From Bacteroidota bacterium (GTDB taxonomy: Bacteria; Bacteroidota; Ignavibacteria; Ignavibacteriales; Ignavibacteriaceae): DNA of 39,635 bases. The stretch covers positions 1 through 39,635 of the forward strand of contig JAKALM010000021.1 in assembly GCA_021824145.1 (NCBI GenBank), given 5' to 3'. A program made the position numbers and the translations under genes. Below the pieces are notes generated by a model. It was not told the DNA's origin. It ran no database searches and saw only the letters and a list, made by a program, of their open reading frames with translations. This document shows positions 1-39,635 of the stretch, piece by piece. The first letter of the stretch is position 1. Each line of letters begins with the position of its first letter.

Positions 1-115
1 CCAGATCGTATATTCTGATAGTTACTACCCACTTCGCTTTATGAACATCTATACCTATGAACAACTGTTTATTTTCAAAGAACGATTTTTCTGCTAACAC
101 TTCATTCTTTTTCAT
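1..115 (-). CDS. IS110-family transposase, N-terminal fragment (runs off the window)
   Basis: Reading the minus strand from an ATG at 113-115 gives about 38 residues before the window edge. They contain the stretch LFIGIDVHKAKWVV, the hallmark N-terminal strand of IS110/IS1111-family DEDD transposases, whose Asp is the first acidic catalytic residue. A strong Shine-Dalgarno sequence, AGGAGGT, lies just upstream of the ATG and fixes the start. The rest of the gene is outside the window, so completeness and subgroup (IS110 or IS1111) cannot be decided. It is transcribed away from the attC-like site at 198-407. IS110-family enzymes insert without classical terminal inverted repeats and are guided by an element-encoded bridge RNA. 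The family call is confident; activity is unknown. Confidence 0.88.
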   Translation of the reverse strand, partial: MKKNEVLAEKSFFENKQLFIGIDVHKAKWVVTIRIYDL

Positions 116-197
116 TTGAGACCTCCTTGAATCTTTATTTTTCTTTAAGGATATCTCAAAATAATTATTCCTTATATTTTAAACATACGTACTTGCC
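1..197 (-). mobile_element. Left part of an IS110-family insertion sequence
   Basis: The transposase start is followed upstream by about 80 bp of non-coding DNA (116-197) before the attC-like site begins. This stretch would be the 5' non-coding end of the element. The exact junction cannot be placed, because IS110 elements lack obvious inverted repeats and the other end is outside the window. A short 5' end would suit the IS1111 subgroup, which carries its bridge RNA beyond the transposase 3' end. In the IS110 subgroup the 5' non-coding end is longer and carries the bridge RNA. The boundary at 197 is therefore an inference from the start of the attC-like stem. Confidence 0.55.
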
Positions 198-407
198 GAT
201 AACCCGCCGCCCAGAACAGCAATGCAGATTAAAACGACAAAGCCAAAGGTTAAGCAAACTGCACTTATCTTACTTTGCAAGTGCAGTTTGCAACAATGTT
301 AATTAATAGAACAACCTTGAACAACAAACTTGTAACGGAACGACCAAGCCAATAATATTAAAATTGCCAAATGCGAAAAGGCGGTCGGGTTGATTGGCTG
401 GTTAGCT
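198..407 (-). repeat. Integron attC-like recombination site (candidate)
   Basis: Two arms 170 bp apart are complementary: AACCCGCCGCC at 201-211 and GGCGGTCGGGTT at 380-391. They form 11 base pairs with a single bulged T at 385, resembling the extrahelical bases of folded attC sites. A further GCC/GGC pairing flanks this stem (195-197 with 395-397), giving an outer box, an unpaired spacer and an inner stem. Outside it lies GTTAGCT (401-407), which reads AGCTAAC on the minus strand and resembles an attC R box with its AAC/GTT core, although it departs from the strict RYYYAAC consensus. The far R box is degenerate (GTTATCG on the minus strand), perhaps disturbed by the adjacent insertion sequence. 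At about 210 bp it is longer than usual attC sites. No database comparison was possible. Confidence 0.5.
254..291. repeat. Perfect 13-bp hairpin inside the attC-like site
   Basis: GCAAACTGCACTT (254-266) is the exact reverse complement of AAGTGCAGTTTGC (279-291), with a 12-base loop. It sits in the middle of the attC-like site, where folded attC sites carry their variable terminal structure. There is no T-run on either side, so a terminator is less likely. Confidence 0.75.
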
Positions 408-414
408 GTAATTT

Positions 415-1524
415 TTATTCTTCTGATTCAATTTCTTGATAATTAAATTCCATTTTACTTTGCAAAACAACTTCATCAAGTATTTGAACTAAATAACCTT
501 GCTTTATAGCTGATTGAAATCTTTCTTTTAGGGTGGGTATGTTTATTATTTCTTCGATACAATCCATATATTTTTCAACTACTGCTTCGATTGAATAAAT
601 TTTTATAGCATTTGCTTTGAGTTGTTTTAAAACAGCTTTATTTGTTTCTTCAGTTTTTATCACAAATGTGATAGGATATCTTTCAATTTTGTCAATATCT
701 AAAAAATATTTTTTTACATCCAACGTTTCAGTTACTTGGAAGAATCTGCCAAGAGGTTTCATTACAAAATCTATCCCACCATCATTTGCATTTGTTCTTC
801 CAGTTTTAAACAATTTCAGGTTATCTTCATTTATTTCATCTGGCTCAAAGCCCCAATATATTTTTTGATCGTGATAAAAATTTTTAAGAATAGCATAACT
901 TACAATTTCAAAAAGACGAGCATCAACATTTGGAGCTAATAAGTCCATAATAAATTTTTCAATTTTTGCAGTATCGTCATCTTTTAACTTTTGCATTTCT
1001 TCACAAGTTTGTATGAATCTTTCAAAAGATTCCATTTTAGTTTTTGTAAACTCATCTATAATTTCAATAATAGCTTTCGCAATATTAAAGTTCTTTTTAT
1101 CAATATTTATTTTTAGGAGAGCGTCATTGATCCAATATCTTTTGTTTACGTTAAAGATAACTTCAGGATTGTCTGGAAATTTATTTTGAAATTCTTTGTT
1201 AGTTCTATTATTAAAAGAATGATTTTGAATCTTTTCGCAAAATGGGAATTCTCTTGCTCTTTTTAGTAATGGAGTAAATCTTGCACCCTCATATTTTGAA
1301 TAATTACCTTCAACATCAAATTTATGATTAAGATAATCTTCGATAATTACATACATAGAATATAATGCAGCAAAGGCGGCTCGTGATTTAGAACCTTTAT
1401 TTGCTGATTTAGTTTTTAGATTTAGATATTGAAGTAGCGGACTTTTTTCAAAGATTTCTTCCCCATTTTCTTTAAAGTGTTTTTGCAGAATTTCTTTGAT
1501 TCTTTTCGTGAAAGTATGTTCCAT
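415..1524 (-). CDS. Type II restriction endonuclease partner of the adjacent methyltransferase
   Basis: A 369-residue protein starting at an ATG (1522-1524) that lies inside the end of the methyltransferase gene, a 53-base overlap implying translational coupling. The N-terminal half is Lys-rich and helical. The C-terminal part has a nuclease-like core: DGGIDF at about residues 248-253, then FFQVTET about ten residues later. This resembles the D...(E/Q)xK motif of PD-(D/E)XK nucleases of the Mrr-like type (GGID...QVK), but a Thr stands where Lys is usual. Position next to a beta-class methyltransferase is the main reason for the restriction call. If the methyltransferase recognises ATGCAT like its E. 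coli relative, this enzyme should cut the same sequence; that is inference. The gene ends just before the attC-like site, as expected of an integron cassette. Confidence 0.72.
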   Translation of the reverse strand: MEHTFTKRIKEILQKHFKENGEEIFEKSPLLQYLNLKTKSANKGSKSRAAFAALYSMYVIIEDYLNHKFDVEGNYSKYEGARFTPLLKRAREFPFCEKIQNHSFNNRTNKEFQNKFPDNPEVIFNVNKRYWINDALLKINIDKKNFNIAKAIIEIIDEFTKTKMESFERFIQTCEEMQKLKDDDTAKIEKFIMDLLAPNVDARLFEIVSYAILKNFYHDQKIYWGFEPDEINEDNLKLFKTGRTNANDGGIDFVMKPLGRFFQVTETLDVKKYFLDIDKIERYPITFVIKTEETNKAVLKQLKANAIKIYSIEAVVEKYMDCIEEIINIPTLKERFQSAIKQGYLVQILDEVVLQSKMEFNYQEIESEE

Positions 1525-2383
1525 AATTTGTCTCGAATAATTTAAATTGATCTGTATTAGTTTTTTGGAGTTCGTAAGTTTTTAATTCTCGTTCAAGTTT
1601 TTCACCTTTATAGGTGTCACTAAGCCCAAGTCTTCTTAATCCTATTTTTATATAATCTTCTTGTAACTCGATAGAAATGGATTTCCGGTGAAGTTTTTGT
1701 GCAACATAAGCAGTTGTAAAAGCACCGGCGAAAGGATCGAGAATAATATCACCTTCATTAGAACTAGCTTTTATAATTCTTTCTAATAGTGCAATTGGCT
1801 TCTGTGTTGGATGATTTTCATACTCTTCCATTCTGTATCTAACTCTTGGGTATTCCCAAACATTTCCGGGCACTTTTTCAGAGTTGTAAACTTGCGGCGG
1901 ATTTTTTCTATAATCTATTAGTTTTCGTTTTGCTCCAGTTTTTGCTTCAACTAATATTACATTTGAATTAAAAGTATAGTTGTTTGCATCTTTCACGCAG
2001 AATAAAATTGGCTCATACATTGAACCATAATATTTTTTTGCTTGGACACCAGAGCTGTCGTAATACCAAACAATCCTAGAAAGAATATTAATTTTATCTC
2101 TTAAAAATATATCGAAGAATGGCATAAATTGCGTAGAAGTCATTACATATAGGCTTCCGCTTTTTTTCAATTTCTTTACACATAGTTGAAGCCACTCATA
2201 ACACCATTCTAGATAATCCTCATCCTTATCCCATTTATCTTTATGTCCATTAAAATTTTTCCCAATGTTGTATGGTGGGTCAATAAAAATAAGGTCAATC
2301 GAATTATCGTCAACAAAATCTTTCAATACTTTTAGAGAATCACCATTTATAATTTTATGCTGTTCATTGCCCAAGAATTCCAT
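1472..2383 (-). CDS. Adenine-specific DNA methyltransferase, YhdJ-like
   Basis: A protein of about 303 residues that transfers a methyl group from S-adenosylmethionine to adenine in duplex DNA. The catalytic motif DPPYNIG lies near residue 36 and the cofactor motif DPFAGAFTT near residue 217, the motif IV-before-I order of beta-class N6 methyltransferases. Long blocks match my memory of E. coli YhdJ: YDSSGVQAKK.YGSMYEPIL, VEAKTG, DYRKNPPQ.YN, KVPGNVW, HPTQKP. YhdJ methylates ATGCAT, so the same specificity is likely here. The start is the ATG at 2381-2383, preceded by AAGGA at good spacing; a TTG one codon earlier is less likely. E. coli YhdJ is solitary, whereas this one overlaps a nuclease gene by 53 bases. 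The C-terminal 60 residues are Lys/Glu/Thr-rich and poorly conserved. Confidence 0.88.
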   Translation of the reverse strand: MEFLGNEQHKIINGDSLKVLKDFVDDNSIDLIFIDPPYNIGKNFNGHKDKWDKDEDYLEWCYEWLQLCVKKLKKSGSLYVMTSTQFMPFFDIFLRDKINILSRIVWYYDSSGVQAKKYYGSMYEPILFCVKDANNYTFNSNVILVEAKTGAKRKLIDYRKNPPQVYNSEKVPGNVWEYPRVRYRMEEYENHPTQKPIALLERIIKASSNEGDIILDPFAGAFTTAYVAQKLHRKSISIELQEDYIKIGLRRLGLSDTYKGEKLERELKTYELQKTNTDQFKLFETNYGTYFHEKNQRNSAKTL

Positions 2384-2648
2384 CAATTTTCCTTTTTTTC
2401 TCCAAATATAACCAATAATAAATTTTGAAGCATCCCTTAAATTTTAATTACAGCTAACATATATTTATACGGATTTGCATCCGTCTATTTTTTGCATATT
2501 ATCTTACACTTAATTCTTTATAATATGCAGTTAAACTTTTATTTATCACGACATAAATTCTTAAAAATATTTTATAATCACAATGTTTATTCCTGATAAA
2601 GTGCAAACTGACTAATTATTATAATCCTACCTCTTCTTGATAAATCCA
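2384..2648. other. Gap between integrase fragment and R-M genes: cassette boundary and two hairpins (attI candidate)
   Basis: No gene is seen. ATTACAGCTAAC at 2447-2458 is the inverted copy of GTTAGCTGTAAT at 401-412, so the R-M pair is bracketed by the same 12-bp core. Next to it is a small hairpin ACGGAT-TTGC-ATCCGT (2469-2484). Further toward the integrase is an inverted repeat with 10-bp arms, TGCATATTAT (2493-2502) and ATAATATGCA (2520-2529). In a reverse-oriented integron the primary recombination site attI would lie here, between the 3' end of intI and the first cassette. That role is inferred only from position. Confidence 0.45.
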
Positions 2649-3059
2649 TCAGTCTAATGGGCTTCTAACTCCGTGCAAATTTTCTATTATATGTGTGTAA
2701 ATCATTGTCGTACGTACAGATTTATGCCCTAATAATTCTTGTATCGTTCTTATATCGTATCCAGATTCCAGTAGGTGTGTCGCAAACGAATGTCTAAACG
2801 TATGTGCTGTACCTGGTTTTAAGATTTTTGCCTTTTGAACAGCTTGTCTTATTGCCTTCTGTACTGTACTCTCATGTACGTGGTTTCTGTATATTTTTCC
2901 GCTTTCTTTATCTTTTATAAATTTGTCCGCCGGAAAAGCATACTGCCAATAAAAATCTCTATTTGCATTTGGATATTTTTTTGATAATGCATAATGTATA
3001 ATTGTTTTGACTTTGTTCTCTACAAGATTTTTATTTTTATTTTGTGCTGATTCCGTCAT
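2649..3059 (-). pseudogene. intI: Integron integrase (IntI), C-terminal fragment
   Basis: A 136-residue ORF that matches only the last part of an IntI tyrosine recombinase. The segment [20 protein letters not shown] followed by [15 protein letters not shown] is the IntI-specific insert region that separates integron integrases from other XerC-like recombinases. [31 protein letters not shown] and MIYTH carry the second catalytic Arg, the His residues and the nucleophilic Tyr, and the ending GVRSPLD is typical. Full IntI proteins are about 320 residues. Here roughly the first 200, including the core-DNA-binding domain and the first catalytic Arg, are missing. I found no matching N-terminal sequence in the upstream 200 bases, so the ORF's own ATG and first dozen residues are probably accidental. 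It should not be an active recombinase alone. It reads in the same direction as the R-M genes. Confidence 0.87.
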
Positions 3060-3617
3060 TTCATTTAATCATATAAAAAAATAAAATCTCTTTATATTAT
3101 ATAGATGAAAATCCTTCCATCTTGGAAAAATATTTCATATTTTTTTAATTATTTTTTACCAATCTTCAAGATTTATTTTTCAATGGTGACTCGCCTTTAT
3201 CAACCCTGGTCTTAAGTCTAATTATAATATCAAACTTTCAATGGTTAAAACTTAAGTAAAATATTCATATATATAAACAAAAATATTTTTAAATCTCCTC
3301 TTCTTCCTTCCGCACTTTTTGTCCTTAACTTTTTTCAACATTCAAAATTCATAATATACTTTTCATCCAGTATCTGGAATCTGTTTTATTCCACACTCCC
3401 CATTCATTCGGCAATGCATTTTCTCAAGTTCCCGAATCAGAAATCCAGTTACAAGTATCTAGAATCCAGATTCCATCATCTATTCCTTCCTCCAATATTC
3501 CAAAACTCCATAATTCCTTTTTTCCCTTTGCTCTGCAACTTCATCCATCTTCCATGTTACATCTTCCATACTTCCGCTCTCCTTTTCCCTCCCAGAATCC
3601 AGAAATACAAGTAAATC

Positions 3618-3639
3618 TCTGAATATACTCTGAATATAC
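3618..3639. repeat. Tandem dimer of an 11-bp unit
   Basis: TCTGAATATAC occurs twice head-to-tail without mismatch (3618-3628, 3629-3639). It directly precedes the 22-bp tandem repeat. Confidence 0.85.
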
Positions 3640-3646
3640 TGTAAAA

Positions 3647-3690
3647 GGCATGTACTTCCTATGCACATGGCTTGTACATCCTATGTGTAT
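3647..3690. repeat. Imperfect tandem dimer of a 22-bp unit
   Basis: Two adjacent 22-base copies (3647-3668 and 3669-3690) share the pattern GGC.TGTAC.TCCTATG and then diverge slightly. The unit length is exactly twice that of the neighbouring 11-bp repeat, though the sequences differ. Confidence 0.75.
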
Positions 3691-4050
3691 CCGCTGTTCC
3701 CTCGGTTTATCTCCGGTATGTTTGGCTTTTTAATCCAGTAATGATATTTTTGATCTATCAAATTATTAACCTCTAAAAGGATTTTTATTACAAGTATTAA
3801 CGGCTGCAATAAAATTACAACTCTCTCAAAATTATTTTAAAGCCAAATGTGCCAAACCTAAGTCATTCTCACTTGCAGTAGTAATTTAATTCGTCATTCG
3901 AAACTAAATTAAATAATCGGAAACTGTTAAAACAGTTACCTATAAATTTAGCCTTATCATTAACAACTCGATTGCAAGTTTGTGTTAAAATTATCAGCCC
4001 AATCTTCTGTTCATAATAAAATCATAAAACAATCACAAAAAAACTTTCCA

Positions 4051-4071
4051 TGTGAAGTATTTCACTTGACA
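4051..4071 (+). promoter_or_regulatory. CRP/FNR-like palindrome next to a TTGACA hexamer
   Basis: TGTGAAGTATTTCACT (4051-4066) matches the TGTGA-N6-TCACA pattern of CRP/FNR-family sites at nine of ten fixed positions. A TTGACA hexamer (4066-4071) overlaps its end, as in a promoter with an activator site upstream of -35. The -10 match 17 bases downstream is poor (TACTAA). The site is about 340 bp before glnB, so its target is uncertain. Confidence 0.3.
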
Positions 4072-4380
4072 AATCCCCATTAATTCCTTACTAATTAATG
4101 TGTGAATATTAATTTACTTTATTTATTTAGTTATATTATATCTAATATATTATAATATTAATTTAATTAAAGTATTTACATAATTAAATTATCATCTGAG
4201 TGCGGATTTTATCCATTTTCTGTTCAACTATACTCAAAGCGATTAAAATAATAAACCAGGTCGTACTCGTAATCTTACTCTTAATCGTATCGGTTTTTTC
4301 GAGAAAGAATAAGAGAACTGGCAAGTTTATGAATTAAAACAGTATAAAAGAATATATATCAGAATTTTTTAACTCAATAA

Positions 4381-4749
<369 letters not shown>

Positions 4750-4779
4750 TTTTTTAATAACAATATATGGAGATGATAT

Positions 4780-5871
4780 ATGACTAAATTTTATAAGTCG
4801 GTGAATACCTATATCTTAATTACATTATCCCTTATACTTTCGATAAGTGTTTCTTACGCTCAAACAAAAGATAGTACATCCTCGCTCTCTATTACTGGAA
4901 TGGTTGATGTAAACTATAACAAAAACTTCAATAATCCTGTAAGCCATATTAACGATTATAGAAACTTTGATGTATATGAAAATCAATTCAACGTTAATCT
5001 TGCAAAAATTACATTTCAAAAAGCCGCTAGTCCAGTGGGATTTAGAGTTGATCTCGGCTTCGGTCAGGCAATGGATCTTGTTAACAGTGATGCAAGTCTC
5101 GGTACTGAAAAATCTCTTCGTAATTTAGAGCAGGCGTACTTAACCGCCGTAGTGCCGATCGGAAACGGATTAACCATTAACGCCGGCAAGATGGTAACCC
5201 ACATGGGCGGAGAGGTTATTGAAACTATAGGCAATATAAATTACAGCCGCTCAATTCTTTTTGCTTACGCAATTCCTTACTTTCACTTAGGCGTCTGTGC
5301 CAGCTACCCATTCAGCAATAAATTCAGCGCAGCACTTTACGTTTACAACGGATGGAATAATGTAGTAGAAAATAACAAAGACAAAACTATCGGCGCAGAA
5401 ATAATCTGGTCCCCTTCATCATCATTAACATTTATTCAAAATTATATTGGCGGTCCTGAAGAGAATAATAGTACAAAGAAAAGACATGTTTTCGATACTA
5501 TAATTAATTATCAAGCTACCGATGTTTTATTTGTAACTCTAAATGCAGACTACGGACAAGAGGCTTTAGATCCCACTGGCTTGGCAGTTTGGAAAGGAAT
5601 CGCTCTAACCGGCAAATATACAATTTCCGATGCTTCAGCAATTTCGGCACGAGTTGAGGAATATTACGATCAAAGCGGATTTACAACTGGTACACTTCAA
5701 CTGTTAAAAGAGTTTACCCTTACTTATGAATTAAAGTTTGTAAACAGTCTTACTACTCGTTTTGAATTCAGACGAGATATGTCCAATAAAAATACATTTG
5801 AAGATGAATCTGGCACACTCTCAAAGAATAATCAGAACACTCTCCTAATTGGATCAATTTATACTTTTTAA
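4780..5871 (+). CDS. Outer-membrane beta-barrel porin, BBP2/OmpL-like
   Basis: A 363-residue protein with a Sec signal peptide (residues 1 to about 27, ending VSYAQ). Alternating aromatic and polar strands run through to a terminal aromatic residue (IGSIYTF), as in outer-membrane barrels. Features such as ITGMVDVNYNKNFN, DLGFGQAMD, the EQAYLTAVVPIGNGL strand and NAGKMVTHMGGEVIE fit the putative beta-barrel porin-2 family. It sits between glnB and the ammonium transporter, 30 bases after the first and 22 before the second, which strongly suggests one transcript. A role in letting ammonium or another small nitrogen compound through the outer membrane is inferred from that position only. The ATG at 4780 follows GGAGATG. 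Confidence 0.85.
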   Translation: MTKFYKSVNTYILITLSLILSISVSYAQTKDSTSSLSITGMVDVNYNKNFNNPVSHINDYRNFDVYENQFNVNLAKITFQKAASPVGFRVDLGFGQAMDLVNSDASLGTEKSLRNLEQAYLTAVVPIGNGLTINAGKMVTHMGGEVIETIGNINYSRSILFAYAIPYFHLGVCASYPFSNKFSAALYVYNGWNNVVENNKDKTIGAEIIWSPSSSLTFIQNYIGGPEENNSTKKRHVFDTIINYQATDVLFVTLNADYGQEALDPTGLAVWKGIALTGKYTISDASAISARVEEYYDQSGFTTGTLQLLKEFTLTYELKFVNSLTTRFEFRRDMSNKNTFEDESGTLSKNNQNTLLIGSIYTF

Positions 5872-5893
5872 TAAACAATAATAAGGAACAAAG

Positions 5894-7456
5894 ATGAAAA
5901 ATAACTTTATTTATTCTTTACTTATAGCTGCAGCACTTGTTATCATGCTCTCAATTATGCTTCCAACAAAAGCCTATGCAGGTGATCAGCCAGATCCATC
6001 AGGCACTAAAACCGGTACAGTTGTAGATGTACCTTCAGCCAAACCAGGTACCCCAACAATTCAAGAAATTGGTGACGCTGTAGGACATAATCATGTAGCA
6101 ATCAATTTCATGTGGACTCTTATAACCGGCTTCCTTGTAATGTTTATGCAGGCTGGTTTCGCAATGGTTGAAGCTGGATTAACTCGAGCTAAAAATGCCG
6201 CCCATACTATGGCTATGAACTTTATGATTTATCCGCTTGGTATGCTTGGATTTTATCTCTGCGGATTTGCATTCATGTTCGGCGGTGTTGGAGCAATTGG
6301 AACTTTAGGAGGGTATTCTGGACTTAGCAATGAGATAACAATAAATCTTTTCGGCAAACCATTCGGTCTTCTTGGTTGGAGCGGATTCTTGCTGCAAGGT
6401 AAGGGTTATGATGTAGCAGTGTTCACGCTTTTTTTATTTCAAATGGTATTCATGGATACTACTGCAACAATTCCAACCGGAGCTGCAGCAGAAAGATGGA
6501 AATATTCTGCATTCATGATTTATGGTTTGTTCATCGGTACAGTTATGTATCCTATCTTCGGCAACTGGGTATGGGGCGGCGGCTGGCTTTCACAACTAGG
6601 AACTAATTTTGGACTTGGAAACGGGTATGTTGATTTCGCTGGTTCTACTGTGGTTCACATGCAAGGAGGCGTAATTGGATTAATATATGCATGGCTTCTT
6701 GGCCCTCGCTATGGCAAGTACAATAAAGATGGAAGCATAAATCCAGTAACTCCCCACAGCATTCCTATGGCTATCATCGGAACATTTATTCTCGCATTCG
6801 GCTGGTTCGGATTTAATCCAGGCTCAACATTAGCCGGTACTGATCTAAGAATTGCAGTTGTTGCAGTTAACACAATGATAGCAAGTGCAACCGGTGCTTT
6901 GTTTGCTACTCTATGGATGTGGTGGTTTCGTACAAAGAAACCAGATCCATCCATGATGGCGAACGGAATGTTAGCAGGATTAGTTGCAATTACTGGTCCG
7001 TCTGCTTTCGTTAGCGTTGGGGGAGCTGCAATCATTGGTATTATTTCAGGCATCTTAGTTGTTGAATCTGTTTTCTTCTTTGATAAGATTAAGATTGATG
7101 ATCCTGTTGGAGCCATCTCAGTTCATGGCGTTAATGGTGCATGGGGTTGCTTATCTATCGGCTTATTTGCAGATGGAACATATGGCAGCGGCTGGAATGG
7201 AGTTTCCGGAGCTGTAAAGGGATTGTTTTACGGCGGTGGCTTTGGCCAATTAGGTGCAGAAGTAATTGGTGTTTTAACCAATTTTATTTTGTTATCAGCT
7301 CTAGCTTACATTGTTTATAAGTTTGCTGATAAGCTTGTCGGCAATCGTGTTTCATTGGAAACTGAAATCGGCGGACTTGATATTCCTGAAATGGGAATCC
7401 TTGGTTACAATGGTTTTGAAATGGATAAGGTTGCAGAAACTGCACACCCGATATAA
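5894..7456 (+). CDS. amt: Ammonium transporter Amt
   Basis: A 520-residue inner-membrane ammonium channel. A cleavable signal peptide (about residues 1-29, ending KAYAG) precedes about eleven membrane helices. The signature DFAGSTVVHMQGG places the first pore His at residue 255. The second pore His is in SVHGVNGAWGCLSIGLFADG at residue 411. The Phe-gate region and the C-terminal tail (GLDIPEMGILGYNGFEMD) that contacts PII are intact. The N-terminal extension before the first membrane helix (about residues 30-70) is Pro/Thr-rich and slightly long. It follows glnB and the porin in the same direction, the usual PII-Amt pairing, and the stop is followed by a strong hairpin at 7470-7493. Confidence 0.96.
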   Translation: MKNNFIYSLLIAAALVIMLSIMLPTKAYAGDQPDPSGTKTGTVVDVPSAKPGTPTIQEIGDAVGHNHVAINFMWTLITGFLVMFMQAGFAMVEAGLTRAKNAAHTMAMNFMIYPLGMLGFYLCGFAFMFGGVGAIGTLGGYSGLSNEITINLFGKPFGLLGWSGFLLQGKGYDVAVFTLFLFQMVFMDTTATIPTGAAAERWKYSAFMIYGLFIGTVMYPIFGNWVWGGGWLSQLGTNFGLGNGYVDFAGSTVVHMQGGVIGLIYAWLLGPRYGKYNKDGSINPVTPHSIPMAIIGTFILAFGWFGFNPGSTLAGTDLRIAVVAVNTMIASATGALFATLWMWWFRTKKPDPSMMANGMLAGLVAITGPSAFVSVGGAAIIGIISGILVVESVFFFDKIKIDDPVGAISVHGVNGAWGCLSIGLFADGTYGSGWNGVSGAVKGLFYGGGFGQLGAEVIGVLTNFILLSALAYIVYKFADKLVGNRVSLETEIGGLDIPEMGILGYNGFEMDKVAETAHPI

Positions 7457-7469
7457 TTAAAATAATTTT

Positions 7470-7493
7470 GCTGTGCAGGAAATACTGCACAGC
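7470..7493 (+). terminator. Hairpin after amt, probable terminator or attenuator
   Basis: GCTGTGCAG (7470-7478) pairs perfectly with CTGCACAGC (7485-7493) around a six-base loop. It is followed by TTCTTAT, a weak U-tract. Lying between amt and the small membrane-protein gene 28 bases downstream, it may reduce rather than abolish read-through. Confidence 0.6.
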
Positions 7494-7520
7494 TTCTTAT
7501 AAAATCAGAAAGGTAAAGAA

Positions 7521-7847
7521 ATGAATTCAATAATAGAAACATTATTAACAATAGCCGCTTTATTATTAGGCTCGGCAGTTGGCTATTCATTCGGAGCAAT
7601 GCAAAATGCAGCTCGTATTCAAAACAAGAAGATAAGCGATATCGGTAAATTAAAATCAAATTGGAAGATATTGCCAGGTTCGTTTGGTCGCATTTCTCTA
7701 TTATTAATAATACTTGCGCTAATTCAATTAAGCATACCAATGCTATTTAAAGGCAGTATTCAGTGGATTGTTTCACTTGGTATTCTTTTAGGTTATGGAT
7801 GGTCATTTGTAAGAAAATTAAAACAACGCACAGTCTATAAAAATTAA
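7521..7847 (+). CDS. Small membrane protein, function unknown
   Basis: A 108-residue protein with three hydrophobic stretches: about residues 5-27 (LLTIAALLLGSAVGYSFGA), 54-74 (ISLLLIILALIQLSIPMLF) and 79-97. A basic linker lies between the first two and the C-terminus is basic (VRKLKQRTVYKN). I do not recognise the family. An AAAGG Shine-Dalgarno sequence precedes the ATG. It lies 64 bases after amt behind a hairpin, in the same direction, so partial co-transcription with the ammonium genes is possible. Confidence 0.6.
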   Translation: MNSIIETLLTIAALLLGSAVGYSFGAMQNAARIQNKKISDIGKLKSNWKILPGSFGRISLLLIILALIQLSIPMLFKGSIQWIVSLGILLGYGWSFVRKLKQRTVYKN

Positions 7848-7919
7848 TATCAAATTTTAATGATTAAGTTAGTTTAAGGAAAATATTCAATATAATTAAT
7901 TCATTGAACTATACTAAGA

Positions 7920-8708
7920 TTATTGTTGACTTTTTATTTCCCAATGCCAGTGCCAAGGTTCGTATGCAACTCCCCATTGGTTATCTTTTGGATAAGAAAG
8001 GTAAAAGTTAAATTTGCTTGCGTTTTGCAGCATCCATTTATTTTCTGGAAGATTTTCAAAATCTGATTGCTTCTGGCCATCACTAAAACCGTTTATTCCA
8101 TCTTCGTTGCAAAAATCAATTGCATTATTAATTGGGCTCCCATGCTGGCTGTAGCCTGGCATAGCAATCCACTTTGCATTTTCCATAAGAGAATATTTTG
8201 CAGATGAAGTTAAATAATGAAAAAATAAATATGCTTGCCTTCCAGGCGAACGATAACCTGAATCTATGTATAATCTTTTACCGATATCTTTCTGCATTTG
8301 GTTCATCATCTTCAGATAATCTTTATAAGAATGTTCCGGACAAAATTGAATTCCCGTTTCTCTGTATCCGACCTTAACCGATGGAACTTCTATCAAATCT
8401 TTCGGCTTATCAATTGAATAAAATGGCCCCTTAAAACCAAGTTGCTTCGGGTCAATTTCAAATATTCGTTGAGCGAAATCTTTCTCATAGAAGTTTAAGC
8501 TGTTCATTAAAGTATCAAAATCAACAATAGTTCTTCTATCCTTAGGCATTTTATTCAATAAATCATCAAATTTTTGAGAAACTTGCCGGGCAACAAATCT
8601 TTGAACGAAATTTAATTTATTATAATCTGGTTTAATGAAGAAAAGTATTGCAATAAATCCTAATATAATTATTACAGCCGCTGAAACTGAGATTAAAAAC
8701 TTATGCAT
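7920..8708 (-). CDS. D-alanyl-D-alanine carboxypeptidase, VanY-like (peptidase M15B)
   Basis: A 262-residue zinc peptidase predicted to trim peptidoglycan peptides in the periplasm. An N-terminal membrane anchor or uncleaved signal spans residues 5-26. Family motifs are SGYRSPGRQ, then PGYSQHG...AIDF carrying the first zinc His and Asp, and EPWHWHWE with the catalytic Glu and last zinc His. The spacing between the first His and Asp is eight residues (HGSPINNAID), while the usual pattern SxHxxGxAxD has six, so the loop is two residues longer. It converges with the small membrane-protein gene downstream and has no obvious operon partner. The start ATG at 8706-8708 has only a weak Shine-Dalgarno sequence. 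Confidence 0.85.
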   Translation of the reverse strand: MHKFLISVSAAVIIILGFIAILFFIKPDYNKLNFVQRFVARQVSQKFDDLLNKMPKDRRTIVDFDTLMNSLNFYEKDFAQRIFEIDPKQLGFKGPFYSIDKPKDLIEVPSVKVGYRETGIQFCPEHSYKDYLKMMNQMQKDIGKRLYIDSGYRSPGRQAYLFFHYLTSSAKYSLMENAKWIAMPGYSQHGSPINNAIDFCNEDGINGFSDGQKQSDFENLPENKWMLQNASKFNFYLSYPKDNQWGVAYEPWHWHWEIKSQQ

Positions 8709-8989
8709 AATTTCTACTTATGGTTTTAAGTGTTATAAATTATTTGATTATAATTATAAAATTAAAATAAGAATTATTATTAAATGAATTAAACATTTTC
8801 TAAAATATTCGGATAATTTATATTAGGTCTCCATTTCATAATTTTAGCAAACACTAGAAGTTAATTTCAGATTTAAGAATATTATTTATCACAATTATAA
8901 GATTTCTCTTCAAAATAAGTAATCTAAACAACATCACAATGGCACTAATATTGCAAATATCAGTTTGTAGTTTTAATTTAACACTATAG

Positions 8990-9421
8990 ATGATAAAGAA
9001 ATTTTTCATATTGTCCCTTACTTTTGTATTCTTCGTTTCAATGACGATCATACCAATTAAATTATTTTACTGCAATATGGCGGAAACATATTCTTTCAAT
9101 AAATGCAAAATGGATATGAATTCCTCAACAGCATTAAATGACAATTGTACTAATGATGCTGCTGCCCATAGCAATGAAATAAGCTATCACAGCCAAGATT
9201 GCTGCACTATAAAGGTTATCGATTCAAAAGTAAAAGATAATTATCTAAGTGATGGTTCAAATATTACTAACCACATTCAATTTATTAGTATATTACCACC
9301 GCAAAATATTTCAATTGATTTAGTATCATATAATCAAACTAACAAAATTTATTTTGATACTTCTCCCCCGCACGTTTTAAACACTGACCTTTATCTACAT
9401 AACTCAACTTTACTTATTTAG
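8990..9421 (+). CDS. Secreted Cys-rich protein, HYC_CC_PP-like
   Basis: A 143-residue protein with an N-terminal hydrophobic signal (residues 5-23). It then shows LFYC (Cys28), single Cys at 39 and 53, a His/Cys cluster YHSQDCC (Cys71-72) and a late SPPH followed by LYLHNSTLLI. This order resembles the HYC_CC_PP family of Bacteroidota, named for its HYC, CC and PP motifs and often found beside metal efflux genes; the first motif is FYC here. It lies 100 bases upstream of cusA in the same direction, so a periplasmic copper-binding or sensing role is plausible. That role is inferred from Cys/His content and context. The family assignment is from memory and moderately sure. Confidence 0.6.
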   Translation: MIKKFFILSLTFVFFVSMTIIPIKLFYCNMAETYSFNKCKMDMNSSTALNDNCTNDAAAHSNEISYHSQDCCTIKVIDSKVKDNYLSDGSNITNHIQFISILPPQNISIDLVSYNQTNKIYFDTSPPHVLNTDLYLHNSTLLI

Positions 9422-9441
9422 AATTAAACTCCAATCACTTT

Positions 9442-9459
9442 CTGGTTTAATTAAACCAG
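9442..9459. promoter_or_regulatory. Perfect 18-bp palindrome upstream of cusA (operator candidate)
   Basis: CTGGTTTAATTAAACCAG is a perfect palindrome centred about 71 bases before the cusA start. It could be a repressor-binding site or the hairpin ending the upstream gene. There is no U-tract, which favours an operator. Confidence 0.4.
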
Positions 9460-9485
9460 CACCCATATTGTATTTTAAAAATTAG

Positions 9486-9506
9486 AAAAAGGACTTACGT
9501 CTTTTT
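9486..9506 (+). terminator. Terminator-like hairpin just before the cusA ribosome-binding site
   Basis: AAAAAGGAC (9486-9494) pairs with GTCTTTTT (9499-9506) with one bulged G and a four-base loop, leaving T-rich sequence at the 3' side. The cusA Shine-Dalgarno GGAG follows at about 9511. It could end the upstream transcript or act as an attenuator. The stem is short and AT-rich. Confidence 0.4.
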
Positions 9507-9521
9507 ATTTGGAGTTTATAT

Positions 9522-12500
9522 ATGATTGAAAAAATTATTGACTGGAGCGCAAGGAACAGATTCATTGTTATCCTTGCTTATTTGATTCTTGCTGGCATCG
9601 GGATTTACAGCGTTATAAATTTACCTGTTGATGCAATTCCAGACTTGTCTGACAACCAAGTAATTGTTTTTACAGAATGGATGGGCAGATCGCCTGAAGT
9701 AGTTGAACAGCAAGTTACTTATCCTTTAGTTTCTGCACTTCAGGGGATGGCACAAGTAAAAGCAGTGCGTGCATCTTCTATGTTCGGAATGTCTTTCGTT
9801 TTTGTCATCTTTAACGATAACACAAATATTTACTTTGCTCGTAACCAAGTTCTGGAAAGATTAAATACTATCCGTTCTCAACTTCCCCCTAGAGTAACAC
9901 CAACGCTTGGACCAGACGGCACCGGAGTTGGACATATTTTTTGGTATACTGTTGAAGGGAAAGGATATGACCTTGGAACTTTAAGATCAATTCAAGATTG
10001 GTATATACGCTATAAACTATCTTCAGTGGAAGGTGTCGCTGAGGTTGCAAGCATCGGCGGTTATGTAAAACAATACCAGGTAGATATTGATCCAAATCTT
10101 TTAAGAGCTTTCGATGTAACTACTTCTGATGTAATCAATGCCATTCAAAGAAATAATAATGAGGTCGGTGGAAAAATTATTGAGGCTAACGATGCAGAAT
10201 ATTTTGTACGCGGACAAGGTTATATTCAGTCAAAAGATGATATCGAAAATTCTTTAGTAAAAACTGGGCCGAATGGAGTACCAATTCTTATTAAAGATGT
10301 TGCTAAAGTTCAACTAGGCGGAGATATTAGGCGTGGTTCGCTTGAGAAAGATGGCAAAGGCCAAGTCGTCGGCGGAATTGTTGTAATGCGCTATGGCGAA
10401 AATGCAAAAGAAGTTATCGATAGAGTAAAAGAAAAAATTAAAGAAATTACTCCAGGCTTGCCTCCGGGAGTAAAAATAATTCCAGCTTATGATAGAAGCG
10501 TGTTAATCGAAAAGTCTATCAACACTTTGGAAAAAGCATTGATAGAAGCTGCCATTATTGTATCGCTAATGGTTGCAATTTTTCTACTTCATCTTAGAAG
10601 CATTTTAAGAATTATTATTGAGATTCCAGTATCAGTATTGCTTTCATTCATTCTAATGCATTTGTTTGGAATAACCTCAAACATAATGAGTCTTGGTGGA
10701 ATAATTCTGGCAGTCGGTGTAATTGTAGATGCATCAATTGTTATGGTAGAAAATGCTTACCGCAATATTGCAAAAGCAATGCAGGAAAACGGCAAACTTA
10801 CTCCGGAAGATTATAAGCGGATTTCAATCATGTCTGCAAAGCAGGTTGGAAGAGCCATATTTTTTTCTGAACTGATAATTCTAATTTCTTTCCTGCCAGT
10901 ATTTTTATTAACCGGACAAGAAGGAAAACTTTTTCATCCTCTTGCTTACACAAAAACGTTTGTACTCGCTTCATCTGCAATCGTATTGATAACGTTAATT
11001 CCTGTTTTAATGACTATGTTGATGAGAGGGAATTTCAGGCCGGAAAATGAAAATCCAGTTACAAACTTTTTCATTAAGCTATATAATCCGGTTATCCACT
11101 GGGTACTGAAACACCGAAAGACGACAATTGCAATAAACTTAATTGCCCTGCTTATAACAATACCAATGATTCTTCATACCGGTTCGGAATTTATGCCGCC
11201 GCTCGATGAAGGTTCAATTCTTTATATGCCGGTAACTCTTCCAAATATTTCTATAACAGAAGCTGATAGACTTTTGCAGGAAGAAGATAAAATAATTAAA
11301 ACAGTTCCCGAAGTTTCTTTGGTGCTTGGGAAAGTTGGCCGTGCTGAAACAGCAACAGATAATGCACCAGTTAGTATGGTTGAAACGATTATAAATCTTA
11401 AACCAAAATCCGAATGGCGAAAAGGAATTACAAAGGCAGATATTATAAATGAATTAAACGATAAACTGCAAATTCCTGGTGTTGTAAATGGCTGGACCCA
11501 ACCTATAATTAATAGAATCAACATGCTATCTACTGGAGTAAGAACCGATATTGGACTGAAAATTTTCGGTGATAATCTTGATACACTTCAAGAGTATGCA
11601 ATAAAAGCAGAACAACTACTAAAAACAGTTAATGGAGCAGCAGATGTAGTCGCCGATCGTTCTCAAAATGGGTATTACTTGGATATCGAACTAAAAAAAG
11701 ATGCTGCCGCAAGATATGGAGTTAGTATTGGCGATTTACAGAATATAATTGAGACTGCAATCGGTGGTGAAAATCTTGGAATAGTAATCGACGGAAGAAT
11801 GAGATTTCCAATCCGCATGAGATACCAAAGAGATTACAGAGATAATTTTGAAGCAATTAAAAACCTTATAATTCCAGTAAGCGCTTCTTCACCTGCTCCA
11901 GAAGGTGGAATGATTTCATCTTCAATGAATCAATCAAGTCCAAATAGTTCCGCTAGTTCAATGAGTTCTATGGGAACAAATTCAAGCTCATCAAATGCAA
12001 TTCAATCTGCTTCAACTGGAGTAGATTTTAGTTTACTTTCATCTGGAAAGAAAAATATAATTTATCTACCTCTTTCGGATATAGCTAATGTAAATGTAGT
12101 AAGCGGCCCTCCGATGATTAACAGTGAAAACGGAATGCTAAATTCTATAGTTTATATGAATGCGCGAGGCAGAGACATGGGAAGTGTAATGGAAGATGCA
12201 CAAAAAGTTATTGCAAATAAACTTCATCTTCCAACCGGCTATTCTTATTCATGGAGCGGACAATATGAAAGTAAAATGCACGCACAGAAAACAATTGAAA
12301 TCATAATGCCAGTTGTTTTTCTCTTAATCTTTGTGCTGCTTTATTTCACTCTGCATGATTATAAAGAAGCTGGCGTAGTAATGCTGTCTGTTCCGTTTGC
12401 TCTTATCGGTGGGATGTACACAATATATTTCATGGGATACAATTTCTCTGTTGCCGTGTGGGTTGGATTTATTGCTTTGTATGGCGTCGCAGTTGAAACC

Positions 12501-12884
12501 GGTGTAGTGATGGTTGTTTATCTTCATGAGGCTCTTGATCGAAAATTGAAAGAATTCCATGACGGCAAACGCGGTGAGATAACTAAACAGGATATTTACG
12601 ATGCTACTGTTGAAGGATCTGTATTAAGACTTCGACCAAAACTTATGACTGTCTTTACAGCGATGATTGGATTAGTCCCAGTCATGTGGTCAACTGGCAC
12701 CGGTTCTGACGTAATGAAGCCATTGACCGCACCAATGATAGGCGGACTTTTAACTTCTGCAGTTCATGTTCTTGTAGTTACTCCAATTTTATTTGTAATA
12801 ATGAAAGAACGTGCGCTTAAGAAAGGCAAATTAGAAATCTCTAAAATGGCTGGCTGGATGAAGGAAGGAGGAAAAGATGAATAA
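9522..12884 (+). CDS. cusA: Copper/silver efflux RND transporter CusA
   Basis: A 1120-residue heavy-metal RND pump that exports Cu(I)/Ag(I) using the proton gradient. It opens MIEKIIDWSARNRFIV and has the twelve-helix RND layout. TM4 carries GVIVDASIVMVENAYRN with the proton-relay Asp at 403. Three methionines align with the E. coli CusA metal relay (573, 623, 672): Met569 in LYMP, Met619 in SMVET and Met668 in RINMLSTG, each shifted by exactly four. This separates it from Co/Zn/Cd CzcA pumps. Odd feature: residues about 787-844 form a low-complexity insertion with 23 Ser and 4 Met in 58 residues, absent from E. coli CusA and placed in the second large periplasmic region. The gene overlaps cusC by eight bases. 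Confidence 0.95.
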   Translation: MIEKIIDWSARNRFIVILAYLILAGIGIYSVINLPVDAIPDLSDNQVIVFTEWMGRSPEVVEQQVTYPLVSALQGMAQVKAVRASSMFGMSFVFVIFNDNTNIYFARNQVLERLNTIRSQLPPRVTPTLGPDGTGVGHIFWYTVEGKGYDLGTLRSIQDWYIRYKLSSVEGVAEVASIGGYVKQYQVDIDPNLLRAFDVTTSDVINAIQRNNNEVGGKIIEANDAEYFVRGQGYIQSKDDIENSLVKTGPNGVPILIKDVAKVQLGGDIRRGSLEKDGKGQVVGGIVVMRYGENAKEVIDRVKEKIKEITPGLPPGVKIIPAYDRSVLIEKSINTLEKALIEAAIIVSLMVAIFLLHLRSILRIIIEIPVSVLLSFILMHLFGITSNIMSLGGIILAVGVIVDASIVMVENAYRNIAKAMQENGKLTPEDYKRISIMSAKQVGRAIFFSELIILISFLPVFLLTGQEGKLFHPLAYTKTFVLASSAIVLITLIPVLMTMLMRGNFRPENENPVTNFFIKLYNPVIHWVLKHRKTTIAINLIALLITIPMILHTGSEFMPPLDEGSILYMPVTLPNISITEADRLLQEEDKIIKTVPEVSLVLGKVGRAETATDNAPVSMVETIINLKPKSEWRKGITKADIINELNDKLQIPGVVNGWTQPIINRINMLSTGVRTDIGLKIFGDNLDTLQEYAIKAEQLLKTVNGAADVVADRSQNGYYLDIELKKDAAARYGVSIGDLQNIIETAIGGENLGIVIDGRMRFPIRMRYQRDYRDNFEAIKNLIIPVSASSPAPEGGMISSSMNQSSPNSSASSMSSMGTNSSSSNAIQSASTGVDFSLLSSGKKNIIYLPLSDIANVNVVSGPPMINSENGMLNSIVYMNARGRDMGSVMEDAQKVIANKLHLPTGYSYSWSGQYESKMHAQKTIEIIMPVVFLLIFVLLYFTLHDYKEAGVVMLSVPFALIGGMYTIYFMGYNFSVAVWVGFIALYGVAVETGVVMVVYLHEALDRKLKEFHDGKRGEITKQDIYDATVEGSVLRLRPKLMTVFTAMIGLVPVMWSTGTGSDVMKPLTAPMIGGLLTSAVHVLVVTPILFVIMKERALKKGKLEISKMAGWMKEGGKDE

Positions 12885-14193
12885 TCATTTCAAAATTAAA
12901 AATGCAAAATTCAAAATAATAATTTCAATTCTCGTTTTTATTTTAGTGAATTCTTTAGTTGAGGCACAATCGTTGGATTCACTTGTTACCGAAGCAATAA
13001 GAAACAATCCACAGCTTAAGTCACTTCAGTACAGAATTAACTCATCTGAGTATCGCTCTGAATCAGTAAACACACTTCCTCCGCCGACACTTGGAATAGA
13101 ATTCAATCAAATACCAACGAACAAATATAATCTTTGGAATGATGCTATTTCAAATTCACTTTCACTTTCACAGATGTTTCCGCTTGGCGGCAAATTAAAT
13201 TCTATGAGTGAAGTAGAAAAGAAAAATACGCTTGTCCAAAAAGATAATTACCAAAGCTATAAAATAAACCTGATTGCTCAGGTAAAAATGGAATATTATA
13301 CTTTGTGGCTGCTGGATAGAAAAATTGAAGTTCAGGAAAACAACATTAAACTTCTTAATGATCTAATTAATTCTGTAAATGTACTTTACCAAGTTAATAG
13401 AATAAATCAAGCTGATCTACTTACATTAAAAAGCGAAGCTGCTTCGAATGAAACACAACTTGTAATACTTCAAAATCAAAAAGAAGCTGAAATTTTCAAG
13501 ATGAACAAACTGCTTGGACGCAATTTGAATTCCACCGCAGTTTTTGCAATTAAAGAACTTCCGGCAGATACATTAACTTTGTCGCAAGGTAATCTTGAAA
13601 CTAAACTTCAAGAATTAAATCCGGAATTAAAAAAGATGAGCAGCATGGCAGCTATGAACAAAGCAATGATCATCTCTAACAATAAAGAACTCATACCGGA
13701 TTTGATGGTACAGGCGATGATAATGAGGATGCCTCAAGGAATGCTCTTAACTTCAAAATCAGATTTGTCGATGTTAATGCCTCAGACTGGTTATATGTAT
13801 TCTTTGATGGCTTCAATTACACTTCCATTCGCACCATGGTCTGTAAATAAATACAAAGCAAAAGATGAAGAATTGACAAATGAAATTGAAGGTATTGAAT
13901 ATCAGAAAGATGACATGAAGAGAGAAATGATTTCAAATTTGAAGAATGATTTGGTAAAGCTAAAAACTTCTTCTGATTTGATCAGGCTTGATTCAACAAA
14001 TGTAATTCCTTTATATAAACAGGCTGCTGAAGCTCAAACCTCGGCATATCAAAATAACAAGACGTCAATAAATACTGTTCTTGATTCATATCGAATGCTG
14101 CTTATGCAGGAAATGAATTTTTACATGGCTCAAGCAGATTATCAAATGACGCTTGCAGAAATAGAAATGGTTATCGGAGATCAATTTAAATAG
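12877..14193 (+). CDS. cusC: TolC-family outer-membrane efflux protein CusC
   Basis: A 438-residue outer-membrane channel of the Cus system. A signal peptide (to about residue 31, ending VEAQ) is followed by two long helical repeats typical of the TolC/OEP family, each with heptad-like spacing. No lipobox Cys is present, unlike E. coli CusC. The segment around residues 260-320 is unusually Met-rich (MVQAMIMRMPQGMLL, then MLMPQTGYMYSLMAS), in keeping with copper handling. Its ATG lies inside the end of cusA, with the Shine-Dalgarno GGAGG in the last cusA codons, so translation is coupled. cusB follows 33 bases later. Confidence 0.9.
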   Translation: MNNHFKIKNAKFKIIISILVFILVNSLVEAQSLDSLVTEAIRNNPQLKSLQYRINSSEYRSESVNTLPPPTLGIEFNQIPTNKYNLWNDAISNSLSLSQMFPLGGKLNSMSEVEKKNTLVQKDNYQSYKINLIAQVKMEYYTLWLLDRKIEVQENNIKLLNDLINSVNVLYQVNRINQADLLTLKSEAASNETQLVILQNQKEAEIFKMNKLLGRNLNSTAVFAIKELPADTLTLSQGNLETKLQELNPELKKMSSMAAMNKAMIISNNKELIPDLMVQAMIMRMPQGMLLTSKSDLSMLMPQTGYMYSLMASITLPFAPWSVNKYKAKDEELTNEIEGIEYQKDDMKREMISNLKNDLVKLKTSSDLIRLDSTNVIPLYKQAAEAQTSAYQNNKTSINTVLDSYRMLLMQEMNFYMAQADYQMTLAEIEMVIGDQFK

Positions 14194-14226
14194 TTATTGA
14201 ATAAAGATTTTAATAAGGATAATAAA

Positions 14227-15468
14227 ATGAAATACTTAAAAATATTTATAATAGTTTTACCGCTTTTCTTGCTGGCGGCTTGTTCAAACAAGCAAACAAA
14301 TCTGCAATCAGCTAGCACACAAGAAACTAAAACACTTTATACTTGCCCGATGCATCCTCAAATAATTTCGGATCATCCGGGAGTATGTCCAATTTGCGGA
14401 ATGCAGCTTGTTAAAGTTTCCAGCACTTCACAAAATCAAAATAATGATATGAAAGGAATGGTTACTTTGACAAACAACCAGGAAGTGCTTGCTAATGTTT
14501 CAACTATAAAAGTAAAAAAGGAAACTTTGCAAAAGCAATTAACAGCATACAGTCACTTAGATTTTGCAGAAGAAAATCAAAAAATGATTGCAGCAAGATT
14601 TAGCGGAAGAATTGAAAAGCTGTTTGTTGATAAAACCGGTGATTACATCAGCAAAGGAGAAAAACTATTTGAGATTTATAGTCCGGATTTAGTTCAAGCT
14701 CAAAATGAATATCTAATTGCTTTGGGAAATTCGAAATCACCGAACGGCAATAACTCACTTCTAAATTCTGCAAAGAAAAAATTAGAATTATTGGGAATTA
14801 CAGATGAGCAAATAAATGAGCTCGCAAAATCACATCAAGTAAAGTTAACATTAACTTATTTTTCACCTTACAGCGGAACTGTAATTGAGAAAAAGGTTGA
14901 AGAAGGAATGTATGTTAACGAAGGCAGCGAGATCTACAGCATTGCCGACCTTTCAACTATTTGGAATTTAGCAGATGTTTTTGAAAAAGATATAAGTGTT
15001 GTGAATGTTGGAAGTAAAGTGCAACTAAAACTTCAAGCTTATCCAGGACAAACTTTTGAAGGTAGAGTTGCATTTATTTATCCAGTTGTAAATCCGCAAG
15101 ACAGAACAATTAAAGTAAGAACCGTATTCTCAAATCCGCATGGATTATTAAAGCCTCAAATGTATGGCCAAACTATATTTGAAAAAGATTTTGGTGTTGG
15201 TTTAGTAGTTCCATCAGATGCAATTCTGTTCACAGGAAAAAGAAATATTGTTTGGGTGAAAATGCCTGATGGAATGTTTGCACCACATGATGTAACCGTG
15301 GGATTAAAATTTGATAACGGATATCAAATACTTTCAGGATTAAATGAAGGCGATGAAATTGCTGCAACTGGCGGATTCCTTATCGATTCAGAAAGCGAAT
15401 TGAAACAAAATGCAGGCAGCAATCAAATTGAAAGTAAATCTCAAAGTATGCCAGGAATGAAAATGTAA
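14227..15468 (+). CDS. cusB: Periplasmic adaptor CusB with N-terminal heavy-metal-binding domain
   Basis: A 413-residue membrane-fusion lipoprotein linking CusA to CusC. The ATG at 14227 is chosen over an in-frame TTG at 14197 because it follows AAGGAT and begins a clear lipoprotein signal, MKYLKIF...LLAAC, with lipid Cys19. Residues 38-63 form a heavy-metal-binding domain, YTCPMHP...GVCPICGMQLVKV, with four Cys, a His and two Met as ligands. An HlyD-like barrel/lipoyl core follows (KLFVDKTGDYISKGEKLFEI; the VEEGMYVNEGSEIYSI half), then the beta-barrel (LQAYPGQTFEGRV). The tail SMPGMKM is Met-rich. It is the third gene of the cusACB operon. Confidence 0.93.
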   Translation: MKYLKIFIIVLPLFLLAACSNKQTNLQSASTQETKTLYTCPMHPQIISDHPGVCPICGMQLVKVSSTSQNQNNDMKGMVTLTNNQEVLANVSTIKVKKETLQKQLTAYSHLDFAEENQKMIAARFSGRIEKLFVDKTGDYISKGEKLFEIYSPDLVQAQNEYLIALGNSKSPNGNNSLLNSAKKKLELLGITDEQINELAKSHQVKLTLTYFSPYSGTVIEKKVEEGMYVNEGSEIYSIADLSTIWNLADVFEKDISVVNVGSKVQLKLQAYPGQTFEGRVAFIYPVVNPQDRTIKVRTVFSNPHGLLKPQMYGQTIFEKDFGVGLVVPSDAILFTGKRNIVWVKMPDGMFAPHDVTVGLKFDNGYQILSGLNEGDEIAATGGFLIDSESELKQNAGSNQIESKSQSMPGMKM

Positions 15469-15531
15469 CTAAATCAAAAAATAAACTAAATAATTTGGCA
15501 GACGCCATTAACGTTAAGAAAGGAATACAAT

Positions 15532-15873
15532 ATGAAAAAACAAATTAAATTCAAATCAGTTTCCAAAATTATTTATGGAACTGCAATTATTACTTTGTTC
15601 TTGATTACCGGCTGCACAAAACAAAATGAAGCCGCAAAAGTCCAGCAGCAAAATGTTACTGAAACTAAAAGCTCAGTTGATTCAACAATAATCAGAAGCA
15701 AAGATGTTAATGTTGCATCCATCGATGTAAATAAAGACGGTAAAGTTTATCAATGCCAAATGGATTATGATGTAATTTCCGACAAAGCAGGAACGTGCCC
15801 AAAATGCGGAATGAAATTAGAAGAAGTAACAGTAAAACAAGCACAGGAAAATCTGAAAAAAAGTTCAATGTGA
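15532..15873 (+). CDS. Heavy-metal-binding-domain lipoprotein
   Basis: A 113-residue predicted lipoprotein: N-terminal helix with lipobox LITGC (Cys28), a polar linker, then YQCQMDYDVISDKAG.CPKCGMKLEEV at about residues 71-97. This is the same heavy-metal-binding domain that begins CusB, with a CxM..CPxCGM ligand set but Tyr replacing the His of CPMHP. It lies 63 bases after cusB in the same direction and probably belongs to the same operon. A copper-chaperone role like that of CusF is inferred; the fold is different from CusF. Confidence 0.82.
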   Translation: MKKQIKFKSVSKIIYGTAIITLFLITGCTKQNEAAKVQQQNVTETKSSVDSTIIRSKDVNVASIDVNKDGKVYQCQMDYDVISDKAGTCPKCGMKLEEVTVKQAQENLKKSSM

Positions 15874-15935
15874 TTTATCAAATTATTTATTAAATAAGAA
15901 TATTTTATGTTTCAGTATAAATCAAAAGGAATAAA

Positions 15936-16457
15936 ATGAAATATATTATTAGAACACTTATTGTAATTGCCGTTGTTGCAGCGGCTGGACTTATATTTTT
16001 ATACTCGGGCACATATAATATTAGCGCAATGGTTCCGCATAACAAAATAACATTGTGGATGATTCACAGGTTGACTGACAACTCGGAGGAGCACTATTCA
16101 AAAAATATTGTAGCTCCGAACTTAAATGATTCATCGATGGTAATGACAGGTTTTTTACATTATCGGGAAATGTGTCAAACTTGCCATGGTGCACCGGGAA
16201 TTGAACGGAGTGAAATAGGAAAAGGATTATATCCTCATCCGCCAAATCTCGCTCATTCTGCTAAGGAAATGCCACCTTCAATGTTATTTTGGATTACAAA
16301 AAATGGAATTAAAATGACAGGCATGCCAGCTTTTGGAAAAACTCATACTGATGATAAAATTTGGGATATCGTCGCTTTTTTGGAAAAGCTTCCCAATATG
16401 ACTAAAGAGCAATATCAATTGCTTGATGATGCTACAAAAGGTAAAAGCGTCGAATAA
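15936..16457 (+). CDS. Membrane-anchored monohaem cytochrome c
   Basis: A 173-residue protein with one N-terminal membrane helix (residues 5-25) and a periplasmic class I cytochrome c domain. Haem is bound by CQTCH (Cys80, Cys83, His84), with Met130 in KMTGMPAFG as the likely sixth ligand. The ending DDKIWDIVAFLEKLP is the usual C-terminal helix. It follows the cus genes in the same direction after 62 bases and ends at a strong hairpin, so it probably closes that operon. Its electron partner is not evident; periplasmic Cu(I) oxidation is one possibility suggested only by context. Confidence 0.88.
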   Translation: MKYIIRTLIVIAVVAAAGLIFLYSGTYNISAMVPHNKITLWMIHRLTDNSEEHYSKNIVAPNLNDSSMVMTGFLHYREMCQTCHGAPGIERSEIGKGLYPHPPNLAHSAKEMPPSMLFWITKNGIKMTGMPAFGKTHTDDKIWDIVAFLEKLPNMTKEQYQLLDDATKGKSVE

Positions 16458-16473
16458 ATATTTCAAAAAATAT

Positions 16474-16506
16474 TTGTGAAGACACCATAGTTTGGTGTCT
16501 TCACAA
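16474..16506. terminator. Bidirectional terminator hairpin between cytochrome c and M16 genes
   Basis: GTGAAGACACCA (16476-16487) pairs perfectly with TGGTGTCTTCAC (16493-16504), extended by two A-T pairs to 14 bp, with a five-base loop. The minus-strand side runs into ATATTTTTTG, a better U-tract than the plus side. It separates two convergent genes. Confidence 0.8.
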
Positions 16507-16512
16507 TAAACA

Positions 16513-17970
16513 TTAATCAATCTTAGGAATTTTACCCAATACATCTTCAATTGTTAGATTTTTAATTTCACCAAGATTTAACTTTTTTATTCCATCTTCT
16601 ATTTTTGACCTATCACCTACTACAACAACAATCATCTGATCTGGTAAAATATATTTTTGCGCAGCTTTATCAATAACATCGGCATTCAATTTTAAAACAT
16701 TTGATATGTAATCATTGAAATAATTTTCGGGCAGATTGTACTCTACCATTGATTCTATTCCATAAGCTATATTTGCCACTGTTTGAAAATTATTAGGATA
16801 GCTTAGCGCAATATAATTTTTACCTCGATTTATTTCGTCTTCAGATATTGGATTTCTAATTCCATTAAGTTCATTAAAAAATTCTGTCAACGATTTGTCG
16901 GTTACTTCTGTCTGCACAGAAGATGTCGCAATAAATGGGCCAGCAGCTTCTCTGAAATCAAAATATGAATGAGCTCCATAAGTATAACCATGCTTTTCAC
17001 GGAGATTCATATTTATTCTAGATGAAAATGAGCCGCCAAGAATAGCATTCATAACATTTATTGCATTAAAATCCTCATTTGTTCTTGGAACTCCAACTCT
17101 GCCAATATATATTACTGATTGAGGAGCGCCGGGTTTGTCAATTAAATAAACAATACGTTTAGCAACTTGAGGTGCATCATTTAGTTTTTCTATTTTGACT
17201 TCACCTTTTTGCCAACTGCCAAAAGCTGATTCTAACTTAGATTTCAGCTCATTTTTACTTATATCTCCAACAGCAACTATAAAAGCATTGTTTGATTTGA
17301 AATATTTATCATGGAAATTTTTCAAATTATTACTGGTAAAACTTTTAATAGAACTTTCATTTCCAAAAGATGACCTGCCATAAGGATAATCTTTACCGAA
17401 AAGTAATTTGTTAAAAGCAACACTTGCAATTATAGTAGGCTGATCGTGCCACTGCATTAAAGAAGTTAATCTTTCTTTTTGCTTTCTTGCCAGTTCTTTT
17501 GCAGGGAAATCTGGTCGAAGAATAATATCAGATAGTATCTTTAATGCATCATCAAATTTAGAATACGGCGTGTGAAGCGAAATGCTTGAAAAGTGATAAC
17601 CTGCTGCTGATCTAATTCTTACACCAAGGAAATCAATTGCGTCGGAAAGTTCAAGCGAACTTTTATTTGCCGCTCCTTCCATTAGCATATCCATTGCCAT
17701 ACTTGCTTCCCCGGCTTTATCTTTGGGGTCATTCACAGTGCCAGCATGTATTACAACATTCAACTGTACTAATGGGACCTGGTGTTTTTCCATCAAATAA
17801 ACTTTTAAACCATTCGAAAGTTCGAAATTCTGAATTGATGGAAGATTTAATTTCGATGGCGGAGGTAATTTAGGCGGTTCGTTCCTATTAACATCTTGAG
17901 CTAATGAATTATTAAACATAACTGATAACAAAATAAAATTAATGATAAAAAATATTTTTAGGTTTTTCAT
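16513..17970 (-). CDS. M16-family zinc peptidase homologue, non-catalytic partner
   Basis: A 485-residue secreted M16 protein with a signal peptide (to about residue 24, NNSLAQ). It has the two M16 halves, but the zinc motif HxxEH is absent: where it should be, the sequence reads KAGEASMAMDMLMEGA. The C-terminal half keeps the substrate-binding stretch LREKHGYTYGAHSYF. This is the usual pattern of the inactive subunit in two-gene M16 peptidases. The catalytic partner lies immediately upstream with one base between them, and the two products very likely form a periplasmic heterodimer. The stop lies nine bases from the terminator hairpin. Confidence 0.9.
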   Translation of the reverse strand: MKNLKIFFIINFILLSVMFNNSLAQDVNRNEPPKLPPPSKLNLPSIQNFELSNGLKVYLMEKHQVPLVQLNVVIHAGTVNDPKDKAGEASMAMDMLMEGAANKSSLELSDAIDFLGVRIRSAAGYHFSSISLHTPYSKFDDALKILSDIILRPDFPAKELARKQKERLTSLMQWHDQPTIIASVAFNKLLFGKDYPYGRSSFGNESSIKSFTSNNLKNFHDKYFKSNNAFIVAVGDISKNELKSKLESAFGSWQKGEVKIEKLNDAPQVAKRIVYLIDKPGAPQSVIYIGRVGVPRTNEDFNAINVMNAILGGSFSSRINMNLREKHGYTYGAHSYFDFREAAGPFIATSSVQTEVTDKSLTEFFNELNGIRNPISEDEINRGKNYIALSYPNNFQTVANIAYGIESMVEYNLPENYFNDYISNVLKLNADVIDKAAQKYILPDQMIVVVVGDRSKIEDGIKKLNLGEIKNLTIEDVLGKIPKID

Positions 17971-17971
17971 C

Positions 17972-19339
17972 TTATCTCAACTCTCCTTTCTGAGAAACTG
18001 CTAGATCAAGTTTGCCTTTAGGAACAATACTTAATATTACTCTTCCATTATCCGGTAAATAAGTTTGTGTCATTGCTTGAATATCTCCTGGACTTAAAGC
18101 TTTGTAACGAGCTAGATCTTCATTAAAATAATCAGGATTGCCGGTATAGTAATAATAATCATTCAACAAATCAGCTTTCCCGCCGAAACCGCCAGGACGC
18201 TCTAAACGATCTAAGAATGAAGCTTCATATTGATTAACTGCACGCTGAACTTCTCTTTGTTCAGGCGGATTATTTTTGATTTTATCAATTTCTTCTTGAA
18301 TAACTTTTTTCAGTTCATCAAGATTGTGACCAGCTCTTGCAGTTGCAATAATCATAAATTGAGAAGATAATTTGCTGGAATTTTGCGACGCACTAACATC
18401 TTGAGCAATTTGCAAATCATAAACTAATCTTTTGTAAAGTCTCGAACTTTTTCCACCACTTAAAATGCTGCCCAGGATATCAAGCTCAGCATCGCCAGGA
18501 GCGAATCTTTGCGGCGAAATCCAAACCATATATAACCGCGGCAATTGAACTTTGTCTTCAAGAGTTACTATTTTTTCTTCAGTTAATTTTGTAGCTACTG
18601 GATTTTGTGGAGGAACCGGTTTACCTGCTGGAATTTTTCCGAACCATTTTTCAACAAGCTTAATAGTTTCTGAAGGATTTATATCGCCTGCAATTGAAAG
18701 GCTAGCGTTATTAGGAACGTAATATGTTTTGAAAAATTGGACAACATCTTCATAAGATGCTGCACTCAAATCTTCCATTGACCCGATTGTCGTCCAACTG
18801 TATGGATGTCCGGCAGGATATAAATTTTTATAAATTGTCTCCCAAGCTAAACCATAAGGACGATTTTCATAACTTTGCCTTCTTTCATTTTTAACAACGC
18901 TTCGCTGAGCATCAACGCTTTGAGGAGACATTGCATCAACTAGAAATCCCATTCTATCAGAATCCAGATATAATGGAAGTTCCAGAGCATTAGAAGGTAC
19001 GTCTTCAAAATAATTCGTTCTGTCTTCGTTGGTTGAGCCGTTATTATCTCCGCCAGCAGTTTCAAGAAGTTTATCAAACTCGCCTTGCTTAACATGTCCG
19101 GAACCCATGAACATTAAGTGCTCGAATAAATGAGCAAAACCAGTTCTACCAGGTTTTTCATAACCAGAACCGACATGATACCAAATATTAACTCCAACTG
19201 TTGGCGTAGAATGATCTTCATGCAGTATAACATTTAAACCATTTGGCAGCACATATCTGATGAATGGGATGCTAATTTGTTTTTCCTGCGCAGAAAGAGA
19301 AATACACATAACTAAAAATAAAAACAGAAAAGATTTCAT
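17972..19339 (-). CDS. M16-family zinc peptidase, catalytic subunit
   Basis: A 455-residue secreted zinc metallopeptidase (pitrilysin/insulinase family) with a signal peptide ending LSAQE. The inverted zinc motif HLFEH is at residues 70-74, followed about 75 residues later by the downstream acidic region (DAQRSVVKNERRQSYENRP). This is the order of active M16B enzymes. It precedes the non-catalytic homologue by one base in the same direction. It probably degrades peptides in the periplasm; no specific substrate can be read from the sequence. The ATG at 19337-19339 follows AGAGGG. Confidence 0.92.
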   Translation of the reverse strand: MKSFLFLFLVMCISLSAQEKQISIPFIRYVLPNGLNVILHEDHSTPTVGVNIWYHVGSGYEKPGRTGFAHLFEHLMFMGSGHVKQGEFDKLLETAGGDNNGSTNEDRTNYFEDVPSNALELPLYLDSDRMGFLVDAMSPQSVDAQRSVVKNERRQSYENRPYGLAWETIYKNLYPAGHPYSWTTIGSMEDLSAASYEDVVQFFKTYYVPNNASLSIAGDINPSETIKLVEKWFGKIPAGKPVPPQNPVATKLTEEKIVTLEDKVQLPRLYMVWISPQRFAPGDAELDILGSILSGGKSSRLYKRLVYDLQIAQDVSASQNSSKLSSQFMIIATARAGHNLDELKKVIQEEIDKIKNNPPEQREVQRAVNQYEASFLDRLERPGGFGGKADLLNDYYYYTGNPDYFNEDLARYKALSPGDIQAMTQTYLPDNGRVILSIVPKGKLDLAVSQKGELR

Positions 19340-19596
19340 TATTCCCTCTTTTCTTTAAGTTAATTTATGAATTTAATTAATTATAATTTAAAATTGGTTT
19401 TCCTTTTCCCATTTATAACTATTTTCATTTTTGCGTTCAACTTAATTAAATTTTTATAGAAATAAAATATGGGTTTTAAAATAGGTAGATAAAAAGTAAA
19501 CTTGAAACAGAATATTATAAGAATAAGTTTTGTTATTTTTGTATTGTGATAGTTATTGAATTTTTTATAAAGCAAAAAATTATTGGGATTATTTTA

Positions 19597-19860
19597 ATGA
19601 AGACTTTAAAATTTGCAACGAATATAAAAAACACTGATAATATTGAAAGCTTGAAGAATCAATTTAAAGGAATTAGTGGAGTTATTGATTGGAATGTAGA
19701 TTTAGAAAAACCTGAGAAAGTTCTAACAATAAAAGTAGAAAATATATCTAGTGAAACTATTGCTAAACAACTCTTTGCTGCTGGAATTAGAAGTCAAGAA
19801 ATAATTTCTCCGTGGAAAAAAGCAGCTAAAAGATTATTCTTAAGAGATTGTTGCAGTTAA
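19597..19860 (+). CDS. Small HMA-like (ferredoxin-fold) protein lacking the CxxC motif
   Basis: An 87-residue protein starting at the ATG at 19597; an in-frame start at 19546 would add a poor hydrophobic leader. The sequence MKTLKFATNIKNTDNIESLK...GVIDWNVDLEKPEKVLTIKVE...IAKQLFAAGI has the beta-alpha-beta-beta-alpha-beta rhythm of heavy-metal-associated domains. The metal-binding CxxC of the first loop is replaced by KNTDN. Instead, a Cys pair sits at the very C-terminus (RDCCS). A SHOCT protein follows 27 bases later. A role in metal handling is inferred from the fold; metal binding is uncertain. Confidence 0.65.
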   Translation: MKTLKFATNIKNTDNIESLKNQFKGISGVIDWNVDLEKPEKVLTIKVENISSETIAKQLFAAGIRSQEIISPWKKAAKRLFLRDCCS

Positions 19861-19887
19861 TTTAAATAAGTAAAAGGAAAACGTAAC

Positions 19888-20112
19888 ATGTTTAATGAAT
19901 TCTTTTGGGGTGGAATTTGGTTTGCGTGGATTTTTCGTTTAGTATTTATTGGTTTAATAGTTTGGTTAATTATTCATGCTTTGAGCAACAATAAAACAGA
20001 TATAAATACATTTAATCAACCAGAAACTGCTTTAGACATTTTGAAGAAAAGATATGCTAAAGGAGAAATCACAAAAGAGCAATTTGATCAGATAAAAAAA
20101 GATATTCAATAA
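19888..20112 (+). CDS. SHOCT-domain small membrane protein
   Basis: A 74-residue protein: one Trp/Phe-rich membrane helix (residues 5-31), a short linker, then a C-terminal SHOCT motif (ALDILKKRYAKGEITKEQFDQIKKDI, about residues 47-73). Such proteins are common in metal and envelope-stress contexts, with no fixed function. It lies 27 bases after the HMA-like gene in the same direction and has a clear AAAGGAAAA ribosome-binding site. Confidence 0.8.
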   Translation: MFNEFFWGGIWFAWIFRLVFIGLIVWLIIHALSNNKTDINTFNQPETALDILKKRYAKGEITKEQFDQIKKDIQ

Positions 20113-20160
20113 AATTTCTGTTTTGTAAATATCTAATCTTATTTGTTGATTATGCCAATT

Positions 20161-20397
20161 TTAGAAAACTGATAACGTACTTTTGTATTCTGGATTTTTA
20201 ATTTTTGTCAAGTACAATTCTGCTTTTTTAATTTCGCCGCGTAAAGTATATAAATGATAAAGATCAGAATAACTTCTGTCCCGATCTAAATCACTCTCAT
20301 AATTTTCTTTGTCTTTAATACTTTTAGTAACCATAAAAGAGTTTAATAATTCAATTTCGATCCCTGTTATATTATGATCGAAAATTGTCTCCATCAT
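20161..20397 (-). CDS. Hypothetical 78-residue protein
   Basis: A short Asp/Glu/Lys-rich, probably helical protein with no signal or membrane segment. I do not recognise a family; the C-terminal half (LYHLYTLRGEIKKAELYLTKI) looks like one TPR-type helical hairpin. Support for it being real is the AAGGAG Shine-Dalgarno sequence four bases before the first of two ATG codons (20397, 20394). It converges with the SHOCT gene and stands alone. Confidence 0.45.
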   Translation of the reverse strand: MMETIFDHNITGIEIELLNSFMVTKSIKDKENYESDLDRDRSYSDLYHLYTLRGEIKKAELYLTKIKNPEYKSTLSVF

Positions 20398-20621
20398 TCC
20401 ACTCCTTTCATTTAGAACAATTTAAATGAATCCAAAAGAACAAAAACTTTATGCTAATAATTTAATTATATAGTTTCATTATTATTAGAACTAATTCTGC
20501 AGAACAAATTTTAATCAACATTCTTATTTCAAATTTAATTTTTTATTTCAAACTGTCTATGGAAAATTAATGGGATGATCTTTAAATCAAAGAAGTATGA
20601 AATAATAATAAAAGTAAAATA

Positions 20622-22124
20622 TTAATAACTAGAAGTAAATGATGCCAACAATACAAGTATACCATCAGAAATATCTTCTGTGGATTTTGATGATCCAAGA
20701 AAGTTATTAACCAAAAAAGAAAATACTAATTCTTCGCCGCTAGCTGTTGTTACATAGCCTGATAATGCTCTAACATTTGAAATTGTACCTGTTTTTGCTC
20801 TAACATTTCCTTGCGCTTTAGTTCCTTTCATTCTGTTTTGAAGTGTACCATCTTCTCCAGCAATTGGAAGTGCGTCAAACCAATAATTTTTATTTGGACT
20901 AGTCCACATTGCTGACAAAATTTTCACAATCTGCGCCGGACTTATATAATCGTATCTCGAAAGTCCAGACCCGTCCATGTACCTATATGAATTTGGTTTA
21001 ATTCCAAAATTTTCTAGAACTTCACTTACATATTTTTTACCAGCATTAAATGTTCCTTTCTTTTCTTTTTCCCAGCCAATAACTCTAGGCAAAGTTTCAG
21101 CATATAAATTCTGGCTTCTTTTCATCATAACTTTTATAATTTCTTTTAGCGGCGCTGATTCATGTTTATCAATTATTTTAAAATCTTCCGGTTTATGATT
21201 CCAAATTCCAAGCTCAGTTGATGTTACAGCATTGCCATTAACTTTTATTTCAGATTCTTGTAAAACTTCTTTAAAAACTGTAACATAAAAAAGCGAAGGA
21301 TTTGTAATTGTTGGTGATATTTGAAACTCTTTGCTTCCAGCAATAACATTTCCACTTAAAATTATTTCATTTGTTCCTACATGCCGTGAATAATTTATTT
21401 CATTTCTACCAGTTTCGCTGATAGTTAATTTGTTTATAATTTTATAATAATTACTTGGAAGATTTGGTTTGATTACCGCAGTTTTATTAATTGAATCTGG
21501 TGGATAAATATTTATATCAATATAATTTTCATTTAACTGCAAGGGGCTTATTTGGGCATAAGACCAAGAATCTAAACCATCAAAAGACCAGCCAAAGCCA
21601 AGGCTGTCATAAGAAAAAGTTTTATCGTCAGCAATAATATTTCCCTCAATATTTTTAATACCTTTTTCTTTTAACAATTCAGCCCAATTATAAAAAAGAT
21701 CTCGCGGGTCATTATAGAATTTAGTATATAAAGTTGGGTCACCATCACCAAAAACGATTAAATCGCCATGAAGAGTTGAATCTAAAATTTCTCCATCGGT
21801 GCATAAATCAGTTTCAAAAGTGAAATTAGGACCAAGCAATGTTAATGCAGCAGATGCAGTTGGAATTTTTTCATTTGATGCAGGCATAAACATTTTATTT
21901 TGGTTTTTTGAATACCATATTTTTCCTGTTTTTAGTGATTGAATTTGAATTCCCCAATTTGCTTCAGCAAAAGATGAATCATTTACTAAAGCATCAATTT
22001 TATTTTTCAGCATTAAAAATGAATTTTGTTTTTCTATTTGTGATGATTCTCCGCAACCAATAAAAATAAACAAGTATAAAATTGATGGAATTATTACAAA
22101 GATACTATTAAGAAAGTTTTTCAT
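20622..22124 (-). CDS. dacB: D-alanyl-D-alanine carboxypeptidase/endopeptidase, PBP4-like (peptidase S13)
   Basis: A 500-residue penicillin-binding protein acting on peptidoglycan cross-links in the periplasm. It has a lipoprotein-type signal (IFIGCGESS, Cys24). The S13 motifs are all present: SNEK (Ser83, Lys86) as SxxK in MPASNEKIPTASAA, SQN as SxN in MKRSQNLYAE, and KTG in RAKTGTISN. The long insertion between SxxK and SxN is characteristic of class C PBPs. It is the last gene of the minus-strand run after the response regulator, 63 bases downstream of it, and may be transcribed with it. Confidence 0.92.
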   Translation of the reverse strand: MKNFLNSIFVIIPSILYLFIFIGCGESSQIEKQNSFLMLKNKIDALVNDSSFAEANWGIQIQSLKTGKIWYSKNQNKMFMPASNEKIPTASAALTLLGPNFTFETDLCTDGEILDSTLHGDLIVFGDGDPTLYTKFYNDPRDLFYNWAELLKEKGIKNIEGNIIADDKTFSYDSLGFGWSFDGLDSWSYAQISPLQLNENYIDINIYPPDSINKTAVIKPNLPSNYYKIINKLTISETGRNEINYSRHVGTNEIILSGNVIAGSKEFQISPTITNPSLFYVTVFKEVLQESEIKVNGNAVTSTELGIWNHKPEDFKIIDKHESAPLKEIIKVMMKRSQNLYAETLPRVIGWEKEKKGTFNAGKKYVSEVLENFGIKPNSYRYMDGSGLSRYDYISPAQIVKILSAMWTSPNKNYWFDALPIAGEDGTLQNRMKGTKAQGNVRAKTGTISNVRALSGYVTTASGEELVFSFLVNNFLGSSKSTEDISDGILVLLASFTSSY

Positions 22125-22187
22125 TTTAAAAATTCCCTTTACCCAAATTTGAAATTATCTTAATAAAAATTTATTGAAAGTTAAAAA

Positions 22188-22598
22188 TTATGAGATATTT
22201 CTCTTTGTCTTTCTATTAAATACATTAATGATTGCTGCCATCATATCTTCATTTCGAATTGGCCTGCTGAGAAACTCGTCGACTCCAGCCTCAAATGCAT
22301 TTTTTTTATCTTGAGGAAAGACATGAGCCGAAATACAAATTATTGGAGCTTCCGAATATAATTCAGATTGACGCAACTCTTTTACAAGCTGTAAACCATC
22401 TTTTTGCCCTCGAAGAGAAATATCAACCAGAAATACTTCAAACTTATTTTTGCCGATCTGCTCGTTAAAAGTTTCTTCAGAATCGCAAATACTAATTTCA
22501 AATTTTCTTTTCAAATATGTTTCAATCAGTCTTTGATTTTCAAGATTGTCTTCAATAACTAAAAGCTTTGGCTTATATTCAATCGGTTCGGAGTTCAT
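22188..22598 (-). CDS. Single-domain response regulator
   Basis: A 136-residue receiver-only protein. The acidic pair is in LLVIEDN, the phosphoacceptor is Asp59 in VDISLR, and the conserved Thr/Ser position is Ser in ISAHVF. The normally invariant Lys of the FLxKP motif is Arg112 here (FLSRPI). With no output domain it must pass the signal by protein contact or phosphotransfer. It lies ten bases after a histidine kinase gene and completes a three-gene signalling cluster. The Lys-to-Arg change may weaken or alter phosphorylation. Confidence 0.9.
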   Translation of the reverse strand: MNSEPIEYKPKLLVIEDNLENQRLIETYLKRKFEISICDSEETFNEQIGKNKFEVFLVDISLRGQKDGLQLVKELRQSELYSEAPIICISAHVFPQDKKNAFEAGVDEFLSRPIRNEDMMAAIINVFNRKTKRNIS

Positions 22599-22608
22599 TC
22601 TGCCTCTC

Positions 22609-24312
22609 TTAATTTTGTTTTTTTATTTTCACTGTAAATGTTGTCCCTTTACCTTTTTTACTTTTTACAAAGATTTCGGCATTGTTTAATTCAATATATT
22701 TTTTTGTAAGTGCTAAACCCAATCCGTTACCTTCAAACCTTCTAGAATATCCAATTTCTTCTTGGGAAAAGGCTTCAAATAACTTTGGCAAATATTCTTC
22801 AGAAATTCCGATGCCCGTATCTGCAATTTCTACAAATATATTTTCATCATCTTGATGAAGATTTATTTCTACATTGCCATCAATTGTAAATTTTATTGCG
22901 TTATCAATTAAATTTTGGAATGCTTGAGTAAAAGTATAAACATCTCCAATAATCATACTTCTCTCATTATCAGTGTGAAAAAATAAATTAATATTTTTGC
23001 TTTCTAACGTGGTTTTAAATTCATTTATCAAATTATTAATTAAATTATATAAATTAATTTCTTCTCTAATCAATTCATAACCACCAGTTTGGACCAAAGA
23101 CATATTAAGAATCATGTCTATTGTCCGCATTAATCTTTTTCCACTGTTGTTGATTATTGTGAATTCCATTTCCAAATCTTTATTGAATTCATTTGTCAAT
23201 TTTTCTTTGATAAGTGAATTATAGCCCAAAATAATATTTAATGGAGTTCGAATCTCATGAGAAATTTGTGCTAGAAAAACAGATTTTAATTTATCAGAAG
23301 CTTCTGCTTTTTCTTTAGCATCTATTAATTCAATTTCAGCAAGTCTTCTTTCATGAATATCTCCAAAGGTCCCATATGTACCAGAAATATTAGAATTACT
23401 ATCAAATACAATTCTAGCATTCAATTCCATCCACCGATATGAATTATTTTTAGTTTTAACCCGCAGCTCAAATCTGCAAAATTTTTTTTTCTTGTAAATA
23501 ATAGAAATGAACTCGTCTGTAGATTTTCTTTTATCATCGGGATGAATAAAATCAAATATTGATTTCCCTAAACTTTCATTTATTTCATGTCCGGTTACTT
23601 CTTTCCAATATGGATTAAGAAGAGTAAAAACTCCCGAATCATCTGTCTTGAAAATAACTTCTCTTACATTCTGCACAACCGACCGATATTTTTCTTCACT
23701 TTCTTTAATTAATTCTTCGGCAATTTTATGCTCTGTTATATCAATTGCAGTTCCGATAAATCCAGCAAAAGATTGATCTGGGAGATATCTTGGAATTCCT
23801 TTGAATAAAATCCAGCGGTATTCGTTGTCATATCTTTTTAATCTGAATACAGTTTCAAATTCATTTTTCGAAAAAAACGAAGATGAATAAATAGATAAAA
23901 AACTATCAAAATCATCAGGGTGTATGTCTTTTTGCCATCTATTTCCTAGTTGTTCAATTAAGGATTTGCCTGTAAAATCCAGCCATGATTTATTGAAGTA
24001 AAAGAAAGAATTGTCAACTGCGCTTATCCAAATCATAATTGGTGCTGTGTCTGCAATTAGACTAAACCTTTCTTCACTTTCAATTAATGCTGATTCAAAC
24101 TTTTTTCTTTCGCCAATATCTTTAGATGAGTCTTCATTTGTTATTAAAATATCTGGTGATAGATCCGAAATTATTTTTAAGTATTCTTTTTCGTCAGAGG
24201 CGGTTCTAATTTGAAAATTGAAATCATTCTTTCTTAAAAGTGAATACAATTTAGAAATATCATTACTATTCTTATTGAAAACTAAAAGACAAAATTCATT
24301 TTTGTTATTCAT
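22609..24312 (-). CDS. PAS-domain sensor histidine kinase
   Basis: A 567-residue kinase with no membrane segments, so probably cytoplasmic. Residues 1-65 resemble a degenerate receiver-like domain (CLLVFNKNSNDISKLYSLL, DILITNEDS). Two PAS domains with PAC motifs follow (about 75-200 and 205-325). HisKA carries His352 in ISHEIRTPLN, and the ATPase domain has NLIDNAIKFT, DTGIGIS and GNGLGLAL. It starts eight bases after the stop of the other kinase and is followed by the response regulator, so all three are likely one operon. The input signal cannot be read from the sequence. Confidence 0.92.
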   Translation of the reverse strand: MNNKNEFCLLVFNKNSNDISKLYSLLRKNDFNFQIRTASDEKEYLKIISDLSPDILITNEDSSKDIGERKKFESALIESEERFSLIADTAPIMIWISAVDNSFFYFNKSWLDFTGKSLIEQLGNRWQKDIHPDDFDSFLSIYSSSFFSKNEFETVFRLKRYDNEYRWILFKGIPRYLPDQSFAGFIGTAIDITEHKIAEELIKESEEKYRSVVQNVREVIFKTDDSGVFTLLNPYWKEVTGHEINESLGKSIFDFIHPDDKRKSTDEFISIIYKKKKFCRFELRVKTKNNSYRWMELNARIVFDSNSNISGTYGTFGDIHERRLAEIELIDAKEKAEASDKLKSVFLAQISHEIRTPLNIILGYNSLIKEKLTNEFNKDLEMEFTIINNSGKRLMRTIDMILNMSLVQTGGYELIREEINLYNLINNLINEFKTTLESKNINLFFHTDNERSMIIGDVYTFTQAFQNLIDNAIKFTIDGNVEINLHQDDENIFVEIADTGIGISEEYLPKLFEAFSQEEIGYSRRFEGNGLGLALTKKYIELNNAEIFVKSKKGKGTTFTVKIKKQN

Positions 24313-24320
24313 AATGTTAT

Positions 24321-25955
24321 TTAATTTAAACTATTTTCTTCAATATTACTTTTAGTTTTATTTGCCTTTACAGTAAAAGAAATTTCTGTTCCCACTCCGA
24401 CTTCACTTTTCACGAAAATTTTTCCTCCATTTCTTTCTACAAATTCCTTTACTAAAATCAAACCTAATCCAGTTCCCTCTTCTTTGTTTGTCCCAGGTGT
24501 AGATTTTTTTGATTCAATTTTAAACAAATTATTCATTGTTTCCTTGTTCATTCCAATGCCACAATCTTTCACTGAAATTTTGATGAAAGATTGTGAATTC
24601 GATGCATCTATATATATTTTACCGCCAATATAACTAAATTTGATTGCGTTATTAATTAAATTTCTTAATATCGAATTAAACATTTCTTTATCCGCAAATA
24701 TTGAAAAATTATCATTAACATTATTTATAATCTTAATTTGCTTTTTCAACGTTGTACCTTCATAAAGAACTAAAATATCTTTAATCAATTCAGTTAAATT
24801 TAATTTGGTAGGATTGAAATCTTCAAGTCCGGTTTGGAATCTAGAATATTGTAATAAATTATTTAGCAGATTAAATGTTTTTCTGGTAGAATTGTATAAA
24901 GCTTCATAAATTTCTTGAAGTTCTTTTTTCTCCAAAGATTCATTTTGTTCTTTCAAGATTTCGGTAAATCCTAAAATAGAATTGAACGGACTTTTTAAAT
25001 CATGAGAAATGATTGAAAAAAATTTATCTTTTGAATTATTTAGTTCAACTAATTTCTCTGTATAATTTTTTCTCGTTTCTTCAATTATTTTTCTTTCAAT
25101 TACGCGTGAAATAGGAAATGAAACAAATTCAATTATTTGTTTAATATTTTCATCTAAAAATTTTTCTCTTTCATATTCTTTTATAACAATTACTCCAGCA
25201 ATATCTTCAAGAATTATTAAAGGAACTCCGAGCCAACCTTTAACTGAATAAAATGAAGGTAAGATTGTTCCGTCATTTATCTTTTCATTAATTTTTTTAT
25301 CATTTAATAACAAAGTTTTTTTTGTTTTTAAGACAAATTCGGTCAGTCCATTTCCGAATTTACGTTTTGCTGGTTTGGGATTATATTGGTCTTTATAATA
25401 AGGGAAAGATATATCTTGAGTTTGCTTATCATATAGAGCAACATAAAAATTTTTAATATCAACAATTTCCTTAACAATTCCATAAAGATAGTCGCAAGTT
25501 TCTTCCAATGTATTTATAGAATTATCAACTTGAAAAATTTTTAGAATAGCATTTTGAACAACAAACTTTTTAGCTGCTTCAATTTCATTAAAAATTACTT
25601 GGACAAATTTTTTCTTATTTAATTCTAATTGGAAAAATTGAAATTCAACATTAATAATGTTGCCATTAAACAAAACAATTTTACAAGGAATTTTTTCGCA
25701 ATAATTACCTTCGCTCTGAAATAAATTTAAATGAAAGTGAATTTTACTTTTAAAGTCTGGGTGAATGAGATCTAAAAATGAATCTGAAAATAGTTTTGCA
25801 TTTCCAATGCATAAGAAATCAGCAGCAGCTTTATTTAAATAGAAAATTTTATGCTGATTTAATAATATAATTTTATAAGGAATATTATCTAATATGTCTG
25901 TAAATAAATTATATGATGTTCCGGTTATTTCGGCGACTGTTTTCAATAAATACAA
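24321..25955 (-). CDS. PAS/GAF sensor histidine kinase
   Basis: A kinase of up to 544 residues: an N-terminal PAS-like domain (about 12-130), a GAF domain (about 150-290, with WLGVPLIILEDIAGVIVI), HisKA with His318 in ISHDLKSPFNSILG, and an HATPase domain with NLINNAIKFS, DCGIGM and GTGLGLIL. No membrane segment is visible. The start is uncertain: the longest frame begins at a TTG (25953-25955) without a clear Shine-Dalgarno sequence, and another TTG lies three codons later. It is the first gene of the kinase-kinase-regulator cluster. Confidence 0.9.
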   Translation of the reverse strand: MYLLKTVAEITGTSYNLFTDILDNIPYKIILLNQHKIFYLNKAAADFLCIGNAKLFSDSFLDLIHPDFKSKIHFHLNLFQSEGNYCEKIPCKIVLFNGNIINVEFQFFQLELNKKKFVQVIFNEIEAAKKFVVQNAILKIFQVDNSINTLEETCDYLYGIVKEIVDIKNFYVALYDKQTQDISFPYYKDQYNPKPAKRKFGNGLTEFVLKTKKTLLLNDKKINEKINDGTILPSFYSVKGWLGVPLIILEDIAGVIVIKEYEREKFLDENIKQIIEFVSFPISRVIERKIIEETRKNYTEKLVELNNSKDKFFSIISHDLKSPFNSILGFTEILKEQNESLEKKELQEIYEALYNSTRKTFNLLNNLLQYSRFQTGLEDFNPTKLNLTELIKDILVLYEGTTLKKQIKIINNVNDNFSIFADKEMFNSILRNLINNAIKFSYIGGKIYIDASNSQSFIKISVKDCGIGMNKETMNNLFKIESKKSTPGTNKEEGTGLGLILVKEFVERNGGKIFVKSEVGVGTEISFTVKANKTKSNIEENSLN

Positions 25956-26434
25956 TTCAGAATTATATAGATATAATTATTATTTGATAAAATTTCAATT
26001 TCTATCAGAGATAAATTTACAGAATTTCACTATAAATTTTACTCATTTTTACAAAATTGAAATATTTTTAATTCTATTTTTTTTCAAGGGGGCTAATTTA
26101 ATTTCGGCAAATTAGAACTTATCATTATTCCTGACTTAGATTATTTTATTGTACAAATTATTTTAAATTTTTCGATAGGAAAGGATGATTACTTAGTTTT
26201 AGCAAAAATTGAAAATTAAATAATTATGGCTGGATTAATTGAACTTACTTTATTTCATTATTTTATCTAAATCTCTAATAAAAATCTTAGAATTTATTAC
26301 AATAAGAATTTCAAACTTATTTTCTTAATTGATACCATTTTTAATAATGTCAAACTTGATTTTAATTTTCATTAAGCCTATTTTTATATAGACTAAATCT
26401 TAATAATATTCAAATATAAAACTTAAACAAAGTT
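25956..26434. other. Divergent intergenic region between kinase cluster and feo genes
   Basis: About 480 bases, very AT-rich, with no credible gene. It must hold the promoters for the kinase cluster (minus) and feoAB (plus). A 7-bp inverted repeat CTAATTT/AAATTAG (26093-26115) is probably chance. The best candidate control site is the palindrome at 26329-26353. Confidence 0.6.
26329..26353. promoter_or_regulatory. Imperfect palindrome upstream of feoA (Fur-type operator candidate)
   Basis: TTGATACCATT (26329-26339) and AATAATGTCAA (26343-26353) are inverted with eight of eleven positions complementary around a three-base centre. It resembles the AT-rich dyads bound by Fur/DtxR-type iron regulators and ends about 80 bases before feoA. 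A fur-family gene lies two genes downstream. Confidence 0.4.
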
Positions 26435-26656
26435 ATGAAAACTGCGGCAGAATTAAAATTTGGTGAAACTGGAATTATTCATGAAATTGATAAATCACAC
26501 CCTTCATCTCGACGAATTTTAGAAGTTGGTTTTACACCTGGTCAAGAAATAGAATTATTAAATACTTCTATCTTTAATGATCCAATAGCGTTTTCAGTAC
26601 GCGGCTCTATAATCGCTGTTAGAAAGAGTGAGGCTAATTGTATTAAAATTTTATGA
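26435..26656 (+). CDS. feoA: Ferrous iron transport protein A
   Basis: A 73-residue SH3-like protein (ELKFGETGIIHEID... RRILEVGFTPGQEIELL... DPIAFSVRGSIIAVRKSEA), the typical FeoA length and pattern. It is a small cytoplasmic partner of FeoB in Fe(II) uptake. Its stop overlaps the feoB start in ATGA, so the two are translationally coupled. Confidence 0.93.
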   Translation: MKTAAELKFGETGIIHEIDKSHPSSRRILEVGFTPGQEIELLNTSIFNDPIAFSVRGSIIAVRKSEANCIKIL

Positions 26657-28689
26657 AATCTGAAATTATTGAGGACTCTCCATTAATTACTTTAGTGGGT
26701 CCACCAAACTCAGGGAAAACTACTTTATTCAACTATCTTAGCGGGAAAAATTATAAAACAGTTAATTATCCTGGTGCAACCGTTGAATATTCAATTAGTA
26801 AATTACAAAAGAAATTTAACTTTGAAGCAAATATATTAGATTCGCCAGGAATCATCAGTCTTGTTCCAAATTCACCTGATGAAAAAGTTACTATCGATTC
26901 TCTTTATTCTCACCCAAGATTTGGCATTCCTGATTTAGTAATCTTGACAATTGATGCTAGTCAGCTTTCAAGACATTTGTTATTGGCAAAACAATTGCTA
27001 GACTCAAATTTTAAAATAATAATTGCTTTAACAATGACCGATTTGCTCCAACGTAAAGGATATAATATTTCCACGAGTGAATTGGGAAAAGAATTAAAAT
27101 GTGATGTAATAAAAATTGATGGCAGAACAGGCAATGGTATTGAACAATTAGTAAAATCTATAGAATTAAATTTAGAAAAGATTAAAGCATTAGGTAATAA
27201 TTTACCAAAACAAATTCATAATAATTTTAATGTTGAATATCTCCTTTCGTCTTTTAATGATTTTGAACTTATCGAAAAAAAAGTAACATCAAAAATTCTT
27301 ATAGAACAGAAACAAATTAATTTAAATAAAGCTAATCGTCAGCTAAAAGTTCTAAACAACGATCTTGTAAAAAATAATTATTTAGATACTACAACATTAA
27401 AAATTGATAATATTTTACTGCACAAAATATGGGGTATAATTATTTTCTTTATTATAATGGCAATAACTTTCACTTCAATTTTTTGGCTTGCCCGACCTTT
27501 AATGAATATTGTAGATACTTCTTTTGGATTTCTTTCTTTTTCGGTTCACAATTTCTTGGGAATAAATTGGTTTAGTGATTTTGTATCAAACGGAATAATA
27601 AATGGCACTGGAGCTGTTTTAATTTTTGTTCCACAAATTTTAATATTATTTCTAATTCTTGGTTTACTTGAAGATACTGGTTACTTGGCGCGTGGTGCAA
27701 TGTTGGTTGATAAACCACTTTCAAAAATCGGTTTAAATGGCCGTTCGTTTGTGCCAATGTTGTCTGGTTTTGCATGTGCAATACCAGCAATTTTATCAAC
27801 TCGTACAATTCCTAATAAACGAGAAAGACTATTAACTATTTTTATAATTCCATTAATGAGTTGCAGCGCAAGACTGCCAGTTTATGCTTTGCTTTTAGCA
27901 TTTCTTTTTCCAGCAAAAGAATCTTGGGTTGCCGGATTAGCATTAGCAAGTATCTATATATTAAGTATTATCAGTTCAACAGTAATGGCAAGTATAATAA
28001 ATAAATTTAAAAATAAAATTATAAATGCCGAAGATAATTCTTCATTTATTTTAGAATTGCCAGCATATAGGCTTCCTAAATTTAGTGTTGTTTTGAGTAA
28101 TTCATATCATAGTGCAAAGATATACTTTAAAAAAGCTGGACCAATAATTTTGATTTTATCCAGTTTGATTTGGTTCTTTACTTATTTTCCAAATTACAAT
28201 CCTAAAATCAATAGCAGTAATCTTTCTCAAGAAAAAGTTATTCAGTTACAAAACTCTGAAAGACTTTCCAGTTCATATGCAGCTGATCTTGGGAGGTTCA
28301 TTCAGCCTGTAATGACGCCAATTGGTATGGATTGGAGAGTTGGAGTTTCTTTAATTTCTGCTTTTGCTGCCAGAGAAGTGTTTGTAAGTTCTCTCGCATT
28401 AATATTTAAAGTTACAGACAGCGAACATAAATTACAGTCTTCAATTTTAAGTGAAATGAGAAAAGCTAAAATTGAAGGTACTAATAAGTTTCTTTTTACT
28501 CCAGCTACTATTACCGGATTGATTATATTTTTTGTTTTTGCTTTACAATGCATTTCAACTTTAGCAGTTTCCAGAAAAGAAACCGGAAGTTGGCGCATTC
28601 CTATAATTCAATTTTTCCTTTTTACTTTTATTGCTTATTTATTTACATTTTTAACTGTAAATGGATTAAGAGCAATTGGAATTAATTAG
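26653..28689 (+). CDS. feoB: Ferrous iron transporter FeoB
   Basis: A 678-residue Fe(II) permease with an N-terminal G domain. G1 is GPPNSGKT (16-23), the G2 region has YPGATVE and G3 is DSPG (63-66). The G4 motif, usually NxxD, reads TMTD (127-130), so the guanine-reading Asn is missing while Asp130 remains. The membrane part carries the Gate motifs (GFACAIPAILSTRTI; CSARLPVYALL) and about eight helices, ending without a long C-terminal Cys tail. It is about 90 residues shorter than E. coli FeoB, mainly in the G-domain/linker region. It follows feoA by overlap and precedes a Fur-family gene. Confidence 0.95.
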   Translation: MKSEIIEDSPLITLVGPPNSGKTTLFNYLSGKNYKTVNYPGATVEYSISKLQKKFNFEANILDSPGIISLVPNSPDEKVTIDSLYSHPRFGIPDLVILTIDASQLSRHLLLAKQLLDSNFKIIIALTMTDLLQRKGYNISTSELGKELKCDVIKIDGRTGNGIEQLVKSIELNLEKIKALGNNLPKQIHNNFNVEYLLSSFNDFELIEKKVTSKILIEQKQINLNKANRQLKVLNNDLVKNNYLDTTTLKIDNILLHKIWGIIIFFIIMAITFTSIFWLARPLMNIVDTSFGFLSFSVHNFLGINWFSDFVSNGIINGTGAVLIFVPQILILFLILGLLEDTGYLARGAMLVDKPLSKIGLNGRSFVPMLSGFACAIPAILSTRTIPNKRERLLTIFIIPLMSCSARLPVYALLLAFLFPAKESWVAGLALASIYILSIISSTVMASIINKFKNKIINAEDNSSFILELPAYRLPKFSVVLSNSYHSAKIYFKKAGPIILILSSLIWFFTYFPNYNPKINSSNLSQEKVIQLQNSERLSSSYAADLGRFIQPVMTPIGMDWRVGVSLISAFAAREVFVSSLALIFKVTDSEHKLQSSILSEMRKAKIEGTNKFLFTPATITGLIIFFVFALQCISTLAVSRKETGSWRIPIIQFFLFTFIAYLFTFLTVNGLRAIGIN

Positions 28690-28725
28690 AAAAATAATTT
28701 TTTACCAATAATTAAAATCAAGAAC

Positions 28726-29193
28726 TTGAAAAATCAAAAAGCGACAGAAATATTCAGAAAATTTCTTAAGGATGGTAAAAACAGAATTACGCCAGAACGT
28801 TTTGAAGTTTTGGATGCTGCATTGGAATATGAGGGACACTTTGGTGCTGATGATTTGTTTATTTTAATGAAAAATAATAAATCGAGAGTATCAAGAGCAA
28901 CTGTTTATAATACTTTAGAACTCCTTGTGCAATGCGATCTTGTTATAAAAAGAAATTTTGGCGACAACATTACTCGTTATGAAAGCAGCTTAAAAAAACA
29001 GGTCCATGACCATTTAATATGTATGGATTGTGGCAGGATTATCGAGTTTACAAATTCAAAAATTACTAATTTACCAGCAGAAATCTGCAATGAAAATAAT
29101 TTTAAATTAGAAAGTTATTCTTTTAATATCTTTGCAAGGTGCAAAAACATAAAAACATGTCCGTATTATTTAACTAAAGACAATTCAGAATAG
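28726..29193 (+). CDS. Fur-family transcriptional regulator
   Basis: A 155-residue metalloregulator: winged helix with RITPERFEVLDAAL and SRATVYNTLELL (recognition helix), then the metal-binding and dimer domain with VHDHLICMDCGRIIEF (His cluster and CxxC) and a C-terminal Cys pair (ARCKN...TCPYY) for structural zinc. No ATG precedes the conserved N-terminus in frame, so translation probably starts at the TTG at 28726. It follows feoB by 36 bases, suggesting iron-dependent autoregulation of the feo operon, perhaps through the dyad at 26329-26353. Fur, PerR and Zur cannot be separated with certainty; context favours Fur. Confidence 0.88.
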   Translation: MKNQKATEIFRKFLKDGKNRITPERFEVLDAALEYEGHFGADDLFILMKNNKSRVSRATVYNTLELLVQCDLVIKRNFGDNITRYESSLKKQVHDHLICMDCGRIIEFTNSKITNLPAEICNENNFKLESYSFNIFARCKNIKTCPYYLTKDNSE

Positions 29194-29196
29194 CAA

Positions 29197-29916
29197 TTGC
29201 AGTTATTAAATCAAAAATATCCGTTAACCTGGAATAAGAAAAATTTTTCAATTAAAATTTTTTGCTCCATACCAAACGTTGCAACTGGAATATTAATTAA
29301 AGCTGAGAATTCTTATTTTGTTGTAGATCCAGGAGATGGAATTTTAAGAGATTTAAATAAAGAGATTGGAACAAAAAATATTCTAAGCATCTCAGATATT
29401 TTTATCACACACGGGCATCATGACCATGTGGGCGGCGTGTGGTCGTTGCTAACTTATATGCGCGTAATGCATAAAAAAACACCGTTATCAATTCATTTCC
29501 CTTTTGGCTGCGTTGAAATAGAAAGCATTTATCATGCATTCCACGAAGTTTATAGAAGATCAATTCCATATAAAATAAATTTAAAAGTTGTTAAAGGAAG
29601 TAAGAATTATAAAAGTAAGAATATAATTTTCAAACCATTTCCAGTAATCCATAAAGAATTTTTACAAGATGGAATAACAACAAGACAAGTACCTGCTCTT
29701 GGTTATAATTTCATTTTTGGTAAATCTAAAATTTGTTATGGCGGCGATACAGCATATTGCAAAGAACTAGCTGATAATGCAAAAAATTCTGACTTAGCAA
29801 TAATTGAAGCCGGACATGACGAAGATACTCCAGATGAAATGCACATGACCATTAATGAAGCAAAAGTAATTGGTGAATCTGCTAAAGAATATTTTTTAGT
29901 TCATATTCCAGAATAA
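29197..29916 (+). CDS. Metallo-beta-lactamase-fold hydrolase
   Basis: A 239-residue protein with the metal site THGHHDHVGG (HxHxDH) near residue 70, the later His in PVIHKE, the bridging Asp in YGGDTAY and a final His in YFLVHIPE near the C-terminus. The overall layout is close to ribonuclease Z-like phosphodiesterases, but I cannot assign a substrate. No ATG is available; a TTG at 29197, three bases past the fur stop codon, is the likely start, so it is probably coupled to fur. Why it belongs with the feo genes is not evident. Confidence 0.8.
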   Translation: MQLLNQKYPLTWNKKNFSIKIFCSIPNVATGILIKAENSYFVVDPGDGILRDLNKEIGTKNILSISDIFITHGHHDHVGGVWSLLTYMRVMHKKTPLSIHFPFGCVEIESIYHAFHEVYRRSIPYKINLKVVKGSKNYKSKNIIFKPFPVIHKEFLQDGITTRQVPALGYNFIFGKSKICYGGDTAYCKELADNAKNSDLAIIEAGHDEDTPDEMHMTINEAKVIGESAKEYFLVHIPE

Positions 29917-30000
29917 TTTTTTCCTATTATTTATTATTGAAAGTTATATTATAAAAATATAAGTTAGCACAATTCATTAACATAAATAAGCGGGGTTCAA

Positions 30001-31791
30001 ATGCGAAGGTTATTTTTTTTACTATCAATTATTTCTATTCAAATTTTTGCTCAAAAAGTTAATTCATCTGAAATAACTGCAAATGAAATAAAGCATCATA
30101 TTTATTATTTAGCGTCTGATAATCTAGAAGGAAGATTTACCGGTTCAAACGGAGCCGATTCAGCAGCTAATTATATCAAAAATTATTTCCAACAATTTGG
30201 ATTAAAATCTTTCAACAATAGAAATTATTTTCAGGAATTCCCTTTTATTGCTTCAATTGAATTAACATTAAATAATAAATTTGAAATAATTTCTAATGGA
30301 GAAGACAAAACAATTACGCTAAAAGATGAATATATACCTTTGTCATTTTCTGGAAATATTTCAACAAGTGCTCAAGTAGCATTTCTTGGATACGGAATTT
30401 CTGCACCAAATTTAAATTACGATGACTATCATGGAATTGATGTCCGTAATAAAATAATCCTTGTAATGAAATACAATCCCGATGGTGGAAACCCACATAG
30501 TGAATTTGAGAAATATTCTTCATACAGATATAAAGCAAAAATAGCAAAAGAAAAAGGCGCTGCCGGAATTATTTTCGTTAATGGATATTTTCCTAAAGAT
30601 GATGAAGACAGATTAATGAAATTAACTTATGACGGAGCTGGTGGAATTGACTCACTTGGAATTATCCAAGTAAAAAGATCAGTAGCTGACGAACTTTTTT
30701 CAAATGAAAAATTGAATTTCAAAGAATGGCAAGAACAAATTGATAAAAATAAAATGCCTAATTCATTTCTGTTTAAAAATTCCTCTTTAAAATTGGAAAC
30801 TGGATTGCAAGCAGTAACTAAATTTGGGAAAAATGTAGTTGGATACTTAGAAGGCTCTGATCCAGTATTGAAAAAACAATTTTTAATAATTGGTGCTCAT
30901 TACGATCATCTTGGTTATGGAGAAGTTGGATCATTATATAGAGGAACCGAACCAAAAATACATTATGGCGCAGATGATAATGCTTCCGGTACAGCTGGTG
31001 TTTTAGAATTAGCAGAAAAATTTTCATCAAATAAAAATTTGCTAAAACGGAGTATTATTTTCATTTCTTTTTCTGGTGAAGAAATCGGGGCGCTTGGTTC
31101 CAGTTATTTTTCCGATCACCTTCCCGTAAATTTAAATGAAATTCCTGCAATGATTAATCTTGATATGATTGGACGGTTAAATGATGATAATAATATAATT
31201 GTTTATGGAACTGGGACTTCATCGATATGGAAAAATTTATTAAATACTGATAACAAGAATTATAATTTTAAGTTGACTTTTAATGATGAAGGGTACGCAC
31301 CTAGCGATCAATCTTCTTTCTATGCAAAAAAAATTCCTGTATTATTCTTTTTCACTGGAACTCATTCTGATTATCATCGCCCATCAGATACACCCGACAA
31401 AATAAATTATTCTGGCGAAGAATCAATTTTAAATTATATTTATGCACTAGCATATCAAATAGATACTTTATCAAACAAACCAGATTACATAAATGTTCCA
31501 AGAAAAGATTCGGAGAAAAATATGGCTTTCCGTGTTTATGTTGGAACTGTTCCAGATTATTCTGGACAAGTTGATGGTTTAAAAATAAATGGCGTAAACG
31601 AAGGAAGTCCAGCGCAAAAAGGTGGACTTAAAGGCGGCGATATAATCATTAGTTTTGGCGGTAAGAAAATTTCTAATATTTATGATTACACTTATGCTCT
31701 TGGAGATTTTTCTCCGGGAGATATTGTTGATGTGGTTATTCTTCGTGATTCAAAAAAAGTAAATTTAAAAATTGAATTAGGAGCAAGATAA
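30001..31791 (+). CDS. Secreted M28 aminopeptidase with PA and PDZ domains
   Basis: A 596-residue secreted zinc aminopeptidase. A signal peptide (to about residue 17, QIFAQ) is followed by an M28 core interrupted by a PA-type domain (about 100-250, with KIILVMKYNPDGG). The metal ligands are in GAHYDHLG, GADDNASGTA, SFSGEEIGALGS, NLDMIGRL and HSDYHRPSD. A C-terminal PDZ domain (about 510-595; GSPAQKGGLKGGDIIISFGG) probably positions substrates or partners. It stands alone, with GCGGGG just before the ATG region. It most likely provides peptide nutrition or envelope turnover. Confidence 0.92.
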   Translation: MRRLFFLLSIISIQIFAQKVNSSEITANEIKHHIYYLASDNLEGRFTGSNGADSAANYIKNYFQQFGLKSFNNRNYFQEFPFIASIELTLNNKFEIISNGEDKTITLKDEYIPLSFSGNISTSAQVAFLGYGISAPNLNYDDYHGIDVRNKIILVMKYNPDGGNPHSEFEKYSSYRYKAKIAKEKGAAGIIFVNGYFPKDDEDRLMKLTYDGAGGIDSLGIIQVKRSVADELFSNEKLNFKEWQEQIDKNKMPNSFLFKNSSLKLETGLQAVTKFGKNVVGYLEGSDPVLKKQFLIIGAHYDHLGYGEVGSLYRGTEPKIHYGADDNASGTAGVLELAEKFSSNKNLLKRSIIFISFSGEEIGALGSSYFSDHLPVNLNEIPAMINLDMIGRLNDDNNIIVYGTGTSSIWKNLLNTDNKNYNFKLTFNDEGYAPSDQSSFYAKKIPVLFFFTGTHSDYHRPSDTPDKINYSGEESILNYIYALAYQIDTLSNKPDYINVPRKDSEKNMAFRVYVGTVPDYSGQVDGLKINGVNEGSPAQKGGLKGGDIIISFGGKKISNIYDYTYALGDFSPGDIVDVVILRDSKKVNLKIELGAR

Positions 31792-32060
31792 GTTTTTTAA
31801 ATTATTATTGTTGCTGAACAAAAAAATTATATTTTCTATTTTATTTCCAATTCTAAAGTGTAATTAGAATTAAATAAATATTTTTTTGCCAATTGGAGAT
31901 AAATAAGGAACTTGAGTATAACTTTCTTAGTCTTTAATATTTGAAGAATTTTACCATATCCTTTTCTTTCTATGTTGTGAATTTTTAAGTTTTTAGACTT
32001 TGAAATAAAGCAAAATAAACTTGAAAATTATTTAACATAAGACTGAACCAAATTAAAATT

Positions 32061-32486
32061 ATGAATTGGTATCAAAAAGAAATATTGCTAAATCCTAAAA
32101 GTCGTGGTTTTCATTTAATAACGGATGAAATCATAAAACAAATTCCTGAATTAAAAAAAATAAAAATTGGGACCGCACACATATTTATTAAACATACTTC
32201 AGCTTCGTTAACATTAAATGAAAATGCTGATCCGACTGTTCGCATAGATTTAGAAAATCATTTCAATAAATTGGCTGCCGAAAATCAGCCATATTATCGT
32301 CATAATACTGAGGGTTCTGACGACATGCCTGCACACATAAAATCAGTTATAATTGGGAATAATCTTTTAATTCCAATTACCAATGGAAAATTGAATTTGG
32401 GTATATGGCAAGGGATTTATTTATGTGAACATAGAAACCACGGAGGATCCCGCAAAATTGTAATTACAATAATGGGCGAAGAATAG
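32061..32486 (+). CDS. YjbQ/UPF0047 family protein
   Basis: A 141-residue single-domain protein of the YjbQ (secondary thiamine-phosphate synthase) family. Conserved elements are HIFIKHTSASLTLNENADPTV, HNTEGSDDMPAHIKS and LGIWQGIYLCEHRNHGG. Members have weak thiamine-phosphate synthase activity; their main role is unclear. It is monocistronic, with a 270-base AT-rich gap before it that shows no gene. Confidence 0.93.
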   Translation: MNWYQKEILLNPKSRGFHLITDEIIKQIPELKKIKIGTAHIFIKHTSASLTLNENADPTVRIDLENHFNKLAAENQPYYRHNTEGSDDMPAHIKSVIIGNNLLIPITNGKLNLGIWQGIYLCEHRNHGGSRKIVITIMGEE

Positions 32487-32606
32487 TATCCTGCTTAGCT
32501 ATTAAATGAGTTTACTTACCAAGCAAATAAATTGCGTATTACAAAATTCTAATAAAGATTTTTATAGCTGCATTAAAATTCATTAATGCAGCCATAAAAA
32601 TAAAAA

Positions 32607-34106
32607 TTAATTTTTATGAAGCGTTACTATTGAAGGTTTACTTTCATTATTCATTCTATCAAGCGCCGTAACAACATAAGTGACATCATTATTTCCATTT
32701 TTCATTGTCGAATCCGTAAAAGAGGTTTCATCAGCATTTTGCACTTTCAAAATATGCCAAGCATCTTCCAAATTAACTTGTTGAGGATTATCAAACTTAT
32801 AGATTACATATTTACATGCCGTGTCTCCATCAGAAGCTTTATCAGGCTTTTGCCATTCAAGTTTTATATAATTAGATCCAACTTTGGCGTTTAGATTTTT
32901 TGGCGTAAGCGGCGGAGTAGAATCTTTCCATGGCATAGTAGGAATTAGTGCTGGATATTTATAATAAATTTTTAATGAATCAGCAAAATGAGAATAATTA
33001 TCTGTAATTGATTTTGAACTGAAAAATACTGTACCATAAGTATTTATAATTTGTCTGCTCAATCTTATTTGTTGTTCAAGTTCATTTGGCGATCCTTTAT
33101 ATGCAGATTCTGCAAACTTGGTGGAAAATATTCCTACATATATTTGTCTCTTATTCACAACTGTTGACCACCAAGGTAGTAGACTTCCGTAATCAGCTGC
33201 TTTGTTCCCAATTTCCCAGTAAAGCTGCGGAGTAATATAATCAACTGTTTTATTTTCTAACCAATTTACCGGATCGCAGTAAATGGTTTTGAAAGATTCG
33301 AAACCATGTGTGTATGCAAATTTATTCTCCACAATTCCAAATGGACTAATTCCAAATTTGATTCTTGGATTTATGGTTTGTATTGTATCATAAACTTCAG
33401 CAACCATATGGTTGATATTGTTTCTGCGCCAATCATCAATATCTTTAAATTTACCTTTGTATTTCTTAAATGTTTTTATATCCTCATTTGTAATCTTTGG
33501 AGTATAAGGATAGAAATAATCGTCGAAGTGAATTCCATCAACATCATAACGTCTTACTACATCAGCGATAATTTTTGCAATATAATCACTAACTGCAGGA
33601 ATTCCAGGGTTGAGCATTTTATATGTTTTAAAATCCAATATCCATTCTGGATGAGTTATTGAAATATGATTATTGGCAATTTTATATTCACCAACAGTTT
33701 TAACAGCGCGATAAGGATTAAACCATGCATGAAGCTCCATTCCTCTTTTATGCGCTTCAGAAATAATAAAAGCTAAGGGATCGAAAAACGGACTTGGGGC
33801 TTTCCCCTGCTCTCCGGTTAGCCAGTAAGACCATGGTTCGTAATTTGATTTATACAAAGCATCGCATTCAGTTCTTACTTGAAAAAATATTGTATTGATT
33901 CCTGCAGCTTTAAGTTTATCAAGAATTGCAATTAATTCATCCATTTGTTTTTGAGATGATTCATTTCTATTTGTAGGCCAATCAATATTGGCAACCGTTG
34001 CAATCCAAACTCCTCTCAATTCTCTTTTGGGATAAACGTACTGAGGAAAAATATTATCTGATATAGTTGTCAATAAAACCAGAACGAACAAAAGATAGTT
34101 TCTCAT
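32607..34106 (-). CDS. Secreted GHL10 (glycosyl-hydrolase-like, DUF187) protein
   Basis: A 499-residue secreted protein with a signal peptide (to about residue 20). The TIM-barrel core of the glycosyl-hydrolase-like 10 family (YngK type) opens ELRGVWIATVANIDWPTN and continues with FFQVRTECDALY, ELHAWFNPYRA, DGIHFDDYFYP and KFGISPFGI. A C-terminal fibronectin type III-like domain (about 400-495; PPLTPKNLNAKVGSNYIKLEW) follows. Related proteins act on peptidoglycan or glycans; the substrate here is unknown. It is divergent from the phosphatase gene, 85 bases away. Confidence 0.9.
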   Translation of the reverse strand: MRNYLLFVLVLLTTISDNIFPQYVYPKRELRGVWIATVANIDWPTNRNESSQKQMDELIAILDKLKAAGINTIFFQVRTECDALYKSNYEPWSYWLTGEQGKAPSPFFDPLAFIISEAHKRGMELHAWFNPYRAVKTVGEYKIANNHISITHPEWILDFKTYKMLNPGIPAVSDYIAKIIADVVRRYDVDGIHFDDYFYPYTPKITNEDIKTFKKYKGKFKDIDDWRRNNINHMVAEVYDTIQTINPRIKFGISPFGIVENKFAYTHGFESFKTIYCDPVNWLENKTVDYITPQLYWEIGNKAADYGSLLPWWSTVVNKRQIYVGIFSTKFAESAYKGSPNELEQQIRLSRQIINTYGTVFFSSKSITDNYSHFADSLKIYYKYPALIPTMPWKDSTPPLTPKNLNAKVGSNYIKLEWQKPDKASDGDTACKYVIYKFDNPQQVNLEDAWHILKVQNADETSFTDSTMKNGNNDVTYVVTALDRMNNESKPSIVTLHKN

Positions 34107-34191
34107 TTTTTTCTCTTCGCAATATTTAATTTATTTTTGCAATTGAAATTAAAATTCATCTGAACAAAGTTACAAAATTTATTATCACTTT

Positions 34192-34671
34192 ATGGAAAAG
34201 AAAAAAATATTATTCGTTTGTCTTGGAAATATCTGCCGCTCACCCGCCGCAGAAGGAATAATGAAAACAATTTCACAAAAAAATGGAATGAAAGATAAAT
34301 TATTTATCGATTCAGCGGGAACAATTGCATACCATGCCGGTGAAAATCCGGATGCAAGAATGGTAATGCATGCCTTAAAAAGAGGCTATGTGCTTGATCA
34401 TAAAGCAAGAAAATTTAATCCAGAAAAGGATTTTCAATATTTTGATTACATCGTTACTATGGACAATCAAAATAATGCTGACATTAAGTCTCTCGATATT
34501 AATGGAATTTATAAGAACAAAATTTTTAAGATGACAGATTTTTCTAAAGAATTTAAAGTGAATGAAGTTCCCGATCCATATTACTCAGGCCCAGAAGGTT
34601 TTGAGAATGTTATAGACATTTTGGAAGATGCATGCAATGGTTTATTAAAGAAGATAGAGAATGATTCTTAA
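34192..34671 (+). CDS. Low-molecular-weight protein-tyrosine-phosphatase family
   Basis: A 159-residue phosphatase. The P-loop CLGNICRS has nucleophile Cys10 and Arg16 (CX5R), and the acidic catalytic DPYY motif is in VPDPYYSG near residue 125. The product overlaps the downstream kinase-like gene by eleven bases. LMW phosphatases of this family have been reported to dephosphorylate protein-bound ribulosamine 5-phosphate, so with a fructosamine-kinase partner the role is more likely protein repair than tyrosine signalling. That function is inferred from the pairing. Confidence 0.92.
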   Translation: MEKKKILFVCLGNICRSPAAEGIMKTISQKNGMKDKLFIDSAGTIAYHAGENPDARMVMHALKRGYVLDHKARKFNPEKDFQYFDYIVTMDNQNNADIKSLDINGIYKNKIFKMTDFSKEFKVNEVPDPYYSGPEGFENVIDILEDACNGLLKKIENDS

Positions 34672-35533
34672 CGAACAAATAAAAACTAAAATTGAAAATA
34701 AAACTGGAAGCCAGATTCGTTCAAATAAATCTATTTCTGGCGGCTGTATAAGCAATGCATATAAATTAGAAATGAAATCCGGGGATATTTATTTTCTTAA
34801 AATAAATTCCAATTCGGCGAAAGATATGTTTATAAAAGAGGCACATGGATTAAAAGAAATTTCGAAACCAAATGTTATTAGAGCTCCAAAAGTAATTTTA
34901 AGTGACGAAACTTTTATTTTAACAGAATATATTTCAACAGGGAATAAAAACAAAAATTTCTTTGAAGATTTTGGAAGACAATTTGCTTTACTTCATAAAT
35001 TTCATTCGGCACATTTTGGCTTTTATGAAGATAATTATATCGGATCGAATGTTCAATCAAATATTCCCAATGAATTAGAAAAAGACAATTGGATTACATT
35101 TTATTTTAATAAAAGAATTCTTTTTCAATATCGCTTAGCCGAAAAAAATGGATATTCAACTAATGAATTAACACATGGGATTTCTTGTCTAGAAACGAAT
35201 ATTGATAAAATCTTAGAAGGAAGTTTGGAACTGCCATCATTATTGCACGGCGATCTTTGGAGTGGTAATTATATGGTTGATGAAAATGGGAATGCTTGTT
35301 TAATTGATCCTGCAGTATTTTATGGTCATAGAGAATCAGATTTAGCTATGACAAAATTATTCGGCGGATTTAGTTCAGAATTTTATTCAGCTTATAATGA
35401 AATCTTTCCCCTTGCAAATGGATATGAATATAGAGAAGGAATATACAAGTTGTATCACGTTCTTAATCATTTAAATCTTTTTGGCAGAGGTTACTATTCA
35501 CAAGCAATTTCGCTAATTAAAAATTATTTATAA
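34661..35533 (+). CDS. Fructosamine/ketosamine-3-kinase family protein
   Basis: A 290-residue kinase-fold protein. The N-lobe shows SISGGCISNAYKLEMKSGDIYFLKIN. The catalytic loop is HGDLWSGNY (His196, Asp198) and the metal-binding segment is LIDPAVFYGHRESDLAM, both hallmarks of FN3K proteins. These phosphorylate sugar adducts on protein lysines so that they fall off. It starts inside the end of the phosphatase gene, implying coupled translation of a two-enzyme deglycation unit. Bacterial members often prefer ribulosamines or erythrulosamines. Confidence 0.92.
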   Translation: MILNEQIKTKIENKTGSQIRSNKSISGGCISNAYKLEMKSGDIYFLKINSNSAKDMFIKEAHGLKEISKPNVIRAPKVILSDETFILTEYISTGNKNKNFFEDFGRQFALLHKFHSAHFGFYEDNYIGSNVQSNIPNELEKDNWITFYFNKRILFQYRLAEKNGYSTNELTHGISCLETNIDKILEGSLELPSLLHGDLWSGNYMVDENGNACLIDPAVFYGHRESDLAMTKLFGGFSSEFYSAYNEIFPLANGYEYREGIYKLYHVLNHLNLFGRGYYSQAISLIKNYL

Positions 35534-35534
35534 A

Positions 35535-35585
35535 AATTGCTTAACTACCTAACCGTTTAAAAAACAATTTAGTAATTAAGCAATT
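35535..35585. terminator. Long-loop hairpin between convergent genes
   Basis: AATTGCTTAACTAC (35535-35548) and GTAATTAAGCAATT (35572-35585) pair at 13 of 14 positions around a 23-base loop. It lies just after the kinase stop and before the end of bshB1. Without a U-tract on the plus side, terminator function is moderate inference. Confidence 0.5.
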
Positions 35586-35631
35586 GTAAAATTGAAAAGC
35601 TTTTAATTTTGGTTTGCTTTATATAAGCCTA

Positions 35632-36354
35632 TCAATCAGTTTTGAAAATTTTACCAAAGTCATATTCAATTTTTTCTTCACAATAAAAAGGCTCGCCGAA
35701 ATGTTTGCCAATTTGAAACCCATAAAACTGTGCTCTTGATTCAATATATTTAATAAATTCTGGACGGCTAATAAACGTTTCTGGTTCGGTACTTTTAGGA
35801 TTGTGAAATTGAGTTGAATAACATTTTATGGCTTTCATTTTTGTTTCAAAACTTTCGGTAATATCAACAATAAATGTTGGTTCAAAAGTGTAAGTCTGCA
35901 TATAATAAAATAGTTTTTGCGGACGATATGGCTCTTGGGAAACTTCTTTATCGAAAGTTTTTATTTTAGCTAAACCAGTTGAAAACATTGCTCGTTTTAC
36001 AAGGACGCTTGTATCTATATGATCTGGATGACGATCGTTAAAATATGGAGCGAAAATAACTTTAGGTTTATATTTTCTAATCGTCATAATAATTTTCATT
36101 AAATTTTCTTTATTATTATAAATATCTCCATCTGTTAAATGAAGATTTTCCCTAACTGCAGCCTTCAAAACTATTGCAGCCTGAAAAGCTTCTTTCTGTC
36201 TTGTCTCAGCCGATCCTCTTGTGCTTAATTCCCCTCGCGTTAAATCAATCATTCCAACTTTTATATGATTTGAAGTAAACTTTACAATTGTTCCACCCAT
36301 TGATAGCTCTGCATCGTCTGGATGAGCAGCAAAAATTAGTACATCTAGATTCAT
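35632..36354 (-). CDS. bshB1: Bacillithiol biosynthesis deacetylase BshB1
   Basis: A 240-residue PIG-L-family zinc deacetylase that removes the acetyl group from N-acetylglucosaminyl-malate, the second step of bacillithiol synthesis. Motifs: AAHPDDAELSMGGT (His11, Asp13, Asp14), DLTRGELSTRGS.ETRQ.E, and FNDRHPDHIDTS. The ETFISRPEFIKYIESRAQFYG C-terminal block is characteristic of the BshB1 subgroup rather than mycothiol or LPS deacetylases. Presence implies this organism uses bacillithiol as its low-molecular-weight thiol; bshA and bshC are not in the window. Confidence 0.93.
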   Translation of the reverse strand: MNLDVLIFAAHPDDAELSMGGTIVKFTSNHIKVGMIDLTRGELSTRGSAETRQKEAFQAAIVLKAAVRENLHLTDGDIYNNKENLMKIIMTIRKYKPKVIFAPYFNDRHPDHIDTSVLVKRAMFSTGLAKIKTFDKEVSQEPYRPQKLFYYMQTYTFEPTFIVDITESFETKMKAIKCYSTQFHNPKSTEPETFISRPEFIKYIESRAQFYGFQIGKHFGEPFYCEEKIEYDFGKIFKTD

Positions 36355-36559
36355 AAGATTAAATTTTTGTTCTTTAATTGTTAATTAGCTCGATCAACAT
36401 AAGTATTTTAAAACTTTTATGCTATAAATAGTTTCTAAAAAATCTTAAAAAAATATTTATGAAATAGAATTCCAAATCAAAAGATATTTATTTATCTTTT
36501 GTCCAAACTTTCCAGCCAAGTGAATTTAACTAATATTTATTTTTTTGGAAGGAAATATT

Positions 36560-38218
36560 ATGTTATTAAAAATTATTTTTTCGAGTATTTTTATGATTGC
36601 AGCAGCTACAATTTCATTTTCTCAAGAAAATAAAAGAGCCTTTATTAATGGAAAAATTTATACTGTTGATAAAAATCTTTCGATTGCCCAAGCTGTTATT
36701 GTTCAAAATGGGAAAATTATTTTTGTCGGCAGTAATTCTAATGCAAAAAAAATAATAGATGATAAAACTGAGATTATCGATCTAAATGGCAAGCTAATGC
36801 TTCCTGGTTTTATAGATAATCATACGCATTTTATAAGCGGCGGCTTTTATCTTTTAGGGTTGGATTTGCGTCATGCTAAATCAACTAGTGAATTTAAATC
36901 TACTCTAAAAAATTATGTTGAAACACATCAAGGGAAATGGATTACCAGCGGTAATTGGGACCACGAAGCTTGGGAAACTAAAGAGCTTCCAACTAAAGAA
37001 ATGATCGATTCGTTTTCGCAAAATACTCCAATATTTATTGATCGATTTGATGGACATATGGCTCTTGCAAATTCATATGCATTAAAACTTGCCGGAATAA
37101 CAAAATCATCAATTAGTCCGGATGGCGGTACAATAGTAAAAGATCCTCAAACCGGTGAGCCGACAGGAATTTTGAAAGATAATGCTATGTCATTAATTTA
37201 TTCAATTATTCCAGAAGCAACTGAAGAAGAAAATTATAGTGCTGGATTATCAGCATTGGAAGAAGCAAAAAAAAATGGCGTGACTAGCATTCAAGATATT
37301 ACTTACAAAAAAGATTTGATCACTTACCAGAAGCTCGAAAAAGAAAATAAACTTACTTGCCGTATATACACTCGTTTACCGATTGCAGATTATAAAAATT
37401 TAGTTGATGCTGGAATTCAACAAAATTTTGGCAGTGACAAAATCAAACTTGGTTCTTTAAAAGCTTTTGCTGATGGTTCACTTGGATCAAGCACGGCATG
37501 GTTTTTTGAAAAGTACAACCAAGATACAACAACTTACGGCTTACCAATGGATATTGTAACAAATGGTCTGCTTGAAAAATGGGCAACTGATGCTGATAAA
37601 AACAAATTACAAATTTCAATTCATGCAATCGGAGATAGAGCGAATTCTTATTTGCTTGATTTGTTTACAAAAATTGAAAATAAAAATCCTAACTGGGATA
37701 GAAGATTCAGAATTGAACATGCACAACATGTAAAAAAGGAAGATATAGAGCGTTTTGCAAAATTAAATGTTATAGTTTCAGCTCAGCCTTATCATTGTAT
37801 TGATGACGGAGTTTGGGCTGCTAAGAGAATTGGAAACGAAAGAATAAAAGACGCTTATCCATTTAAATCATTTTTAGATGCCGGCGTAAAACTTTGCTTT
37901 GGCAGCGATTGGACGGTTGCACCATTGAATCCGATTTGGGGAATTTATGCGGCAGTTACTCGAAGAACATTGGACGATAAAAATCCTGATGGCTGGATCC
38001 CCGATCAAAAAATTTCAGTTGAAGATGCAATTAAATGTTATACAATTAATAATGCATACGCTGCTTTTGAGGAAAATGTGAAAGGAAGTATTGAACTGGG
38101 AAAACTAGCAGATTTAGTTGTTCTGAACGAGGATATTTTATCAATTGATCCAGCGAATATTAAAAATGTAAAAGTCGATATGACTGTTTTTAATGGAAAT
38201 ATAATTTTTCAAAGATAA
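36560..38218 (+). CDS. Secreted amidohydrolase, YtcJ-like (amidohydrolase family 3)
   Basis: A protein of about 552 residues starting at the ATG at 36560; an in-frame TTG at 36545 is unlikely because it lies within the GGAAGG ribosome-binding region. A signal peptide ends near residue 20 (TISFSQE). The metal site DNHTHFISGG is followed by ADGSLGSSTAWFFE, the His motifs SIHAIGDRA and RIEHAQHV, and the final Asp in CFGSDWTVAPLNP. These define the YtcJ-like group of metal-dependent hydrolases with unknown substrates (amide or ester bonds). Export to the periplasm is predicted. Confidence 0.9.
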   Translation: MLLKIIFSSIFMIAAATISFSQENKRAFINGKIYTVDKNLSIAQAVIVQNGKIIFVGSNSNAKKIIDDKTEIIDLNGKLMLPGFIDNHTHFISGGFYLLGLDLRHAKSTSEFKSTLKNYVETHQGKWITSGNWDHEAWETKELPTKEMIDSFSQNTPIFIDRFDGHMALANSYALKLAGITKSSISPDGGTIVKDPQTGEPTGILKDNAMSLIYSIIPEATEEENYSAGLSALEEAKKNGVTSIQDITYKKDLITYQKLEKENKLTCRIYTRLPIADYKNLVDAGIQQNFGSDKIKLGSLKAFADGSLGSSTAWFFEKYNQDTTTYGLPMDIVTNGLLEKWATDADKNKLQISIHAIGDRANSYLLDLFTKIENKNPNWDRRFRIEHAQHVKKEDIERFAKLNVIVSAQPYHCIDDGVWAAKRIGNERIKDAYPFKSFLDAGVKLCFGSDWTVAPLNPIWGIYAAVTRRTLDDKNPDGWIPDQKISVEDAIKCYTINNAYAAFEENVKGSIELGKLADLVVLNEDILSIDPANIKNVKVDMTVFNGNIIFQR

Positions 38219-38402
38219 TTTTAAAGTATATTTTTTATTAAAATCTAAGAATAAAATTTTATAATTAATAGAGGACAAAATATCTAGTTTGCGATTTGGC
38301 AGAGTGACTTTTATATTCATATTATAAAATCATGACAGTTTTGATAGCAAATTCTACAATTAATTTTTTTCAATTTATGTTTTAACTTATTTGGAGTTTA
38401 TA

Positions 38403-39542
38403 ATGAAAAGTCTATTCCTGTTTTTATTTATATTGAGCATTTTTAGTGCTGCTTCCTTTACCCAAACAAAACATAAAAATGGGCAAAATATTTCTAAAAA
38501 ATTATTTGGGAAATTAAACAATGGAAAAGAAGTTTATTTGTATTCACTACAAAATAAACTTGGCGCAGAATTAAAAGTAACTAATTTTGGTGCAACAGTT
38601 GTTTCGTTAACAATGCCAGATAAAAATGGTAATTATAAAGATATTGTTCTTGGATACGATAATTTAAAAAGCTATGAAAATGGCACTTCATATTTTGGAG
38701 CTATTGTAGGACGCTATGCAAACAGAATTTCAAAAGGCAAAATAAAAATTAATGGAAAGTTATATCAATTATCTGTTAATGAAGGAGAGAATCAGCTTCA
38801 TGGCGGTAAAATAGGATTTAATAAAATGCTTTGGACTGCCAAAACTTTCGTTTCTAAAGATGGACCTTCGATCGAACTAACTTTACTTAGTCCAGATGGC
38901 GATCAAGGATATCCAGGTAAAGTTACACTTAATGTAACATACACATTAACTAACAATAATGAATTAAAAATTTCTTATGAAGGCACAACTGATAAAACTA
39001 CAGTTTTAAATCCTTCTCATCATTCATATTTTAATTTAACTGGAAACTTTTCAAATACGATTTTAGATCATCAACTGAAAATAAATGCAAACGAATTTAC
39101 TCCAATTGATAAAGAATTCATTCCAACTGGTAAAATTGAATCTATAGTGAATACTCCCTTAGACTTTCGCAAACTTACAGCAATTGGAGCTCATATAAAT
39201 GATAATTTTGAACAATTAAAATTTGCTCATGGCTATGACTTTAACTGGGTTTTAAATAATTATAATAAAAAAGTAAGAGAAGTGGCAGATGTTTATGAAC
39301 CAACCACAGGAAGATACATGCAAGTTTTCACTGACCAACCAGGCCTTCAATTTTATTCAGGTAATTTTTTAAATGGTACAGAAATTGGTAAGAATGGAAT
39401 TCACTATAACTTTAGAACAGGATTCTGTTTAGAGGCACAGCATTACCCAGATTCTCCAAATGAACCTCAATGGCCATCAGTAATTTTAAAACCAGGACAA
39501 ATATATAGACAAACTACAATCTATAAATTTTCAACAAAGTAA
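38403..39542 (+). CDS. galM: Aldose 1-epimerase (mutarotase), secreted
   Basis: A protein of about 379 residues interconverting alpha and beta anomers of sugars. The ATG at 38403, preceded by TTGGAG, is chosen over an in-frame TTG at 38391. A signal peptide of about 21 residues indicates periplasmic action. Family motifs: NFGATVVSLTMPDKNG, GRYANRISKG, LHGG, NPSHHSYFNLTG (catalytic His) and FCLEAQHYPDSPN (catalytic Glu). It ends just before a strong bidirectional terminator. Confidence 0.94.
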   Translation: MKSLFLFLFILSIFSAASFTQTKHKNGQNISKKLFGKLNNGKEVYLYSLQNKLGAELKVTNFGATVVSLTMPDKNGNYKDIVLGYDNLKSYENGTSYFGAIVGRYANRISKGKIKINGKLYQLSVNEGENQLHGGKIGFNKMLWTAKTFVSKDGPSIELTLLSPDGDQGYPGKVTLNVTYTLTNNNELKISYEGTTDKTTVLNPSHHSYFNLTGNFSNTILDHQLKINANEFTPIDKEFIPTGKIESIVNTPLDFRKLTAIGAHINDNFEQLKFAHGYDFNWVLNNYNKKVREVADVYEPTTGRYMQVFTDQPGLQFYSGNFLNGTEIGKNGIHYNFRTGFCLEAQHYPDSPNEPQWPSVILKPGQIYRQTTIYKFSTK

Positions 39543-39553
39543 TATTGGAAACA

Positions 39554-39588
39554 AAAAAGCCCGATTTTTTATCAAAATCGAGCTTTTT
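39554..39588. terminator. Bidirectional intrinsic terminator between galM and tRNA-Thr
   Basis: AAAAAGC (39554-39560) and CGATTTT (39562-39568) pair with AAAATCG (39574-39580) and GCTTTTT (39582-39588), with one C-A mismatch and a five-base loop. T-runs flank both sides, so it can end galM on the plus strand and the tRNA transcript on the minus strand. Confidence 0.88.
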
Positions 39589-39592
39589 CTTG

Positions 39593-39635
39593 AGCTGGCA
39601 GTCGGATTCGAACCAACGACCTGCTGATTACAAAT
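39593..39635 (-). tRNA. tRNA-Thr(UGU), 3' part; gene runs off the window
   Basis: On the minus strand the visible part holds anticodon loop TTTGTAA (anticodon UGU), the 3' anticodon stem TCAGC, a short variable region, a T-arm GTTGG-TTCGAAT-CCGAC and the acceptor strand TGCCAGC with discriminator T. CCA is not encoded. The acceptor 5' strand and D-arm lie beyond the window edge. The isotype is set by the anticodon. Confidence 0.9.

What the first reader, a model, noticed from the sequence alone, without database searches (positions are those of the whole stretch)
195..407. Oversized attC-like fold with a bulged base and an internal 13-bp hairpin
The stem AACCCG-CCGCC/GGCGG(T)CGGGTT with one extrahelical T, an outer GCC/GGC box separated by a short unpaired spacer, and a perfect hairpin (254-291) in the middle reproduce the single-strand architecture of attC. 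The site is about 210 bp, beyond the usual range, and its R box is not a strict consensus match. It could be a lineage-specific attC class.
Basis: partly seen in the sequence, partly recalled or inferred. Interest (0 to 1): 0.6.

Follow-up and report, generated by a model that had tools for sequence, protein, structure and literature searches.

The report
Extra-long integron attC, interrupted by IS110
This is a real integron recombination site (attC), one of a family of unusually long sites, about 190 or 225 bases, found in many members of one bacterial order; in this genome it closes a restriction-modification gene cassette and has been cut by an insertion sequence.

Summary
The fold is real and is an attC, read on the minus strand (window 193-407). 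It ends a two-gene restriction-modification cassette that starts at 2457, beside an attI-like region and the C-terminal remnant of an integron integrase (2649-3059). Relatives carry integrases with arrays of the same site: 72 sites, 0 in the reversed control. Over 60 sites the arm helix pairs in 96% of cells, 12 of 16 pairs show double compensatory changes, and RNAalifold predicts the same 16 pairs. Two extrahelical bases are kept: A in 60/60, C in 58/60. Cassette starts match the R'' of their own attC (0 of 2000 shuffles). An architecture-only search gives 186-232 nt here (n=35) against 57-110 nt in other phyla (n=21). A lineage motif hits 21 of 40 genomes of the order and 0 of 355 others of the phylum. 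The odd R box is explained: an IS110-family end separates L' from R', as in five relatives. Verdict: a new long variant of attC; here site and integrase are probably dead. Folding energies did not show a bottom-strand preference for the class.

The parts
193..407 (-). attC of the restriction-modification cassette, without R' (closest intact homologue 225 nt)
   Evidence: copy L065:12440-12664 with R' present, 89% identical over 215 of the 221 query bases
401..407 (-). R'' box AGCTAAC
393..398 (-). outer arm (spacer) helix, 5' side; pairs with 195-200
392..392 (-). extrahelical base (C on minus, G on plus); C in 58 of 60 sites
386..391 (-). L'' helix AACCCG; pairs with 201-206
385..385 (-). extrahelical base (A on minus, T on plus); A in 60 of 60 sites
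380..384 (-). inner arm helix CCGCC; pairs with 207-211
195..211 (-). L' side of the arms, GGCGG-CGGGTT-ATCGGC
212..379 (-). long variable terminal structure (168 nt)
254..291 (-). apical 13-bp hairpin in the variable terminal structure; covaries in part of the longer class
1..192 (-). left end of an IS110-family element (transposase start at 115, running off the contig), inserted between L' and R' of the attC; family by likeness to relatives, the 38 residues alone match no Pfam model
415..1524 (-). type II restriction endonuclease, second gene of the cassette
   Evidence: PDLC03455 REase_II, 485 bits; no Pfam or NCBIfam match
1472..2386 (-). adenine-specific DNA methyltransferase, first gene of the cassette
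   Evidence: PF01555, 201 bits; NF008572, 478 bits
2457..2458 (-). recombination point G|TTAGCTG at attI; the cassette starts at 2457 and its first 12 nt match the complement of its own attC R'' region
2458..2648 (-). attI-side region, identical to that of L047 in 167 of 194 aligned columns up to the junction, then unrelated
2649..3059 (-). integron integrase remnant, C-terminal part only (homology 2652-3032; about 216 N-terminal residues missing)

Best explanation
The element is the attC site of an integron cassette. In a live copy the bottom strand (the window's + strand) would fold into a hairpin whose arms (R''/R', a 6-bp spacer helix, L''/L', two extrahelical bases G and T) are bound by the integron integrase, cut between G and TT of R', and joined to attI or to another attC, so that the gene block moves as a circle. 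Shown here by sequence: the architecture, its covariation, its linkage to integrases in relatives, the cassette-circle signature, and the two main lengths (45 of 72 sites are 185-190 nt and 17 are 216-226 nt). Inferred: strand choice, cutting and joining, which follow from what is known of IntI and attC. The integrase is transcribed towards attI, in the direction of the cassettes, as in Treponema. In this genome the system is decaying: the integrase keeps only its C-terminal third, and an attC-targeting IS110-family element has separated L' from R', so this site is probably inactive.
For: Integrase remnant: TIGR02249, 177 bits, profile positions 185-313 of 315 (below the 265-bit whole-protein cut-off, as expected of a fragment); intact relatives L044 and L065 score 429 and 414 bits; best solved relative of the alignment is IntI4, 2a3v. 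72 sites, 0 in the reversed control; 70 of them share a region with an integrase match, all 70 on its strand and 68 downstream of it. Covariation; apical hairpin. Own-circle complementarity: mean run 6.83 nt against 3.63 for the next cassette and 3.46 shuffled, 0 of 2000 (46 cassettes); 12 nt for the window cassette. Same attI side with a different first cassette in L047: 167/194 identical up to G|TT, 20/60 after. The arms have ensemble probability 0.48 on the bottom strand of the window site.
Against: Predicted folding is not uniformly good: the arms appear in the minimum-energy fold of only 25 of 72 bottom strands and 21 of 72 top strands, and the bottom strand is the more stable in only 19 of 72; bottom exceeds top in arm probability in 23 of 60. 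So folding energies alone do not show the bottom-strand preference known for many attCs. 12 of 33 regions with an integrase match gave no called site; 7 of these hold under 1.7 kb downstream, but 5 hold 7 to 17 kb. In one of those five, L057, blastn finds a cut-off site on the strand opposite to the integrase, upstream of it. The lineage motif has 0 exact hits in the window's own genome, and the one named relative examined (Melioribacteraceae MAG, G080) gave a single weak site of about 130 nt. No recombination was measured. That no intact integrase exists elsewhere in this genome rests on a draft of 95% completeness; the next matches (31-56% identity over short stretches) were read as Xer-type without a test.
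Confidence: 0.93

Rival explanations
1. A dispersed palindromic repeat (REP- or MITE-like) that happens to lie between genes and is not a recombination site.
For: Copies are dispersed in G000 contigs C5 and C32, and a separate palindromic insert does recur inside four attCs of L062.
Against: Sites lie on the integrase strand in arrays; cassette ends match their own R'' rather than that of the neighbour; a pair of extrahelical bases is kept; the attI-side junction falls at G|TT.
Confidence: 0.02
2. The conserved structure is kept mainly for its RNA form, for example as a terminator or a translation-affecting hairpin between cassette genes, and recombination is secondary.
For: Cassette genes can end directly at R'' (the window's endonuclease stops 7 bases before it); the variable terminal structure is itself partly conserved (0.82-0.86 bits per column) and its apical hairpin covaries.
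Against: The arms carry more information (1.26 and 1.34 bits), and the fixed positions include the AAC/GTT core and the extrahelical bases; the terminal structure shows no coding periodicity and RNAalifold predicts no shared pair inside it; no Rfam family reached its gathering score in the window.
Confidence: 0.07
3. A site still active in this genome, recombined in trans by an unassembled integrase, the IS being only an assembly-edge artefact.
For: The contig ends inside the IS (window position 1), so the junction is seen from one side only; the assembly is 95% complete.
Against: The same IS end follows the same attC position in 5 relatives, 3 of which show the rest of the site beyond the right end of the IS, so the junction is natural; no other IntI was recognised in this genome.
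Confidence: 0.06

Closest known systems
attC sites of mobile and sedentary chromosomal integrons (including the Vibrio VCR type)
   Same: R''/R' with G|TT core, L''/L', extrahelical bases on one side, variable terminal structure, location at cassette ends
   Different: Published range 57-141 bp, sedentary-integron sites predominantly 120-129 bp because of Vibrio (PMC5371416, passages read); here two main lengths near 188 and 223 nt, and the spacer between R and L is a paired, covarying 6-bp helix. That such a helix is unusual is recalled, not searched
Treponema chromosomal integrons
   Same: Integrase transcribed towards attI, in the direction of the cassettes (PMC3607928, passages read)
   Different: attC lengths of 63-132 bp are given there; the sites were not compared by sequence here
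Integrons of Chlorobi and Ignavibacteriae reported by IntegronFinder
   Same: Complete integrons in this branch are already reported (PMC9024848, passage read)
   Different: The passages read say nothing of site length or of a site class there
IS1111-family insertion sequences that target attC (ISKpn4, ISPst6)
   Same: DEDD transposase, longer non-coding region behind the transposase gene, insertion at one end of attC (PMC11187229, passages read)
   Different: Here in another bacterial lineage; insertion falls between L' and R' after CAA; a second IS family is found at either end of the site. No sequence comparison with ISKpn4 or ISPst6 was made

Membership tests
integron attC site | R'' (RYYYAAC-like) and R' with G|TT core | tested here: met
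   Met for the class: the AAC/GTT pairs stand in 59-60 of 60 sites (the window row and L068:4859 are the exceptions, both cut by an IS). In the window copy R' is displaced by the IS, so that copy shows R'' only
integron attC site | paired L''/L' kept by compensatory change | tested here: met
   12 of 16 arm pairs with double changes
integron attC site | extrahelical bases on one side of the arm | tested here: met
   A 60/60, C 58/60
integron attC site | linkage to an integron integrase (IntI) | tested here: met
   21 of 33 regions with an integrase match have called sites; remnant in the window
integron attC site | flanks mobile cassettes, with circle signature | tested here: met
integron attC site | length within the published 57-141 bp | tested here: not met
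   64 of 67 sites are 185-237 nt. Length is descriptive rather than defining, so this makes it a variant, not a non-member
integron attC site | bottom strand recombined by IntI | not testable with these tools
   needs a recombination assay; energies are ambiguous
integron integrase | full-length IntI | tested here: not met
   window copy keeps profile positions 185-313 of 315 only; full-length in relatives
IS110/IS1111 family (attC-targeting) | DEDD_Tnp_IS110 and Transposase_20 domains | tested here: inconclusive
   met in the relative L181 (PF01548 and PF02371); the 38 residues left in the window match no model

The most novel reading that the evidence does not exclude
The order carries a distinct structural class of attC, with a paired spacer helix and a large, partly conserved terminal structure of two set lengths, co-adapted with its own integrase clade; the terminal structure works as an active module (for example a platform for a host factor or a switch that restricts folding to replication or transfer) rather than as a passive loop.
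Probability: 0.2. Interest if true: 0.65.

Novelty: new variant of a known kind. Interest (0 to 1): 0.5.

Why it matters
Most of these sites are a third to three fifths longer than the top of the published range (141 bp, PMC5371416), and they come mainly in two sizes. Tools tuned to shorter sites may miss some (that IntegronFinder has an upper limit of 200 nt is recalled, not read), so integrons of this order may be undercounted. The sites give a natural test of how the loop of an attC controls folding and cassette mobility, and another lineage in which IS110-family elements home on attC.

Tried and rejected
REP- or MITE-like repeat, RNA element and coding explanations were considered: Rfam gave no match at gathering thresholds in the window; the terminal structure has no three-base periodicity, and stop-free frames over the whole site are rare (5, 3 and 2 of 72 in the best three frames). 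Two early scripts picked wrong anchors or stopped with an error and were replaced. One match at G000:C1:11709 (E 8.9e-4) lies inside a stretch of genes in which I saw no attC features on reading and was dropped. Minimum-energy folding was tried as a test of strand preference and was inconclusive. The genome-contig scan (80 best loci kept, more existed) returned one named Melioribacteraceae locus; its genome gave only one weak site of about 130 nt. A PDB search with the restriction enzyme found nothing at E 0.01. The literature was searched with 'attC / integron / Ignavibacteria', 'attC sites / longer than 200 / IntegronFinder', 'attC / in length / integron / Bacteroidetes / inverted integron integrase', 'integron / Melioribacter', 'attC / Ignavibacterium' and 'attC / Chlorobi / integron': no title or abstract start that I saw reports a long attC class in this group, but I read only passages of seven papers, and most subscription papers are not held.

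Rows left out before counts: alignment A2 holds 60 of the 72 sites; the 12 left out are L044:8071, L055:4740, L062:19655, L068:6732, three of L070, three of L071 and two of L161 (degenerate, IS-interrupted or badly anchored). The window row of A2 (183-407) includes 10 bases of the IS, and L068:4859 begins with an IS end. A3 holds 11 of the 12 hairpins located, which were picked by eye from the 25 sites over 200 nt; two of five measures are not clearly above shuffled (pairs with a double change 37 of 500, pair types 177 of 500). A4 holds 88 of the 106 cassette ORFs of 75 aa or more. The cassette test kept all 46 neighbouring pairs of the 67-site set, degenerate ones included. The arm probabilities use 14 of the 16 arm pairs. 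IS junctions were read in 6 relatives (L164-L169); L170-L172, matched in the transposase part only, and the other weaker matches (16 of 80 genomes matched) were not read.

Full report
What is there. The window is one whole contig (C5) of a 3.48-Mb draft genome in 37 contigs (contig length). Then, from 192 to the contig end, comes the left end of an IS110-family element.

The observation. Every letter of the described arms is in place and the 13-bp hairpin is exact. The reading needs four corrections; the main ones are that the attC top strand is the minus strand, that there are two extrahelical bases (385 and 392), and that R' is absent because an IS is in the way.

Homologues. A search with the integrase remnant gave matches at E <= 1e-15 in 62 of 80 genomes of the family, the window's own included; the many near 1e-16, over about 60 residues, look like Xer recombinases rather than IntI (not tested). 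I fetched 32 regions. blastn showed copies of the site spaced along arrays in many of them, the closest with 89% identity over 215 of 221 bases in L065. A two-block profile then found 67 sites with 0 in the reversed sequence, and 72 after retraining, again with 0 in 831,428 control bases. Of the 72, 70 share a region with an integrase match; all 70 are on its strand and 68 are downstream, the two exceptions being degenerate sites in L070 beside an 83-residue fragment. So the integrase is transcribed in the direction of the cassettes, as in Treponema (PMC3607928, passages). Against this: 12 of 33 regions with an integrase match gave no called site. Seven of them hold under 1.7 kb downstream (in L046 a site is cut off by my stretch), but five hold 7 to 17 kb, and in one of these, L057, a cut-off site lies on the opposite strand, upstream of the integrase at the contig end.

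Structure. In 60 aligned sites the 16-pair arm helix is paired in 96.3% of cells and 12 pairs have double compensatory changes; with five R''/R' pairs included the total is 95.2%, with 0 of 500 shuffles as high, and slid versions fall to 24-45%. The outermost R pair counted (columns 3 and 311) is unpaired in 22 of 60, as expected if R' belongs to the next cassette. RNAalifold, given only the alignment, predicts exactly the 16 arm pairs. The extrahelical A is kept in 60 of 60 and the C in 58 of 60. The stretch between R and L is here a 6-bp helix with some of the strongest covariation. Part of the longer class carries a further stem at the top of the hairpin, which covaries too (9 of 13 pairs with double changes, 90.9% of cells paired, 0 of 500 for cells paired and for the covariation score, 11 picked sites).

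Recombination signature. A cassette that travels as a circle should begin with the complement of its own R''. Over 46 neighbouring pairs the matching run is 6.83 nt on average, against 3.63 for the next cassette and 3.46 for shuffled pairs, and 0 of 2000 shuffles reach it. The window cassette matches over 12 nt. The attI side of the window is identical to that of L047 in 167 of 194 columns up to G|TT and unrelated after it (20 of 60 positions): one attI, two different first cassettes.

Length. 20 of 67 sites exceed 200 nt, the median is 188, and three are under 185 (142, 149 and 165). In the 72-site set 45 are 185-190 nt and 17 are 216-226 nt. To avoid a lineage-trained profile I searched by architecture alone, allowing 50-320 nt. 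At the higher threshold there were 35 lineage sites of 186-232 nt (in 15 of 35 sequences) against 21 sites of 57-110 nt in 13 of 79 loci of other phyla. At the lower threshold there were 38 lineage sites (36 of 186-232 nt, one of 164 and one of 67) against 29 of 57-131 nt. Control hits were 0 throughout. The architecture was drawn from this lineage, so other-phylum sites with other arms are missed. The published range is 57-141 bp (PMC5371416, passages). A 28-base motif of the L'-R' end is present in 21 of 40 genomes of the order (6 of 14 of the family, the window's own genome included with none; 15 of 26 of the rest) and in 0 of 355 others of the phylum. Around 20 of those hits a loosened profile finds 25 sites in 18 of the 20 loci, with a median of 188 nt and a range of 101-257, 0 in control.

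Folding. The window site has an arm probability of 0.48 on the bottom strand and 0.16 on the top. The class as a whole is less clear: the median bottom-strand probability is 0.007 (40 of 60 at 1e-3 or more) against 0.012 for the top, bottom exceeds top in 23 of 60, and the bottom strand has the lower energy in 19 of 72. Published Vibrio sites also show more stable top strands (PMC5371416, passages).

Cargo. 69 cassettes were outlined, 65 with the longest ORF on the cassette strand, 1 on the other and 3 without an ORF of 60 aa. The 88 ORFs scanned match 77 Pfam families, 25 of which were listed, among them methyltransferases and the toxin families BrnT, ParE, RelE and HepT.

The interrupted end. 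The IS left end GTACGTAT follows ..CAA of an attC L' arm in the window and in five relatives (L165/179, L166/178, L167/181, L168/182, L169/180); in L165/179 only about 16 bases of the L' side are left. A sixth relative, L164/183, has the related end a few bases further on, after CACCG. In three relatives (L180, L181, L182) the right end is seen, followed by CACGYCGTTA, the other half of the site. The element encodes an IS110-family transposase of 368 residues in L181, followed by a non-coding region that holds CTAACGGCGTG, the complement of the attC R' end (CACGCCGTTAG), in L178, L181 and L182; a further copy of this stretch lies at L180:1362, but the element in L180 at 2314 lacks it. That this is the guide part of a seekRNA is inferred. 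A second IS110-like family in the same genome (end ACTTATTGGAAATAT; PF01548) is inserted at either end of attCs.

Where it belongs. By the tests above the class is a member of attC; it differs in length and in its paired spacer, so I call it a new variant. The nearest named integrase (70% identity) is from a Melioribacteraceae MAG (Ignavibacteriales), so an Ignavibacteria-like host is likely but not shown. Integrons in Ignavibacteriae are already in print (PMC9024848, passage).

Every count was held against its call; one search added the tally of regions without sites and the opposite-strand site of L057.

Noticed in passing
window 1-192; L178, L181, L182: An IS110-family element with its non-coding region behind the transposase gene inserts between L' and R' of attCs in this lineage; in L178, L181 and L182 that region carries an 11-base complement of the attC R' end, a possible guide.
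   Followed up: partly
L005:1-275; L161:5802 and 6915; L068:4852; L070:937; L056:11523: A second IS110-like family (end ACTTATTGGAAATAT) is inserted at either the R'' or the R' end of attC sites; in L056 the neighbour is only attC-like, and one further copy (L162:752) has no attC beside it on reading.
   Followed up: partly
L005:276-3070 and L161:4945-6930 (contig C32 of the same genome): Both ends of contig C32 carry further cassettes and attC sites or remnants, including an aquaporin-like gene and BrnT-like genes (the one in L005 below Pfam's cut-off); no integrase was seen there.
   Followed up: partly
window 3466-3620: Intergenic stretch upstream of the integrase remnant is 98-99% identical to the first 155 bases of contigs C16 and C1: a repeat at assembly breaks.
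   Followed up: no
L062:14365-14581, 15282-15499, 16201-16418 and 17196-17411: A palindromic insert of about 30 bases (CAGCCAAAGGCTGATGAGCCTTTGGCTC-like) sits at the same place inside four attCs of one array, and in an attC of L183.
   Followed up: no
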